This document shows, in pieces, positions 1 through 64,000 of a DNA stretch of 64,000 bases. This DNA comes from Acidimicrobiales bacterium (GTDB lineage: Bacteria > Actinomycetota > Acidimicrobiia > Acidimicrobiales > Iamiaceae), in the NCBI GenBank assembly GCA_020439505.1, contig JAGQSO010000043.1, forward strand, positions 1-64,000, given 5' to 3'. The position numbers were made by a program, and so were the translations under genes. Within the stretch, counting starts at the first letter, position 1. Each line of letters opens with the position of its first letter. The notes beneath the pieces are model-generated. The model did no database searches. It was not told where the DNA came from and was given only the letters and a program-made list of their open reading frames with translations.

Positions 1-1213
1 GCCGGGGGATTTCCTCCACGCTCTGGGGGCCCGTGACGACTGGGAGGACCTGTTGATAGGCGGCGCGTTGATCACCGACTTCTACGAACTGTTCGGTCGA
101 CCCAACGTGCGGTTCCTTTCCGGTTTCTACGGGCCCCTGGAGCGCCTCATGCGCGACCAAGGCGGAGCCATCGAGTTCGTTCCCGCTGATTTCCGGCGGT
201 TCGGGCCGATGCTCGAGCAGGTGGCACCCCGTGTGTTCGCCACGTCGGCGGCACCTCCCGACGCCCAGGGTTGGTGCAGCCTCTCGCTCCACGCCGGGGC
301 GACCGTGGGGGAGATAGAGCGGGTCATCGCCGATCCCGACCGGGTGCTGGTGGTGGAAGCCAGCAGCCGATTCCCTCGTACCGTCGGCTACGGCAGCTAC
401 ATGCACCGGATCCACGTCGACCAGATCGACGTGCTGATCGAGAGCGAGCGTGAGCCGTTCGTCCTGAACGACGCCGAGGCCAGCGACGCCGACCGAGCCA
501 TCGCCGAGCATGTGGCGTCCTTCGTGGTCGAGGGCTCGACCTTGCAGACCGGGATCGGAGGGATCCCGTCGCGGGTGGCCAAGGTGTTGGCCGAGGGTGA
601 CCTGGGGGGCTTCGGCGTCCACTCGGAGATGTTCACGACCGGGCTCATGCACCTTCACCAGTCAGGAAAGGTGACCAACGCCAAGGGTGTCTTCGACGGC
701 GTCTCGGTGACGACCTTCGCCGCGGGGACCAGGGAGCTCTACGACTGGCTGGACGGCAACGAGGAGGTGGTGTTCCTTCCGGTGGCCACCGTCAACTCCC
801 CCGAACTGATCTCACGCAACCCGAAGATGATCTCAATCAACGGTGCTCTCGCCGTCGACCTTGCCGGGCAGGCGGTGGCCGACACCATCCACGGCGCGCA
901 GTTCAGCGGCATCGGCGGACACGAGGATTTCGTCGCCTCGTCGGGCCTCGAGCTGGAGGATCGCTCTCTGATCTGCCTGCGTTCCACCACGACCGTTGAC
1001 GGCCAGTTGACGTCCCGGATCAACGGCATGTTTCCCGCCGGAACCATCATCACCACCCCGCGCCACCAGCTCGACGTCGTGATCACAGAATTCGGAGTGG
1101 CCGAGCTCCGGGGCCGAACGACGAGGGAACGGGCCAGGGCGCTCGCCGCGATCGCCCACCCCGATTTCCGCGACGACCTGCTGGCCCAGGCGGAGGTGTG
1201 GCCCCCCGGCTGA
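1..1213 (+). CDS. Acetyl-CoA hydrolase/transferase family protein (5' end missing)
   Basis: Moves CoA between acyl groups, or hydrolyses acyl-CoA, in the cytoplasm. It belongs to the family of 4-hydroxybutyrate CoA-transferase and acetyl-CoA hydrolase. The reading frame is open from base 2, so the start lies upstream of the window; 403 residues are present, probably nearly the whole protein. The glycine-rich segment GIGGIPSRV is followed by GVHSEMFTTG, whose Glu fits the catalytic glutamate that forms the glutamyl-CoA intermediate. The later segment AQFSGIGGHEDFV is typical of the C-terminal domain. The acyl substrate cannot be told from sequence. The TTG at 53 is an internal codon, not the start. 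Confidence 0.85.
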   Translation, partial: PGDFLHALGARDDWEDLLIGGALITDFYELFGRPNVRFLSGFYGPLERLMRDQGGAIEFVPADFRRFGPMLEQVAPRVFATSAAPPDAQGWCSLSLHAGATVGEIERVIADPDRVLVVEASSRFPRTVGYGSYMHRIHVDQIDVLIESEREPFVLNDAEASDADRAIAEHVASFVVEGSTLQTGIGGIPSRVAKVLAEGDLGGFGVHSEMFTTGLMHLHQSGKVTNAKGVFDGVSVTTFAAGTRELYDWLDGNEEVVFLPVATVNSPELISRNPKMISINGALAVDLAGQAVADTIHGAQFSGIGGHEDFVASSGLELEDRSLICLRSTTTVDGQLTSRINGMFPAGTIITTPRHQLDVVITEFGVAELRGRTTRERARALAAIAHPDFRDDLLAQAEVWPPG

Positions 1214-1405
1214 TCGAGCCGGTCGAGGATACCGCTGGCCCGGGGCTCCAGCCGGTGGCGATGACTTCCTGAACCAATAGCGGGGACCCTAAGGGATGGG
1301 CCCTCCGTTGCCGATCAATGTTTCCGTAGTAGCGTTTTCGGGCCCGTGCCGACGGCTTCGAGCTCCGTCGCCTTGGTGCCCCTGCGCCAGATCTTCCCCC
1401 TGCCC

Positions 1406-2725
1406 ATGCCCAGATCCCTCTCCGTCTCCCATCGCCGTGCTGTGCGGCGCGCAACCGGCGCTGCGATCCTGGTCGGAGCCCTCCTCGCTCCGCCCTGGGC
1501 AGAGACCCAGGCGGCGCCCGATGCCGGCCGAGGTCCGGCCGTCGCAGGGGCGGTGGCCCGGCCCGCCGCGGTTGGGCAGGAAGGCCAGCATGACGACGGG
1601 TCGCTTCGAGACCAGTACGACGAGGTCCTAGGTGAGGAGGCCGCGCTCATCGCCAAGGTGCAGGAGGCGCAGGCCGAGAGAGCCCGGCTGACCGGGGAGC
1701 TGGAAAAGCTCGAGGCCGACCTCCAGGCGCGCAACGTCGAACTACTCCAGGCCCAAGCGGAACTGGACGACACCGAATTCCTGGGCATGATCTACGCCCA
1801 GGCGGTGGTCGACGCCCGCAAGAAGGTCGAGATCGCATCGGAGCGGCTGCGTCGCCAGATCGTGTCCACCTACGTGAACGGCGGTGCCGACGCTTCGGTA
1901 CTCGAAGCGCTCCTCAAGGCTCGCAGCGGTGAGGAGATGGGTCAGGCGCTGACCTACTCCAAGGCGATCGTGGGCGATACCGAGGTTCTGGTTCGAAACC
2001 TGCAAAAGGCGAGGGCCGCGGCACGAGAAGCCGACCAGATCGCCAAGGCGAACACCGCCCGGGCCAAGAGCCGCCGCGACGATGTGGACGCGGCGCGGCG
2101 ATTCATCGCCGCCGCACGCGACAACCAGGCCCGGCTGGTCGACGAGATCAACGTCCAGGTGATGTTGGAGTCTCAAGCCCTCTTCGAGGTGCAGGGCCGC
2201 AAGGCCCTAGTCGAGGGGCGCATCAACTCGATGGCACGCTCCTCCGACGGGGTCGCCATGCTCCTCGCCGATCTGCAGAAGCGCCAGCAGGACTGGATGC
2301 CGGGTCGGTACCTGATCACCAACCCGCTGCCCGGCTACCGGATCGGCTCCTCCTTCGGGATGCGGTTCCACCCGATCCTCAACATCGAACGGCTGCACGC
2401 CGGGGGCGACATGGGTGCACCATCGGGTACGCCGATCCACGCCGCGGCCGACGGGACGGTGGTCGTCGCCTCCGAGCGAGGCGGATATGGGCTCGCAGTG
2501 GTGATCGACCACGGCGATTCGCTGGCGACCCTCTACGCCCACCAGAGCGCGCTGGCCGTTTCAGCGGGTGACGTGGTGAAGCGAGGCGACGTCATCGGAT
2601 GGGTTGGATCGACCGGTCTTTCGACGGGACCTCACCTCCATCTCGAGACCAGGATCAAAGGCATGCCGGTGAATCCCGAGGGGATCGTCGACTTCGAAGC
2701 CGACGTCGACTACGGCCCGAACTGA
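1406..2725 (+). CDS. Secreted M23 family metallopeptidase with N-terminal coiled coil
   Basis: Probable murein hydrolase or hydrolase activator acting on peptidoglycan outside the membrane. The chosen ATG gives an N-terminus with several Arg followed by a hydrophobic stretch (AAILVGALLAPPW) and an Ala-rich cleavage region, that is, a signal peptide. A GTG at 1346 would add 20 residues ahead of it and has no better ribosome site. Next comes a long charged region rich in Glu, Gln and Ala, predicted coiled coil over roughly 200 residues, as in EnvC/NlpD-like proteins. The C-terminal LytM domain carries RLHAGGDMG (metal His and Asp) and GPHLHLE (HxH), so the zinc site looks complete. It stands alone, about 190 bases after the CoA-transferase gene. 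The function is clear by family; the partner is unknown. Confidence 0.85.
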   Translation: MPRSLSVSHRRAVRRATGAAILVGALLAPPWAETQAAPDAGRGPAVAGAVARPAAVGQEGQHDDGSLRDQYDEVLGEEAALIAKVQEAQAERARLTGELEKLEADLQARNVELLQAQAELDDTEFLGMIYAQAVVDARKKVEIASERLRRQIVSTYVNGGADASVLEALLKARSGEEMGQALTYSKAIVGDTEVLVRNLQKARAAAREADQIAKANTARAKSRRDDVDAARRFIAAARDNQARLVDEINVQVMLESQALFEVQGRKALVEGRINSMARSSDGVAMLLADLQKRQQDWMPGRYLITNPLPGYRIGSSFGMRFHPILNIERLHAGGDMGAPSGTPIHAAADGTVVVASERGGYGLAVVIDHGDSLATLYAHQSALAVSAGDVVKRGDVIGWVGSTGLSTGPHLHLETRIKGMPVNPEGIVDFEADVDYGPN

Positions 2726-2763
2726 GAAGGCGAGCCAGCAGGCGAGCTGACCGATGCCTGGAT

Positions 2764-3456
2764 CTATCCGTTAGGACCCTGAGGGCGGGAGCGATGCTGG
2801 CTGTCCCGAGCCAACCGGCGAAGGACGGATTCGTATACGTCCACCACCGCCGAGGTGGGCGGCCCCGGCCGGGCCTCGATGGACTCGGCGGCACACATGG
2901 CGTCGGTCCCGTCGGAACGGCCCTGAAGGGTCACCAGAAGTGAGGTCGCCGGTTCGTCGAGGAACCGGCACAGCACCTCGAAGAGGGGACCTGAGCGGTC
3001 GAGGTAGGTGATGGCGCCCAGGTCCTGTGCCGCCTCGAGCAGCCAGCGGAACGTCTCATCGGCGGGAGCATCGAAGCGCAGCGTGTCGCCGTCGATCCGC
3101 TCGAAGGGCGGAGGTCCTTGGGGGGCGAGCGGGATGGCCCACGGCGAGCCGGGCGACTCGTTGGGGCCGGGTTCGGTGTAGCCATGGTCGGACCGGTGCC
3201 GGGTTGCCGATGGCGGGCGGCTATCGGTGGAGCCCGAGGGGAACGAGTCGACGGCCGGTCCCCAACCGGTGGGGGAGGCCCTCATCTGCTGGAGCACCCC
3301 GAAGGCCTCGATCACCCGCACCGCCATGGCGTCGGTGGAGGATCCGGCGCGGTCGGGGTGGTGGAGCCGGATCTGGGTCCGGTACGCCCGGCGGACCTCG
3401 TCCCAGGTGGAGTCCGGCCCGAGCCCGAGCACGCTGAGGGCTTCGCCCGGTGTCAC
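2764..3456 (-). CDS. J-domain (DnaJ-like) protein, 230 aa
   Basis: A short J-domain occupies residues about 3-55, with the HPD motif at residues 33-35, so it should be able to stimulate an Hsp70 ATPase. There is no G/F region, zinc finger or DnaJ C-terminal domain, so this is a class III J-protein and not housekeeping DnaJ. The middle is Pro/Ser-rich. The last 90 or so residues form an unrecognised domain starting near RIDGDTLRFDAPADETF. The GTG start at 3456 lies one base after the stop of the upstream aminopeptidase (TGA-G-GTG) with AGGGG just upstream, which implies translational coupling. Longer versions of this frame would run deep inside the aminopeptidase gene and are unlikely. Confidence 0.75.
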   Translation of the reverse strand: MTPGEALSVLGLGPDSTWDEVRRAYRTQIRLHHPDRAGSSTDAMAVRVIEAFGVLQQMRASPTGWGPAVDSFPSGSTDSRPPSATRHRSDHGYTEPGPNESPGSPWAIPLAPQGPPPFERIDGDTLRFDAPADETFRWLLEAAQDLGAITYLDRSGPLFEVLCRFLDEPATSLLVTLQGRSDGTDAMCAAESIEARPGPPTSAVVDVYESVLRRLARDSQHRSRPQGPNG

Positions 3457-3457
3457 C

Positions 3458-4729
3458 TCAACCCCTGTACCAGGCCCCGAGCATGGCGGCGAGGTGGTCC
3501 GGATCTTCAGCACCACACATCTCACGCGCTGAGTGCATCGACAGCTGGGCCACGCCGACGTCGACGGTCCCGATGCCCAGGTTCGCGGCGGTGAGGGGTC
3601 CGATCGTCGAGCCGCACGGCTGATCGTTGCGACCGACGAACACCTGGTGGGGCACCCCGGCCCGTCGGCAGGCGTCGACCGCCATTGCGTGGCCCACTGC
3701 ATCGGTGGCGTAGCGCTGGGACGAGTTGACCTTCACCACCGGTCCGGCGTTGACCGTTACGGGGTGGCTCGGATCGTGGCGCTCTGGGTAGTTCGGATGG
3801 GTGGCGTGGGCCATGTCGACCGACACGCAGAACGAGTCCGCCAGCGCCCTCAACAGATCGCGGCGGTCACCCCCGCGGTTGAGAACGATCAGTTCCAGCA
3901 CCTGGGCCAGTAGCGCACCGTCGGCGCCGGTCGATGAGGTCGAACCGACCTCCTCGTGATCGAACAGGCACAACACCGAGGTCGCACCACCACTCGGGTT
4001 ACCAGCGCCGAGATCGAGGAGCGCCCTTGTTCCCGCCCAGCACGAGACCAGGTTGTCGAGCCGGGAGGAGACGAGGAACTCACCGTCGCGCCCCAGAAGG
4101 GCTGGTGGGCATACGTCGTGGAACATGAGGTCCCACGCCACCACGTCGCCGGGCGATACGGCCAACTCACCGGCCACGAAGTCGACGAGGTCACCGGCGG
4201 CGTGGATGCCCGATCCCCAAACGGGGTTCAGGTGGACCTGCGGGTTGAGCTTGAGACCCTGGCCGTTCACGTCGCGGTCGAGGTGGATGGCCAACTGGGG
4301 CACCCGTGCCAACGGCCGGTCGACCAGCAACAGGTGAGTCTCGGGCCCGCCTTCCCCGGTCACCACAACCCGCCCGGACAATCCCAGGTCCCGATCCAAC
4401 CACGAGTTCCACAACGCACCGCCGTAGACCTCGATTCCGAGCTGTCGCCAGCCGGCGGAACCGCAGTCAGGTCGGGGTTTGAGACGGAGGTTCGGGGAGT
4501 CGGTGTGCGCCCCGACCAGGCGGAAGGGGGAGCTCGGTGCGCCTCCGTCGACCCATGCCACAAGGGCACCGCTACGGCGGATGAACCCCGCTCCGCCGCT
4601 GATCCAACCCCGCTCGGGTCGGAACTCTTCGAACCCCGAAGCAAGGAGCTCGGTGGCCACCGAGTGCACCGCGTGGAACGGTGACGGGGAGCGGGCCAGA
4701 AAGCTCATCAGGTCCTCGACGCTGGTCAT
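3458..4729 (-). CDS. M18 family aminopeptidase (aspartyl aminopeptidase type)
   Basis: Cytoplasmic metallo-aminopeptidase that removes N-terminal, typically acidic, residues from peptides. At 423 aa it matches the usual family length. The metal-ligand motif GAHTDSPNLRLKP has H75 and D77. LFDHEEVGS carries the catalytic and metal-binding glutamates, and a late SMHSAREM segment supplies another His. The ATG at 4729 is preceded, with a 6-nt gap, by TACGCT and no ribosome site, so the mRNA may be leaderless. It is divergent from gltB and coupled to the downstream J-domain gene. Family assignment is secure; substrate preference is inferred. Confidence 0.9.
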   Translation of the reverse strand: MTSVEDLMSFLARSPSPFHAVHSVATELLASGFEEFRPERGWISGGAGFIRRSGALVAWVDGGAPSSPFRLVGAHTDSPNLRLKPRPDCGSAGWRQLGIEVYGGALWNSWLDRDLGLSGRVVVTGEGGPETHLLLVDRPLARVPQLAIHLDRDVNGQGLKLNPQVHLNPVWGSGIHAAGDLVDFVAGELAVSPGDVVAWDLMFHDVCPPALLGRDGEFLVSSRLDNLVSCWAGTRALLDLGAGNPSGGATSVLCLFDHEEVGSTSSTGADGALLAQVLELIVLNRGGDRRDLLRALADSFCVSVDMAHATHPNYPERHDPSHPVTVNAGPVVKVNSSQRYATDAVGHAMAVDACRRAGVPHQVFVGRNDQPCGSTIGPLTAANLGIGTVDVGVAQLSMHSAREMCGAEDPDHLAAMLGAWYRG

Positions 4730-4735
4730 CGGCGC

Positions 4736-4741
4736 AGCGTA
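4736..4741 (-). promoter_or_regulatory. Candidate -10 box of a leaderless promoter (M18 aminopeptidase)
   Basis: TACGCT fits the TANNNT pattern and sits six bases before the ATG, with no Shine-Dalgarno sequence between. This is the arrangement of leaderless actinobacterial mRNAs. No good -35 box is visible. Confidence 0.35.
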
Positions 4742-4891
4742 GGACCCCGGAGGGATGCGCCAGCCCGATGACCGAAACCGGTTGGGGGCCCTCCGCCGCC
4801 ACCGCTACGATTGGGTTCCTGCGATTCGGGCCAACGGCGTCCCGGGCGAGCAGCGCCCCCGAAGACACCGTGTGAAGGATCACCGACGCCG

Positions 4892-9451
<4,560 letters not shown>

Positions 9452-9460
9452 GGTAACGAC

Positions 9461-10912
9461 ATGGGTGATCAACAGGGCTTTCTCAAGCACGGTCGACAGG
9501 TTCCGGCCCGACGGCCGGTTCCGGTGCGCCTCAAGGACTGGAAGGAGGTGTACGAAGAGTTCCCGGCTGAAACTCTCCAGACCCAGGCCAGCCGGTGCAT
9601 GGACTGTGGCATCCCGTTCTGCAACCAGGGCTGTCCGTTGGGGAACCTGATCCCCGACTGGAACGACCTCGTGTACCGGGATCGCTGGCAGGACGCCATG
9701 GAACGCCTCCACGCCACCAACAACTTCCCCGACTTCACCGGGCGGCTGTGCCCGGCTCCCTGCGAGGCGGCCTGTGTGCTCGGGATCAACCAGGATCCGG
9801 TGACCATCAAGCAGGTGGAGCTCACCATCGTCGAGACCGCGTGGGCCGAGGGTTGGATCAAGCCGGTGATCGCCGAGGTCGAAACCGGAAAGAGCGTGGC
9901 CGTCGTCGGCTCGGGTCCAGCCGGGCTGGCTGCCGCACAGCAGTTGACCCGGGCCGGCCATCGTGTGGTGGTCTTCGAGCGCGCCGATCGTCTCGGTGGT
10001 CTGCTCCGCTACGGCATTCCCGAGTTCAAGATGGAGAAGAAGTTCCTGGACCGTCGCCTGGACCAGATGAGAGCTGAAGGCACCGAGTTCAGAACGGGCG
10101 TCGACGTCGGAGTCGATGTCACCGCCGAGGACCTGCGGTCCGAGTTCGATGCCGTGGTCCTGGCTGGTGGGGCAACCCGCGCTCGCGACCTGCCCATCCC
10201 AGGACGGGAACTGGCCGGCATACACCAGGCGATGGAGTTCCTGCCGCTGGCCAACAGGGTCCAGCAGGGCGATCTTCTCCAATCGCCGATCGACGTTTCG
10301 GGCAAGAAGGTCGTGATCATCGGCGGTGGCGACACCGGAGCCGACTGCCTGGGAACCTCGCACCGTCAAGGAGCCGAGGTTGTTCACCAGTTCGAGATCA
10401 TGGCGAGGCCACCCGAACAACGACCCGATTCCACCCCTTGGCCTACCTGGCCGATGATCTTCCGCACGTCCTCTGCTCACGAGGAGGGCGGAGAGCGGGT
10501 GTTCTCCGTCAACACGGAGTGCTTCCTCGACGACGGCAACGGTCGGGTTCGAGCCCTTCGGGCTCATGAGGTGACGATGGTCGAGGGCCGATTCGAGAAG
10601 GTCGAGGGATCCGACTTCGAGCTCGAGGCCGACTTCGTCTTCTTGGCCATGGGCTTCACAGGGCCCGAGTCGGATTGGATCACCTCGCAGTTCGGGGTGG
10701 ATCTGGATCCTCGCTCGAACGTGGCGCGTGACTCTGACTACGCGACCAACGTCGAGGGTGTCTTCGTCGCCGGCGACATGGGACGGGGTCAGAGCCTCAT
10801 CGTGTGGGCCATCGCCGAGGGCCGGGCCGCGGCCGCCTCTGTCGATCGTTTCCTCATGGGCTCGACCCAGCTTCCGAGCCCGGTCGAGCCGACCGCGCTC
10901 GGTCTTCGCTGA
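9461..10912 (+). CDS. gltD: Glutamate synthase small subunit
   Basis: FAD- and iron-sulfur-containing subunit that takes electrons from NAD(P)H and passes them to GltB. At 483 aa it is the usual length. The N-terminal ferredoxin-like region has the cysteine series CMDCGIPFCNQGC (C46, C49, C54, C58) and then CPAPCEAAC. Two Rossmann folds follow: VAVVGSGPAGLAAAQQL for FAD and VVIIGGGDTGADC for NAD(P)H. A further FAD-contact segment, VFVAGDMGRGQSLIVWA, lies near the end. Nine bases separate it from gltB, so the two are an operon. The hairpin at 10961-11002 ends it. Confidence 0.97.
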   Translation: MGDQQGFLKHGRQVPARRPVPVRLKDWKEVYEEFPAETLQTQASRCMDCGIPFCNQGCPLGNLIPDWNDLVYRDRWQDAMERLHATNNFPDFTGRLCPAPCEAACVLGINQDPVTIKQVELTIVETAWAEGWIKPVIAEVETGKSVAVVGSGPAGLAAAQQLTRAGHRVVVFERADRLGGLLRYGIPEFKMEKKFLDRRLDQMRAEGTEFRTGVDVGVDVTAEDLRSEFDAVVLAGGATRARDLPIPGRELAGIHQAMEFLPLANRVQQGDLLQSPIDVSGKKVVIIGGGDTGADCLGTSHRQGAEVVHQFEIMARPPEQRPDSTPWPTWPMIFRTSSAHEEGGERVFSVNTECFLDDGNGRVRALRAHEVTMVEGRFEKVEGSDFELEADFVFLAMGFTGPESDWITSQFGVDLDPRSNVARDSDYATNVEGVFVAGDMGRGQSLIVWAIAEGRAAAASVDRFLMGSTQLPSPVEPTALGLR

Positions 10913-10960
10913 CGCTTCTCCGCCGGCAGGCGGATTCGCGGGTGGTCCGCCGGGGACTCA

Positions 10961-11002
10961 AAATGAAATAAGGCTCCGGGTGATGCACCCGGAGCCTCAT
11001 TT
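10961..11002. terminator. Bidirectional hairpin between gltD and the RDD gene
   Basis: An 11-bp perfect stem, GGCTCCGGGTG (10972-10982) and CACCCGGAGCC (10986-10996), has a 3-nt loop. AAATGA (10961-10966) and TCATTT (10997-11002) extend it past a small bulge. It sits between two convergent genes, so it probably ends transcription from both sides. Confidence 0.75.
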
Positions 11003-11017
11003 CGTCGAGTCGACAGG

Positions 11018-11608
11018 TCAGGGCTTGAAGATCTCCGGACCGAAGGAACGCTTCTCCTGATCACACAGGACGACGGTCTTCATGATCTTGTCGGAGATGG
11101 TCTGGCGCTTGGCGTCGAACAACGGCAGGAACCAGCCGATGTAGCAGGCGAGGGAGTCGACGAAGTGGGCCAGGCCCCGAACGACTCCCATCCCCCCACC
11201 GATCAGCGAGCCGTCGGCCTCGGCGACAACCTTGAGGCCGGTCAGCGCCTTGCCGGGGGACTGTCCGGTGGCTCCGTTGAGGAAGTAGAAGTAGAAGCCG
11301 ATGCCGATCGCCCCGAGGTAGCCGACGATGAGGACCAGGGCGCCCAGTGCGTCCGAGATCGCTCCGAACACCAGGGTCAGGATGAAGACCACCACGTAGA
11401 AGGCAAGCGTGATCGCACCGTCGATCAGCGTGGCGACCACTCGCTGTCCCCAGCTGGCGAGCGGCGCACCACCGGCCGGGGCGGCGCTGGCGAACGCTCC
11501 GGGACCGACGTTGGGAACCCCGGCCGGAACCCCGCTCGCCTGATCCGGTGGGTACCACTTGCCGTCGGATGCCTGCCAATAGCCCGGACCCTGTGAGAAA
11601 TCACTCAT
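11018..11608 (-). CDS. RDD family membrane protein with N-terminal DUF2510-like motif
   Basis: Membrane protein of 196 aa and unknown function. The first 30 residues contain GYWQASDGKWYPPD, resembling the Trp-rich cytoplasmic DUF2510 motif common in actinobacteria. A Gly/Ala/Pro linker leads to an RDD domain (residues about 50-185) with roughly three membrane segments: an ATLIDGAITLAFYVVVF stretch, a VLIVGYLGAIGIGFYFYF stretch and a C-terminal segment near LACYIGWFLPLF. RDD proteins have been linked to ion transport or membrane homeostasis, but no function can be fixed here. The ATG has a GGGAG ribosome site ten bases upstream. It is convergent with gltD and divergent from cvnA. Confidence 0.8.
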   Translation of the reverse strand: MSDFSQGPGYWQASDGKWYPPDQASGVPAGVPNVGPGAFASAAPAGGAPLASWGQRVVATLIDGAITLAFYVVVFILTLVFGAISDALGALVLIVGYLGAIGIGFYFYFLNGATGQSPGKALTGLKVVAEADGSLIGGGMGVVRGLAHFVDSLACYIGWFLPLFDAKRQTISDKIMKTVVLCDQEKRSFGPEIFKP

Positions 11609-11840
11609 GTGGGGTTTGCTCCCGCTCTGTGTCTGGTTCGGCGGGAACGGCTCCCGTCGATGGTGGATTGGATCGTAACGCGCCGATGCTGGGCCTTTGG
11701 GACCAAATCGGTGTTAGGTCGTTCGAACCAAAACTGTCGAAGCTGTCTGGTTGCGGACTCAAGAAGGACGGAGAAGGGCCGATCTGTACACCCGTTACCG
11801 CACGTCGACATGTGCGTCACATCGGGGTTCGAGGTAAGCC
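11609..11840. other. Divergent intergenic region (RDD gene / conservon)
   Basis: These 232 bases must hold promoters for both the leftward RDD gene and the rightward conservon. A GAGGTAA ribosome site precedes the TTG start of cvnA. I could not pick a convincing -35/-10 pair, and I see no credible small gene here. Confidence 0.5.
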
Positions 11841-14777
11841 TTGTTCGACAACCTGAAGATCCGCAGCAAGTTGATGCTCCTGGTGGCGGTGCCAATCGTC
11901 ATCATCGTGCTCCTTGCCGCGCTGGGTGCCCAGTCCCGCTTGGAGACCGCCAGCGCCAGCCGCAACGTGGAGAAGCTGACCGCGCTGGCGAGGTCCAACT
12001 CTGATGTGGTCGACGCCCTCCAGCGTGAGTCCCTTCACAGCACGGCCTTCGTCGGCTCCGGGCGCAAGGAATACAAGGCCCAGATGTTGACGGCCCGTAA
12101 GAACTCCGACGCGGTCATCAAGGACGTGCTGGACCGTCAGAAGGGGCTGACGGGCACGTCGGCCGCTTTCCGCTCGGCTACCACGCTCGCCACCGACGCG
12201 GCCGACAAGTTGCGCTTCATCCGCAACGCGGTGGATCAGGGCTACCGGTGGGATCAGGTCGCAACGACCTACGACGCGTTGCAGATCACCTTCCTAGAGG
12301 TGAACGACTCGATCGCTTCCACCCTGTCGGACCCCCAGGTGGCCAACGATCTACGTACCGCTGCCGCCCTGGCCTCGTTCAAGGCGACCATCGCCCTCCA
12401 GGGGTCGCTCCTGGCCGGAGCAGGCACGGTGGGCGTCGTGCAGTCGTCCGAGGACAAAAACGTTCTGACCGCCACCCGCCTCAACGAGGATCTGACGGAG
12501 AACCGCGAAGCCGAAGACGCCGCCCTGCGCCTGCTCTACTCGATCGCCGACCCTGACCGGAAGGGTGAGATCCGTGACGCCCTGACGACCGCGGACCGCG
12601 ACTCCTTCGACAAGATCCGAGACGAGATCAGCGGCAATTTCGAGAGCGGAGCCGCAATCGAGATCGACACCGACGCTGTGATCAAGGCGACCACCGGCCA
12701 GCTGACCGACCTCCACAACGTCGAGGTGGATCTCTACTCGGACGTGATCGCTCGCTCCAACGACGCCCGTAGTCGGGCGGAGTCCGCCGCCAACCGCTTC
12801 GTTCTCGGTGGCTTCATCGCCCTACTGATCGCGCTGGGCGCCGCGGTCCTCATGGCTCGGCGGATCACCCGTCCGCTCGACCGGTTGACCGAGGCCGCCG
12901 ATCGCCTTTCGACCGAACAGATGCCTCGCCTCGTGGAGTGGCTGAGAAACCCCAACGAGGATGAGGTCGCGTTCGAACCCGGCACATTGTCATCGATCCA
13001 GATCGACTCGAACGACGAGATCGGTCGTCTCGCCAACGCCTTCAACGACGTTCAGCGGGTGGCGGGTGAGGTGGCCGCCGAACAGGCCGCGCTGTTGCGC
13101 AAGGGCATCGGCGAGATGTTCGTCAACCTGGCTCGCCGGAACCAGGCTCTCTTGGACCGCCAGATCGACTTCATCGATGAGTTGGAGCGAAGCGAGGAGG
13201 ATCCCGACCAACTCGAGAACCTTTACCGGCTCGACCACCTCGCCACCCGCATGCGACGAAACGCAGAGTCGCTGCTGGTTCTGGCCGGCGCGGAACCGCC
13301 TCGTCGTCGTGGTCGACCTGCCCCCCTTGCCAACGTGGTTCGTGCCGCCCTGGCCGAGGTCGAGGACTTCGCCCGGATCGACCTGCTCAGCTTCGATGAG
13401 ATCCTGGTGGCCTCCAACGTCGCCGCTGACCTCGCCCACCTGCTGTCGGAGTTGATGGAGAACGCCACCAACTTCTCCCCACCCGAGACACGGGTCGAGG
13501 TGGTGGGGCATCGTACGAAGGCGGACGGCTACGTCATCTCGGTCACCGACCATGGAATCGGCATGTCGGCGGATCAGATCAAGGAGGCCAACGAGTCCCT
13601 CGCCAAGCCTCCGCTGGTGGGTCTGGCGCTGTCGAGGTCACTCGGCTTCATCGTTGTCGGTCGTCTCGCCGGTCGCCACGGGATCACCGTCCGGATGATG
13701 GCGTCCCCCTCGGGTGGAGTGACGGCGGTGGTCACCGTTCCCCCGACCCTGGTCACCGACACGCCCAACGCAGTTCCCGACGGCCCACCGTCAGCTCCGC
13801 CAGCTCGGTCCTCCGCCCCGAGCCCGGCGGCACCGCCGGCCAAGGCGGAGCCCGTGCCAGCGGCCAAGGCCGGCCCCCCGCCGTTCGAGGAAGCCGCGGG
13901 GCTGGCCCCGCTCAGCTTCGCTCCCGCTGCTGATGCCCCTTCTCCGGCGAAGCCCGCACCTGCACCTGCACCTGCACCTGCGCCCATGGCGGATCCGGCC
14001 CCGGCCACCAAGGCCGAACCCGCAGCCGAGGTACGACCGACGGGGCCGGTGGCCAGACAAGCCGCAGCCCCCACCACCGATCCGGCCACCGGTCTTCCCA
14101 ACCGTCGGTCCAAGGGTGGCGGCGATGACGGACTTCCCGCCCGGCGCGGGGCCGGCTCTGACACCTCCGGAGACGATGGCGAGAAGGCCGAGGTTCCGGC
14201 CGAGCCGACCGAGGCGCCGGCCAAGCCGAAGGCCAGGAAGCCGAAGCAGGCGGAGCCTGCTCCCAAAGCAGGCGAGGGCCTGCCAGCCAGGGCTCGTCCT
14301 GAGCCCGCCCCGGCGAACCCCGAGGCCAAGCCCTTCTTCATCGAGGAGAAGGAACCACCCAAGTTGTTCGGTGGCGGCGACAAGAAGCGGCCCGAGCCAG
14401 CCGAAGCGCCCACCTCGGTCCCGACACCCGAGACACCGGCCAAGGCTCCCGATCCGGTCCCGGTAGCCAAGGTGGAGCCGGCTGCTCCAGCTTCGACTCC
14501 GGCCCCGGTGGAACCGCCTGCCGCGACGATCACCGCCGACGCACCGGCACCAGAGCAGTCGACGACCGGTACCGGCTTGACCAAGCGCACGCCCCGCAAG
14601 GCCGGTGCAACCCGGGCCATTCCTGGGGCCGACGGCGAGCGTGGTGTAGCGGCAACCAAGCGCTCGCCCGACGAGGTACGTAACCTCCTGTCGGGTTTCA
14701 GAGCCGGCCAGCAACGTGCCCGTACGGAAGATCAGGCTCCGTCAGATCTCCAAGACGACAAGGAATCCAATGAGTGA
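11841..14777 (+). CDS. Conservon sensor histidine kinase-like protein (CvnA type)
   Basis: Membrane sensor of a conservon, the four-gene actinobacterial module that couples a kinase-like receptor to a small GTPase. Transmembrane segment 1 is at about residues 10-30. An extracytoplasmic helical NIT-like sensing domain spans about 35-318, segment 2 is at 320-340 and HAMP follows at 341-410. The helical region has LYRLDHLATRMRRNA with H466, the conserved His of this group. The ATPase N-box is ELMENATN (N541) and the G1 box is VTDHGIG (D570). A Pro/Ala/Glu-rich, presumably disordered tail runs from about 640 to 978. The start is a TTG with GAGGTAA upstream. It overlaps cvnB by eight bases. The kinase fold looks intact, but no separate HisKA domain is visible. 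Confidence 0.88.
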   Translation: MFDNLKIRSKLMLLVAVPIVIIVLLAALGAQSRLETASASRNVEKLTALARSNSDVVDALQRESLHSTAFVGSGRKEYKAQMLTARKNSDAVIKDVLDRQKGLTGTSAAFRSATTLATDAADKLRFIRNAVDQGYRWDQVATTYDALQITFLEVNDSIASTLSDPQVANDLRTAAALASFKATIALQGSLLAGAGTVGVVQSSEDKNVLTATRLNEDLTENREAEDAALRLLYSIADPDRKGEIRDALTTADRDSFDKIRDEISGNFESGAAIEIDTDAVIKATTGQLTDLHNVEVDLYSDVIARSNDARSRAESAANRFVLGGFIALLIALGAAVLMARRITRPLDRLTEAADRLSTEQMPRLVEWLRNPNEDEVAFEPGTLSSIQIDSNDEIGRLANAFNDVQRVAGEVAAEQAALLRKGIGEMFVNLARRNQALLDRQIDFIDELERSEEDPDQLENLYRLDHLATRMRRNAESLLVLAGAEPPRRRGRPAPLANVVRAALAEVEDFARIDLLSFDEILVASNVAADLAHLLSELMENATNFSPPETRVEVVGHRTKADGYVISVTDHGIGMSADQIKEANESLAKPPLVGLALSRSLGFIVVGRLAGRHGITVRMMASPSGGVTAVVTVPPTLVTDTPNAVPDGPPSAPPARSSAPSPAAPPAKAEPVPAAKAGPPPFEEAAGLAPLSFAPAADAPSPAKPAPAPAPAPAPMADPAPATKAEPAAEVRPTGPVARQAAAPTTDPATGLPNRRSKGGGDDGLPARRGAGSDTSGDDGEKAEVPAEPTEAPAKPKARKPKQAEPAPKAGEGLPARARPEPAPANPEAKPFFIEEKEPPKLFGGGDKKRPEPAEAPTSVPTPETPAKAPDPVPVAKVEPAAPASTPAPVEPPAATITADAPAPEQSTTGTGLTKRTPRKAGATRAIPGADGERGVAATKRSPDEVRNLLSGFRAGQQRARTEDQAPSDLQDDKESNE
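13955..13984 (+). repeat. Hexanucleotide repeat inside cvnA
   Basis: About four and a half copies of a GCACCT unit encode a run of Pro-Ala in the disordered tail. Whole-codon gain or loss would alter tail length without a frameshift. Confidence 0.8.
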
Positions 14778-15192
14778 TCTGAGCGCCGCAGCGCGCAACG
14801 TCAACTGGCTGGTTGAGAACTTCGTCGACCGCGTGCCGGGAGTTCGCGAGACCGTGGTCGTTTCAGCCGACGGTCTGCCGATGGCCGTATCGCGAGGCTT
14901 GGACCGTGACGCTGCCGACCGGTTCGCGGCAGTGGCCTCGGGCTTCATCGGACTGGCCTATGGGACAGCCACCCGGTTCAACGGCGGGGCCGTCACCCAG
15001 ATCATCATCGAGATGGAAAATGCCTTCCTCTTCGTGACCGGTATCAGTGACGGCTCCTGTCTGGCGGTCGTGGCCGACGGTTCCTGCGACGTAGGCCTGG
15101 TTGGCTACGAGATGGCGGTTCTGGTCGAGCGGGCCGGTGCCGTCCTGACCCCCGAGCTGAGGGCCGAGCTCCAGGGGGCGCTCCCGCGATGA
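14770..15192 (+). CDS. Roadblock/LC7 domain protein (CvnB type)
   Basis: A 140-aa cytoplasmic roadblock/LC7 fold protein, the second conservon component, thought to bridge the kinase-like receptor and the CvnD GTPase. Characteristic family stretches are VVVSADGLPMAVSRG near the N-terminus and LAVVADGSCDVGLVGYEM in the second half. The ATG at 14770 is preceded by AAGG at good spacing and overlaps the end of cvnA by eight bases. Its own stop overlaps the next start as ATGA. By family, such proteins can act on, or scaffold, small Ras-like GTPases. Confidence 0.9.
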   Translation: MSDLSAAARNVNWLVENFVDRVPGVRETVVVSADGLPMAVSRGLDRDAADRFAAVASGFIGLAYGTATRFNGGAVTQIIIEMENAFLFVTGISDGSCLAVVADGSCDVGLVGYEMAVLVERAGAVLTPELRAELQGALPR

Positions 15193-15542
15193 GCTCGTTC
15201 GGCGACGCTGGAGGCCTCCGGGTCCGGCCGTACGCCATCACTGGCGGGCGCACGCGCGCCCGCACCGAGGTCGACATCGAAGCCATCGTCTACCGCACCC
15301 CCAAGGGTGAGCAGACCGGCTCCAACCTTCCTCTCGAGCGGGGCCAGATCATCGGCTTGCTCAGTTCACCGCAGTCCACGGCGGAGATCTCCGCCCGACT
15401 GCACCTGCAACTCGGGGTCACCCGGGTGGTCCTCGGCGACCTCATCGATGAGGGTTACGTCGCCGTCAACTCAAGGTCGTCCTCGGGTCGACCCGATCTC
15501 CGACTCCTCGAAAGGGTCCTCGATGGTCTCCAAGCCCTCTGA
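15189..15542 (+). CDS. DUF742 family protein (CvnC type)
   Basis: Small cytoplasmic protein of 117 aa, third member of the conservon. It starts with the typical VRPYAITGGRTRA segment. A winged-helix-like region then contains ERGQIIGLLSSPQSTAEIS and a final DLRLLERVLDGLQAL helix, all features of DUF742. Its biochemical role is not known with certainty; a DNA- or protein-binding adaptor is the usual suggestion. The ATG overlaps the cvnB stop (ATGA). The cvnD start lies inside its last 20 bases, so all four genes look translationally coupled. Confidence 0.9.
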   Translation: MSSFGDAGGLRVRPYAITGGRTRARTEVDIEAIVYRTPKGEQTGSNLPLERGQIIGLLSSPQSTAEISARLHLQLGVTRVVLGDLIDEGYVAVNSRSSSGRPDLRLLERVLDGLQAL

Positions 15543-16125
15543 CATGGCCACTGGTGAAGCCGAAGCCCCGGCCGGCCCGGCGCCTATGCCGGTCAAGATC
15601 GTGGTCGCCGGCGGGTTCGCCGTGGGTAAGACGACGTTCGTCGGCTCGATATCAGAGATCGAGCCGCTCACGACCGAGGCGGCCCTGACGCGCGTGAGTG
15701 AGGGGGTGGATGACACCTCGAAGGTGTCCACCAAGACCTCGACGACGGTGGCGATGGACTTCGGTCGTATCACCCTCGGCTCCGACCTGATCCTGTACCT
15801 GTTCGGTACGCCCGGACAGGACCGGTTCTGGTTCATGTGGGATGACCTCGTGCGCGGCGCAATCGGTGCCGTCGTGCTCATCGACACCCGACGGCTCGAG
15901 GACTGCTTCCCGGCGGTGGACTACTTCGAGGAGCATCGGATTCCCTTCGTGGTCGGCATGAACTGCTTCGACGGGCTGGTCACCCACTCGCCCGACGACG
16001 TGCGGGAGGCGCTGGCGGTGTCACCGGATACGCCGGTCTTTCTCGTGGATGCCCGGGAACGGGAGTCGACCAAGTCAGCCCTTCTGGAGTTGGTGCAACA
16101 CGCCTTGCTTCGGGCCACGAGCTGA
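15523..16125 (+). CDS. Conservon Ras-like GTPase (CvnD type)
   Basis: Small GTP-binding protein of 200 aa, the output switch of the conservon. The P-loop GGFAVGKTT is at residues 30-38, the G3-like element is FGTPGQDRFWFMW, and a variant guanine-recognition element NCFDG replaces NKxD, as is usual for this group. The ATG at 15523 is preferred because AAAGGG lies seven bases upstream. A second ATG at 15544 follows the cvnC stop but has no ribosome site. Its effector is not apparent. The adjacent GGDEF-EAL gene is convergent, not part of the operon. Confidence 0.92.
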   Translation: MVSKPSDMATGEAEAPAGPAPMPVKIVVAGGFAVGKTTFVGSISEIEPLTTEAALTRVSEGVDDTSKVSTKTSTTVAMDFGRITLGSDLILYLFGTPGQDRFWFMWDDLVRGAIGAVVLIDTRRLEDCFPAVDYFEEHRIPFVVGMNCFDGLVTHSPDDVREALAVSPDTPVFLVDARERESTKSALLELVQHALLRATS

Positions 16126-16151
16126 CGGGTCGCCGCCGAATCGGTCTCGGG

Positions 16152-17993
16152 TCAGTCCTCGGGCTCGCTCGACTCGGGCCGGTACTCGCGGAAGCGAGGC
16201 AGACTGATCGGGCTGGATCCAACATCGACCACCCCTCCGGTCAGGTCGATGTCGGCGGCGGGACCCGTGGAGGGAGCGCCAGGAACGCCCGGATCCGCGA
16301 ACACCATCGGCGGAGTGGTCGGTTGCTCTTGGACGTCGGGCATCGGGCCGGTTGACCGCGCCGCAGCAGCGTCGAGGTCGGGACCGGGATAGCCGCGTCT
16401 GAGGCCGGGCGATCGGGTCGGCTTTCGGGGATCGAAGTGGAACTCCGCCTCGAGGTTCTTGTTCTCCGTGGGGCTCCGCTCGGGATCTGGTGAGGTGAGG
16501 GCGTGCAGGGCCGCTGATGACGGCCGGGAATGTCCGTCGTCATCGAAGTTGAAAGGGGTGGCGGTGCGACGGAGCACGAGCTCCTCGAGCTCGTCGTGGG
16601 GAAGGGGCCTGGACAGGGCGTAACCCTGAGCCATCTGGCAGCCCAAGCGCCTGAGCCATGCCAGCTGTTCAGGTCTCTCCACCCCCTCGGCGACAGTGGC
16701 CATACCCAGAGCATCGGCCAACCCAATGACGTGCTCGACGATGGCGCGGTCCTCGGTGCTGGTGTCGAGCCCGTCGATGAAGCTCTTGTCGATCTTCAAC
16801 ATGTCGAGGCTGAACCGTCGCACATAGGAGAGAGAGGAGTATCCGGTGCCGAAGTCGTCGAGTGCCAGCCTGACGCCGAGGGCCTTTGTCTGTCGGAGCG
16901 CAGCCCATGCCGACTCGACGTCGTGCATCAGCGCGCCTTCGGTGATCTCCAAGCAGATCTGGTGTTCATCTGCTCCGCTCGATCGAAGGGCGCTGGCCAC
17001 GGTGTCGGCGAAACCATCGTGGGCCAGCTGGCGGGCCGACACGTTGACGGTGATCGTGGGAGTGGCATGCGGGTCCATGAGGTCGCGAAGACGTGCGGCC
17101 TCCCGGCAGGCCTCCTGTAGTGCCCAGGTTCCGACCGGGACGATGAGCCCGGACTCCTCCAGCACCGGGATGAACTCGTCGGGGGAGAGGGTTCCCCGCT
17201 CGGGTGATTCCCATCTGATCAGGGCCTCGGCTCCGATCACCTTCCCTGAGCGAAGGTTGACGACCGGCTGGTAGACGAGGCGGAAGGCCTCGTTCTGGAG
17301 GGCCTCTCGGACCAGAGCCTCGGCGTTGGTCGGGCTGAGTGCGTCCGACATGGATGGTTCGTAGACGACCACCTGGCCCGTGCCCCTTGTGTTCGCCTGG
17401 AACCGGGCCACGTCGGCTTGGTGGATCAGCTCGGCCGCCGAGTGAGTGGTACCGCTGGCGAGTACAGCCCCGATGTTCGCTCCGACACGGATGGTCTGGC
17501 CGCCGATCGAGTAGGGCTGCTGGACGAGGCGGATCAGCCGGGCCGCGTGCTTCGAGAGTCCGCTGGTCCCGGTCAGCCCCGTACAGATCAGCACGAACTC
17601 GTCCCCGCCGTAGCGGGCCAGCCGGTCGCCGGTCCCGATCACCGAGCGGATCCGATCGGCGACCGCACGGATGAGCTGGTCGCCGACCTCGCGCCCAAAA
17701 GTGTCGTTCACCTGGCGGATCCGATCGAGGTCGACGAGCAACAGGCCGACGTCGGTCGATTTGCCGTCCGTTGTGGCGAGGTCGGCTTCGAGCCACGCTC
17801 TCAACCCGTTTCGATTGGGCAGGTTGCTGATCAGGTCATGGGATGCCACCCGCTCGAGCTGGGCCACCGCGGCCTCGGCTGATCGACGGGCACGCACTGC
17901 GATCGTAGAGGCACCTATGGTCATCGACCCGAGTACCGCCGCGACGATGCCTGTCTCGACGCCGACCGCCGCGATGGTCGTCGGGATGAACAA
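16152..17993 (-). CDS. Membrane-anchored GGDEF-EAL protein (cyclic di-GMP turnover)
   Basis: Bifunctional cyclic-di-GMP enzyme of 613 aa. One N-terminal hydrophobic segment (residues about 5-33) anchors it; no PAS, GAF or other sensor domain follows. The GGDEF domain (about 50-210) has an intact RYGGDEF site, but the position of the usual RxxD inhibitory site reads GTGD, so product inhibition is probably absent. The EAL domain (about 220-475) keeps EAL, the Asn in VNVSARQL, EITEG, DDFGTGYSS, KIDKSF and AEGVE, all needed for phosphodiesterase activity. The last 130 residues are Pro/Ser-rich and probably disordered. The TTG start is the first usable codon after an in-frame stop. It is convergent with cvnD. 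Confidence 0.92.
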   Translation of the reverse strand: MFIPTTIAAVGVETGIVAAVLGSMTIGASTIAVRARRSAEAAVAQLERVASHDLISNLPNRNGLRAWLEADLATTDGKSTDVGLLLVDLDRIRQVNDTFGREVGDQLIRAVADRIRSVIGTGDRLARYGGDEFVLICTGLTGTSGLSKHAARLIRLVQQPYSIGGQTIRVGANIGAVLASGTTHSAAELIHQADVARFQANTRGTGQVVVYEPSMSDALSPTNAEALVREALQNEAFRLVYQPVVNLRSGKVIGAEALIRWESPERGTLSPDEFIPVLEESGLIVPVGTWALQEACREAARLRDLMDPHATPTITVNVSARQLAHDGFADTVASALRSSGADEHQICLEITEGALMHDVESAWAALRQTKALGVRLALDDFGTGYSSLSYVRRFSLDMLKIDKSFIDGLDTSTEDRAIVEHVIGLADALGMATVAEGVERPEQLAWLRRLGCQMAQGYALSRPLPHDELEELVLRRTATPFNFDDDGHSRPSSAALHALTSPDPERSPTENKNLEAEFHFDPRKPTRSPGLRRGYPGPDLDAAAARSTGPMPDVQEQPTTPPMVFADPGVPGAPSTGPAADIDLTGGVVDVGSSPISLPRFREYRPESSEPED

Positions 17994-18156
17994 GGTGACG
18001 GGACCTGGGGGCTAGACGATCAGGAGGCGAACGAGGTCAGTCGTCGGGGACGTCACGAGCCCGCTATTGCAGAATCGGCAGCGTTCGAGGAAACCTGAGG
18101 GCGCGTCGCGGCCTCCTCGGGGTCCCAAGGTCCGGGCGACGTGCGCCCTCGATGCT

Positions 18157-19323
18157 TCAACCCTGCCGATGACGGGTCGCTTCGAGAGCCAGCAGCTCCA
18201 TCAGCCGGGTACTCGTGGACGCCCAGGTGAAGCGCGCCGCGTGGGACAAGGCCCCGCTCTGAAGCCTGGTTCGCAGTGCGGTGTCGGTGCAGACGCGCGC
18301 CAGCAGGCGAGCAACCTCGGTGTCGTTGTCCGCCAACAGGCCGCTGACCCCCTCTTCCACGGCATCCACGTGCCCCGCGATCCTGGTTGCCACCACCGGC
18401 GTTCCGCACGCGGCGGCTTCGGTGAGCGTCATACCCCACCCCTCCCGAACCGAGGTGGAGGCGACCACCCACGCCGAGCGGTACAGGTCGACCAATTCGT
18501 CGTCTTCGACCCTCCCGGCGAAGGTCACGTAGTCCTCGGCCCCCAGCTCCTGGACGAGGGCGTCGAGTGCCTCCCGCTCGGCCCCGGTGCCGACGATCGT
18601 GAGACGGAGGCCCGGAACCGATGTGCGGGCCTGGGCGACGGCGCGAATCAGACGATCGAACCGCTTGACGGGCATCAGTCGACCCACCCCGACGACGAGC
18701 GGATGGTCTGAGCGTTGCCCACCGGGGGAGAACTGAGGATCGAGCCCGGGAGGCACCACGTCGACCATCTCGTCCCGGAAGCCGATCTCGAGCATCTCTT
18801 CTTTGGAGGAGGGCGACAGGGTCACCATCCGTGACCGCCGGTAGAGGGGCGGGGCTATGCGGCTCTCGAGCAGGTTGCCGGCGCGCGCCAGGTTGGGGGG
18901 GAGCACCATTTTCCACATCTCGGCGTGAACGTGGTGGAGGAACACCAACCGAGGCCCGCGCGCCCACAGGGGTGACAGGAACGGCATCCCGTTCCAGATC
19001 TCGATCAGGGCGTCGCGTCGTCCGTTGCGGTGGGTCGCCTCGGCCAGGGCGGCCCGAGGAAACACCAGATACCGACCGGCCTTGCGTACCACCTCGTAGC
19101 CGTCCCGGTGAACCTTGGGTGGGTGTCCCTGGGCATAGGAGGTACGCATGGACACTTCGACACCGGCCTCGGCCCAGTGGCGGGCGACCTCGGCGGCGTG
19201 GACCTCCGAACCCCCGGCCTCGACGTCGTCGAGATCCCTCCAGGCCAGGAGGTGCACGCGCCGAATTCCGGCACCTGCCGCCAAGTCGCCGATCTTCTCG
19301 ATTTGTTCGGTGGACTGGGTCAC
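18157..19323 (-). CDS. Glycosyltransferase family 4 protein
   Basis: GT-B fold retaining glycosyltransferase of 388 aa, likely adding a sugar from a nucleotide donor to a surface glycan or lipid in the cytoplasm. The N-terminal domain begins VHLLAWRDLDDVEAGGSEVH, the acceptor-side glycine-rich loop of the family. The C-terminal domain has VGVGRLMPVKRFDRLI and the donor-binding EGWGMTLTEAAACGTPVVA segment. The GTG at 19323 fits where GT4 homology begins; the frame stays open far upstream, but that part overlaps intergenic DNA and the opposite gene. It is divergent from the methyltransferase gene and heads the glycan locus on its own strand. Confidence 0.85.
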   Translation of the reverse strand: MTQSTEQIEKIGDLAAGAGIRRVHLLAWRDLDDVEAGGSEVHAAEVARHWAEAGVEVSMRTSYAQGHPPKVHRDGYEVVRKAGRYLVFPRAALAEATHRNGRRDALIEIWNGMPFLSPLWARGPRLVFLHHVHAEMWKMVLPPNLARAGNLLESRIAPPLYRRSRMVTLSPSSKEEMLEIGFRDEMVDVVPPGLDPQFSPGGQRSDHPLVVGVGRLMPVKRFDRLIRAVAQARTSVPGLRLTIVGTGAEREALDALVQELGAEDYVTFAGRVEDDELVDLYRSAWVVASTSVREGWGMTLTEAAACGTPVVATRIAGHVDAVEEGVSGLLADNDTEVARLLARVCTDTALRTRLQSGALSHAARFTWASTSTRLMELLALEATRHRQG

Positions 19324-19389
19324 GGGCGGTGGTCCTGGCCGATCAGTGCAGGGTGGGGGTTCGCAGCCGGAACGGGGGCGTGCGGTACG

Positions 19390-19420
19390 CTGCACAACCG
19401 GCCGAGGGTCGGCTGTGCAG
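19390..19420. promoter_or_regulatory. Interrupted inverted repeat in the divergent GT4/methyltransferase region
   Basis: CTGCACA (19390-19396) pairs with TGTGCAG (19414-19420), and inside it GCCGA pairs with TCGGC around a GGG loop, with a 4-nt bulge. A second small palindrome, TCCCTG-GA-CAGGGA, lies at 19447-19460. Either could be an operator or a hairpin for this divergent region; no known consensus was recognised. Confidence 0.4.
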
Positions 19421-19500
19421 GCCTCAAGAACCCTAGTGGTGAGCGGTCCCTGGACAGGGAACCCTGACGTCCTCTTCCACCTGAACCGCGAGTGTCGATC

Positions 19501-20256
19501 ATGTCCCCAGTTCCAGCCGCCACCTTCGCCGAGGTCGAGGAGGTGGTTGCCGATATCGAGGGCTGGATGACCCCGGGGCAGGCCCGCCTGCTCTGGGACT
19601 GTTCCCGCGCCGTCCCGGCGGGAGGAACCGTCGTCGAGATCGGATCCTTCCGTGGGCGTTCGATGGTGGTGCTGGCCAGTGCGGCGGCACCAGGGGTCGA
19701 ACTCGTCGCCATCGACCCCCACGCCGGCAATGACCGTGGCCCCCAGGAGATCAACGGTTTTGAGGCCCAGGCCGCCGACGACCATGAGGTGTTCAAGGAC
19801 AACCTGGCATATGCCGGCGTTTCCGACCGGGTCCGTCACGTCCGCAAGTTCTCCGACGCCGCCCTCGACGACGTACAAGGTGAACTGGACCTGCTCTACA
19901 TCGACGGGGCCCACCGGATGGCACCGGCACTGGCCGACATCCGTCATTGGGGAGATCGGGTAAAGCCGGGTGGAGACCTTCTCATCCACGACTCGTTCTC
20001 CTCCGTCGGGGTCACCGCGGCGCTGGCCCGGTCCCTGATGTTCGGATCGTCATTTCGCTATCTCGGACGTTCCGAATCCATGACGCACTACCGCCGCGAG
20101 CCGGTGATCGGGACTGCCCGACTGAGGAACGCCGGTGCCCAACTCGCCCAACTCGGGTGGTTCGCCCGAAACGTCCTCATCAAGGTGCTGATCGTTGCCA
20201 AACTCGGTGGGCTCACCCGCCGTCTCGGTCACGACCCACAAACCTGGCCCTACTGA
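19501..20256 (+). CDS. Class I SAM-dependent methyltransferase
   Basis: Cytoplasmic methyltransferase of about 251 aa of the Methyltransf_24 type, common in polysaccharide loci. Motif I is VVEIGSFRGRSMVVLA. An acidic residue binding the ribose is in LVAIDPHAG, and LDLLYIDGAHR is the family's second conserved stretch. Substrate unknown; by context a sugar or glycan. Two starts are possible, GTG at 19492 and ATG at 19501; the ATG has a weak GCGAG about eight bases upstream and is preferred. Ten bases separate it from the next gene, so it starts the rightward glycan operon. Confidence 0.8.
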   Translation: MSPVPAATFAEVEEVVADIEGWMTPGQARLLWDCSRAVPAGGTVVEIGSFRGRSMVVLASAAAPGVELVAIDPHAGNDRGPQEINGFEAQAADDHEVFKDNLAYAGVSDRVRHVRKFSDAALDDVQGELDLLYIDGAHRMAPALADIRHWGDRVKPGGDLLIHDSFSSVGVTAALARSLMFGSSFRYLGRSESMTHYRREPVIGTARLRNAGAQLAQLGWFARNVLIKVLIVAKLGGLTRRLGHDPQTWPY

Positions 20257-20266
20257 GGAGTCGACC

Positions 20267-20983
20267 ATGGCCAAGCCGAATCCCGAGAGTCCGCTGAGCC
20301 TCACCATCGTCATGCCGGTCTACAACGAGCGCGAGACGCTCCGGACCGCGCTGGATCGACTTCTAGCCGTGACCATGCCGATTCCGACAGAGATCCTGGT
20401 CGTCGACGACGGATCCTCCGACGGCTGCACGGAGACCATCGCTGATCTGGTACGAGACGAGAAGGTCCGCCTCTTGGTGCAGAGCCCCAACCAGGGAAAG
20501 GGAAAGGCGCTCAGGCGAGGGATCTCAGAGGCCCAAGGCACCCTGCTGACCGTTCTCGATGCCGACCTGGAGTACGACCCGGCGGACTTTCCGGCGTTGC
20601 TTCAGCCGATAATCGACGGGGACGCGAGGGTGGTGTACGGAGCCCGGTCCTACGGCGGACACGCCGCCTATTCGTTCTGGTTCGTTCTCGGCAACAAGAT
20701 GCTTGCGCTGTGGGCGTCGTTCCTCTTTGACGCCTGGCTGACCGACATCGAGACCTGCTTGAAGGTAGCGGCGACGGACACCTGGAGAACGCTCGACCTC
20801 CAGTCGAACGGATTCGGCATCGAGGCCGAGTTGACCGGCAAGTTGCTGGCACGGGGGGAGCGGGTGTTCGAGGTGCCGATCTCCTATCGGGCGCGCGGTC
20901 GCGAGGAAGGCAAGAAGATCCAGTGGACCGACGGCGTGGCCGCATTGTGGATCCTGGCCCGGATCCGGCTGCGGGGGCGCTGA
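20267..20983 (+). CDS. Glycosyltransferase family 2, polyprenyl-phosphate sugar synthase-like
   Basis: GT-A fold enzyme of 238 aa resembling dolichol/polyprenyl-phosphate sugar synthases, which load one sugar from a nucleotide donor onto a lipid phosphate at the inner membrane face. The N-terminal VMPVYNERETL and VVDDGSSDG bind the nucleotide, and VLDADLEYDP provides the metal-binding acidic motif. The C-terminal GREEGKKIQWTDG is typical of this subgroup. There is no membrane domain. GAGGAG lies six bases before the ATG. By context it could feed the GT-C enzymes downstream; the sugar is unknown. Confidence 0.85.
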   Translation: MAKPNPESPLSLTIVMPVYNERETLRTALDRLLAVTMPIPTEILVVDDGSSDGCTETIADLVRDEKVRLLVQSPNQGKGKALRRGISEAQGTLLTVLDADLEYDPADFPALLQPIIDGDARVVYGARSYGGHAAYSFWFVLGNKMLALWASFLFDAWLTDIETCLKVAATDTWRTLDLQSNGFGIEAELTGKLLARGERVFEVPISYRARGREEGKKIQWTDGVAALWILARIRLRGR

Positions 20984-20985
20984 GC

Positions 20986-23976
20986 TTGGATCCCGGGGGC
21001 CGCGTCCGTCGCCTCGACGGAGTCCGCGGCGCTGCCGTCTTGCTGGTGGTCGTGTACCACGCCAGCTATCTGACCGCCGGATGGGGTCCGCGGCTGCTGC
21101 CTGGCGGTTTCGTGGGAGTGGACCTCTTCTTCGTCCTCAGCGGCTACCTGATCACCCGGCTCCTTCTCGCTCAACTGGACGACAACGACCGCATCGAGAT
21201 CGGTGCCTTCATGGTGCGTCGGTTCCGTCGTCTCTATCCGGCGCTGATCGCGACGGTGGTCGGGGTGGTGTGGTTGCTGGTCGCCACCGGGAGGGTCGGA
21301 TCGGCCCCCGACCAGATGACCGGGGGAGAGCTTGCCGCTTCCGCCCTGGCCACCGTGTTCTACGTCTCCAACTTCGTCCAGGCGCGAGGTTGGGAGTTCC
21401 CGATCGAGCTCTCCCACACCTGGTCGTTGGCTATCGAAGCCCAGTTCTACCTTCTCTGGCCTTTCGTTCTCGCCGGCCTGCGACGGGTGGGTTCTTCTCA
21501 GCGAACCCAGGCGGCCACGGTGATCGTGGCGATGGTTGTGATCGCCGCGCACCGGGCGGCGATGTGGACAGATCAGGCCCACTACCTACCGCTGTACCTC
21601 CGGACCGACACCCGCCTCGACGTGATCCTGGCTGGCTGTCTGCTCGCCATGGTCGTCCATTGGGGGTGGGTGCGCTCGGGGCGATGGCTACGGGTACCGG
21701 GGGTGGGCGGCGCGGCCTTCCTGGTTGCGGCCGGCCTGTTCTCCGAGACCGGGGATTCGCGGATGTACGCGGGATTCGGCCTGAGCGTGGTGGCTCTGTC
21801 AGCCCTGGCAGTGGTCGCCTCGGCGTTGTTGGACGCCGAAGGCCCGGTCGGGCGCGTGGTGTCATGGCGGCCGCTCGCCGCGCTGGGGGATCGCAGCTAC
21901 AGCCTCTACCTGTGGCACGTACCGGTCTTCTTGACGGTGGCCCGCCACATCGGCGACACCTCGGTGGTGCTGCGGGTGTTCACCGGCATGGGTCTGACCG
22001 CGTTGGTCACCGAGTTCTCCTTCCGGTTCGTGGAGTCGAGCCTCCGGGGTGGCACCCGCCCCGCAGGCCGGTCGCTCGTCGTGGGCTTCGCCAGTTGGGT
22101 GGAAGCCCACCGACGTCCGGTCCTGGTTGGGGCCGTTGCGGTTGCCTCCCTGCCGATGGGGGTGGCGGTGGTCGCGCTGAGCCGGTACGCCTGGTACCCG
22201 ATCGGCGATCTGGCCCAGGCGATGCTCCGCCAGCTGAGCTTCTGGTCCGACCCGCCGTTGGTGGGACCGGCGGGGCGGATCGGCACCTTCGCCCGCCAGG
22301 GCAACCACCCCGGACCGGCGATGTTCTGGGTGACATGGCCGGTCTGGGCCTTGCTCGGGCGAAGCTCCTGGGCATACCAGGCCGCGGTGGCGACGGTGGT
22401 GGTGACCGCTTTCGGGCTGGCCGTGGGGGTGAGCCGCAAGGTCCACGGCTGGCTCACCGCCCTGACGGTTGCGGTGGTCGGGGCGATTCTGATGCGCTCA
22501 TACGGGGCGGTCGCTCTGACCCAGCCCTGGAACCCCTATGTGCCGCTGCTGCCGTTCCTGGCCTTCGTGATCGCGTGTTGGGCGGTCGCATCCCGGCGTT
22601 GGTCCATGTTGCCGGTAGCGGTCCTTACCGGCTCGTTCTGCATCCAGTGCCATGTGGGGTACGCCCCCGCGGTGGTGGCGGGGATCGCGGGCTCGCTGGC
22701 GGTGGGACTGCTGCCTCCCCGCTGGGTCGGGGAGCCGGCGGGAGACGGGCTGTGGGGGTCGGACGCCGGCGCACCCAACGGCGCTGAGGGAGCCTTGGCC
22801 TCGACCTCGACCTCGGCCTCGGCCGAGGACCATTCGGCGGTGAACCGGTCGGGGAACGGGAGCGTGTTGGGCTGGATGGGGGTGGCGCTGGTGGCTGGCG
22901 GCCTCATCTGGGTACCGCCGATCGTCGACCAGTTGCGCCACGATCCCGGCAACATCACCATCCTGATCGAGACGTTTCGCGCTCAGACCGACGAGACGAT
23001 CGGCGTAGGGGCCGGAACGAGGATCCTTCTCACCCAACTGAACCCGGTCGGGAACTGGCTGTTCGGCACCCGGCAGATCTCGGGTTCGGTCCTACCCGGA
23101 CTGGCCTTGCTGACGGCCTGGATCGCCTCGGGGGTGGCCGCGGTACGGCGCCGCATGGGAGCGGTCCTACGGCTCGACGCCATCCTCGCGTTGCTGGTGG
23201 CATGTGCGTGGTACTGGGCTATACGCCTGGACTCGGCCCGCTTCTTGTACCTGGTGGAGTGGTTTTGGGTTCTCACCGGACTCGTGGTGGCGGCGACCGT
23301 GGCGGTCGTCGTGACCGAGGTAGCGCACCGACAGAGGCGGGGTCCGGTTGGCCCGTGGGTGGTGTCGGGGCTCGCGTTGGTCTTGGTGATGAGTACGGCG
23401 TCGTTCGCTTGGACGGCGACGGGAGTGAGCCCACCGGACATGCGTTACTCGCGTACGGTCCAGGCCATCGCCCCTGCGGTGGCCGCCGATCTGGATCCTG
23501 GGGCCACCTACCTCGTCACATGGGTCGATCCTGATGCATTGGGGGGCAACGGCTTCGGGCTGTTCCTGGAGCTCGAACGTCGTGGCCTTACCGTGAAGGC
23601 TGGCCCGGCTCGGGCCGCTCCGGTGGAACCGCACCGCGTCATCGAGCCGGCCGACGCCGACGCCGTGATCACGGTGGTGAGCGGCGACGCGCAGATCGCG
23701 CGCGCCCGGGCGCTGCCGGGCGTGCGAGAGTTGGCCTATGACGACCACCGCAGCGACGCCGAGAGAGCCGAGTACCGGTCTCTGCAACAGGCGGTGATGG
23801 AGGAGCTGCGGGCGGAGGGTCTCGGTGAGGTTGCCGACGGAATCCCCACCAGCATCTGGATCGGCCTCAACGACCCGCGGGTGCAGGGGGTTCCCTTCGA
23901 ACAGCTGTCACGGATGCTGACCATCGGTCAGGCAACCGCGGTATTCCTCTCCGATCGCGAGCTGGGAGGACTGTGA
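20986..23976 (+). CDS. Fusion: acyltransferase-3 domain plus GT-C-like membrane module
   Basis: Large membrane protein of about 996 aa with two unrelated halves. Residues 1-365 are an acyltransferase-3 (OafA/YrhL-type) domain: RRLDGVRG, the catalytic-type His in VVYHASYL, and GVDLFFVLSGYLITRLL, with about ten membrane segments. From about residue 380 a second polytopic module begins with NHPGP (440-444), WNP (515-517), QCHVGY (554-559) and WVPPIVDQL (642-650), followed by a soluble C-terminal domain. These motifs recur in order in the protein at 27060-28946, so the second half is a paralogue, probably a GT-C-like transferase. The TTG start, two bases after the GT2 stop, is the only plausible one, so it is moderately uncertain. 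A Ser/Thr/Ala-rich loop lies near residue 605. Acylation of a glycan is inferred. Confidence 0.8.
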   Translation: MDPGGRVRRLDGVRGAAVLLVVVYHASYLTAGWGPRLLPGGFVGVDLFFVLSGYLITRLLLAQLDDNDRIEIGAFMVRRFRRLYPALIATVVGVVWLLVATGRVGSAPDQMTGGELAASALATVFYVSNFVQARGWEFPIELSHTWSLAIEAQFYLLWPFVLAGLRRVGSSQRTQAATVIVAMVVIAAHRAAMWTDQAHYLPLYLRTDTRLDVILAGCLLAMVVHWGWVRSGRWLRVPGVGGAAFLVAAGLFSETGDSRMYAGFGLSVVALSALAVVASALLDAEGPVGRVVSWRPLAALGDRSYSLYLWHVPVFLTVARHIGDTSVVLRVFTGMGLTALVTEFSFRFVESSLRGGTRPAGRSLVVGFASWVEAHRRPVLVGAVAVASLPMGVAVVALSRYAWYPIGDLAQAMLRQLSFWSDPPLVGPAGRIGTFARQGNHPGPAMFWVTWPVWALLGRSSWAYQAAVATVVVTAFGLAVGVSRKVHGWLTALTVAVVGAILMRSYGAVALTQPWNPYVPLLPFLAFVIACWAVASRRWSMLPVAVLTGSFCIQCHVGYAPAVVAGIAGSLAVGLLPPRWVGEPAGDGLWGSDAGAPNGAEGALASTSTSASAEDHSAVNRSGNGSVLGWMGVALVAGGLIWVPPIVDQLRHDPGNITILIETFRAQTDETIGVGAGTRILLTQLNPVGNWLFGTRQISGSVLPGLALLTAWIASGVAAVRRRMGAVLRLDAILALLVACAWYWAIRLDSARFLYLVEWFWVLTGLVVAATVAVVVTEVAHRQRRGPVGPWVVSGLALVLVMSTASFAWTATGVSPPDMRYSRTVQAIAPAVAADLDPGATYLVTWVDPDALGGNGFGLFLELERRGLTVKAGPARAAPVEPHRVIEPADADAVITVVSGDAQIARARALPGVRELAYDDHRSDAERAEYRSLQQAVMEELRAEGLGEVADGIPTSIWIGLNDPRVQGVPFEQLSRMLTIGQATAVFLSDRELGGL
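22799..22824 (+). repeat. Hexanucleotide repeat encoding a Ser/Thr/Ala loop
   Basis: Imperfect CCTCGA/CCTCGG units encode a Ser-Thr-Ser-Thr-Ser-Ala run between two membrane segments of the fusion protein. It is likely a flexible loop that tolerates length change. Confidence 0.65.
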
Positions 23977-25316
23977 ACACGAAGCCCTCCGACCTGATGG
24001 CACGGGTGGACGACCCGACCCGTTGGTTCCTGCTCCGGCTCGGTCTCGTGACCCTGGGGGCGCTCATGTTTCGCCTCAGCCTCCTGGGATCGATCGCGGC
24101 GCGGAACCCTGACGGCGGTGATCCGCTCTTCTACCACCTCCAGGCCAACTTCCTGGTGGAGGGTCACGGCTTCTCCGATCCGTTCATCTGGCTGGAGTCC
24201 CAACGATTCGAGCCCGTGGCCATCCATCCGCCGTTGTTCACCATGTGGCTGGCGATCAGCTCCGCTCTGGGATTCAAGAGCTTCCTCGCCCACAAGATCA
24301 TGTCCTGCATCGCCGGCGCATTGGCGGTGGCGGCGATCGGGATTCTGGGTCGCGAGGCCGGCGGGCGGGGTAGGCGTGGCGCTCGGGTCGGTCTGGTGGC
24401 GGCGGTGCTGGCGGCCATCTACCCACCGCTGTGGTCCATCGACGGACAGCTCTGGCCCGAAGGCCTGTTCACGGTCATGGTGGCGTTGACCGCGCTGGCC
24501 GCCGCCAAGGTCTGGCGCAAGCCGACGCTGGGGTGGGCCGTGGCGACGGGGGTGCTGCTGGGACTCGCCGCCCTGACGCGGGGAGAGGCGATCATCATGT
24601 CGGTAGTCCTGGTGGCTCCGGCGTTGCTGCTTCGCGACCGCCAGCATCGACGGAACCTCACCCACCTGGCCGCGGCCGCGGTCGCCTGCGCTCTGGTGCT
24701 GGCGCCTTGGGCGATCCGAAACAGCCTGCGCTTCGAGGAGTTCGTGCCCCTGTCGACCAACAGCGACGAGGTGCTGGTGTACGCCAACAACCCCTACGCC
24801 TACGGAACGCTCGACGGGGGTCGATTCCTCGGCTTCTGGTATTACCCCTGGCAGGACCAGCTTCGGGCGCGCTTCGGAGGCGAGCCTCCGGGCGATGCCT
24901 CCCAGCGGGCCAAGTTCTGGGGAGACCAGGGACGTGCCTACGCCAGGGAGAACTCCGACCGGCTTCCGATCGTGCTGGCGGCGCGTCTCGGCCGGGCCTG
25001 GAACCTGTACGCGCCCTTCCAGAACGCCCTTTTCGACCGGATCGACGGAAAGTCCCAGCGCGTGAGCGTGGCGGGCGTGTGGGCGTGGTGGGCGGCCCTG
25101 GCCTTGTCGGTTCCGGGGCTGTTGCTCCTGCGCCGCCGGGGAACGACCGTCGTTCCCTTTGTCGGACTCGCTCTGACCGTGACCATCAGTTCCCTGTACG
25201 CCTATGGAGGCAACCGGTTCCGCACCCCCCTCGACGTCGCGGTCCTGGTGCTCGCGGCCGTGACCATCGAGGAGCTTCTGGCGCGCCGAGGCGACGAAGG
25301 GGTGGCACGACAATGA
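23973..25316 (+). CDS. GT-C type membrane glycosyltransferase (GT39/GT83-like)
   Basis: Polytopic protein of 447 aa resembling ArnT/PMT-like transferases that use lipid-phosphate sugars outside the membrane. The first external loop has acidic GGDPLFYHLQANFL and then AIHPPLFTMW, the conserved PPL-type element. About ten hydrophobic segments follow and the C-terminus is short. The GTG start overlaps the previous stop (GTGA) with GGGAGGA immediately upstream at ideal spacing, so it is translationally coupled to the fusion gene. Acceptor and sugar are unknown. Confidence 0.82.
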   Translation: MNTKPSDLMARVDDPTRWFLLRLGLVTLGALMFRLSLLGSIAARNPDGGDPLFYHLQANFLVEGHGFSDPFIWLESQRFEPVAIHPPLFTMWLAISSALGFKSFLAHKIMSCIAGALAVAAIGILGREAGGRGRRGARVGLVAAVLAAIYPPLWSIDGQLWPEGLFTVMVALTALAAAKVWRKPTLGWAVATGVLLGLAALTRGEAIIMSVVLVAPALLLRDRQHRRNLTHLAAAAVACALVLAPWAIRNSLRFEEFVPLSTNSDEVLVYANNPYAYGTLDGGRFLGFWYYPWQDQLRARFGGEPPGDASQRAKFWGDQGRAYARENSDRLPIVLAARLGRAWNLYAPFQNALFDRIDGKSQRVSVAGVWAWWAALALSVPGLLLLRRRGTTVVPFVGLALTVTISSLYAYGGNRFRTPLDVAVLVLAAVTIEELLARRGDEGVARQ

Positions 25317-27049
25317 ACACCACCACCGAGTTGACCCTTGCCGGTGATTCCGTGGGTGAGGGCCTGCCCGACCGTCAACCGACCACGGGTGGTGGCTGGC
25401 GTTTCGGATGGCTGGACGCGATCTCGCTCGGACTGGTGATCCTCGCACTTGCTGTCCCGTTGCGGGGACTGCTCCGTTACCAGGGGCCTCCGATGGAGGA
25501 AGGCTTCATGCTGGCCTTCCCCCAGGAGGTGCTGCGGGGTTCTATCCCGAACCGGGACTTCCTGCACCTTTACGGTCCAGGGAGCCTCTGGGTGCTGGCC
25601 GGGGTGTTCAAGGTCTTCGGTACCTCGCTGGCGACCGAGCGGTGGTTCGGTCTCCTTCAACACGCCGGTATCATCTTCGGGGTCTGGGCGGTGGCCCGGC
25701 ACTGGGGTCGGCGGACCGCGACGGTCTGTGCCCTGGTCTCGCTGGTGGTGGTGGTGCCACCGATCGGCCTGACCGCGCTGGCCTGGAACGGAGCGGTGGC
25801 GCTGGCTCTCTGGTCGGTCTACCTGCTGGCGCAGCCGGGGAGGGGTGGGTCCAAGAGGCCGATTGTCGCGGGCCTGTTGGCTGGGCTCGCCCTGTTGTTC
25901 CGGCCTGATCTGGTCCTGGCGCTCAGCCTCGGCCTCGGTGCGGCGGTGTGGCGCCCGACTATGGACCGGGTGCGTCCGGTTCTGACCGGGCTGGTCGCAG
26001 GGGCGTCACCGATGTTGGTACACATCGTGATGGCGGGACCGGAGGCCGCCTTCAAGGGGATGTTCGTCGAGCCGGTGTTCCGGCTTCGGCCCGGAAGGTC
26101 GCTGCCAGTCCCGCCGTCATGGACCGAGCTGGACGGGTTTCTCCAGAAGGCCGCCGGTCTCCGCACCATCGGGTGGCCCTTTCCGGCGCCGACCTCGGCT
26201 CAGCAGGTGGCACTCTGGTTTTTCCTGGTGCCGGTCAGCACGGTGTTCGTGGCCGCCGTGGGGATCTGGTCCTGTCGTCGTCGGCCCGGCGATCAACGGA
26301 GTCATCTGTTGAGGGCGGTGGGTTTTCTGGGGCTCGGGATGCTGACCCAGGCGATGCAGAGGCCTGACACGGCCCACTTCGCCTGGGTCAGCTGTGTTCC
26401 GCTGGCCCTGGTACCAGTCGCCGTCCATCAGCTACTGCCAGCGGGATGGCCGGCGGTCTCGTGGAGACGTTTCGTGGCGACCACCGCTCCGGTTGTGATC
26501 GTCGTGTTCGCGGCGATCCCCCACTACACGGTGCGGACCTATGTGGACCTGGCCGGACAGAGCCTGGGCCGCAACGTCTTCGGGTTCCCGGTGAACCACG
26601 AGGGCCGCAACTTCTACTACGGCTCCCCCGACGCAGCGGCCGCCGCCAACGAGCTGGTGCGCGACCTCGGCGAGTGGTCCCAGCCCGGAGAATCGCTCCT
26701 GGTCGGCCCGGTCGATTTCCGGTTCACGCCCTACTCGGACGCCTTCTTCTACTTCTTGTTCCCCGACCTCGTTCCTGCCACCCGCTACATCGAGATGGAC
26801 CCTGGCATCGCCAACGGGCACGACTCGGGCCTGGCCGACGAGGTCCGGTCGGCAGACTGGCTGATCCTCTCCAATGTCTGGACCAACTGGGCCGAGCCCA
26901 ACGCTTCGCTCGAACCTGGCTCAGATGCGCCGAACCAGGTGGTGAAAGACCACTTCTGTCGTGTCGGAGCCTACGGCGACCGCGACGGGCGGCCCTGGTT
27001 CGAGCTCTACCGACCTTGCGACCGCATCGGCGACCACGGAGAAGGCTGA
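25313..27049 (+). CDS. Polytopic membrane protein, probable GT-C glycosyltransferase
   Basis: Membrane protein of 578 aa. After a short polar N-terminus and a first membrane segment comes an external loop with GPPMEEGFMLAFPQEVL and LHLYGPGSLWVL. The acidic residues and the YGP motif match a group of actinobacterial GT-C-like proteins. Around ten membrane segments follow, then a soluble domain of about 150 residues (from about residue 415) near the C-terminus. The ATG overlaps the previous stop (ATGA) with a GAAGGGG ribosome site. It ends ten bases before the stop of the convergent gene. It is the last gene of the five-gene operon starting with the methyltransferase. Confidence 0.75.
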   Translation: MNTTTELTLAGDSVGEGLPDRQPTTGGGWRFGWLDAISLGLVILALAVPLRGLLRYQGPPMEEGFMLAFPQEVLRGSIPNRDFLHLYGPGSLWVLAGVFKVFGTSLATERWFGLLQHAGIIFGVWAVARHWGRRTATVCALVSLVVVVPPIGLTALAWNGAVALALWSVYLLAQPGRGGSKRPIVAGLLAGLALLFRPDLVLALSLGLGAAVWRPTMDRVRPVLTGLVAGASPMLVHIVMAGPEAAFKGMFVEPVFRLRPGRSLPVPPSWTELDGFLQKAAGLRTIGWPFPAPTSAQQVALWFFLVPVSTVFVAAVGIWSCRRRPGDQRSHLLRAVGFLGLGMLTQAMQRPDTAHFAWVSCVPLALVPVAVHQLLPAGWPAVSWRRFVATTAPVVIVVFAAIPHYTVRTYVDLAGQSLGRNVFGFPVNHEGRNFYYGSPDAAAAANELVRDLGEWSQPGESLLVGPVDFRFTPYSDAFFYFLFPDLVPATRYIEMDPGIANGHDSGLADEVRSADWLILSNVWTNWAEPNASLEPGSDAPNQVVKDHFCRVGAYGDRDGRPWFELYRPCDRIGDHGEG

Positions 27050-27059
27050 GACGTCAGCG

Positions 27060-28946
27060 CTAGTCCGACGGAGCCAGGTGCCACACCTGGATCCGATGCT
27101 CATCCCCGAGGGTGGTGAGCCGCTGGATCTCGAACAGCTCGTCACCGGAAATCCCGTCCACGACGATCAGATCCCGAACCGCGAGGTCGGCGAGGGTTCC
27201 GTCGTCGAAAGCGCCGACCGGATCGGCCAGAGCGGCGCTAGCGGCCTGCTGTTGGGTTGAGGACGAGGGCTGGCGAGGACCGCGGCGAACCGTGGACGGG
27301 GTGAGACCATCACGTATCCGGGCCCGTCGGTCCCGGAGGGAGCTGGCCTCCTGGTCGGTGAGGGTCGGTACCTCGACCACCAGGGTGGCCCCCGGCGGAG
27401 GGCGAGGATCCATCCCGCTCCTCACCCAGAGCTCGTTCATGCCGGTTTGCCCGTTGTAGCGACGGAACTCGCGCCATGGGAAGACAGGGCTGGGCGCACC
27501 AGGGTCGATGAGGACGGTTCCTCCCGCCTGTTGGGTGGCAAGGGCCACCGCCGAGCCGGTCGAGAGGTACGGGGTGGCGCCCCGGAAACGAACCACCGTG
27601 GTCGAGGCCGACGAGATCTCCTTCACCGGGCCGGCGACCTCGCCAGCGATTCGCCGCTGTACCGCCCACGGCGCCCAGGTCGCAGGGCGCGGTAGAGCGG
27701 CGACAGCGAGAAGGAGTGCCACCAACAGCGCCGTCGAAGCGGCCGCGTTCCGCTTGCCGAGGGCGGCCCACGTCGAGCGCGGTGCTCTTGCGGGAGGGAG
27801 AAGCAACCAGGCCAGCCACCCGGTCACCATCCACACCACGACGGCCAAGGGACGCATCCACAGGGCGTAGTAGCGGTACAGGATCCCGTCGCTGAGCGGG
27901 ATGCGAGAGGCCGTCACCGCTCCGGCGAGAAGGATGACCATCACGGTGATGGTCACCGGTGCCAGCTCTCGTGCCCGTCGAAGCTGCAGGGTGAGCAACA
28001 CGGCCAGCAGAAGGAAGGGGAGTGCCAGCGCGGCTGCGGACAAGAGGCTCATCGGGTCGAAGGCCCCCGTCATCGCGCTGTCGGGCGATATTCCGGCCAC
28101 CGGAATCCCGACGACCCGGCCAAACTCGGCCAGGCCCGATGTTCCGGCCGCCTCGCCCCCCGGTCCCGCCGTGAGCGCGCGAACGATCTGGGTGAGGTTT
28201 CCGGGATGACCGGTGAGTTGTTGGATGAGCGGCGGTAGCCACAATCCCACTGCCAGGACTCCCGCCAGCACCAACGGTCGCCGGGATAAGGGCGAAGGCG
28301 TGGACTCGGCACCCCGACAGCTTCGCCATGCCACCACCACAGCCACCCAGGCGGCCACGGCACCGACCAGTCCGACATAGCTCAGGTGGGTCTGGGCGAC
28401 GAGCGAGCCAGCCGCCACCATCACGGGGAGCGCGGCGTTGCGTCCTGCGCTGACCGCGACCGCGCCGACAAGGAACACCGCAAACGGCATCACCACGACA
28501 TGAGGGTTCCAGACCGAGACCGGCGTGTCTGCTCCGACCCCCCACAGGATCAGGGCGGATCCGACGAGCCCGACACCGGCAAGCGAACTCCCTCCCATCA
28601 GGTACAGAACCCAGGTCAGGGTGCCGATCGACGCCACCGACACCAACGCCGCGGTCAGCGTCGATCCGGCCGCCGGTGACACCTTCGAAAGGGGGGCCAG
28701 CAGGTAGAACTCGATCGGTCCCGGATGGTGCAGCTCGGGGTCCTCGAGATGGGCTCCGGCGGTGGAGATCATCCCGACGAGGGGAGGATCCGTCGTCATC
28801 GAATCCCCGGCCAGCATCACGATCGTGGCGTCGTCACTCTCGGGAAACCACCCTGCCCGGAGCTGGTGGAACCAGGCTGTCCCAACCGGTAGAGCGGCCA
28901 AAACGGCCAGTGCGGTCCAGATCAGGGTCCGTCGGGCGACCGGCAC
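27060..28946 (-). CDS. Polytopic GT-C-like protein, paralogue of the fusion's second half
   Basis: Membrane protein of 628 aa. The first external loop has FPESDDATIVMLAGDS and then HHPGP (73-77), with WNP at 146-148, QTHLSY at 185-190, WLPPLIQQL at 236-244 and HPGN at 247-250. The same motif order with similar spacing is found in residues 440-660 of the fusion protein at 20986-23976. The last 180 or so residues are soluble. GT-C assignment is inferred from topology and context; no database family was confirmed. The GTG start has no ribosome site but has TACACT seven bases upstream, so it may be leaderless. It is divergent from the GT2 gene at 29056. Confidence 0.7.
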   Translation of the reverse strand: MPVARRTLIWTALAVLAALPVGTAWFHQLRAGWFPESDDATIVMLAGDSMTTDPPLVGMISTAGAHLEDPELHHPGPIEFYLLAPLSKVSPAAGSTLTAALVSVASIGTLTWVLYLMGGSSLAGVGLVGSALILWGVGADTPVSVWNPHVVVMPFAVFLVGAVAVSAGRNAALPVMVAAGSLVAQTHLSYVGLVGAVAAWVAVVVAWRSCRGAESTPSPLSRRPLVLAGVLAVGLWLPPLIQQLTGHPGNLTQIVRALTAGPGGEAAGTSGLAEFGRVVGIPVAGISPDSAMTGAFDPMSLLSAAALALPFLLLAVLLTLQLRRARELAPVTITVMVILLAGAVTASRIPLSDGILYRYYALWMRPLAVVVWMVTGWLAWLLLPPARAPRSTWAALGKRNAAASTALLVALLLAVAALPRPATWAPWAVQRRIAGEVAGPVKEISSASTTVVRFRGATPYLSTGSAVALATQQAGGTVLIDPGAPSPVFPWREFRRYNGQTGMNELWVRSGMDPRPPPGATLVVEVPTLTDQEASSLRDRRARIRDGLTPSTVRRGPRQPSSSTQQQAASAALADPVGAFDDGTLADLAVRDLIVVDGISGDELFEIQRLTTLGDEHRIQVWHLAPSD

Positions 28947-28953
28947 GGAGTCG

Positions 28954-28959
28954 AGTGTA
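28954..28959 (-). promoter_or_regulatory. Candidate -10 box of a leaderless promoter (GT-C-like gene)
   Basis: On the minus strand TACACT lies seven bases before the GTG start, and no ribosome site is present. It fits TANNNT for a transcript beginning at or near the start codon. Confidence 0.4.
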
Positions 28960-29043
28960 GGTAGGCGGTCCCATCAGACACCGACCCGGTCCCGGTGGTG
29001 GCTCGCTGATGCCTGTCGATCCGTCCCGGGGGGCGGGGGCCGG

Positions 29044-29049
29044 TAACGT
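29044..29049 (+). promoter_or_regulatory. Candidate -10 box of a leaderless promoter (polyprenol-P-mannose synthase-like gene)
   Basis: TAACGT ends six bases before the GTG start of the GT2 gene, within a near-palindrome CCGGTAACGTTGCCGG (29040-29055). No ribosome site exists. With the divergent gene, both sides of this region look leaderless. Confidence 0.4.
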
Positions 29050-29055
29050 TGCCGG

Positions 29056-29802
29056 GTGCGCGTCCTCGTCGTCGTTCCGACCTACCAGGAGGCCGGCAAC
29101 ATCGAGAACCTTCTCCGCGGCGTGCGCCGGTCCGCTCCCGAGGCCGCGATCGTCGTCCTCGACGACAGCAGTCCCGACGGGACCGGTGAAATCGCCGAGA
29201 AGGTAGGTGCCGAGTTGGGACGGGTGGTTGTGATCCACCGCTCCGAGAAGGCCGGGCTCGGTGCGGCGTACCGGGAAGGCTTCGCCTGGGCGCTCGACCA
29301 CGACTTCGAGGTCATCGTCCAGATGGACTGCGACATGTCGCATGACCCCGAGATGATCCCCGTGATGGTGGAACGGCTCGATGACCCCGACGACCCCGTC
29401 GACTACGTGATCGGAAGCCGCTACATACCCGGAGGTGACACCCCCAACTGGCCCGTGCACAGGCGGCTCTTGAGCCGATGGGGCAATCGGTACACCGCCA
29501 GGGTGCTGGCCCTCCCGGTCCACGACGTCACCTCGGGCTTTCGCGCCTATCGGGCCGACGCCTTGCGCTCGATCCACCCCGAGACCACCCGTTCGAGTGG
29601 CTACGCCTTCATGAGCGAGTTGGCCAGGAGACTGTCGAGTGGTGGGCGCAGTGTGGCCGAGGTGCCGATCGTCTTCGTCGACAGGGCCTATGGCACCTCC
29701 AAGATGTCGGTGTCGATCATGGTCGAATCGCTGACGCTGGTGACCGCATGGGGAGCCAAGCAACGCCTGAGCGGTATCCGGGGCCGAACCGCCAACCGAT
29801 GA
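29056..29802 (+). CDS. Polyprenol monophosphomannose synthase-like glycosyltransferase 2
   Basis: Cytoplasmic-face GT-A enzyme of 248 aa, close to the DPM1/Ppm1 group that makes polyprenyl-phosphate mannose from GDP-mannose. Diagnostic segments are VVPTYQEAGNIENLL, VVLDDSSPDGTG, the metal motif QMDCDMSHDP, and the C-terminal YGTSKMSVSIMVE. It lacks the membrane domain that some bacterial homologues carry. It probably supplies mannosyl lipid to the GT-C enzymes of this locus. The GTG start appears leaderless. Its stop overlaps the next start (ATGA), so it is coupled to a GT-C gene, which supports a donor-and-user pairing. Confidence 0.88.
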   Translation: MRVLVVVPTYQEAGNIENLLRGVRRSAPEAAIVVLDDSSPDGTGEIAEKVGAELGRVVVIHRSEKAGLGAAYREGFAWALDHDFEVIVQMDCDMSHDPEMIPVMVERLDDPDDPVDYVIGSRYIPGGDTPNWPVHRRLLSRWGNRYTARVLALPVHDVTSGFRAYRADALRSIHPETTRSSGYAFMSELARRLSSGGRSVAEVPIVFVDRAYGTSKMSVSIMVESLTLVTAWGAKQRLSGIRGRTANR

Positions 29803-31145
29803 GCTCATCTCCGTCGAGGCCCACCCTGGACCCAACACGACGTCGCTACCGCCTGGCGGTCGGAGCCGCGGTGGTCCTTGGACTGGTCCTACGACTCGTG
29901 TGGGCCCGCTGGGTTGCCCGCGAGCCGCAGGGGATGGTGGACCCGGCCCGCTACCTGGGTTATGCCAGGGTGATAGCCGACGGGAGGGGCTTCATCGAGC
30001 CTTGGTCGGGCTTCCCGACCGCCTACTACCCCCCGGGATATCCATGGTTCGTGGGTGTGGTGGCATGGGCTGGCAGCCCGTTCACCGACAACCTCCCGTT
30101 TCTGGTCGCCGTGGTTCAGGCGTTCCTGAGCGCTGCTTCGGTGGCGCTGGGGGCCGTTGTAGCCCGTCGCCTGGCCGGTGACCGGGCGGGGATCGTCGCC
30201 GCCTTCGCTCTGGCGGTCTATCCGAACCTGATCTTCCACTCCGGGGCCATCTTGGGCGAGACGCTCTACATCTCGCTTTTCCTGGGCTTCCTGGCGGTGG
30301 CGCTGGGCCGGGAGTGGCCAGGGGACCTGACCACTCGGCGGACGTTCGTCGGGGGTGTGGTGTTGGGTCTGGCGGTCATGGTCCGTCCGATATCGCTGGC
30401 GGTCATTCCCGCCGTCGCCCTGGCATGGTGGATGGCCGGAGATCGTCGTCGGGCAGCCCGAGGCGTGGTGGCCCTGACCGTGGGGGTGGCGCTGTGCATT
30501 ATCCCCTGGACGGTGCGCAACTACATCCGGATGGACTCCTTCGTCCTGCTGTCGACCAACACCGGTGACAACTTGTGCATCGGACACGCCCCCAACGCCA
30601 CCGGCGCGTTCGGGGCCAACGAGTGGTGCGCGACCGACCATCGCTTCCTCGACGGACCCCCGGCGGAGATCGGCGCCGACCGGGAGAAGACACGACGAGC
30701 CATCGACGCCATCGTCGATGACCCCGGTCGTGAACCATGGCTGGTGTGGCGTCGTCTGTGGTTCATGTGGATCCGCAACGGGGACCACGACGGGCTGATC
30801 GCCGTGCAGTCCTACCGACTCGACCCCTTCCTGGCCAGGAACGGAACCGAGGCGAAGCTGGCCCGCGTCGCCGACGTCGCCTACTGGGTGGTCATGGGTG
30901 GGGGATTGGCCGGTCTGGTCATCGCGTCCCGGCGCCGTACTCCCGAAGGCCTCTTGCTGGTGGGCTCGGCCCTCATGACCGCGGTCGTACCGTTGGCCTT
31001 CTTCGGTGACAGCCGGTTCAAGGTGCCGGTGGTACCGCTCCTGATCATTGCCGCGGCGACGATGTTCAAGGACCCTGAACCCGACGTTCAGGAGGCGACG
31101 ACGTCATCGGACGCGACGCTGTTGTCGCCGCCTGGGACCGGCTGA
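29799..31145 (+). CDS. GT-C type membrane glycosyltransferase (PMT/ArnT-like)
   Basis: Polytopic protein of 448 aa with the ArnT/PMT-like layout. After transmembrane segment 1 the loop has DPARYLGYARVIADGRGF and AYYPPGYPWFVG (PPG motif). About ten hydrophobic segments follow, and the C-terminus is short and Ser/Thr-rich. It is coupled to the polyprenol-phosphate-mannose synthase-like gene by an ATGA overlap, which suggests that it uses that lipid-linked sugar. The acceptor is unknown. It ends 30 bases before the convergent flavoprotein gene. Confidence 0.82.
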   Translation: MSSSPSRPTLDPTRRRYRLAVGAAVVLGLVLRLVWARWVAREPQGMVDPARYLGYARVIADGRGFIEPWSGFPTAYYPPGYPWFVGVVAWAGSPFTDNLPFLVAVVQAFLSAASVALGAVVARRLAGDRAGIVAAFALAVYPNLIFHSGAILGETLYISLFLGFLAVALGREWPGDLTTRRTFVGGVVLGLAVMVRPISLAVIPAVALAWWMAGDRRRAARGVVALTVGVALCIIPWTVRNYIRMDSFVLLSTNTGDNLCIGHAPNATGAFGANEWCATDHRFLDGPPAEIGADREKTRRAIDAIVDDPGREPWLVWRRLWFMWIRNGDHDGLIAVQSYRLDPFLARNGTEAKLARVADVAYWVVMGGGLAGLVIASRRRTPEGLLLVGSALMTAVVPLAFFGDSRFKVPVVPLLIIAAATMFKDPEPDVQEATTSSDATLLSPPGTG

Positions 31146-31175
31146 CTGGACGCTCCTCGTCGCTTGGGGAACGGC

Positions 31176-32768
31176 TCAGTCTGCGGGTGGGTGGTGGCGT
31201 TCCAGGACTTCGCGGTCGATCACCGGCGCATCCCTACCGGTTCCGTGGCTGCCGGCAGGCCGGCTCCGCTCGGTGGTCGTGGCGGCCTCCTCGTGGTACT
31301 CCTCCTCCACGTTCACCTCCCAGACGTCGTGGGTGGACCCGGTGAGGATGTTCTCCACCGTGAGCATGGCGGTGAACATCGAGTGATCCTGGTTGTTGTA
31401 CCGGAACATGCCGTTGCGTCCGACCGGATGGACATTCGGTGTGTTCGCCGAAAGCCAGCCGCGGAGGACGTCGACGTTGGCCCGGTAGCGGTCGTCATAG
31501 ATCGGGTACGCCTTGGCCTGACGAACCACGTAGCCGTCCTGGATCTGTCCGGCACGGGCCAGCCCCAGCTGCTCGAGTTCGCGCTTGGCCCGCTCGATAA
31601 GGACCTCGTCGGGGGAGGACCACTCGTCGTCTCCCTCCCACACCGTGTACTCCAGGCCCAGGGTGTTGAAGCCGGGTTTGACCATGTAGGGGGACCAGGA
31701 GCCGAAGTTTTGGATCCGCATGGTCCGCACGTTCGGATCATGGATGTAGATCCAGTTGTCGTCGAAGTCGACGAGGGCCTCGGGAAGGACCAGGGCGACG
31801 ATCAGGTAGTCGCGGTAGCGGAGATCGGCCGCTGCTTTGCGGACGGACTCGGGAACCGGTGGGTCCATCGCCTCGAGCAGGGCGGAGATCGGCATCGAGG
31901 AGATCACCTCGGTGCAGGGGTGTTCGGTCTCCTGTCCGTCCTTGGCGCGGGCGACCACCGAAACCGCTCGCCCCTCGTGGTGGTTGACCTTGGTGACGGT
32001 GGTCTCGGTGGTGAGGGTGCTCCCGGCCGCCGTCACCTTGTCCCGGCAGACCTCCCACATCATCCCCGGTCCGTACTTGGGGTACTGGAACTCCTCGATG
32101 AGGGAGGTGATCTCCTTCTGGTTACGTTTCGGGGCCAGGGCGTTGACGATCGCGTTGCCCAGCGAGAGACCCTTGACCCGTTGCGCGGCCCAGTCGGCGG
32201 GCATGTCGGCCACCGGCACGCCCCAGAGCTTCTCGGTGTAGGTCTTGAAGAAGGTGCGGTAAAGCCGCCAACCGAACCGGGCGACGAGCCAGCCCTCGTA
32301 GTTGGTCTGATCCTTGGGCGGCCGGATCTGGGCGGCAGCGTAGGACGAGACGCAGCGGACCGCCTCGACCGGGCCCAGGTTGCGCAGGGCGTTGGAGGCC
32401 TTGATCGGGTAGTCGTAGTACTTGCCCTCATAGAAGATGCGGCTCTTGCGCGGCCGCATCAGGAAGTCCTCATCGGGCAGGATCTCGTGCCACAGGTCCT
32501 CTACCGGTTGGACCTTGGTGAAGAACCGGTGACCGCCGATGTCGAAGCGCCAGCCGTCCTTCTGGGCGGTACGGGAGATACCCCCGACCTGTTCGTCGGC
32601 CTCGAGGATCGTGCTGGCCACGCCCGCCTTGTGGAACTGGAACGCCGCGGTCAGGCCGGCGGGACCGGCCCCGATGATGACGACCTGATGTTGGCTGGAC
32701 TGGTCCACCACCGGCTGCTCCTGGAGGTGCGAGTCGGCCGACGAGGCGTTGGAGTCGGTTGACGTCAT
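31176..32768 (-). CDS. NAD(P)/FAD-dependent oxidoreductase, UDP-galactopyranose mutase/amine oxidase-like
   Basis: Flavoprotein of 530 aa. The Rossmann FAD-binding motif is VVIIGAGPAGLTAAFQF (glycines 33, 35 and 38), followed by DIGGHRFFTKV, as in the UDP-galactopyranose mutase and protoporphyrinogen-oxidase-like superfamily often found in glycan loci. It is longer than a classical mutase (about 380-400 aa), so conversion to galactofuranose is only one possibility. Other mutase or desaturase activities are possible. The ATG at 32768 leaves a polar N-terminus of about 28 residues. It is divergent from, and close to, the acyltransferase gene. Role in surface glycan chemistry is inferred from context. 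Confidence 0.78.
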   Translation of the reverse strand: MTSTDSNASSADSHLQEQPVVDQSSQHQVVIIGAGPAGLTAAFQFHKAGVASTILEADEQVGGISRTAQKDGWRFDIGGHRFFTKVQPVEDLWHEILPDEDFLMRPRKSRIFYEGKYYDYPIKASNALRNLGPVEAVRCVSSYAAAQIRPPKDQTNYEGWLVARFGWRLYRTFFKTYTEKLWGVPVADMPADWAAQRVKGLSLGNAIVNALAPKRNQKEITSLIEEFQYPKYGPGMMWEVCRDKVTAAGSTLTTETTVTKVNHHEGRAVSVVARAKDGQETEHPCTEVISSMPISALLEAMDPPVPESVRKAAADLRYRDYLIVALVLPEALVDFDDNWIYIHDPNVRTMRIQNFGSWSPYMVKPGFNTLGLEYTVWEGDDEWSSPDEVLIERAKRELEQLGLARAGQIQDGYVVRQAKAYPIYDDRYRANVDVLRGWLSANTPNVHPVGRNGMFRYNNQDHSMFTAMLTVENILTGSTHDVWEVNVEEEYHEEAATTTERSRPAGSHGTGRDAPVIDREVLERHHPPAD

Positions 32769-32865
32769 GGTGGGGGATTGTCCTCTCGCGGTCGTGGCAG
32801 ACTCGTGGCGTGACCATTCCACGCGTACCCCGACCGGTCGTACCCGGTGGGGACGAGGTGGGCGG

Positions 32866-34095
32866 GTGACACGTCGGGAGGCCCGGCGCAGCCCGATCGA
32901 CGCTAGCGAATCCGGCCATCGTCCACCGCACTTCGCCGGCCTGGAATCGATCCGCGCCCTGGCCGCCTCGATGGTCGTGGTCCACCACGTCGCTTCGGTC
33001 TCGGGACCTCGGGCCGGCGTGGTGGCCACTCCCGCAGCGGTGATGGACTCGGGGGTGGCCGTCTTCTTCGTGCTGTCGGGGTTCCTGATCTTCCGCCCCT
33101 ATGTTTCGGGGCTGGTCGACGGCGGGCCGCGTCCGTCTCCGGTCTCGTTCTGGTGGCGGCGGGTGCTACGAATCCTCCCGGCGTACTGGCTTGCCTTGAC
33201 CGTCTTGTGGCAGATGGGGAGCTTCCGCCTGGGGGACCAGTGGTGGCGGCACTACCTGCTGCTTCAGCCCTATGACCGCTACACCGCGCTGGCCGGGCTG
33301 GTCCCGGCGTGGAGCCTCAGCACCGAGCTCGCCTTCTACGCCATGGTGCCGCCGCTGGCGGCGATCGCCGGCTGGCTGATCGAAGCCGTGGCCCCAGGTC
33401 CGGACCGACGTTCGCTCCGCGCCCTGATCCTGGCTGTCCTGTTCGGGGCGGTCTGCCTGGTCGCCCCGGTGGCCCGGGCCACCGCAACCAGTTGGGCCGG
33501 CGTCAACCACCAGCTTGCGTTCCAGTGGCTCCCCACCAACCTCGACCTGTTCGGCGCCGGGATGCTCATAGCCCTGGTTTCGGTCTGGAGTCAGGGGTCC
33601 CCGCTGGGTCGCAAGCGACTGGACCAGGTGGCCGGGCCGGCATGGGCCTGGTGGTCGGGGGCCGGGGTGGTGTTCCTCGTCTATGCCTACCGGATCGGCG
33701 GGGTGGACCTGGTCGTCGGCTATCAGGGGTGGTCCTGGCAGTTGCGCCAGGTGACCTTCCTTGCCTGTTCGGTCCTCCTGCTCTTTCCCGCGGTGTTCGG
33801 AGTTCAGGATCGGGGGCGGCTGAGGCGCCTGTGGAGTGCTCCAGCGGTGGTGTGGGTCGGCACCGTCTCCTATGGCGTGTATCTGTGGCACGTCGGCATC
33901 CTCGAGCGGCTGGTCCCGAGGCCGCCCTCCTTGATCGATGAGGGTTGGGCCGGTCTGTTGTCCAGGGCCTCCCCGCCGTCGTTCTGGCTGCTCCTGGTCG
34001 TGACGTTCGGGGGTGCGGTGACGGTGGCGGCAGCAAGCTGGTACGGCCTCGAGCGACCTTTGCAGCGCTGGAAAGGGTTGCTGGACCGTGGCTGA
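32866..34095 (+). CDS. Acyltransferase family 3 membrane protein (OafA/YrhL-like)
   Basis: Polytopic acyltransferase of about 409 aa, expected to O-acylate a surface glycan or lipid. Family motifs are LESIRALAAS, VVVHHVASVS with the catalytic-type His, GVAVFFVLSGFLIFRPY, and VSYGVYLWHVGILE near the end, with about ten membrane segments. It lacks the SGNH domain seen in some members. The GTG at 32866 has GAGG eight bases upstream. Earlier in-frame starts would overlap the divergent flavoprotein gene. The next gene begins inside its last eight bases. Confidence 0.85.
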   Translation: MTRREARRSPIDASESGHRPPHFAGLESIRALAASMVVVHHVASVSGPRAGVVATPAAVMDSGVAVFFVLSGFLIFRPYVSGLVDGGPRPSPVSFWWRRVLRILPAYWLALTVLWQMGSFRLGDQWWRHYLLLQPYDRYTALAGLVPAWSLSTELAFYAMVPPLAAIAGWLIEAVAPGPDRRSLRALILAVLFGAVCLVAPVARATATSWAGVNHQLAFQWLPTNLDLFGAGMLIALVSVWSQGSPLGRKRLDQVAGPAWAWWSGAGVVFLVYAYRIGGVDLVVGYQGWSWQLRQVTFLACSVLLLFPAVFGVQDRGRLRRLWSAPAVVWVGTVSYGVYLWHVGILERLVPRPPSLIDEGWAGLLSRASPPSFWLLLVVTFGGAVTVAAASWYGLERPLQRWKGLLDRG

Positions 34096-35626
34096 AACCC
34101 CTGCCCCCCGGTCACGCCAACTCGTCGACGTGGTCGTCCTAGCCGTGGTGGCCATCGGCGTCGTGCTGCGTTTCGTGGTGTCATCGTCGTTGTGGATGGA
34201 CGAAGCGCTGAGCGTGAACATCGCCCGGCTTCCCCTGGGCGAGATCCCCGGGGCCCTACGTAAGGACGGGCATCCGCCTGGCTATTACATCCTCCTGCAC
34301 GGATGGATGCGGCTGTTCGGTGAGGGCGACACCGCGGTTCGTGCCCTGTCGGGCCTCTTCGCCGTGGCCCTGATCCCATTGGTGTTCGTGGCGGCAAGGC
34401 GCGTGGCGGGTCGTCGGGCCGCGGTCTGCTCGGTCGTCCTGCTGGCGTGGTCTCCGTTCGCGGTGCGCTTCGCGACCGAGGCGCGGATGTACGCCATGGT
34501 TTCGACGCTGGCCATGGGCGGGTGGATTCTGGCCGAGTCGGCCTGGCGGCGACCCCGCACGGCGGTGCTGGGCGGTCTGGCGCTGTGCACGGCCGGCCTC
34601 CTCTGGACCCACTACTGGGCCATGTGGCTGGTGGCCGTCGCCGGCGCCTTCGTGACTGCGGCTCTCATCCGGGCGCGACGTGACGGTGCCAGGGGCACGA
34701 TGAACAGCGCGGCGAAGGTACTGGCTGCCCTTGGCCTCGGCTGCGTGATGTTCCTCCCCTGGGTGGGGTCGCTCATCTATCAGGCCGCTCACACCGGAAC
34801 ACCGTGGGCGCGGCCGGCCCGGCCGGCGGAGATGCTGTCCTTCCTGGCGTCCGATCTTGGCGGGGGCCGCGCCGCCGAGGGTGAGGTGGCGGGTTGGGGC
34901 ATCATCGCGCTGGCGTTGGTGGGAGCCTGGCTGGTGGCACCGCGGTCGGGCGCAGTGTCGATCGACGTTCGAACTCCGCGGGACCGGCGCTTGGTGGTCA
35001 TGGCCGTTGTCGCCTTCGGGACGCTCGTGGTCGGGAACGTAGCCGGGTATCTGACCGACACCGCCTTCTCCAGCCGTTACGCGTCGGTGGTGTTCCCGCT
35101 GGTGATCGTCCTGGCCGGGACGTCGATCAGCAGCTTTCGACCGAAATGGTCGGGAGCGTCGGTCCTGGTGGTATGCCTCGTGCTGTACGGACCGGGTTTG
35201 GCGGACAACATGGTGAAGGACCGCACCGATGGTCGGCGTAACGCCGAGGCCATCATGGCGAGGGCGGAGCCCGGTGACCTGGTGGTCTACTGCCCTGATC
35301 AGACCGGCCCCGCCACGGCGCGAGAGTTGAGCGGTGACCTGGAACAGGTCACGTTCCCGGACTTCTCCTCGCCTGAGCGGGTCGACTGGGTCGACTACAT
35401 CGAACGGAACGAGGCGGCCAGGCCCCAAGAGTTTGCCCGCGACGTGCTGGCTCGGGCCAGGGGGCGATCGGTGTTCCTCGTCTATTCGGTTGCGATCCAC
35501 TCCCACCGTGAGACCTGTCCAGCGCTCCTCGAAGAACTGGCGAAGTCGCGGCAGGCCCAGGTTCTGGAGTCGGCGAGCGATGCGTGGGAGCCATCGGGAG
35601 TGGTGTATCTGCCGCCCAACCGGTGA
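34088..35626 (+). CDS. GT39-like membrane glycosyltransferase
   Basis: GT-C protein of 512 aa. The first loop has the acidic SLWMDEALSVNIARLPL segment and then DGHPPGYYILLHGWM, a clear family signature (external DE pair and HPP). Around nine to eleven membrane segments follow, then a soluble C-terminal domain of about 140 residues after RFRPKW-type sequence near residue 350. By family it transfers a sugar from a lipid phosphate donor outside the membrane. The GTG start overlaps the acyltransferase stop by eight bases, so acylation and glycosylation enzymes are co-translated. It is the right end of the glycan locus. Confidence 0.83.
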   Translation: MAETPAPRSRQLVDVVVLAVVAIGVVLRFVVSSSLWMDEALSVNIARLPLGEIPGALRKDGHPPGYYILLHGWMRLFGEGDTAVRALSGLFAVALIPLVFVAARRVAGRRAAVCSVVLLAWSPFAVRFATEARMYAMVSTLAMGGWILAESAWRRPRTAVLGGLALCTAGLLWTHYWAMWLVAVAGAFVTAALIRARRDGARGTMNSAAKVLAALGLGCVMFLPWVGSLIYQAAHTGTPWARPARPAEMLSFLASDLGGGRAAEGEVAGWGIIALALVGAWLVAPRSGAVSIDVRTPRDRRLVVMAVVAFGTLVVGNVAGYLTDTAFSSRYASVVFPLVIVLAGTSISSFRPKWSGASVLVVCLVLYGPGLADNMVKDRTDGRRNAEAIMARAEPGDLVVYCPDQTGPATARELSGDLEQVTFPDFSSPERVDWVDYIERNEAARPQEFARDVLARARGRSVFLVYSVAIHSHRETCPALLEELAKSRQAQVLESASDAWEPSGVVYLPPNR

Positions 35627-35664
35627 CAACGTCGGCGCGTCGCGTCACCGGCTCGGCTTGCCAC

Positions 35665-35871
35665 CTAATCCTTGGTGGCGACGGCGTTGGGGGTGACGTT
35701 CATCTTCGGGATGTAGTCGGTGGCCTCGACCGCACGCGCCTCGTTGGACTGCTCGGCGCGCAGTGTCGTTCGGCATGGTGCGCAGGGCCCGTAATAGGCC
35801 TCGGTCACGCTTCCGCCACAACGGGGACAGGTGAAATCGGTCGTGGGGGGAGGGGCGTCGGCGAGGCTCAC
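35665..35871 (-). CDS. Small zinc-ribbon protein, 68 aa
   Basis: Small protein with one zinc ribbon, FTCPRCGG followed after ten residues by GPCAPCRTTLR (CPRC and CAPC), then a polar tail. Function not recognised; it could bind nucleic acid or a protein. The GTG start overlaps the stop of the upstream gene (GTGA), and coding character is supported by that coupling and by the intact Cys pairs. Confidence 0.6.
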   Translation of the reverse strand: MSLADAPPPTTDFTCPRCGGSVTEAYYGPCAPCRTTLRAEQSNEARAVEATDYIPKMNVTPNAVATKD

Positions 35872-36128
35872 GAGTCCGATGATCCCACGCCGAGGGGGTC
35901 GGGTCGGTGAACCAGTTGGGGATCGAGTGCGACGCCGACCTCGACCCGCCGGACCGCGAGGAGCTCACTGGTTCGAAAGCTGGCGACCCTCACACACCAG
36001 GTGTCGACCACGCTTCGCTCTGATCGGGTGCGGAAGAAGGTCGTCATCTGACCTTCCTGCTGGTAGGCGTCGGCTCCGTCGATCACCTCGGTCGAACGGT
36101 CCTTGAGGGTTAGCTGGTAGCTGGCCAT
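35868..36128 (-). CDS. Small conserved-looking protein, 86 aa
   Basis: Unrecognised small protein starting MASYQLTLKDRSTEV, with a predicted beta-rich core and a single Cys (TWCVRV). GGAGG at 36138-36142 stands nine bases before the ATG at 36128, but directly touches an in-frame ATG at 36137, so the later start is preferred. It is followed by the zinc-ribbon gene with a GTGA overlap. The two probably act together, but nothing in the sequence names a function. Confidence 0.55.
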   Translation of the reverse strand: MASYQLTLKDRSTEVIDGADAYQQEGQMTTFFRTRSERSVVDTWCVRVASFRTSELLAVRRVEVGVALDPQLVHRPDPLGVGSSDS

Positions 36129-36249
36129 TGTGGTCATCCTCCGTTCCGGCAGTGGTCGTCCCGACTTGGAGGGTACGACGGGAACGGTGTGGGTAACGAG
36201 AGGGTCAACCCTGTGAATTGCCGTCCTTTTCCACAGGCCAGCCCCATGT

Positions 36250-37122
36250 TCACCCCGAGGGTGACGGAACCTGGGCCGACTCGATCAGCCGGATGACCCG
36301 GGCACGCTGGCCCTTCCACGGGTCCAGGCAAGCTTGGAAAGCGTCGTCGCTGTCGGTCGGACTGCCCGAGATAACCGACGTGACGAGACGGTTCAGGTCG
36401 ACGTCACCGAGCGGGACCGCGTCGGGCGCTCCCAGAGCGGCGATCGCCACCTTCGCCGCCACCCACTCGTCAACGCCGGCAACCTCCCGGAGTCGGCGGT
36501 GGGCGTCGCCGGGGGGAAGCAGAGCAAGGGCATCGAGACGCCGAGCGCTGGCCGCGATGCGTTTGACCATGTCTGCCACCGGGGGGTTGAGTCCCGCCAG
36601 GTGGAGGTCGTAGTGGGTGGCGCCGGCCAACTCCTGGGGATCTGGAGGGAGGAGGAGCGTCGTCGGCCCCGGGGCCCTGCCGCCCCACCGCTCCGCCAGC
36701 TGGAGACGGGCCCGTTGGGCCTCGAAGGGCGTATGGGTGCGCCAGACGAGGTGTGCGATGAGCGCGTCGGCGACCGCTCCAGAGCGGGGAAGTCGAACTC
36801 CGGCGAAACGGCGGGCGAGATCTTCGACCTCCGCCGTGCCGGTCCGGAACGCGGAGGTGTCGTCGGTCGCCCCGATCAGGTTGGGCGAAGAGTCGACTGC
36901 GGCGTCGGCACCCTCACCCCAGGCGACCACCTCGACCGTTCGCCCGACGTAACCGATGCGCACCGTCGCACCGCCGAGCGGCGTACGGACGGCCAGCCAC
37001 ACCGAACCGTCGACCACGGCCGATGACGGATCGTTCGGTCCGAGTCGAAGGGGGAGAGTCGTTCGGGCGAGATCTATCGGGTCTACGAGGTCGATCGTCG
37101 TCGCCGCGTCGGGAGTTATCAC
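36250..37122 (-). CDS. AlkA-like DNA glycosylase (HhH-GPD superfamily)
   Basis: Probable base-excision repair glycosylase removing alkylated bases, 290 aa. The C-terminal half has the helix-hairpin-helix LREVAGVDEWVAAKVAI, followed by DAVPLGDVDL, with D240 or D242 in the position of the catalytic Asp. The N-terminal domain resembles the AlkA N-domain in size only. The usual lead-in to the catalytic Asp is altered (PLGD instead of PxDD), so activity is not certain. The GTG start overlaps the stop of the acyl-CoA synthetase gene (GTGA), an unexpected pairing that is probably only operon packing. Confidence 0.75.
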   Translation of the reverse strand: MITPDAATTIDLVDPIDLARTTLPLRLGPNDPSSAVVDGSVWLAVRTPLGGATVRIGYVGRTVEVVAWGEGADAAVDSSPNLIGATDDTSAFRTGTAEVEDLARRFAGVRLPRSGAVADALIAHLVWRTHTPFEAQRARLQLAERWGGRAPGPTTLLLPPDPQELAGATHYDLHLAGLNPPVADMVKRIAASARRLDALALLPPGDAHRRLREVAGVDEWVAAKVAIAALGAPDAVPLGDVDLNRLVTSVISGSPTDSDDAFQACLDPWKGQRARVIRLIESAQVPSPSG

Positions 37123-38762
37123 GGGTCGGACAGGTCGCTGACGACGGCTCGGGCCCAGGCGTAGTCAGGCTTCCCGCTGGGGCTTCGTTCGATCTGGTCG
37201 ACGACGGCAAGCCCCCGAGGCAGCTTGTAACGAGCGAGGTGAGGCTCCGCGGTCGCCCTCAGGTCCTCGAGCGATACGTCCCGTCCGGGGCGGAGGGCCA
37301 CGACCGCGGTGACCTCCTGTCCCCATCGATCGCTGGGGCGACCGACTACGAGCACGTCGAAGACCGCGGGGTGGGCCTTCAGGACCTGTTCGACTTCCTC
37401 GGCGAAGATCTTCTCGCCGCCGCTGTTGATGGTCACCGACTCCCGGCCCAGGAGTTCGATGGTGCCATCGTTGCGTCGACGGGCGCGGTCTCCTGATACC
37501 GCCCATGTCGTTCCTTCGATCTGAGGGAAGGTCTGTCTGGTCTTGTCCGGGTCGTCCAGGTATCCCCGTGGCACCCGACCGCCCTGGGCCAGCCAGCCGA
37601 CGGTGGTGTCGGTCGGGTCGAGAATCCTGGTGTGGTCCTCGTTCACCACCGCGGTGGTGGCCGACGCTCGAAACCGTCCGGCCCCGTCGGGACTCGTCCC
37701 CGACGTATCCGCGACCGCCTGGCGACCGGTCTCCGATGAACCAAGGACATCGACGATCCGGATTTCGGGTAGCAGGGACAGCAGGTCGGCCTGCACCGCG
37801 GGCGACAGGATCGCGCCCCCGGTCAACACGTGGCGTAGGGCGGACAGGTCACGACGGCGCTGGGAGAGCTCGTCCACCAGCGGCCGGGCGAAGGCATCAC
37901 CCACGATGAGTAGAGAGGTCACCCGGTGCCGCTCGGCGGTATCGGCAATGTCGGCGGGATCGAAGCGGTCGGTCCGGTCCTGGATGACGACTGTTCCGCC
38001 ATTCAACCAGCAGCTCAGGGCGTTCCAGTGGGCGGCACCGTGCATGAATGGTGGAGCAGGCAAGGCAGCGAGGCGGGCACCCTTCGTCCTTCGCTCGATC
38101 ATCTCTCGGTCCGCGGTGTCATCGCCTGCCCCCGGACGCAGGCCGAGGGCAGCGACGAGGAAATCCGCCTGACGCCACAGCACACCTTTGGGGTTACCGG
38201 TGGTGCCGCCGGTGTAGAGGACGTACAGGTCGTCACCGGACCACTCCACCGAAGGCCTCTCGGCCGAGGAGCCGGCCAGTGAGGCTTCGTAGTCCACCGC
38301 TTCGTCGAGGAGGACGTGGTCGGTGCCGTCGTCGACACATATCAACGCCGGAGGGCGCTCGAGGAGAGGCAGGGCCGCCTCGAGGGTTGGGGTGAAGCAG
38401 CGCTGGTAGACGACGGCGGCGGCTCGGCAGTCGTTGAGCACGTAGGCGAGCTCTTCGGGGCCGTAGCGGTAGTTGACGTTCACCGCGGCCGCTCCCGCCT
38501 TGGCCGACCCGATCATCGCCTCCAGGTATACGTTTCCGTTGGTGGCGTAAAGGGCGATGTGGTCGTGAGGAGATTGCCACCGCGTGCACGATTCGAGGGA
38601 CCCTTTGCGTCCCAGGCCCATGGCGGTCAACAGGTTCGCGAACCGGCGGGTGCGCTCGGTCGTCTCGGCCCACGTCCATTGGCGGTCCCGCCACACCAGG
38701 CACGGGCGGTCCGGAATGAGCCCGGCGATCTCCTCGTGGAGCGCCGCGAAGTTGAGCTCCAC
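37119..38762 (-). CDS. AMP-dependent acyl-CoA synthetase
   Basis: Activates a carboxylic acid with ATP to an acyl-adenylate and then the CoA thioester; ANL superfamily, FadD-like, 547 aa. The ATP-binding motif YTGGTTGNPKGVLW, the hinge-region SGDRARRRNDGTIELLGR, and the C-terminal Lys region PSGKPDYAWA are all present. Chain-length preference cannot be read from sequence. The GTG start has a weak AGG upstream. The AlkA-like gene overlaps its stop by four bases. The cyclophilin gene lies 53 bases downstream of its start side and is not coupled. Confidence 0.9.
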   Translation of the reverse strand: MELNFAALHEEIAGLIPDRPCLVWRDRQWTWAETTERTRRFANLLTAMGLGRKGSLESCTRWQSPHDHIALYATNGNVYLEAMIGSAKAGAAAVNVNYRYGPEELAYVLNDCRAAAVVYQRCFTPTLEAALPLLERPPALICVDDGTDHVLLDEAVDYEASLAGSSAERPSVEWSGDDLYVLYTGGTTGNPKGVLWRQADFLVAALGLRPGAGDDTADREMIERRTKGARLAALPAPPFMHGAAHWNALSCWLNGGTVVIQDRTDRFDPADIADTAERHRVTSLLIVGDAFARPLVDELSQRRRDLSALRHVLTGGAILSPAVQADLLSLLPEIRIVDVLGSSETGRQAVADTSGTSPDGAGRFRASATTAVVNEDHTRILDPTDTTVGWLAQGGRVPRGYLDDPDKTRQTFPQIEGTTWAVSGDRARRRNDGTIELLGRESVTINSGGEKIFAEEVEQVLKAHPAVFDVLVVGRPSDRWGQEVTAVVALRPGRDVSLEDLRATAEPHLARYKLPRGLAVVDQIERSPSGKPDYAWARAVVSDLSDP

Positions 38763-38815
38763 TCAGGCCTGCTGACTGGAGGGGATCGCCGGGCTGACAG
38801 CCATCGGGTGGCGGC

Positions 38816-39292
38816 TCAGGCCGCGGGGCGCTCCGTCACTTCGACGGAGTCCATGGTGTCGCCGACCGAGATCGCCTTAGCGACCTCGATGCCCTCGGTG
38901 ACGTACCCGAACAGGTTGTAGAGCTTGTCGAGCTTGCGGGTGCAGTCGTCGATGCAGATGAAGAACTGGCTGCCGTTGGTGTTCTTTCCGGCGTTGGCCA
39001 TGGCGACCGCTCCGAGGGTGTACTCGGCCTTGACCGGCTCGTCGTCCCACTTGTAGCCAGGCCCACCTCGTCCGCTGCCTTCGGGGTCGCCACCTTGGAT
39101 GACGAAATCCGGAACGACCCGATGGAAGGTGAGCCCGGTATAGAAGCCCCGCTTGGCGAGGACGACGAAGTGGTTGACGGAGCGGGGCGCGAGCCGCGGG
39201 TCGAGGTCCATCACGATGGTTCCCTTGGACGTCCCCAAGGTCACGGTGTAGATGGTGTTGGTGTCGATTTCCATTTCCGGAGATTTGGCCAT
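38816..39292 (-). CDS. Cyclophilin-type peptidyl-prolyl cis-trans isomerase
   Basis: Cytoplasmic prolyl isomerase of 158 aa helping protein folding. Active-site segments are LTFHRVVPDFVIQGGDP (catalytic-type Arg) and NGSQFFICID (Gln and Phe). There is no signal peptide, since MAKSPEMEIDTN leads straight into the beta barrel. The ATG at 39292 is preferred over an upstream in-frame start, with CAGGA-type sequence upstream. It stands alone between the TetR terminator hairpin and the acyl-CoA synthetase. Confidence 0.92.
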   Translation of the reverse strand: MAKSPEMEIDTNTIYTVTLGTSKGTIVMDLDPRLAPRSVNHFVVLAKRGFYTGLTFHRVVPDFVIQGGDPEGSGRGGPGYKWDDEPVKAEYTLGAVAMANAGKNTNGSQFFICIDDCTRKLDKLYNLFGYVTEGIEVAKAISVGDTMDSVEVTERPAA

Positions 39293-39345
39293 GGGGCCAT
39301 CCTGCCAGCTTCGGCTCACCGGTGCCGCAACCAGATCTGTCCGCG

Positions 39346-39376
39346 AGCCCCACCTGTTGCCTGCACAGGTGGGGCT
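39346..39376 (-). terminator. Hairpin after the TetR gene
   Basis: AGCCCCACCTGT (39346-39357) and ACAGGTGGGGCT (39365-39376) form a perfect 12-bp stem with a 7-nt loop, reaching the TetR stop codon. No T-run follows. A terminator for the ABC-TetR operon is likely. Because it also lies upstream of the cyclophilin gene, an operator is an alternative. Confidence 0.55.
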
Positions 39377-39864
39377 CAGGTCTCCTTGAGGAGCGACGCC
39401 AGGATTCTGCTGATCGTCACCGGATCAACGCCGGTGGATGACCATGTTCCGGCCGCTCCGATGACCGCCGCCACCGCCGCCTGGGCCTGAACGGTGAGCT
39501 CAGGTTGATCGTCGATGATGCGCGCCACCCACCGTTGACGGACACGATGCATCGAGGGGTGGTCCAGGCCACCACTGGTACAAAGGAGGCGCCACCTGTC
39601 GCTCTCCTGGTCGACGAAGGCCATCACCCCGTGGACCAGTGCCTGTACACGGGCGACCGGGGAGGTGGCGGTAGAGAGACCGTGCGCCACCCAGTCGTCC
39701 AGTCGACCGACCAACCGGGCCTGAACGGCATCGATCAGTCCCCGTCGGTCCCCGAAGTAGGAGTGGATCAGGGGCCGGGAGATGCCGGCGGCACGAGCGA
39801 TCTCCTCGAGCGTGGTGACCAGCGGATCTTGCTCGGTCAGGACAGCCTCCGCCGCGTCCAGCAC
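39376..39864 (-). CDS. TetR family transcriptional regulator
   Basis: DNA-binding repressor-type protein. The helix-turn-helix lies in TTLEEIARAAGISRPLIHSYFG, very near the N-terminus; the rest is the ligand-binding helical domain. The true start is uncertain. The GTG at 39864 gives 162 aa and a slightly short N-terminus. A CTG at 39906, overlapping the upstream ATPase stop, would add 14 residues; the next in-frame ATG would overlap that gene by over 150 bases. It is the last gene of the ABC importer operon, so it probably controls it, but the ligand is unknown. Confidence 0.8.
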   Translation of the reverse strand: MLDAAEAVLTEQDPLVTTLEEIARAAGISRPLIHSYFGDRRGLIDAVQARLVGRLDDWVAHGLSTATSPVARVQALVHGVMAFVDQESDRWRLLCTSGGLDHPSMHRVRQRWVARIIDDQPELTVQAQAAVAAVIGAAGTWSSTGVDPVTISRILASLLKET

Positions 39865-39902
39865 GAGCTGGCGCCGGAGAGCGGGGGAGAGCCGTTCTGC
39901 CC

Positions 39903-40937
39903 TCAGGAGCCCGGTCCGGAGCCGATCTGCACCAGGGTCTCGCCCGGCTCCAGCGGATGGTGACAGGCCACGAAATGATCCTCGTCGACCCGCACCATCT
40001 CGGGAACCTCCTCTCGGCACTTCTCGTCGGCCCTGGGGCAACGGGTACGGAACCGACACCCCGAAGGCGGTGAGAGGGGCGATGGGATCTCGCCCCCCAG
40101 CGTCTGACGTTGATCGGGACGGATCGAGGGGTCCGGGACCGGGATGGCACTGAGCAGGGCCGACGTATACGGGTGGGCGGGGTGGGCGTACAACAGGTCA
40201 GGATCGCCGACTTCGCACAGGCGGCCGAGGTACATCACCGCCACCCGGTCGCTGATGTTCTTCACCACGGCGAGATCATGGGCGATGAAGATGAGGGTGA
40301 GGCCGTACTGGGCCTTCATGTCTTCGAGCAGGTTGAGGATCTGCGCTTGGACCGACACGTCGAGGGCCGATACCGGTTCGTCACACACGATCAGCTGGGG
40401 TGCGGTGATGACCGCCCTGGCGATCGAGATCCGCTGGCACTGACCGCCCGAGAACTGGTGAGGACGACGACCTCGCACGATCGAGGGGTCCATGCCCACC
40501 GTCAGAAGCATCTCGTCGACCTGTCGGTCACGTTCTGCTCCCGTCGCCTTCTTCCAGATGTCAAGACCCTCGGCGACGATGTCCTCGATCCGCCGACGCG
40601 GGTTGAGCGACGAGATCGGGTCCTGGAAGATCATCTGGAGGCGGGTACGAATCTCGCGAAGCTCGGTCGGCTCCAGCCTTGTGAGGTCGGTGCCGTCGAA
40701 GGTGACCGACCCCGATGTCGGCGCGGGCAGCTGCATGATCGCCTTGCCCGTTGTCGACTTGCCGCAACCGGACTCGCCTACGAGCCCGAGCGTCTCGCCC
40801 GCCATGACATCGAGGTTGACGTCGGTGACGGCATGGACCTTTTGACCCCGGCCAGCGGGGAACTCCACCACCAGATCCTCAACCCGAAGGAGAGACTGTC
40901 CGGGGGCTCGAAGATGGGCCTTTCCTGTGCCCGCCAT
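39903..40937 (-). CDS. Peptide/nickel-type ABC transporter ATP-binding protein (DppF/OppF-like)
   Basis: One of two ATPases that power a family-5 importer, 344 aa. Walker A is GESGCGKST, the signature is FSGGQCQR, Walker B is LIVCDEP, and the switch His is in IAHDLAVV. The C-terminus has a Cys cluster (GCRFRTRCPRADEKC and a later CHHP), as in oligopeptide-transport ATPases, where it can bind iron-sulfur or a metal. The ATG shares its last base with the stop of the preceding ATPase (TGATG type). Substrate may be peptide, nickel, opine or sugar. Confidence 0.92.
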   Translation of the reverse strand: MAGTGKAHLRAPGQSLLRVEDLVVEFPAGRGQKVHAVTDVNLDVMAGETLGLVGESGCGKSTTGKAIMQLPAPTSGSVTFDGTDLTRLEPTELREIRTRLQMIFQDPISSLNPRRRIEDIVAEGLDIWKKATGAERDRQVDEMLLTVGMDPSIVRGRRPHQFSGGQCQRISIARAVITAPQLIVCDEPVSALDVSVQAQILNLLEDMKAQYGLTLIFIAHDLAVVKNISDRVAVMYLGRLCEVGDPDLLYAHPAHPYTSALLSAIPVPDPSIRPDQRQTLGGEIPSPLSPPSGCRFRTRCPRADEKCREEVPEMVRVDEDHFVACHHPLEPGETLVQIGSGPGS

Positions 40938-42034
40938 CAGTGAGCTCCTCGATCGTCGGCGTGAGGTCCCGCATCGGGGGTGGGGGAGTCGTTGTCGAGA
41001 CGGGGCGGGCGCCCATCGACCTTTATCGCCGGCGCCGCCACGACCGTCTCAGCAACAGGGAAATGACAGGCAAAGGAATGGTCGGGGTCGTCGGCATCGA
41101 CGCGCAGGACCGGCTCCTGGGTGTGGCAAAGCTCCTGCGCGTAGGGACAACGGGCTGCGAACGAGCAGCCGCGAGGCACGTTGACGAGGTCCGGTGGCCG
41201 TCCTCCAATGGCATCGAGACGCGTGTGCTTGGCCATCTCGAGCTTCGGGATCGACCGGAGCAGCGCCTCGGTGTAGGGGTGGCGTACGGCCTCGAACAGG
41301 CGGGCCGCCGGGGCTTTCTCTACGATTCGGCCGGCGTACATGACGGCGATGTCGTGGGCCCGACCGGCGACCACGCCGAGGTCGTGGGTCACCAGGATCA
41401 TCGCCATCTGCCGGTCGACCTGGAGCTCTTGCAGAAGGTCCAGGATCTGGGCCTGAACGGTCACGTCGAGCGCGGTGGTCGGCTCGTCGGCGAACAGCAG
41501 GCGCGGACCGCATGCCAGGGCGATGGCGATCATGATCCGTTGGCGCATGCCGCCTGACATCTCGTGGGGGTACTGGCGGAGACGGCGAGCGGGCTCGGGA
41601 ATGCCGACCGAGGTGAGCAACGCCAACGCGGTGTCGCGGGCCTGAGCCTTTGTCATGTCGATGTGTTCGTGGAGGGACTCGGTGATCTGCCGCTCGATGC
41701 GCAGAACCGGGTTCAGGGCGGTCATCGGGTCCTGGAACACCATCGACATCTTCTCGCCCCAGTAGTGACGCAAGGCCGACGAGTCGAGGTTGAGGATCTC
41801 CTCGCCCTGGAAACGGACGCTGCCGGTTCGAATGGCATTGGAGGGGACCAGCCCCATGATGGAACGGGACAGAACGGACTTCCCCGAGCCGGATTCTCCG
41901 ACCACGCCCAGGGTCCGTCCTCGTTCGAGCGTCAGTGACACCCCGCGGACCGCGTTAACGGTGCCCCGCTCGCTGCTGAACTGCGTCACCAGGTTGTTGA
42001 CCTCTAGTACCGGAACGTTCAAGTTCTCGCTCAC
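40937..42034 (-). CDS. Peptide/nickel-type ABC transporter ATP-binding protein (DppD/OppD-like)
   Basis: Second ATPase of the importer, 365 aa. Walker A is GESGSGKSV, the signature is EMSGGMRQR, Walker B is LLFADEPT, and the switch His is in VTHDLGVV. The C-terminal Cys cluster [15 protein letters not shown] and a later CHFP are present. The GTG start overlaps the permease stop (GTGA). An earlier in-frame ATG at 42187 would lie inside the permease gene and is not used. Membrane-associated on the cytoplasmic side. Confidence 0.92.
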
Positions 42035-42993
42035 AGCGCGCTCTCCCGCACATCGAACCGGTCGCGGACCAGATCGCCCAGGTAGTTGAGTGACATGACG
42101 GTCAGGAAGGTGGCGACGATCGGCACGAACATGATGAACGGCGCGTCTCGCATGTAGGACCGTCCGTCGTTGATCATCACGCCCCAACTGGGAGTCGGGG
42201 GATCCAGGCTCGCTCCCAGGATGGCCAGGCCACCTTCGGCCACGATGGCTATGGCGATACCGAGAATGGCGATGTAGGCCATGGCGGGCAACACGTTGGG
42301 AAGAATCTCGCGGAACAGGATCCTGGGGTGGGTCGCGCCCTGAGCGCGTGCTGCGGTCACGAACTCCCGTTGGGCCCAGGCCATCGTGTTTCCTCGCGTT
42401 ATCCGGGCCAGGAGGGGGATCGACACGATTCCGAGGGAGATGATCAGGATCCAGATGGGAGCGAGCCTGAAGGCATCGGGATCCTCCACCCCTCCGCCCT
42501 TGAGCACCGAGACCAGCGACAGCGCCAGCACCAGGGCCGGGATGGCCAGCAGGATGTCGAACAAGCTGGTCAGGACCTTGCCTATCCAGTTGCGGAAGTA
42601 CCCACCCAACAGACCGAGGAGACCGCCGACCACGAAACCGATGCTCACCGCTCCGACCGAGATCATCAGCGACGAGCGCGCCCCGTAGATGGTGCGCGAC
42701 AGCATGTCGCGCGACCCGTTGTCGGCTCCGAGGATCAACCCTTCCTGACCCGGTGCGAGCCTCGGTAGGCTGGCGACCTCGGCGGCAGGATCATGCAGGG
42801 GGAGTAGGTCGGCGAAGATCGCCGCCCCGATGATGAACACCAGCCAGCCGATGGCAAGGTAGGCGCCCACGGGGAGCCGCTTGCGAGCCTCGTCGGGAAC
42901 CTCGGTGGCCTCCGGTGGTGCGGACTGGAGTGGTGCCACCTGGTCGACCGCCGAGGCTTCCACCTCGGGACGGTCGTCGGACGAACCGGTCAT
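42031..42993 (-). CDS. ABC transporter permease (DppC/OppC-like)
   Basis: Inner-membrane permease of 320 aa with a polar N-terminal tail of about 45 residues, as is common for DppC, then six membrane segments. The EAA-like coupling segment RAQGATHPRILFREILPNV contacts the ATPase. Downstream is GLAILGASLDPPTPSWG, a family hallmark. The ATG overlaps the DppB stop (ATGA). It pairs with the preceding permease to form the channel. Confidence 0.92.
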   Translation of the reverse strand: MTGSSDDRPEVEASAVDQVAPLQSAPPEATEVPDEARKRLPVGAYLAIGWLVFIIGAAIFADLLPLHDPAAEVASLPRLAPGQEGLILGADNGSRDMLSRTIYGARSSLMISVGAVSIGFVVGGLLGLLGGYFRNWIGKVLTSLFDILLAIPALVLALSLVSVLKGGGVEDPDAFRLAPIWILIISLGIVSIPLLARITRGNTMAWAQREFVTAARAQGATHPRILFREILPNVLPAMAYIAILGIAIAIVAEGGLAILGASLDPPTPSWGVMINDGRSYMRDAPFIMFVPIVATFLTVMSLNYLGDLVRDRFDVRESAL

Positions 42994-43943
42994 GCGGAGC
43001 GCTCCCGGATCCTTGGGTCGAGAACTGTGTACAGGAAGTCGACGGTGAAGTTGATGAGAACGAAGACGATGGCGATGACTGCCACCAGGCTCTGAAGGGC
43101 CTCATACTGTCGGTAGCCGACCGCTTCACCGAGCATCAGCCCCAACCCCGGTATGCCGAGCAGATACTCGACGACGATGGTGCCGCCGATGAGGTTGCCC
43201 ATGCTGAGCCCGGTGACCGTCAACAGCGTGAGGCTCGAAGGCCGTAGTGCGTGGCGCCATAGGACCCGTCGGTTCGAGATTCCCTTCGCTTTTGCCATCA
43301 GGATGAAATCCTCCTGAAGCGTCGCCACCAGATCGGAGCGGAGCAGGCGCATGTAGACGGCGATCTGTCCCGCCGCCAGGGCCATCACCGGGATCACCAC
43401 GGACTTGAAGTGTTCCACGGGGTTCTCGGTTAGGCGGGTGTACCCCTGGGTTGGTAGCAGTCGCATCTTCACCCCCAGGAAGTAGGTGAGTATCAACGCC
43501 ACCGCAAAGCCCGGCAACGAGATCAGGGCGAACGCAGTGGTGTTGATCACCTTGTCGATCCAGCCACCCGATCGGTACGCCGCCCAGATGGCCAGCGGTA
43601 TGGAGATCGCCAGAGCGACGAGCTGGGTGTAGAGGATCAGAGAAAATGAGATCGGCCAGGACTCCCCAAATCGGTTGGCCACCGGCTCGCCGCCGGTGGC
43701 GCTGTAGAAGTTGCCCATGTCCCCGCCGACGAAGTCCTTGACCCACCGGTACCAACGAACCGGCAGGGGCTTGTCGAGGTTGTTGGCCTCCCTGAACGCC
43801 TGCTGCTGCTCACCGGTCTGATCGAAGGGGATGACGATCAACTCCGGACGGCCGGGTACAAGACTGATCAGGCCCGAGGTGAAGAAGGTCACCACCAGGA
43901 ACACGACGGCTAACTGCGCCAGACGTTGACCGATAACTCGCAT
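42990..43943 (-). CDS. ABC transporter permease (DppB/OppB-like)
   Basis: Inner-membrane permease of 317 aa with an N-terminal membrane segment (residues about 5-28), a large external loop, then five more segments. The coupling motif region is AKAKGISNRRVLWRHALRP, and the end EYLLGIPGLGLMLGEAV is typical of DppB. It begins 60 bases after the binding-protein gene, from which it is separated by a hairpin at 43958-43988. It is translationally coupled to DppC. Confidence 0.92.
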   Translation of the reverse strand: MRVIGQRLAQLAVVFLVVTFFTSGLISLVPGRPELIVIPFDQTGEQQQAFREANNLDKPLPVRWYRWVKDFVGGDMGNFYSATGGEPVANRFGESWPISFSLILYTQLVALAISIPLAIWAAYRSGGWIDKVINTTAFALISLPGFAVALILTYFLGVKMRLLPTQGYTRLTENPVEHFKSVVIPVMALAAGQIAVYMRLLRSDLVATLQEDFILMAKAKGISNRRVLWRHALRPSSLTLLTVTGLSMGNLIGGTIVVEYLLGIPGLGLMLGEAVGYRQYEALQSLVAVIAIVFVLINFTVDFLYTVLDPRIRERSA

Positions 43944-43957
43944 GTCGTCCTCTCAGA

Positions 43958-43988
43958 GGTGGGTCGGGCGCCGAGCACCCGACCCACC
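43958..43988 (-). terminator. Intercistronic hairpin between binding protein and permease
   Basis: GGTGGGTCGGG (43958-43968) and CCCGACCCACC (43978-43988) form an 11-bp stem with a 9-nt loop. Its place just after the binding-protein stop suggests partial termination or 3'-end stabilisation, giving more binding protein than permease. There is no T-run. Confidence 0.55.
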
Positions 43989-44002
43989 CGAATCTCGGCT
44001 GG

Positions 44003-45760
44003 CTACTGCTCGATCCAGAGGCCCAACAGAGGGTGGCCGGTGGCCAGACCCTGGCTGGGTTGCATGGTCGGGTCGTCGGTGGTGGCCTCTCCGGGCTTGG
44101 ATGCATCGGGGCCGGGCAGGGGTGGTCCGAAGATGTTGTGGACATTGGGGGCGGTGACGATTGCCCACGGCGTGAACCACGCCCACATGCCATGGACCTG
44201 GGTGGCCATCCGGCGGCTCACGTCCTGGTAGATGGCCTTGCGCTTGGCAGGGTCGGGTTCGGACCGCCCGGCGTCGAGCAGTTCGTTCAGCTCGGGGTCA
44301 TCCCACTTGCCGAAGTTGACCGGGTTGCCACTGCCGTACCACCAGACGTAGTTGATGTCGGGATCCCCGCCGGGATAGTTGCGGAACACCATCGCCTGGT
44401 AGTCGCCGGCGATCGCCCGTTCGATGAGGGTCGCTTGCTCGACGGTGTCGATCTTGATGTCGATGCCGACCTCGCTGGCCCGCTGCTGGATCAACTCGGC
44501 GATCCTCTTGATCGCCGGGTCGGTGGTCGAGGTGATGGTGAAGCTGGTCTCAGCGCCGGGGTTCTCGGCCTTGTACTCCTCGAGCAGGGCACGGGTCTTC
44601 TCGACGTCGTACTGGGGGAACCCCGGGTTTTCGACGTATCCCATGGAGTCGGGAGCGAAGGGCGAGTCGGCGATGGTCGGCAGTCCGGCGTTGACCCGCC
44701 GGTTCACATCGGGGCGGTCCGAGGCGTAGGCCAGGGCCTGGCGCATCCGCAGGTCGTTGAACGGTGCAACGCTGTGGTTGAGCTGGATGAAAGAGACCTC
44801 GGCGGAGGCCTCCGACACCAACATGTTGACCTTGCCGTCATCTCGCAGCTCACGGTATTGACCGGAGATCATCTCGCCGTCGGTGCTGTGGATGATGTTG
44901 AACACGCCGCTCTCGAGGGACTGTGAGCGCACGATGCTGTCGGGGGCGGGACGGAACTCGATGCCGTCGACATAGGGGTAGGGCTTCCCGTCGGGTGCGA
45001 TCTGCCAGTAGTCCTTGTTCGCCTCACCGATCAGCTTCTGGTTCTTCGTCCAGCTGACGAACTTGAACGGACCGGTGCCGATCGGCTTGTTGGCACAGGC
45101 GTCACCGGGGGCATCTAGTTGGGCCTGGGCCATGATCCCGAGTCGTGAGGACGAGTACAGGAAGGCGGGGAAGCTGACCCATGGCTTGGCGGCCTTGACC
45201 TTTACCACCAGCGGTCCGTCGACGGTGACGTCCGCGATGTTGTTCAGGACGAAGCTGAACAGGAGCGAGTTCCGGCCGGTGTACTTGCCCCGGTAGGCGT
45301 CGAGGTTGTTCTTGACCACGGTGGCATCGAGCTTGCTGCCATCGTGGAACTTGATTCCCTCGCGCAGGGTGATGGTCCACTCGGTGTAGTCGGCGTTCGG
45401 CTCCACCGACTTGGCCAGATAGGGGCTGTAGCCACCCTCGGCGTTGGGGACTGTCAGGGTGTCGAAGAAGGCTCGGACCACCAGCATCCCCGAAATGGCG
45501 AGCTGGGACTCGGCGAGGCAGAAGCCGGCGGTGGACTCGGCTTCCACGCCGTAGATGAGCTTGCCTCCACGCTGGGGTTCCCCGGCGTCGGCGAGGCCGC
45601 TCTCACCGGCTTCCACATTGAGGCCGGCGCTCTTGGAGTCGGACCCCGCCTGGGGGTCGTCGGACTTCGCGCCGCCGCAGCTGGCCGCCAGCATGGTGGT
45701 CGCCAGTATCAGCGCGCCGGCCTTGAGGCGTCGGGTCGATCGTGACGCTCGGAGTGACAT
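44003..45760 (-). CDS. Solute-binding lipoprotein, family 5 (first copy)
   Basis: Extracytoplasmic substrate receptor of the importer, 585 aa. The N-terminus has a lipobox, TTMLAASCGG, with lipid-modified Cys. The mature protein has the SBP_bac_5 fold, with EPNADYTEWTITLREG and FHDGSKLDA near the start. It is clearly paralogous to the protein at 45990-47702: both have SGLADAG, PQRGG and VPNAEGGYSPYLA at matching positions. AAGGGG lies eight bases before the ATG. The ligand is unknown; family 5 binds peptides, nickel, opines or sugars. Confidence 0.9.
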   Translation of the reverse strand: MSLRASRSTRRLKAGALILATTMLAASCGGAKSDDPQAGSDSKSAGLNVEAGESGLADAGEPQRGGKLIYGVEAESTAGFCLAESQLAISGMLVVRAFFDTLTVPNAEGGYSPYLAKSVEPNADYTEWTITLREGIKFHDGSKLDATVVKNNLDAYRGKYTGRNSLLFSFVLNNIADVTVDGPLVVKVKAAKPWVSFPAFLYSSSRLGIMAQAQLDAPGDACANKPIGTGPFKFVSWTKNQKLIGEANKDYWQIAPDGKPYPYVDGIEFRPAPDSIVRSQSLESGVFNIIHSTDGEMISGQYRELRDDGKVNMLVSEASAEVSFIQLNHSVAPFNDLRMRQALAYASDRPDVNRRVNAGLPTIADSPFAPDSMGYVENPGFPQYDVEKTRALLEEYKAENPGAETSFTITSTTDPAIKRIAELIQQRASEVGIDIKIDTVEQATLIERAIAGDYQAMVFRNYPGGDPDINYVWWYGSGNPVNFGKWDDPELNELLDAGRSEPDPAKRKAIYQDVSRRMATQVHGMWAWFTPWAIVTAPNVHNIFGPPLPGPDASKPGEATTDDPTMQPSQGLATGHPLLGLWIEQ

Positions 45761-45989
45761 TCAGTTTCCCCTTGATTGTGTGTGCGTCGGTGACGGTGTG
45801 AACTCGAACCGGTACATGACGTGCCGAATCCTGCCACGGGTGTGACCGTGACCATAGCGGGTACCCGGGTGCCGGATTTCCCCTCTGGCCCGCGGGTGCC
45901 GACGGGCTTGGGCGTTCCGGCGGGAGCGTTGGCCGAGCGGGGACCTGGACGTGGGCGCGATGGGAGGTTTCCCCGGCATGAGTGCGGCG
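45761..45989. other. Intergenic region between the two binding-protein genes
   Basis: These 229 bases separate the two tandem paralogues and probably contain a promoter for the downstream one. I saw no clear terminator, -35/-10 pair or small gene. Confidence 0.4.
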
Positions 45990-47702
45990 TCAGGACGCTT
46001 CGCCGGCGTCGACCTGGCTGTCGATCCACAGCCCGAGGAGCGAATGGCCGTTGGCGAGTCGGTTGCTCGGAGCATCTCCGTTGGGCAGCTTCGGGCCGAT
46101 TACACCGTGGACGTTCGGAGCCATCGCCACCGCCCAGGGCTGGAGGAAGAGCCACACGTTGTAGGCCTGGGATCCGAGCTGCCGGTTGACGGTCTCATAG
46201 GCCTTGGTACGAGCCTTGGCGTCGGACTCGGTACGCCCCAGGTCGAGGTTCTCGTTGATCACCTTGTCATCGAAGTTGCCGAAGTTCACGAGGTTGTCGT
46301 TGCCGTACCACCAGATCCGGTTGGCATCTGGATCGTCGCCTTGCTGGCTTCGGAAGGTGACGAGGTCGTACTCGCCGGCGATGACCTTGGAGACCAGATC
46401 GGTCTGGGCCTCGACCTGGAGCTCTACGGTAAATCCGGCCTGCTCGAGCATCTCCTTGACCATGCTCCACTGGCGGATCGAGGACGGAACAGTTGTGCAC
46501 ATCAGGCGAACCTTGGTGTTCTTGTCGTCAGACTTGAGCCTGGCGACCGCCGCTCTGGCCGCCTCGAGGTCGTACTTGGGGGCGCCGTTGTCCTCCAGGA
46601 AGCCCATCACCTCGGGGGCGAACGGACCCGTGGTGACCGTGGGAAGACCACGGTTTGCAAGGTCGTTGAGCCGTTTGCGGTCGATGGCCTGTGCGGCGGC
46701 CTTGCGTCCTTCGAGGGTGTTGAACGGCTCGCGCTCCGAGTTGATCATCATGTAGGCGGTCTCGGTCCGTTCCTGGCTGATGATCATGTTGATGGCGCCC
46801 TCGTGTTGGAGCTGGGCCAGGTTCCCGCCCATGTCGGCGGGGATGCTCGAGTGCATGATGTTGATGTCACCCCGTTGGAGCGATGCGATGCGCTCGTCGT
46901 CGTTGGCCATCGGGCGGAACTCGAGGGCGTTCACGTAGGGGTAGGGCTTGCCGTCTTCGGCCTTCTGCCAATAGTTGGGATTGCGGACCAGCTTGAGGCT
47001 GCCACCGATATCCCACGACGCCACCGAGAACGGCCCGGACCCGATCGGCTTGGTCGTGCAGTCCTCCTTGGATGCCTCCAACTGGGCGCGCGCCATGATC
47101 GCTACGCGGCCACTGGCGTACAGGGTGGCCGGAAACGCGACCCATGGCCGGGTGGTTTTGACCGTCACCGTCATGTCGTCGGTGGCGATCACGTCGGCGA
47201 CGTCGCGGAAGAAGAACGGCATCAAAAGAGCGGACCGTGGATTCGGCTCGTTGTCGTCGCCGTAGGAGGGGGCGCCTCGGTAGGCGTCGAGGTTGTCACG
47301 CACCAGCTTGGCGTCGAGCTTCTCCCCGTTGGTGAAGGTGACCCCGTCGCGCAGTCTGATCGTCCACTCGGTGAAGTCGGGGTTGGGTTCCACCGATTGG
47401 GCCAGGTAGGGGGAGTATCCGCCCTCGGCGTTGGGGACCACCAGCGGGTCGTAGATCGCCCTCGTGACCTGCATGCCCGCCATGGCCATCTGGGCCTCGG
47501 GCAGGCAGTAGTTGAGGTTGTCGGCCTCCATGGCGTACACGAGCTGGCCCCCGCGCTGGGGTTTGCCAGCGTCGGCGAGCCCACTCTCGACCGGCTTGGC
47601 TCCGATGTCGATGGTGGGGGTGGACGCTTCGTCCTTGGAGCAGGCCGTGGCGGCCAGCAGGCAGATCGCCAGAGCGACGCGAGGGAGTCTGAGGTGTGCC
47701 AT
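45990..47702 (-). CDS. Solute-binding lipoprotein, family 5 (second copy)
   Basis: Second family-5 receptor, 570 aa. The ATG at 47702 has GGAGGAAA upstream and gives a lipoprotein signal with lipobox LLAATACS. An earlier in-frame start would add 42 residues without a signal-like sequence. The body shares SGLADAG, PQRGG and VPNAEGGYSPYLA blocks with the first copy, but the central region differs. One permease and ATPase set serves both genes in this window, so the two receptors may have different ligands. It is divergent from the GlcD-like gene. Confidence 0.9.
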   Translation of the reverse strand: MAHLRLPRVALAICLLAATACSKDEASTPTIDIGAKPVESGLADAGKPQRGGQLVYAMEADNLNYCLPEAQMAMAGMQVTRAIYDPLVVPNAEGGYSPYLAQSVEPNPDFTEWTIRLRDGVTFTNGEKLDAKLVRDNLDAYRGAPSYGDDNEPNPRSALLMPFFFRDVADVIATDDMTVTVKTTRPWVAFPATLYASGRVAIMARAQLEASKEDCTTKPIGSGPFSVASWDIGGSLKLVRNPNYWQKAEDGKPYPYVNALEFRPMANDDERIASLQRGDINIMHSSIPADMGGNLAQLQHEGAINMIISQERTETAYMMINSEREPFNTLEGRKAAAQAIDRKRLNDLANRGLPTVTTGPFAPEVMGFLEDNGAPKYDLEAARAAVARLKSDDKNTKVRLMCTTVPSSIRQWSMVKEMLEQAGFTVELQVEAQTDLVSKVIAGEYDLVTFRSQQGDDPDANRIWWYGNDNLVNFGNFDDKVINENLDLGRTESDAKARTKAYETVNRQLGSQAYNVWLFLQPWAVAMAPNVHGVIGPKLPNGDAPSNRLANGHSLLGLWIDSQVDAGEAS

Positions 47703-47902
47703 GGAAAGGGTTTCCTCCCGAGCCGGATTCGGCCTCTGTGTACCCCTGCCATCGGCGGTGAGACACATGCCTTGAGCGAACGGGGCCGAAAGGCCTACGG
47801 AGGAATGAAAGTGACCGATGACACGCAAATGCCGTGACCGGCAACCTTTGCCAGGGGTTGGGACTCACCTGCGCTACAGGCTGTCCAGTGGCATCGTTGG
47901 GT

Positions 47903-49264
47903 GTGGCCTGGCGCTCGATACCCCCGACGTTTCTCGCCGACCTCCGCGATCTGGTGGGACCGCGAAATCTGCTTACCGACCCGGATCTCACCATCGGGCA
48001 CCGAATCGACTGGACGGGAAGGTTCACCGCCGATCCGGTCCCTGTCGTTCGACCCGGCTCCGCCGGTGAGATCGCCGAACTTGTGACGCTTGCCCGACGT
48101 GACGGCATTGCGCTGGTTCCGCAGGGAGGCAATACGGGCCTGGTCGGCGGGGCAACCCCGATGGAGGGTGGCGTGGTGGTGGACATGAGGCGGCTCGGCC
48201 AGGTGTCCGATCTCGACCCTGTTGCCGGTCAGCTCACCGCCGGAGCCGGCGCGACCATCGGTGAGGTCCAGGCGGTGGCCCGGGGCGTGGGATGGGAGTA
48301 CGGGGTGGACTGGGCGGCACGCGACAGCGCCACGGTCGGTGGGTCGATCGCCACCGACGCCGGCGGTATTCGCTTCGTGGCCCACGGGGGTACGCGGCGT
48401 CAGTTGATCGGGATCGAGGCCGTGTTCGGATCGGGTGAACTCGTCTCGCACCTCCCGCGGGTGGAGAAGGACAACACCGGGTACCAGCTCGCCTCCCTGC
48501 TGTGCGGGAGCGAAGGAACGTTGGGCCTGGTCACGGCGGCCCGGCTGCGCCTGGTTCGCCCTCCTGGGCCGACGGTCGTGGCGCTGCTCGGCTTCTCCTC
48601 GGTCGCCGATGTGGTGAGCGGTGGGACCATGCTCCGGCTGGGGTCGCGCCCCCTGGCGTTGGAGTTGATGACGGCTCGGGGACTGGAGCTCGTCTGCCGT
48701 CACCTCGGGCTGACCCATCCTTTCGAAGACCGACAGGAGTACGTGCTGCTGGCCGAGCTCGAGGACCACGGGAACACGGTGCAGGCTGTCCTCGCGGAGA
48801 TGGAAGGGCTAACGGCGTCAGCGGTCGCGCTGGACGCCGCTTCTCAACTGCGCCTGTGGCGGTACCGGGAGGGTCACACCGAGGCGATATCGCGACTCGG
48901 ATCGGTCCACAAGCTCGACGTGACGCTTCCGCCGGGAGTACTCGCTGACTTCATCGCCGAGATCCCCGCGGCCGTGGCCGCGTTGAGGCCAAAGGCGACG
49001 GTGTGGCTGTTCGGCCATGTCGGAGACGGCAACATCCACGTCAACCTGACCGGACTCGATCCCGACGATGACGACATCGACGGGCTGGTCCTGACCGAGG
49101 TCGCCGCCCGGGGAGGAAGCATCTCGGCCGAGCACGGGATCGGTCGGGCCAAGCGGCGGTTCCTGTCCCTGGCTCATGGCGCGGCCGACCTCGCGGTCAT
49201 GGAAAGACTTCGGGCGGCACTCGACCCCGACCGGATCTGCAACCCCGGTGTACTGCTCCCCTGA
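47903..49264 (+). CDS. FAD-binding oxidoreductase (GlcD/D-2-hydroxyacid dehydrogenase-like)
   Basis: Flavoenzyme of about 453 aa of the FAD_binding_4 / FAD-oxidase_C type, oxidising a 2-hydroxy acid such as lactate, glycolate or 2-hydroxyglutarate. The FAD-binding segment is VPQGGNTGLVGGATP, and RDSATVGGSIATDAGG follows. The C-terminal domain has GHVGDGNIHVN with the metal-binding His pair and SAEHGIGRAKRRF. The start is unclear. The GTG at 47903 fits where homology begins; a GTG at 47834 would add 23 residues including two Cys, and neither has a ribosome site. The substrate cannot be told. Confidence 0.82.
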   Translation: MAWRSIPPTFLADLRDLVGPRNLLTDPDLTIGHRIDWTGRFTADPVPVVRPGSAGEIAELVTLARRDGIALVPQGGNTGLVGGATPMEGGVVVDMRRLGQVSDLDPVAGQLTAGAGATIGEVQAVARGVGWEYGVDWAARDSATVGGSIATDAGGIRFVAHGGTRRQLIGIEAVFGSGELVSHLPRVEKDNTGYQLASLLCGSEGTLGLVTAARLRLVRPPGPTVVALLGFSSVADVVSGGTMLRLGSRPLALELMTARGLELVCRHLGLTHPFEDRQEYVLLAELEDHGNTVQAVLAEMEGLTASAVALDAASQLRLWRYREGHTEAISRLGSVHKLDVTLPPGVLADFIAEIPAAVAALRPKATVWLFGHVGDGNIHVNLTGLDPDDDDIDGLVLTEVAARGGSISAEHGIGRAKRRFLSLAHGAADLAVMERLRAALDPDRICNPGVLLP

Positions 49265-49281
49265 CGGGCCCGTCGGCCCCT

Positions 49282-50052
49282 TCAGTCGAGGCCGAACCAG
49301 GTACCTCGGGACTCCAGGACAGCCTTGAGCGTCACGGGCTGATCGGTCATTATTCCGTCGACCCCGCGGTCGAGCAGCTCATGCATCTCGGTGGCGTCGT
49401 CGATGGTCCACACGTGGACCTGAAGTCCGGCATCGTGTGCCCGCGATACGAAGCGATCGTCGACCAGGCGAACGCCCTTCACCCGGTGGGGTACCTGCAC
49501 ACAGGCGCCGGCGACATCGCCGAGGGGAAGACCAAACGAGCCGGCCCTCAGACGTGCCACTCCTCGAGGGCCGAGAGAAGTGCACAGCTCAGGGCCCAGG
49601 ATGCCCCGCAGGCGCTCCAGGCGCTCATCGGAGAACGACCCGACGCAAACCCGCCCCACCGCTCCCGTGCGGCGCAAAACGGCGGCGAGCGATTCGACCG
49701 CCTCGTCGTGCTTGGGATCGATGTTGATCCTCACGTCGGGGAAGGCCGCGATCAGGTCCTCCATCAGCGGGATCGGTTCCCGTCCATCGACCCTCGCCTC
49801 CTTGACGAGGCGGTAGGGGAGTTGGCTCACCAGGCCGGACCGGTCGGTCACCCGGTCGAGACGGTCGTCATGGAAGGCCAGGCAGACCCCGTCGGAGGTG
49901 ACGTGGGCGTCCGTCTCGAGGTACGGATATCCCAGAGCGACCGCTCCTTCGAAGGCGGGCATCGTGTTCTCCGGCCATTGGCTGGCGCCGCCCCGGTGAG
50001 CGAAGGGCAGCGGTCCGGGGTGGTCCAGGAACGACCAGCGGCTCGACGGCAT
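49282..50052 (-). CDS. Glycerophosphodiester phosphodiesterase
   Basis: Hydrolyses glycerophosphodiesters to glycerol-3-phosphate and an alcohol; 256 aa with no signal peptide, so cytoplasmic (UgpQ-like). Metal and catalytic residues are in PFAHRGGASQWPENT, YLETDAHVTSDG and FHDDRLDRVTDRSG (His, Glu, Glu, Asp, His). The ATG at 50052 is preferred because it starts right before the HRG block and has TACCGT six bases upstream, a possible leaderless -10. An upstream GTG/ATG would add 15 residues. It is convergent with the GlcD-like gene. Confidence 0.88.
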   Translation of the reverse strand: MPSSRWSFLDHPGPLPFAHRGGASQWPENTMPAFEGAVALGYPYLETDAHVTSDGVCLAFHDDRLDRVTDRSGLVSQLPYRLVKEARVDGREPIPLMEDLIAAFPDVRINIDPKHDEAVESLAAVLRRTGAVGRVCVGSFSDERLERLRGILGPELCTSLGPRGVARLRAGSFGLPLGDVAGACVQVPHRVKGVRLVDDRFVSRAHDAGLQVHVWTIDDATEMHELLDRGVDGIMTDQPVTLKAVLESRGTWFGLD

Positions 50053-50058
50053 GGCGCC

Positions 50059-50064
50059 ACGGTA
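50059..50064 (-). promoter_or_regulatory. Candidate -10 box of a leaderless promoter (phosphodiesterase)
   Basis: On the minus strand TACCGT is six bases before the ATG, with no ribosome site. Confidence 0.35.
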
Positions 50065-50147
50065 GCCCCGCCCGTGTGGCCGTGGGGGGGAGGCCAAACG
50101 GCAGGTCAGGGGAGTGACAAATGGCCGAAAGGGTCAAAAGGCCTATT

Positions 50148-50208
50148 CATGTTCTGGCGCCGGGGCCGAAACATGCAGGGACAGCAAGCAGCCACCCCGC
50201 AAGGGGTG
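50148..50208 (+). promoter_or_regulatory. Structured leader of the first pilin gene
   Basis: CATGTT (50148-50153) can pair with AACATG (about 50170-50175). A second hairpin CACCCC-GCAA-GGGGTG lies at 50193-50208 with a GNRA-type loop, 36 bases before the start codon. It may protect the abundant mRNA or respond to a signal; no known riboswitch was recognised. Confidence 0.4.
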
Positions 50209-50235
50209 TCGAAACCATTCCTACCAAACAGGGAG

Positions 50236-50471
50236 ATCACCCCAATGCTCAGCAGCTACGAATTCCTCGCTTCCTACCTCCGTGCCCGCTTCGGTGACGA
50301 CGAGCGTGGCGCCTCCCTCGTGGAGTACGCCCTCCTCGTCGCCCTGATCGCCGTGGTGTGCATCGTGGCCGTGTCGTTCCTGGGCCGCAAGGCTTCCTCG
50401 AACTTCAACACCGTTGGCTCCTCCATCTCGGGTGCCGCCAGCAACTGATCCGGTTCCCTTCGGGGATCTGA
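50236..50471 (+). repeat. 236-bp direct repeat, copy 1 (pilin gene)
   Basis: Identical to 50621-50856 except for two synonymous third-position changes. It covers the last nine bases of the leader, the coding region and 23 bases after the stop. The period is 385 bases. Confidence 0.9.
50245..50448 (+). CDS. Flp/Fap-type pilin, copy 1
   Basis: Small type IVb (Flp) prepilin of 67 aa. The N-terminal polar region ends at DDERGASLVEYALLVALI: Gly followed by a conserved Glu at the fifth position of the mature protein and a hydrophobic helix, the classic prepilin-peptidase site. Mature pilin should be about 45 residues, secreted by a Tad system. No tad or prepilin peptidase gene is in the window. 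GGGAG precedes the ATG by nine bases. The coding sequence is followed at once by its own terminator, so it is monocistronic. The protein is identical to copy 2. Confidence 0.9.
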   Translation: MLSSYEFLASYLRARFGDDERGASLVEYALLVALIAVVCIVAVSFLGRKASSNFNTVGSSISGAASN

Positions 50472-50474
50472 TCT

Positions 50475-50506
50475 GAGAGGCCGGGTCCTTCGGGACCCGG
50501 CCTCTC
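50475..50506 (+). terminator. Terminator of pilin copy 1
   Basis: A perfect 14-bp stem GAGAGGCCGGGTCC and GGACCCGGCCTCTC closes a TTCG tetraloop and is followed by a short T-run (ACGTTTTCC). Strong Rho-independent terminator. Confidence 0.9.
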
Positions 50507-50567
50507 ACGTTTTCCCTCAAGTTCCCCCCGGAGGTAGCCGAGATTGGTAGGGCAAAAGCACTAGTGG

Positions 50568-50587
50568 CACCCTCAAAGGCGAGGGTG
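50568..50587 (+). promoter_or_regulatory. Leader hairpin of the second pilin gene
   Basis: CACCCTC-AAAGGC-GAGGGTG is a 7-bp hairpin 42 bases before the start codon. It occupies the same place as the CACCCC hairpin of copy 1 with different loop bases, so the stem position, rather than its sequence, is shared. Confidence 0.4.
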
Positions 50588-50620
50588 TGACTGGTGAAAC
50601 TCCCCTCGGACCCGAAAAGG

Positions 50621-50856
50621 ATCACCCCAATGCTCAGCAGCTACGAATTCCTCGCTTCCTACCTCCGTGCCCGCTTCGGTGACGACGAGCGTGGTGCCTC
50701 CCTCGTGGAGTACGCCCTCCTCGTCGCCCTGATCGCCGTGGTGTGCATCGTGGCCGTGTCGTTCCTGGGCCGCAAGGCTTCCTCGAACTTCAACACCGTC
50801 GGCTCCTCCATCTCGGGTGCCGCCAGCAACTGATCCGGTTCCCTTCGGGGATCTGA
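50621..50856 (+). repeat. 236-bp direct repeat, copy 2 (pilin gene)
   Basis: Second copy of the pilin repeat; differs from copy 1 only by T for C in the Gly codon of the DDERGA stretch and C for T in the Val codon of NTVGSS. Confidence 0.9.
50630..50833 (+). CDS. Flp/Fap-type pilin, copy 2
   Basis: 67-aa prepilin with exactly the same amino acid sequence as copy 1 and the same Gly-Ala-Ser-Leu-Val-Glu processing site. AAAAGG lies nine bases before the ATG. An in-frame GTG at 50594 would add 12 residues but the homology with copy 1 and the ribosome site favour the ATG. It has its own terminator and leader hairpin. The near-zero divergence points to recent duplication or ongoing gene conversion. 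Confidence 0.9.
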   Translation: MLSSYEFLASYLRARFGDDERGASLVEYALLVALIAVVCIVAVSFLGRKASSNFNTVGSSISGAASN

Positions 50857-50859
50857 ACA

Positions 50860-50897
50860 GGGTGAGGGCCGGGTCCTACGGGACCCGGCCCTCACCC
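50860..50897 (+). terminator. Terminator of pilin copy 2
   Basis: A perfect 17-bp stem GGGTGAGGGCCGGGTCC and GGACCCGGCCCTCACCC closes a TACG loop. It differs in sequence from the copy 1 terminator except the inner GGCCGGGTCC. It can also face the convergent aldehyde dehydrogenase gene. Confidence 0.85.
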
Positions 50898-50937
50898 GTT
50901 CTGTGGGTGTTCATCGTCGGTCAGACGGCGAACACAC

Positions 50938-52371
50938 CTACTCGGAGAAGAAGACGTTCTTGACCTCGGTGTAGGCGTCCATTGCCTGCATGCCCAGTTC
51001 TCGGCCCAGGCCCGACTTCTTGAACCCACCGAAGGGTGCCTCAACCCGTACCGACCGGTTCGTGTTGACCGACAGGGTCCCGGTCCTCAGCGAACGCGCC
51101 ACCCGGATCGCTCGGGTCGCTGAGCCGGTCCACAGCGAGCCTGACAGCCCGTAGTCGCTGTCGTTGGCGACGCGAATCGACTCTTCCTCGCTGTCGAAGG
51201 GGAGGATCGAGGCCACCGGGCCGAAGATCTCCTCCCGGGCAACCCGCATGGAGTTGTCGACGTCGGCGACCACCGCCGGGGTGAGGAAGTAGCCGTCCCC
51301 GCCGGGGTCGACACCACCCTGCACCACGCGTGCCCCTTCGCTGGCTGCGATCTCGACGTAATCGAGTGCCACCTGACGTTGTCCGGCCGAGATCAGGGGG
51401 CCCATCTCGGTCGCGGTGTCGAGCGGGTCCCCGACCGCAATCGAGGAGGAACGCTCGCAGAAGAGGTCCACGAAGCGGTCGTAGACGGGGCGTTCGACCA
51501 GGATCCGGCTACGGGCACAGCAGTCCTGGCCGGCGTTGCCGAACACCGACATCGGCAGATCCGCCGCCGCGGCTTCGACATCCGCGTCGGCGAAGACGAT
51601 CGCCGCGGACTTGCCGCCCAACTCGAGTGAGACCCGCGCGATGTGGTCAGCCGACGCCTTGAGGATCGAGGCTCCCGTTGTCGTCTCACCGGTGAAGGAG
51701 ACCTTTGCCGTGCGGGGGTCACCGACCAGCGCGTCACCGATGATTCCGCCCGGTCCGGGCAGGACGTGGACGTGATCGGCAGGTACGCCGGCGTCGACCA
51801 GGATGTCTCCCAGCAGGAGGGCGGTCAGCGGGGTCAGGGAGGCGGGCTTTAGAACCACCGGGTTTCCACAGGCAAGGGCGGGAGCGAGTTTCCAGCAGGC
51901 GATCAGCAGCGGGAAGTTCCACGGCACGATGAGGGCGACGGGACCGACCGGCTCACGCAGAACGACATCGAGGCCGGCGTCTTGGACTGGTACGACCGAT
52001 CCCATGTGTTTGTTGGCCGCCCCGGCGTAGTACTCGAAGGTGGCTGCGGCGGCGCCAACCTCCCAGCGGGCATCGCCGATGGGATGTCCGGCGCCACGGG
52101 CCTCCGTGGTGGCCAGGAGGTCCTCCCGCTCCCGGATCAGGGCTGCCACTCGGTGGAGGACCCGGCCCCGCTCGGTGGCGTTGGTTCTGGCCCATGTTCC
52201 ACGACCGTCGTCGAAGGCCCGCTGGGCCGCACCCATGGCGGCGTCGACGTCGGCGGGACCGGCCTTGGCCACCTCGGCCAGGACTTTTCCGGTTGCGGGC
52301 TCGATCACGTTGAAGGTCTCGCCGGTGGACGAGGGGATCCGGTGTCCTGAGATGATCAGGTTCTCGGGCAT
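50938..52371 (-). CDS. NAD(P)-dependent aldehyde dehydrogenase
   Basis: Oxidises an aldehyde to the acid, 477 aa, cytoplasmic. The general base is in VSLELGGKSAAIVFAD (Glu) and the nucleophile is in FGNAGQDCCARSR. The cofactor-binding region has PWNFPLLIACWKLAPAL and FTGETTTGA. It looks like the betaine- or aminoaldehyde-dehydrogenase group, but substrate is not fixed. GGAG is eight bases before the ATG. It is divergent from the SDR gene, with a perfect inverted repeat between them. Confidence 0.92.
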   Translation of the reverse strand: MPENLIISGHRIPSSTGETFNVIEPATGKVLAEVAKAGPADVDAAMGAAQRAFDDGRGTWARTNATERGRVLHRVAALIREREDLLATTEARGAGHPIGDARWEVGAAAATFEYYAGAANKHMGSVVPVQDAGLDVVLREPVGPVALIVPWNFPLLIACWKLAPALACGNPVVLKPASLTPLTALLLGDILVDAGVPADHVHVLPGPGGIIGDALVGDPRTAKVSFTGETTTGASILKASADHIARVSLELGGKSAAIVFADADVEAAAADLPMSVFGNAGQDCCARSRILVERPVYDRFVDLFCERSSSIAVGDPLDTATEMGPLISAGQRQVALDYVEIAASEGARVVQGGVDPGGDGYFLTPAVVADVDNSMRVAREEIFGPVASILPFDSEEESIRVANDSDYGLSGSLWTGSATRAIRVARSLRTGTLSVNTNRSVRVEAPFGGFKKSGLGRELGMQAMDAYTEVKNVFFSE

Positions 52372-52444
52372 TGGTGGGCTCCTCGGTCGAAGTTGGGCCT
52401 GGGCTGGACCGGGGACCCGGCCGACAGGGCATCATACGGAGTCC

Positions 52445-52465
52445 ACCCCGGCCGCTGGCCGGGGT
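52445..52465. promoter_or_regulatory. Perfect inverted repeat between aldehyde dehydrogenase and SDR genes
   Basis: ACCCCGGCC (52445-52453), spacer GCT, GGCCGGGGT (52457-52465). Nine-base arms in a divergent promoter region suggest an operator for both genes. A fortuitous hairpin in GC-rich DNA is the alternative. Confidence 0.45.
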
Positions 52466-52501
52466 CCCACGGGTCGGGACGGCCCATCCATCGGAGGATC
52501 A

Positions 52502-53272
52502 ATGGAACGCTTGTCAGGCAAGGTCGCTCTCATCACCGGAGCCGGCGGAGGGATGGGCAGGGTGGCGGCCGAGCGCTTTGCCGCCGAGGGGGCCCGGGTG
52601 GCTGTGGTAGACGTCGTCGAGAACCCCGACGTAGTCGATGCGATCACCGCGGCGGGTGGCGAGGCGATCACGGTTGCTGCCGACGTGCGGGACAGTGCCG
52701 CCGTTCACGCCGCGGTCGAGCGTACGGTGGATGCCTTCGGCGGTCTGGACATCCTGTACAACAACGCGGGCGTGAGCCTGGGAGATGATGACGACGCGGT
52801 CTCGACCCCCGAGGCGACCTGGGAACTGACCATGGACGTCAACGTCAAAGGCCTCTGGCTGTGCTGCAAGGCGGGTATCCCGGCGATGCTCGACAGCGGT
52901 GGAGGCTCGATCATCAACGTGGCGTCCTTTGTGGCCCACCTCGGCGCCGCCACCCCACAGCTCGCCTACACCACCTCGAAGGGTGCCGTGCTGTCGATGA
53001 CCCGCGAGATCGCCGTCATCTACGCGCGTCAGGGGATCCGGGCCAACGCCTTGTGTCCGGGACCGGTCCTCACGCCGCTGCTGGCCCAGTACCTCAACAC
53101 CGAGGAGCGTAGGAACCGCCGTCTGGTCCACATCCCGATGGGCCGGTTCGGTGAGGCCGAGGAGATGGTGAACGGTGCGCTCTTCCTGGCATCGGACGAG
53201 TCCAGCTACATGACCGGTCAGTCATTGCTCATCGACGGCGGTATCACCGCGGCCTACACCACTCCGGAGTGA
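52502..53272 (+). CDS. Short-chain dehydrogenase/reductase (SDR)
   Basis: Classical SDR of 256 aa. Cofactor motif GAGGGMGRVAAERF, with an acidic VVDVVE after beta-2 favouring NAD(H). NNAGV follows, and the catalytic Tyr and Lys are in LAYTTSKGA. The C-terminal DGGITAAYT is usual. Oxidises or reduces an alcohol or ketone; substrate unknown. The ATG has GGAGG at 52494-52498; the frame is open far upstream but that lies inside the opposite aldehyde dehydrogenase gene. Context suggests a catabolic role shared with that enzyme. Confidence 0.9.
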   Translation: MERLSGKVALITGAGGGMGRVAAERFAAEGARVAVVDVVENPDVVDAITAAGGEAITVAADVRDSAAVHAAVERTVDAFGGLDILYNNAGVSLGDDDDAVSTPEATWELTMDVNVKGLWLCCKAGIPAMLDSGGGSIINVASFVAHLGAATPQLAYTTSKGAVLSMTREIAVIYARQGIRANALCPGPVLTPLLAQYLNTEERRNRRLVHIPMGRFGEAEEMVNGALFLASDESSYMTGQSLLIDGGITAAYTTPE

Positions 53273-53324
53273 ACTCCCAGGGCCGTGCCCGACGGGCCTG
53301 GGTCCTCGACTCGGCCGCGCCCCC

Positions 53325-54677
53325 TCAGACGGGAACGCTCCCATCGGCCGGAATTGGACGGTCGGGGTCCGGGTCCGGGTGATCCAGGTACAGCCACAGG
53401 GTTGAGGCCAACACGACGAGGAAACCGAGATAGTCGTGCTGGAAGGTCCTGGACGGGAGTACCAGGAACCAGAGACCGACCGCCGCGGCCACCGGCACCA
53501 CGGTGAGCCGGCCAGCCCGTCGCGCGATCACCAAGGGCAGGGTAAGAGCCAGGGCCTCGCACACCACCGTGGCCGCGGCTAGGACCGGACCCTGGAAGAT
53601 TCCGGGCGCGATGACGGGCAAGCCGATTCCGCTGGCCGGGTACACCATGTCGGTCAGTCCGAAGTTGAAGAGTATGGCGTCCTCGATGAACGCTCCGGGG
53701 GAGGCGAGTGCGAAGGGGATACAGGTTGCGGCGAGGAACGCCGGTGCCGGCCACCAGCGTCGCAAGGCGCGACGCCCATGGTTCTCGGCCACCCACCAGG
53801 CGAGTGGTGGGAGTGCGATCAGGAACAGGAATTTGAACGACACAGCTACGCCGATCATCAGCGCCGCCAGACGGGGCCGTCGGCTGGCGTAGAGGCAAGC
53901 CAGGATGAACAAAGTGCTGGGAATGGCGTCGTTCCGTCCCCAGGTGGCGAAGGCGACCGTAAAGGCGCTGCCCAGGGTCAGAATGGCCGACGCCCTCGCC
54001 CATGGCGCCTCGGGCCTGAACGCGAAGTGCGCCGCCGTTACCAGGAGAAGACCCAGAGCGATGTAGCGCGGATCCCACGACAGCCCCGCCACGTCGCTCA
54101 GGGCCATGAAGGGAACCTGGACCAGGAACGCCCCGGGTAGGTAGGGGTAGTGGCGGACCAGTGGGTTCAGGCTCGGTCGGTCATTGACCCCCAGGGTCCT
54201 CCACCATGGAGGCAGGTCACGGGTGTAGTCGACGGTGTAAGGGTTGTGCCCGTCCATCACCGCTCGGGCTGCGGCTCGGGTGGCGATGACGCCGCCGTCG
54301 TGAGTCCGGGTCCACTGGACCTTCGTCGAGTCGGTGAGGTTCGCGTGGAACGCGACCGCGGTCGGAACGACGGTGAGCAGGAGGGCCATGGCGATCACCC
54401 ATCGCCCGGGGCGGAGGATCCGCAGCACCGCGGGGAGGGCAACCGAGGTGAGGATGGCCGATCTCGCTAGTGGACCGAGCGAGTAGGGGCGCCAGGCTGA
54501 CGAGTCGAGTTGGACTGCGGAGAGGGTCGCCAGGAGGGCCAAGGCGAGGTAGATCCCGTCGGACTGCCTGCTGCCGAGGCGTTCCCCGGCCGGAGGAACC
54601 GGCGAGTCCAGATCGGTCGGCGGCAGGGAACCGGTCCGATCGATGCCTCCTGGGTTAGCTGCGCTTCGATCGGACAT
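53325..54677 (-). CDS. GT87-like polytopic membrane protein, probable mannosyltransferase
   Basis: Membrane protein of 450 aa with about ten segments and the layout of GT87/DUF2029 transferases, GT-C enzymes known from mycobacterial glycolipid synthesis. The first loop has ARAVMDGHNPYTVDYTRD and later NPLVRHYPYLPGAFLVQV. A cytoplasmic-end WGRNDAIPS element recurs in the family. The sugar donor is probably a lipid phosphate. GAGGTGAC directly precedes the ATG and acts as ribosome site; it is also an arm of an inverted repeat. It lies far from the main glycan locus. Confidence 0.75.
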   Translation of the reverse strand: MSDRSAANPGGIDRTGSLPPTDLDSPVPPAGERLGSRQSDGIYLALALLATLSAVQLDSSAWRPYSLGPLARSAILTSVALPAVLRILRPGRWVIAMALLLTVVPTAVAFHANLTDSTKVQWTRTHDGGVIATRAAARAVMDGHNPYTVDYTRDLPPWWRTLGVNDRPSLNPLVRHYPYLPGAFLVQVPFMALSDVAGLSWDPRYIALGLLLVTAAHFAFRPEAPWARASAILTLGSAFTVAFATWGRNDAIPSTLFILACLYASRRPRLAALMIGVAVSFKFLFLIALPPLAWWVAENHGRRALRRWWPAPAFLAATCIPFALASPGAFIEDAILFNFGLTDMVYPASGIGLPVIAPGIFQGPVLAAATVVCEALALTLPLVIARRAGRLTVVPVAAAVGLWFLVLPSRTFQHDYLGFLVVLASTLWLYLDHPDPDPDRPIPADGSVPV

Positions 54678-54725
54678 GTCACCTCACCTTTCGGACGTCG
54701 GGGTCCATTACTGAGGTGACGTCCG
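54678..54725. promoter_or_regulatory. Interleaved inverted repeats in the GT87/GS-like divergent region
   Basis: GTCACCTCA (54678-54686) pairs with TGAGGTGAC (54712-54720), and CGGACGTC (54692-54699) with GACGTCCG (54718-54725). The left arm is also the ribosome site of the leftward gene. This could be an operator array or an RNA switch over that site; no known regulator consensus fits. Confidence 0.4.
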
Positions 54726-54780
54726 GCCGCGGTTCGCGCTGGTCGTATTGTTTCGATCCAATGTCGATCAGGGAGAAATG

Positions 54781-56154
54781 ATGGAACGGGTTGTGGTCCC
54801 AGTCGAGGCGCTCAGGGCCTCCATCGAATCCGGCGAGGTGGATACCGTGCTGGTCGTCTTCCCGGACCTTCAGGGGCGCCTGGTAGGCAAGCGGGTGACG
54901 GGGTCCTTCTTTCTCGAACGGGTGGTGGACGGCTCGGTGGAGGCCTGCAACTACTTGCTGGCGGTCGACGTCGAGATGAACCCGCTACCGGGCTACCGGG
55001 CCTTCAACTGGGACCAGGGTTACGGGGACTTCTCGGCCGTGCCCGACCTCTCGACCATCCGCATGGTGCCGTGGCTCACCAAGACGGCTCTCGTCATGTG
55101 CGACCTGGTCGACGAGGGAAAGCGCCAGCCCATCGAGGTGTCGCCCCGCCGAATCCTTCAGCAGATGGAAGCGCGGGCCGCCGAGCGGGGGATGGTGGTC
55201 AACATCGGAGCCGAGCTCGAGTTCTTCCTGTTCAAGGACTCCTATGCCGAGGCTGCCGCCAAGCGCTATCACGGGCTCGTTCCCCACTCCGACGTGATCG
55301 AGGACTACCACATCCTCCAGACCACCCGCGACGAGTACCTGATTCGTGACATCCGCAACGGCCTGGAAGGTGCCGGCGTACCGGTCGAGTTCTCCAAGGG
55401 AGAGGCGGGCAAGGGTCAACACGAGATCAACCTCAAGTACGCGACGGCGACCGAGATGGCCGACCGGAACACCATCTACAAGAACGCCGCCAAGGAGATC
55501 GCCGACCAGCACGGTCGATCGGTCACCTTCATGGCCAAATACGACATGGCCGAGGTGGGCTCGTCCTGCCACATCCATTCGAGCCTGTGGAACTCTGACA
55601 ACACCGCCAGCCTCATGTGGGACGAAGCCGCACCGCATCACATGTCGGTGAGCTTCCGTCACTGGCTCGGAGGCCTCGTCCACGCGTCGAGGGAGCTGAG
55701 CCTGCTGTTCGCCCCGACCGTCAACTCCTACAAGCGGTTCCAGCCCGACTCGTGGGCACCGACCGCCGTTGCCTGGGGTATCGACAACCGGACCTGCGGG
55801 TTGAGGCTGGTCGGCCACGGCCAGGGCTACCGGGTCGAGTCCAGGATCCCCGGTGCCGACGTCAACAGCTACCTGGCCTTCGCCGGGGTTATGGCGGCGG
55901 GCCTGTGGGGCCTCGAGCATGAACTGGACCCGGGTGAACCGCTCGTCGGCAACGCCTACACCGATCCAGCGGTCACCCACATTCCCTCCACCTTGGTGGA
56001 GGCGATCGAGTTGTTCCGGACGTCGGAGGTCGCTCGGTGGGCCTTTGGCGAGGACGTGCACCACCACATCCTCAACACCGCCGAGCAGGAGTGGGCCGCA
56101 TTCAACCGCACCGTCACCGACTGGGAGCTGCGGCGCAACTTCGAGCAGTTCTGA
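54781..56154 (+). CDS. Glutamine synthetase family protein (GlnA-like ligase)
   Basis: ATP-dependent ligase of 457 aa joining glutamate to ammonia or an amine. Key blocks are NIGAELEFFLF (metal Glu), EFSKGEAGKGQHEINLKYA, SSCHIHSSLW, and PTVNSYKRFQPDSWAP, which correspond to the active-site strands. The N-terminal beta-grasp region is short and divergent from GlnA-I, which fits the GlnA3/GlnA4 type gamma-glutamyl ligases that act on polyamines or ethanolamine. GGGAG five bases before the ATG at 54781 decides between that start and an ATG three bases earlier. A plain glutamine synthetase is possible but less likely. Confidence 0.85.
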   Translation: MERVVVPVEALRASIESGEVDTVLVVFPDLQGRLVGKRVTGSFFLERVVDGSVEACNYLLAVDVEMNPLPGYRAFNWDQGYGDFSAVPDLSTIRMVPWLTKTALVMCDLVDEGKRQPIEVSPRRILQQMEARAAERGMVVNIGAELEFFLFKDSYAEAAAKRYHGLVPHSDVIEDYHILQTTRDEYLIRDIRNGLEGAGVPVEFSKGEAGKGQHEINLKYATATEMADRNTIYKNAAKEIADQHGRSVTFMAKYDMAEVGSSCHIHSSLWNSDNTASLMWDEAAPHHMSVSFRHWLGGLVHASRELSLLFAPTVNSYKRFQPDSWAPTAVAWGIDNRTCGLRLVGHGQGYRVESRIPGADVNSYLAFAGVMAAGLWGLEHELDPGEPLVGNAYTDPAVTHIPSTLVEAIELFRTSEVARWAFGEDVHHHILNTAEQEWAAFNRTVTDWELRRNFEQF

Positions 56155-56263
56155 TGGCCGCGGTTAGGAGGCGAGCTGATTTGCGAGCCGACCCATACCA
56201 CGCTGCGCGGCTGAGTCAACGCCGACCGACACCATCCAATCGGGGCGGGTAGGTTGCCGGACC

Positions 56264-57502
56264 ATGACCGAGCCTGCTCGAATTCCAGAACACGGCCGTG
56301 ACGCGGCGGAACTGCTGGCCGAGATAGATCGGCGTCACGGCGAGGACATCGACTGGCGTGGCGGGCGCGCCTTCAGCCTCGTCTACAACGTGGGCGACCA
56401 CGTTCATGAAGACCTGATCGAACAGGTGGGAGTGCGCTACCTGCACGACAACGCGCTGAACCCGTTCAAATACCCGAGCGTCCTTCAGATGGAGCTCGAC
56501 GTGATCGCCATGGCCACCGGGCTTCTCGGCACCGCACCAGACGCCGGTTCGCTCACCTCGGGGGGGACCGAGAGCATCTTCATGGCTGTGCAGGTGGCAC
56601 GCGACCACGCTCGGTCGATGCGAGGAATCGCTGAACCGGTGATCGTCACGCCCTCGACGGCCCATCCAGCCTTCGCCAAAGCGGCCAAGTACCTCGACGT
56701 CGAACACGTGAAGGTGCCGGTCGGAGCTGACGGCCGCGCCGACACCGCCGCCACCGAAGCAGCGATCGGCGAGCGGACCGCCCTGGTCGTCGGTTCTGCC
56801 CCCTGTTACCCCTACGGCGTCATCGACCCCATAGAAGAACTGGCGGCGATGGCCGATGACCGGGGGATCCTGTTCCACACCGACGCATGTCTGGGAGGAT
56901 GGTTGCTCCCGTGGTGGGAGAGGCTCGGCGAACCGGTGGCACCGTGGGATTTCCGGGTTCGGGGCGTGACCTCGATCTCGGCCGACGTTCACAAGTACGG
57001 CTACACCTTCAAGGGTGCGTCGGTTGTCGCCTACCGGAACCGAGAGCTGCTCCAACATCAGTTCTTCTGGTACGACGACTGGCCCGGTGGCCTGTACGCA
57101 TCGGGTACCTCGGCCGGGACACGTTCGGCGGCTCCGATCGCGGGGGCGTGGGCGGCCATCAACCACCTGGGGGTCGACGGATACATGCGGCTGGCGGAAC
57201 AGGTCCGTGACACGACCCGACGCTTCCTCGACGGCATCGACTCGATCCCCGGACTGGAGGTGAGTCATCGACCCGACATGTCGCTGTTCGAGTTCGGTTC
57301 CTCGACCCTCGATATGGGGGCGGTTGGAGACGTCATGGACGACAGGGGCTGGAACCTAGATCGTCAGCAGGGCGGGCTTCATCTGATGATCTCCCCGTAC
57401 CACGCCTCGGTGGTGGAGGACTTTCTGTCCGATCTCGAGTTCGCGGCGGCCAACCACGGGGAAAGCCGAGGGGTCCAGGCCACCTACGGCGGCGTGGTCT
57501 AG
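56264..57502 (+). CDS. PLP-dependent lyase, sphingosine-1-phosphate lyase / group II decarboxylase family
   Basis: PLP enzyme of 412 aa, fold type I. The cofactor site has TSGGTES (phosphate binding, residues 98-104), D207 in HTDACLGG and the Schiff-base K244 in SADVHKYGYTFKG. The HKYG(Y/F)xxKG motif is typical of sphingosine-1-phosphate lyase, which cleaves to a long-chain aldehyde and phosphoethanolamine. Glutamate-type decarboxylation is an alternative in this family. No membrane anchor is present. A TAGGTT box lies eight bases before the ATG, with no ribosome site. It lies 109 bases after the GS-like gene; MobA-like follows after nine. Confidence 0.85.
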   Translation: MTEPARIPEHGRDAAELLAEIDRRHGEDIDWRGGRAFSLVYNVGDHVHEDLIEQVGVRYLHDNALNPFKYPSVLQMELDVIAMATGLLGTAPDAGSLTSGGTESIFMAVQVARDHARSMRGIAEPVIVTPSTAHPAFAKAAKYLDVEHVKVPVGADGRADTAATEAAIGERTALVVGSAPCYPYGVIDPIEELAAMADDRGILFHTDACLGGWLLPWWERLGEPVAPWDFRVRGVTSISADVHKYGYTFKGASVVAYRNRELLQHQFFWYDDWPGGLYASGTSAGTRSAAPIAGAWAAINHLGVDGYMRLAEQVRDTTRRFLDGIDSIPGLEVSHRPDMSLFEFGSSTLDMGAVGDVMDDRGWNLDRQQGGLHLMISPYHASVVEDFLSDLEFAAANHGESRGVQATYGGVV

Positions 57503-57511
57503 GGCCGGCCG

Positions 57512-58147
57512 GTGCGGACCGCAGGGGCCATCCTGGCCGGAGGCTCCAGTCGCAGGATGGGCTCTCCGAAGGCGCTGCTACCGGTGATGGACGTACCCAT
57601 GGCGGTGAGGGTCGGTCGTGTACTTCGGGCGGCCGGCGCCGATCCCGTCGTCCTCGTCGGGGCCGGGACCCCGACGGCGGCCACTCTGGACATGGAGTGG
57701 ATCGCGGATCTCACCGAGGGAGAGGGTCCTCTGGTTGGTCTGGCGACCGCACTGTCCTGGGCCCAACAGCTTCCCGGAGTGGAGGCGGTGATGGTGGCCG
57801 CCTGCGATCAGGTCGCCCTCGAGCCCGCTACCTTCGAGGCGCTGACGGCGGCGGTGTCGACCGAGGGGCGGCCAGGTCCCCCGTCGGGTGAGAGCCTTTC
57901 CGGGGCCGGAGCGGTGTCGGCATCGGTGGCGGTCGGTGACGACGGACGTGTGCACCCCTTCCCTTCGGTGTGGAGGGTCGAGCTGGCTGACCGGCTTGTC
58001 GAACTGGTGGCTTCCGGCGAGCGACGGGCACTGGCTGTGATGTCTCTCGGAGCGGTCGAGGTGCTCCGGCCCGCCAGCGAGCTGGTGGATCTGGACACCC
58101 CTGAGGATTTGTCCGCCTTCAGGCGCGACCACGAGTCCGGTGGCTGA
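57512..58147 (+). CDS. MobA-like nucleotidyltransferase
   Basis: Nucleotidyltransferase-fold protein of 211 aa. The N-terminal signature AGAILAGGSSRRMGSPK, with the GG-S-RMG-K loop, is that of MobA-type molybdenum cofactor guanylyltransferase. The acidic VMVAACDQVALEP may hold the metal. MocA or CofC-type enzymes share the signature, so the exact substrate is open. The GTG start is nine bases after the lyase stop; the link to the lyase is unexplained. The Asp in the third motif is less typical, so activity is moderately certain. Confidence 0.78.
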   Translation: MRTAGAILAGGSSRRMGSPKALLPVMDVPMAVRVGRVLRAAGADPVVLVGAGTPTAATLDMEWIADLTEGEGPLVGLATALSWAQQLPGVEAVMVAACDQVALEPATFEALTAAVSTEGRPGPPSGESLSGAGAVSASVAVGDDGRVHPFPSVWRVELADRLVELVASGERRALAVMSLGAVEVLRPASELVDLDTPEDLSAFRRDHESGG

Positions 58148-58295
58148 CCTCTCCGGAAGTCAGCGGTCAGACGGTGCCGACGCGGGACCGTGGGGTCCCG
58201 GTCGAAAGATCCGGAGGCGGTCTGGTCCTCGTGGGTGGCCGAGGCTCGTATTGTTCTTCTGATTCACAGGTCCAGATCGCGCAGGAGGAGTTCCG

Positions 58296-58622
58296 TTGAA
58301 CGTGCCGGAAATCGATGTTCATGAGGCGGCCCGGCGTCGCGATTCCGGCACGCCGGTCGTCGACGTGCGCGAGCCCCACGAGTACGTGGAAGCCCATGTC
58401 CCCGGCGCGGTGTTGATCCCGCTCGGTGAGGTCATGGCCAGAGCGGAGGAGGTTCCCTCCGGCGGCGAGGTGCTCATCGTGTGCAAGGCCGGCGGTCGGA
58501 GCCGCAGAGCGGCCGAGGAGCTCCGCTCCCGCGGGCTCGATGCCATCAACGTCGCCGGTGGAACCGACGCGTGGATCGCCGCCGGACATCGGGTCGTGTC
58601 GGGCGACGAGCCCGGCGCCTGA
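58296..58622 (+). CDS. Rhodanese-domain protein
   Basis: Single-domain rhodanese of 108 aa. It has VVDVREPHEYVEAHVPGA, and the active-site Cys lies in VLIVCKAGGRSRRAAE, with the loop CKAGGRS. It probably carries or transfers sulfur in the cytoplasm. The TTG start is supported by AGGAGGAG five bases upstream. One base separates its stop from the GTG of RNase D, so the two are coupled; this is probably economical packing. Confidence 0.88.
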   Translation: MNVPEIDVHEAARRRDSGTPVVDVREPHEYVEAHVPGAVLIPLGEVMARAEEVPSGGEVLIVCKAGGRSRRAAEELRSRGLDAINVAGGTDAWIAAGHRVVSGDEPGA

Positions 58623-58623
58623 G

Positions 58624-59817
58624 GTGGCCCTGGTTCGCTCGACCGGTGGTAGCGGCGGTGTTCCAGATGGTGTGAGGTGGGTTGCCGACAGCGGAGCGCT
58701 CGAGACCCTGGTGGGCGAGCTCCTTGCCGTGGATGCCTTCGCCATCGATACGGAGTTCCACCGCGAGAAGACCTACTTCCCCCAGTTGGCGCTCTTGCAG
58801 GTGGCCTGGGGTGATCAGCGCGTGCTGGTGGACCCCCTGGCGGTGGATCTGACGCCGTTCGCGGCTGCACTTTCGGGTCCGGCGCTGGTGGTGATGCACG
58901 CCGCCACCCAGGACCTGGAGGTGTTGGACCTGGCCTGCGGTGTGCTGCCGGGCCAACTCTTCGATACCCAGTTGGCGGCGGGGTTCGTTTCCCATTCCCT
59001 GCCGTCGTTGTCGTCGCTGGCCGAACGGTTGTTGGGAGTTCACCTCCCCAAGGGTGATCGCCTGACCGACTGGCTTCGGCGTCCCCTGGGTACCGACCAG
59101 TGCGTCTATGCAGCCGCCGACGTCGAGCACCTCCTCGAGCTGCGACGCCTCCTCACCGAGGACCTGGTGGCTCGAGGGCGATTCGACTGGTACGAGGAGG
59201 AGAGCGATCTCCTTCTCGGACGTGGTCGCGTGATCAGGGATCCCGATGATTCCTGGCGGCGCATCAAGGAGTCCCGTTCCTTGAGGGGGGAGCAGGCCGG
59301 GGTGGCCCGGTCGGTGGCGGCATGGCGGGAGCGACGGGCCATGGAGACGGATCAGCCGGTCCGGTTCGTGCTCTCGGACATGGCGATCATGGGGATCGCT
59401 CAGCGGCGCCCTCGCAACGTGGCCGACCTCTGCCGCGTGCGCGGCGTGGACGAAGGCGCAGCCAGGGGGCGTTTCGGCGAGGCGATCCTCGCCGCGGTTG
59501 CCGATGGGGTGGCCAGACCTGTACCGCGCTCCGCCCCGTCGCGCCCCGAACTCGATCGGAACCTTCGACCGGCGGTCGGGTTGGTGTCGGCCTGGGTGTC
59601 GCAGCTTTCCAGGGAGATGGAGATCGAGACGTCCCTACTGGCGACCCGAAACGACATCGAAGCCCTGCTGGCGGGGGACGAAGGGGCACGTCTCGCTTCG
59701 GGCTGGAGGTCCGAACTGGTAGGGGAGAAAATCCGCCGACTGGTCGAGGGGGAGGCCGCCCTGGCGTTCGATGGACGCGGGAATCTGGTCCTCGAGCCTC
59801 GCTCCGGACGTGATTGA
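58624..59817 (+). CDS. rnd: Ribonuclease D
   Basis: 3'-5' exoribonuclease that matures tRNA and other small RNAs, 397 aa. The DEDD exonuclease domain has D42 and E44 in IDTEFHRE, an Asp in MHAATQDLEVL and the last Tyr/Asp in YAAADVEHLLEL, so it is the DEDDy type with all ligands present. An HRDC domain follows, with RRPRNVADLCRVRGVDEGA near residue 270. The GTG start one base after the rhodanese stop is preferred; earlier in-frame starts would overlap rhodanese. Confidence 0.9.
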   Translation: MALVRSTGGSGGVPDGVRWVADSGALETLVGELLAVDAFAIDTEFHREKTYFPQLALLQVAWGDQRVLVDPLAVDLTPFAAALSGPALVVMHAATQDLEVLDLACGVLPGQLFDTQLAAGFVSHSLPSLSSLAERLLGVHLPKGDRLTDWLRRPLGTDQCVYAAADVEHLLELRRLLTEDLVARGRFDWYEEESDLLLGRGRVIRDPDDSWRRIKESRSLRGEQAGVARSVAAWRERRAMETDQPVRFVLSDMAIMGIAQRRPRNVADLCRVRGVDEGAARGRFGEAILAAVADGVARPVPRSAPSRPELDRNLRPAVGLVSAWVSQLSREMEIETSLLATRNDIEALLAGDEGARLASGWRSELVGEKIRRLVEGEAALAFDGRGNLVLEPRSGRD

Positions 59818-59836
59818 CGGCCGGTGTTGGGGCCTT

Positions 59837-59848
59837 TCGGCCTCTCGA
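59837..59848 (+). terminator. Weak hairpin after RNase D
   Basis: A small GGCC-TTTC-GGCC hairpin lies in the 102 bases after the RNase D stop. It is short and lacks a T-run, so it may only slow transcription. Confidence 0.25.
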
Positions 59849-59919
59849 CGTGCATCGGCTGGTGTCGGCCCGGCTACACTTGGAAGCCGGATTGGATCAT
59901 CTCTCGGGAGTGTGGCCCA

Positions 59920-60111
59920 GTGAAAAAGGGTCGTCATCGCCGATTTGAAGAAGCACGCGCTCTGAAGCGTTCGTCGGAACCGTCGTTCAACGACATTCTC
60001 GATCGAGCCGATGAGCAATCGTGCCCGGAGTGCGGAGCAGACCCGGGCCATGACCACGCGTCGTGGTGCCTGGTCGATACCGCCCCTTCGGAATCCGACG
60101 CCTGGGGCTGA
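59920..60111 (+). CDS. Small zinc-motif protein, 63 aa
   Basis: Basic N-terminal half (VKKGRHRRFEEARALKR) and a metal-binding-like C-terminal half, CPECGADPGHDHASWC, with three Cys and two His. No family recognised. The GTG at 59920 has GGGAG eight bases upstream. It ends 65 bases before typA, so they may share a transcript. The basic part would suit nucleic acid binding, but this is speculative. Confidence 0.6.
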   Translation: MKKGRHRRFEEARALKRSSEPSFNDILDRADEQSCPECGADPGHDHASWCLVDTAPSESDAWG

Positions 60112-60176
60112 CGCCCACCGTTCCACTTCGAACCCGTCCATCGGCGGGGTCTGTTCTCCGCCGAGAGGTTCCCATC

Positions 60177-62003
60177 GTGTCGTTTGCCGCGCTACGCAAC
60201 GTCGCTCTGGTCGCGCATGTCGACCATGGCAAAACCACGCTCGTCGACGCCCTTTTGCGTTCGACCGGTGTGTTCAGCGCCCACCAGGCGGTGGTCGACA
60301 GGGTGATGGACTCGAACGACCAGGAGCGTGAGCGGGGCATCACCATCCTGGCCAAGGCTGCGGCGGTGCAGTGGGGCGACGTGAAGATCAACCTTGTAGA
60401 TACGCCCGGCCACGCCGACTTCGGGGGCGAGGTGGAGCGTTCCCTGGCGCTCGTCGACGGCGTGGTCCTGTTGGTGGACGCGGCCGAGGGCCCCCTGCCC
60501 CAGACGCGCTACGTCCTTTCCAAGGCGCTTGCCGCTGGGCTGCCTGCGATCCTGGTGATCAACAAGGTCGATCGACAAGATGCCAGGCCCGACGAGGTGC
60601 TCGATGAGGTGTACGAGCTTTTCATGGACCTGGGCGCGACCGATGCCGACATCGAGTTCCCGATCATCTCGGCCATTGCCCGCGACTCCAAAGCGGTGGT
60701 CGGGGTTGGGATGCCCGGCGACGGCGACGATCTGACCCCGCTGCTGCAGTGCATCGTCGACCACGTTCCGCCCCCGTCGGTGGACCCTGACGGCCCCCTC
60801 CAGGCGATCGTGACCAACCTCGACGCCTCGGACTACCTCGGCCGGTTGGCCATCGGACGGGTGGTGAGGGGCACGATGCGAAAGGGCGAGCGGGTCGCCC
60901 TCCTCGACGAGGAAGTCCTCGAAGGCACTCGGCCGGTCGACCGCAAGCTGGTCGGGCTGATGGGCTTCTCTGGAATCGGGCGGGAGGACGTCGAGGAGCG
61001 CATCGCCGGTGACCTTTTCGTCGTGGCCGGATTCCCCGAGGTGGAAATCGGTGACACCCTCGCCGACCCTTTGAACCCCGAGGCTCTTCCCCGCCTGAGC
61101 GTCGACGAACCCGTCCTGCGCATGACCTTCGGCGTTAACACTTCGCCCCTGGCCGGCAAGGAGGGCAAGTACCTGACCTCGCGCCACCTGCGGGAGCGCC
61201 TCGAGCGCGAGGTCCTGGGCAACGTCTCCATCAGGCTCGAGGACACCGATTCCCCTGATGTTCTCGAGGTCGCCGGCCGGGGCGAGCTCCAGCTCGCGGT
61301 GTTGATCGAGACGATGCGGCGGGAGGGATATGAGCTCCAGGCGAGCCGTCCCGAGGTCATCGTCAAAGACATCGATGGCAAGCGCCACGAACCGCTCGAA
61401 CGTGGTGTGTGCGACGTCCCCGAGGAACATGTCGGGACCGTCACCCAGGCCTTGGCCCCCCGCAAGGGGAGAGTCACCGACCTCCGTCCCGGCGACACCG
61501 GGCGGACCGTCGTCACCTTCGAGGCCCCGGCACGGGGGCTGATCGGCTTTCGGGGCCTGCTGCTCACCGCGACGCGCGGAACAGCCCTGCTCCACACCCA
61601 TCACGCAGGATGGACGCCATGGGTGGGAGACCTTCCTCATCGGCAGGGGGGCGCCATGCTGGCCGATCGCACCGGTGTCACCACCGCGTACGCGCTCGAC
61701 AACCTCCAGACCAGGGGCGAGTTGTTCGTGGGCTCCGGGGTGACCGTCTATGAGGGCATGGTCATCGGCGAGAACAGTCGTCCGGAGGAGATGATCGTCA
61801 ACTGCGTCAGGGAGAAGCAGAAGACCAACATCCGTACCCACGCCTCAGACGACGCCGTCAAGCTCGTTCCCCCCAAGGTGCACACGCTCGAGTCGGCCAT
61901 CGAGTTCATCGCCGAAGACGAGCTGGTCGAGGTGACGCCGGCCAACATCCGCATCCGCAAGCGGGTGCTCAAGGAACAGGACCGGCGCCGACTAAAGCGC
62001 TGA
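60177..62003 (+). CDS. typA: Translational GTPase TypA/BipA
   Basis: Ribosome-associated GTPase of 608 aa, involved in large-subunit assembly, stress and cold growth. G-domain motifs are AHVDHGKTT (G1), a RGITI switch I, DTPGHADF (G3) and NKVD (G4). Domains II, III and V follow, and the C-terminal domain has the family's unique TRGTALLHTHHAGW and IRIRKRVL blocks. The GTG at 60177 is chosen because GAGAGG lies eight bases upstream and it begins just before the G domain; longer versions overlap the small zinc-motif gene. Confidence 0.95.
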   Translation: MSFAALRNVALVAHVDHGKTTLVDALLRSTGVFSAHQAVVDRVMDSNDQERERGITILAKAAAVQWGDVKINLVDTPGHADFGGEVERSLALVDGVVLLVDAAEGPLPQTRYVLSKALAAGLPAILVINKVDRQDARPDEVLDEVYELFMDLGATDADIEFPIISAIARDSKAVVGVGMPGDGDDLTPLLQCIVDHVPPPSVDPDGPLQAIVTNLDASDYLGRLAIGRVVRGTMRKGERVALLDEEVLEGTRPVDRKLVGLMGFSGIGREDVEERIAGDLFVVAGFPEVEIGDTLADPLNPEALPRLSVDEPVLRMTFGVNTSPLAGKEGKYLTSRHLRERLEREVLGNVSIRLEDTDSPDVLEVAGRGELQLAVLIETMRREGYELQASRPEVIVKDIDGKRHEPLERGVCDVPEEHVGTVTQALAPRKGRVTDLRPGDTGRTVVTFEAPARGLIGFRGLLLTATRGTALLHTHHAGWTPWVGDLPHRQGGAMLADRTGVTTAYALDNLQTRGELFVGSGVTVYEGMVIGENSRPEEMIVNCVREKQKTNIRTHASDDAVKLVPPKVHTLESAIEFIAEDELVEVTPANIRIRKRVLKEQDRRRLKR

Positions 62004-62063
62004 ACCCCAGCGCCGACACTGGATCCACCCCGACTAACCCCATAGTGCGTCCTAGTTGAGGAC

Positions 62064-62170
62064 CGTTTGCGCTGCTGCGAGCTTGCGAGCAACTGGGCAA
62101 ACGCCGTCGAGCCGCCGCAACGAAGTGAGGACCGGGCTCGACGGAACCAGGAATCGTCCGCCGAAGGCGG
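62064..62170. repeat. Three successive inverted repeats after typA
   Basis: CGTTTGC (62064-62070) with GCAAACG (62097-62103); CCGTCGAGCC (62104-62113) with GGCTCGACGG (62135-62144); CCGCC-GAA-GGCGG (62158-62170). The first two are adjacent, making a two-stem array. The segment lies in the 234-base gap between convergent genes and could be a terminator complex, a repeated intergenic element or a small RNA. Confidence 0.5.
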
Positions 62171-62237
62171 CCCATGAGAACCGGACCGCGTGTGGCTCAG
62201 GTGACTCCGAACCCCGGAATAGGTTGCCGGAACGGCA

Positions 62238-62987
62238 TCAACGGTGGCGGACCGCAGGATGGGGAAGGTGGACCTCGGTCCCTTGGCGACGGATGCGGTC
62301 CCGCAGATGGTGAACGAGCATCTCGTGAACCACATCGCCAACCAGTTGGCGTAGCTCGTCGGTCAGCTCCTCGAAGACTGGCCTTGTGCCAACGAAGGCG
62401 TCGGGCCCTTCGGTACACCACCAGTGGAAGTCCGCTCCGCCTTCGCCCCAGTCCCGTCGCTTCCACTCCCGTACCGTCGAGGTGACGTGGCCCAGTTCGT
62501 CGGTCTCGTCGACCTGCCGTAGTGGGAGTTGCCAGCAGACCTCAGGCATCCAGTCCAAGTGACGCTGCCCAGAGGCGATCGCCGCGTGGTGAAAGGCGCA
62601 GCCCAGCCCGTCGCCCTCGAAACCCGGCCGGTTCAAGAAGATGCAGGCGTCATCCACGAGTCGAGTGGTGGTGTCGCCGTGCTCGTTGACCTCGATGACA
62701 CCCTCCGCGGTGCCCAGGTCGTGGTGCTGCCACTGGTCGGATGTCAGCCGCTCGGCCATGGCCCGGGTGTGGGCGATGTCGTCGGGCCCGGTGAAGTGCG
62801 CCCCGTAGGAGCAACACCCCTGCATGGCTTCGGTGTTGTCCTCGCTCACAACACCCTTGCACCCTCCAGCGAAGATGCAGGACCAGTTGCTGGTCAGGAA
62901 GGTCACGTCGAACAGCCACGTTCGCTGCTCGTCGGGATCCTCGAATGAGATCCATTCGTGGAGGTCCTCGGGAGCGTGGGGAGTCAC
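62238..62987 (-). CDS. Cys-rich conserved-looking protein, possible metal-cluster protein
   Basis: Cytoplasmic protein of 249 aa with no recognised family. Seven Cys stand in a pattern suited to iron-sulfur or zinc binding: C37 and C43 (CIFAGGC), C58-C59 (GCCSYG), C114 (ACIFLNRPG), C130 (GLGCAFH) and C151 (EVCWQL); a further Cys is in HWWCTE. This arrangement recalls, but is not shown to match, YkgJ/DUF3109-type proteins. It is rich in Trp and acidic residues. The GTG start has TAGTGT six bases upstream, overlapping the previous gene's stop. Function unknown. Confidence 0.65.
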   Translation of the reverse strand: MTPHAPEDLHEWISFEDPDEQRTWLFDVTFLTSNWSCIFAGGCKGVVSEDNTEAMQGCCSYGAHFTGPDDIAHTRAMAERLTSDQWQHHDLGTAEGVIEVNEHGDTTTRLVDDACIFLNRPGFEGDGLGCAFHHAAIASGQRHLDWMPEVCWQLPLRQVDETDELGHVTSTVREWKRRDWGEGGADFHWWCTEGPDAFVGTRPVFEELTDELRQLVGDVVHEMLVHHLRDRIRRQGTEVHLPHPAVRHR

Positions 62988-62993
62988 GGCCGG

Positions 62994-62999
62994 ACACTA
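62994..62999 (-). promoter_or_regulatory. Candidate -10 box of a leaderless promoter (Cys-rich protein)
   Basis: TAGTGT sits six bases before the GTG and includes the stop codon of the upstream gene. It could give an internal promoter. Confidence 0.3.
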
Positions 63000-63230
63000 C
63001 CGGCGGGCAAAGCCGCCTCCACCGCCCGGGTCATCGTCCGGTTCGCTGAGGAGGCCGATCGCCTTCTCCACCGCCCGTCGGGCCCGGGTCAGGCGGCGCT
63101 CGTCCACCGGTAGCTCGGCGCCGCCGGCGTCGATCGATTCCCGGAGGCGCACGATGGCTAGGTCGGCCAGCTCCTCGGCGATCGCCTCGAGGCGGGAGCG
63201 GATCTCATCGAACTCACCCGCCACCGACAC
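62997..63230 (-). CDS. Small helical protein, about 77 aa
   Basis: Predicted two-helix protein: GEFDEIRSRLEAIAEELADLAIVRLRE, a charged amphipathic helix, then DERRLTRARRAVEKAIGLL, and a Gly-rich tail. No family recognised. Three GTG starts (63224, 63230, 63233) are possible; all overlap the end of the LOG gene by 11 to 20 bases. It lies nine bases upstream of the Cys-rich gene. Small coiled-coil proteins of this kind often help a neighbouring enzyme, but nothing proves it. Confidence 0.5.
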   Translation of the reverse strand: MSVAGEFDEIRSRLEAIAEELADLAIVRLRESIDAGGAELPVDERRLTRARRAVEKAIGLLSEPDDDPGGGGGFARR

Positions 63231-64000
63231 CACCCCCGGGGGCCGCCGATGGGAACTCGTTGACGGCCCTGATGATCTTGTGGATGGACCCGACGTTGTG
63301 CAGATCGAAGTCCATGACCAGACGGGGACGGTCCAGCTCGTCACCGGTTGCGAGCTCGGGGGTGAGCGGATCGCTCCGGCGAATGGAGCCCTCACGCAAC
63401 ATGTGGCCGAACCGGTCATTCAACTCGGCGATCTCATCGTCGGAGGGCGGTGCGTTCAACCGCAGGACCAGCAGGTTCCCCACCCAGCGAAGCGAGTGGT
63501 AGTTGCGCCAGAACCGCAGGATCTCATCGCGTGCCTCCTCCACCGAGTCGGTGATCAGAACCCGGTCCATGTCGTCGGGATTAACCATCGAACGGCTGAC
63601 GAGCTCGTCGCGGATGAAACGGGCGAAGCCGTTCCAGTAGTTCCCTGACGGCACGTCGAGGAGCACGATCGGTGTCGGTTCGGACTTACCGGTCTGCTGG
63701 AGGGTCAGCAGTTCGATGGTCTCGTCGAGGGTGCCGAACCCTCCCGGCATGGCCACGAAAGCGGCGGACTCCTTGACCAGCATCAGCTTTCGGGTGAAGA
63801 AGTAGTTCATCGAGACGAGCTTGGGATCCCGGGCGATGATCCCGTTCGCCTCGATCTCGAACGGCAGTCGGATGCGGACGCCGATCGAGCGCTCGGCACC
63901 GGCTCCCTCCATGCCCGCCTCCATGATCCCGGGGCCGGCGCCGGTCACCACCATCCACCCGTGGTTGGCCAACGCGGCCGCGATGTCACGGGTCAGATTC
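63214..64000 (-). CDS. LOG family protein (PGGxGTxxE), N-terminus beyond the window
   Basis: Rossmann-fold phosphoribohydrolase-like protein (TIGR00730/LOG family), which can cleave cytokinin- or purine-type nucleotides. TGAGPGIMEAGMEGA and the signature AMPGGFGTLDETIE are both present. The codons continue to the right edge, so the start is outside; the TTG at 63972 is an internal Leu. This version is longer than the plain family, with an unrecognised C-terminal segment of about 100 residues after residue 145 of the visible part. It is coupled to the small helical protein. Confidence 0.85.
   Translation of the reverse strand, partial: NLTRDIAAALANHGWMVVTGAGPGIMEAGMEGAGAERSIGVRIRLPFEIEANGIIARDPKLVSMNYFFTRKLMLVKESAAFVAMPGGFGTLDETIELLTLQQTGKSEPTPIVLLDVPSGNYWNGFARFIRDELVSRSMVNPDDMDRVLITDSVEEARDEILRFWRNYHSLRWVGNLLVLRLNAPPSDDEIAELNDRFGHMLREGSIRRSDPLTPELATGDELDRPRLVMDFDLHNVGSIHKIIRAVNEFPSAAPGGGVGGG

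Follow-up and report, generated by a model that had tools for sequence, protein, structure and literature searches.

Within the 64,000-nucleotide window (the whole stretch of DNA that was analysed) lies a locus in which one gene joins an acyltransferase-3 (AT3) domain to a second polytopic module resembling GT-C glycosyltransferases. The open frame runs from 20986 to 23976 on the forward strand and encodes 996 amino acids, and inspection of the reading frame revealed no internal stop. It starts with TTG two bases past the stop codon of an upstream GT2 gene, while an alternative in-frame GTG start at 20923, which would give a longer product, would overlap that gene. The GT2 gene is a conserved neighbour of the fusion, and its product resembles archaeal dolichyl-phosphate sugar synthases in NCBIfam (AglJ profile TIGR04182, E 8e-31, below the profile's cut-off). 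Downstream follow two genes for GT-C-like proteins and, 3 kb away, a stand-alone paralogue of the second half (30% identity over 307 columns, E 5e-16 by BLASTP). Candidate donor-synthesis genes of the locus are two GT2 genes, and several GT-C proteins are also present (Table 1).

Table 1. Coordinates of the parts of the fused gene and of its neighbours in the window.
Feature	Residues	Position	Strand	Evidence or remark
GT2 family, polyprenyl-phosphate sugar synthase-like		20267..20983	+	PF00535 E 8.8e-30
AT3 domain	1-357	20986..22056	+	PF01757 at residues 9-340
Linker	358-375	22057..22110	+	Arg-containing; within least conserved stretch
GT-C-like glycosyltransferase module	~376-996	22111..23973	+	AlphaFold, Foldseek/VIA, 41-row family alignment
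Asp408, candidate catalytic residue, first outer loop of GT-C module	408	22207..22209	+	Alignment; putative role
Low-confidence loop within GT-C module	592-623	22759..22854	+	pLDDT <50
C-terminal alpha/beta soluble part of GT-C module	~817-996	23434..23973	+	Strand/helix pattern, model
PMT_2 GT-C protein		23973..25316	+	PF13231 E 7.7e-12; start overlaps fusion stop
GT-C-like protein, next gene after PMT_2		25313..27049	+	PF13231 E 2.1e-05, just under cut-off
Stand-alone module paralogue		27060-28946	-	BLASTP to second half; no Pfam match

The match of the AT3 half to PF01757 (E 4.7e-29, 101.9 bits against a cut-off of 31) covers positions 3-319 of the 326 in the profile and is thus a whole-domain match. 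The motifs R14-X10-H25 in helix 1 and R79xxR82 between helices 2 and 3 are invariant in all six aligned copies, and GGFVGVD (with D46) is invariant across the aligned fused and split copies. In OafA, the equivalent R-X10-H and RXXR motifs and the Asp of GGFxGVD are essential by mutagenesis, according to the available portion of that study (PMC7448272). Residues 1-354 form about ten long helices in the full-length model, with pLDDT of about 42-87 per ten-residue block, and the first membrane helix of the GT-C module marks its start at residue ~376. Identity between the fused copies is 64-66% in residues 1-340 and 65-77% in residues 401-580 and 626-996; in the linker region (residues 355-378) it is 33-42%, and the frame is kept there in all three copies. 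Most of the loop at residues 592-623 has no counterpart in the alignment of the other two intact fused copies.

Two further regions of the window bear mention. Between 11841 and 16125, a small GTPase gene accompanies a large gene of sensor-kinase type whose tail is rich in Pro and Ala; the two look like a conservon (Cvn) cluster. At 31176-34095, an FAD-dependent amine-oxidase/mutase-like gene on the reverse strand and a second AT3 gene on the forward strand have listed 5' ends that overlap by about 280 bases, so one or both start codons probably lie further in. A mycobacterial-type arabinan pathway was considered for the locus and dropped, because a search for PF04602 (Arabinose_trans) gave no match in the window's own genome, while the Corynebacterium glutamicum control matched; we therefore do not name arabinose as the sugar.

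The second half and its family

Judged from sequence, the second module is a family of its own without a Pfam entry. A Pfam search of the fusion beyond the AT3 domain gave no match, SGNH included, and NCBIfam gave none past residue 403. A sequence search of the PDB with the second half as single sequence was likewise empty, and a profile search returned chance-like rows only, the best of them (E 0.053) a designed protein. In a sample of 298 Acidimicrobiales genomes, at least 51 carry members of the family. In a sample of the phylum they were found in 9 of 296 genomes, eight of the same order (the window's own genome included) and one of the same class, so that among the genomes sampled the family is confined to one actinobacterial class. 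Tandem pairs of module-family genes were seen at three loci in other genomes (L085:8088-11560, L082:4613-8224 and L087:6096-9672), so this GT-C family may have duplicated more than once inside glycan loci.

The predicted fold supports a GT-C-like identity for the second half, a putative glycosyltransferase. An AlphaFold model of the module, built from a 41-member alignment, reached a pLDDT of 89.7 and a pTM of 0.91. Against solved structures, Foldseek matched this model to ArnT (E 5.0e-08), and ArnT was also the best match by VIA (Z 18.6, 429 residues, rmsd 4.7, 14% identity). The top VIA rows were ArnT, ALG12, Pmt (protein O-mannosyltransferases), OST (oligosaccharyltransferases) and AftA, with Z from 18.6 to 14.6, and further fold matches included AftB and Emb proteins; ALG and Pmt proteins belong to GT-C. 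Position 408 (module position 37), which sits just past the first helix in the module model, is Asp in 39 of the 41 aligned family members and Glu in the other two, and an acidic residue of the first extracytoplasmic loop presumably has a catalytic role in GT-C enzymes. The alignment holds 13 invariant columns, e.g. G72-P73, W144-N145 and Q183-x-H185 in module numbering. Taken alone, sequence points to GT-C identity only weakly: PMT_2 matches were found in 3 of the 41 members (best E 0.00013) and none in the fusion protein itself, and an hhalign comparison of the module profile with the PMT_2 proteins of the window reached 13% probability.

The C-terminal alpha/beta part follows the last long helix of the model. 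Since the ArnT match spans residues 3-619 of the module's 625, and since stand-alone members align with this part too, we assign it to the GT-C module.

Much of what the earlier note had read from the letters holds. Its AT3 domain is complete, although the edge it set at residue 365 lies slightly late, the domain ending near residue 357. The second polytopic module that it described belongs to a real family, as both the paralogue and the genome counts testify, and the GT-C likeness it proposed is borne out by the match of the module model to ArnT. The soluble end that it noted is present, but is not separate from the GT-C module.

Distribution and origin of the fusion

The same fusion is found in two other genomes, G001 (L001, an Acidimicrobiales draft) and G002 (L002, an Actinomycetota draft), with about 65-67% identity, and the frames are stop-free in both and in the window's genome (G000). 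In a fourth genome, G006, the AT3 part ends with its contig at residue 310, while the remainder, matched from residue 364 and in open frame, opens another contig; G006 is thus probably fused as well. Among the matches listed, the fusion is intact in 3 of the 24 family genomes and probable in this one more, all of them in the window's genus. Of 134 module-containing frames of at least 300 amino acids in the loci sampled (redundant copies included), 12 carry AT3, all from G000, G001 or G002, and no independent AT3-module fusion was found outside these three genomes among those frames. Another type of AT3 fusion was observed in a further relative, G060 (L029:874-3456), where AT3 is fused to DUF459 (PF04311).

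These observations agree with the absence of a stop or frameshift between the halves reported in the earlier note, and they answer its call to look for the same architecture elsewhere and to check the assembly for a merged pair: three separately assembled genomes carry it. We conclude that the fusion is a real gene and not an assembly fault.

In the intact fused genomes the gene order is methyltransferase, GT2, AT3-GT-C, PMT_2 and GT-C. The nearest unfused relatives, G005 (whose contig ends inside the PMT_2 gene) and G004, have the same order, with AT3 and module as separate neighbouring genes and the module gene on the opposite strand, tail to tail with AT3. The earlier note had held that relatives with two genes would speak against the fusion. 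Such relatives do exist, yet their module gene lies on the opposite strand and three assemblies are fused. In the 13 unfused loci with an orthologue of the GT2 gene, among those examined, the nearest module gene, in some of them several kilobases from that orthologue, is on the strand opposite to it in ten (G003, G004, G005, G008, G010, G011, G012, G014, G015 and G022) and on the same strand in three (G009, G020 and G023).

The module tree unites the three fused copies and the probably fused one of G006 in a single clade (SH-aLRT 100); G005 (96) is its nearest sister and G004 (100) the next, while the paralogue at 27060-28946 falls in the outgroup clade. In the AT3 tree the same six genomes group together (99), but the fused or probably fused four are not resolved there as one clade, so it is the module tree and the gene order that give the polarity. 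By these two the fusion is derived, having arisen within a single sub-clade of the genus. It is most simply explained by one inversion in place of the module gene, which joined its frame behind AT3. A literature search on fusions born by inversion found nothing relevant.

A link between AT3 and the module beyond the fusion is supported by their neighbourhood in unfused loci. Of the 21 unfused loci counted alongside the three fused ones, 9 have an AT3 gene no more than 600 bases away from a gene of the module family, and 12 have none beside it; the count leaves out G006 and G018, with copies on broken contigs, and genomes whose module loci were covered only as short stretches. In G008, G010, G011 and G015, the AT3 neighbour is closest to the window's other AT3 gene, not to the fused one.

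Proposed function and its alternatives

The architecture differs from those of known AT3 proteins. The partners named in the available portions of the relevant accounts are SGNH, alanine racemase-type and, in animals, NRF domains (PMC9558356, PMC9833829, PMC12423673). Members of the AT3-SGNH subclass (OafA, OafB, OatA and PglI; PF01757 with SGNH) share the N-terminal AT3, the R-X10-H, RXXR and GGFxGVD motifs and a C-terminal extension, but theirs is a soluble SGNH domain behind an 11th helix, whereas the extension here is polytopic, GT-C-like and some 620 residues long. Assignment to this subclass was ruled out, as Pfam finds no SGNH domain and the second half matches GT-C folds. VanT-type AT3-racemases likewise carry a C-terminal enzyme of another class, according to the part of PMC9558356 available, yet a soluble racemase and not a membrane glycosyltransferase-like module. 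ArnT, an undecaprenyl-phosphate aminoarabinose transferase of GT-C, shares the predicted fold but lacks an AT3 domain. The profile of mycobacterial SucT (NF058601) matches only residues 9-403 of the fusion (71 bits against a cut-off of 1275) and leaves the second half beyond residue 403 unmatched. The earlier note knew of no AT3 fusion to this kind of module; we likewise found no AT3-GT-C fusion in a full-text literature search, and the accounts of AT3 fusions, in their available portions, mention no GT-C partner. A search on the cell wall of Acidimicrobiia found nothing relevant. The fusion is a new domain architecture made from two known enzyme kinds and has been seen to date in a single sub-clade of one genus.

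The sugars that GT-C enzymes transfer are lipid-linked and taken up at the outer side of the membrane. Because the cytoplasm is where an AT3 domain ends and a GT-C protein begins, no additional helix would be needed to link the halves. For the whole protein the model scores lower than for the module alone (pLDDT 79.6, pTM 0.66), and its placement of the halves relative to each other is of low confidence. In the model given in the available text of PMC9833829, AT3 domains take acyl groups from acyl-CoA and pass them to acceptors beyond the membrane. We propose, at slightly better than even odds (about 0.55), that the gene product is a single membrane protein with two enzyme activities, acylation and sugar transfer, in a locus for a cell-surface glycan, and that its halves serve one glycan. 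Both halves would be active. The AT3 half would take an acyl group from acyl-CoA in the cytoplasm and bring it through the membrane, while the GT-C half would transfer a sugar onto the glycan at the outer face; the polyprenyl-phosphate donor of that sugar would probably come from the upstream GT2 enzyme. AT3 would acylate the glycan extended by the GT-C half, before or after the transfer, and the fusion may serve co-localisation and equal dosage. That both halves act on one glycan, in line with the earlier note's idea of one protein adding sugar and acyl group to a shared substrate, is, considered by itself, close to an even bet. Judging by G004 and G005, where the two are separate genes, the functions do not seem to depend on a physical link between the halves. 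More tentatively, and at somewhat under even odds, the GT-C half may add a sugar and the AT3 half acylate that very sugar or its lipid-linked donor, which would make this the first AT3-GT-C enzyme, born by inversion of an adjacent convergent gene.

Alternatively, the halves could both be active on different glycans of the locus, the fusion being a neutral by-product of a frame-keeping inversion or a means of fixing equal dosage. The separate genes of G004 and G005, the 12 of 21 unfused loci without an AT3 neighbour and the poor conservation of the linker are all consistent with this. However, three or four genomes have retained the fusion at 63-70% identity, both halves are conserved, the linker stays in frame, and separate AT3 and module genes adjoin in 9 of the 21 unfused loci. 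We consider this reading less likely. We regard as more doubtful still that the second module, despite its GT-C fold, is no sugar transferase and acts as an acceptor-binding or scaffolding partner of AT3, a substitute for SGNH: no curated family names the module, and GPI transamidase chains make up 4 of the 50 listed fold matches, but Asp or Glu stands at position 408 in all 41 members beside the 13 invariant columns, and in nearly every genome where it occurs the module family has no AT3 fused to it. Finally, a merger of two genes by a sequencing error near 22080 is ruled out to near certainty, for although the three fused genomes are all multi-contig drafts and the contig ends of G006 fall within this part of the gene, the junction is the same in three separate assemblies whose linker sequences differ, and the opposite-strand module gene of the split relatives means that no lost stop, frameshift or single-base error made the fusion.

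By what route AT3 enzymes locate their acceptor and gain access to it is raised as an open question in the available part of an AT3 review (PMC9558356), and a natural fusion to a sugar transferase-like module points to the acceptor pathway, with the unfused pair of closely related genomes as a natural control. The fusion also draws attention to a GT-C family that Pfam does not list, and shows clearly that two polytopic membrane enzymes can become joined, most simply via inversion of one gene. If the AT3 half does acylate the sugar that the GT-C half adds, a single protein would install an acylated sugar on a surface glycan.
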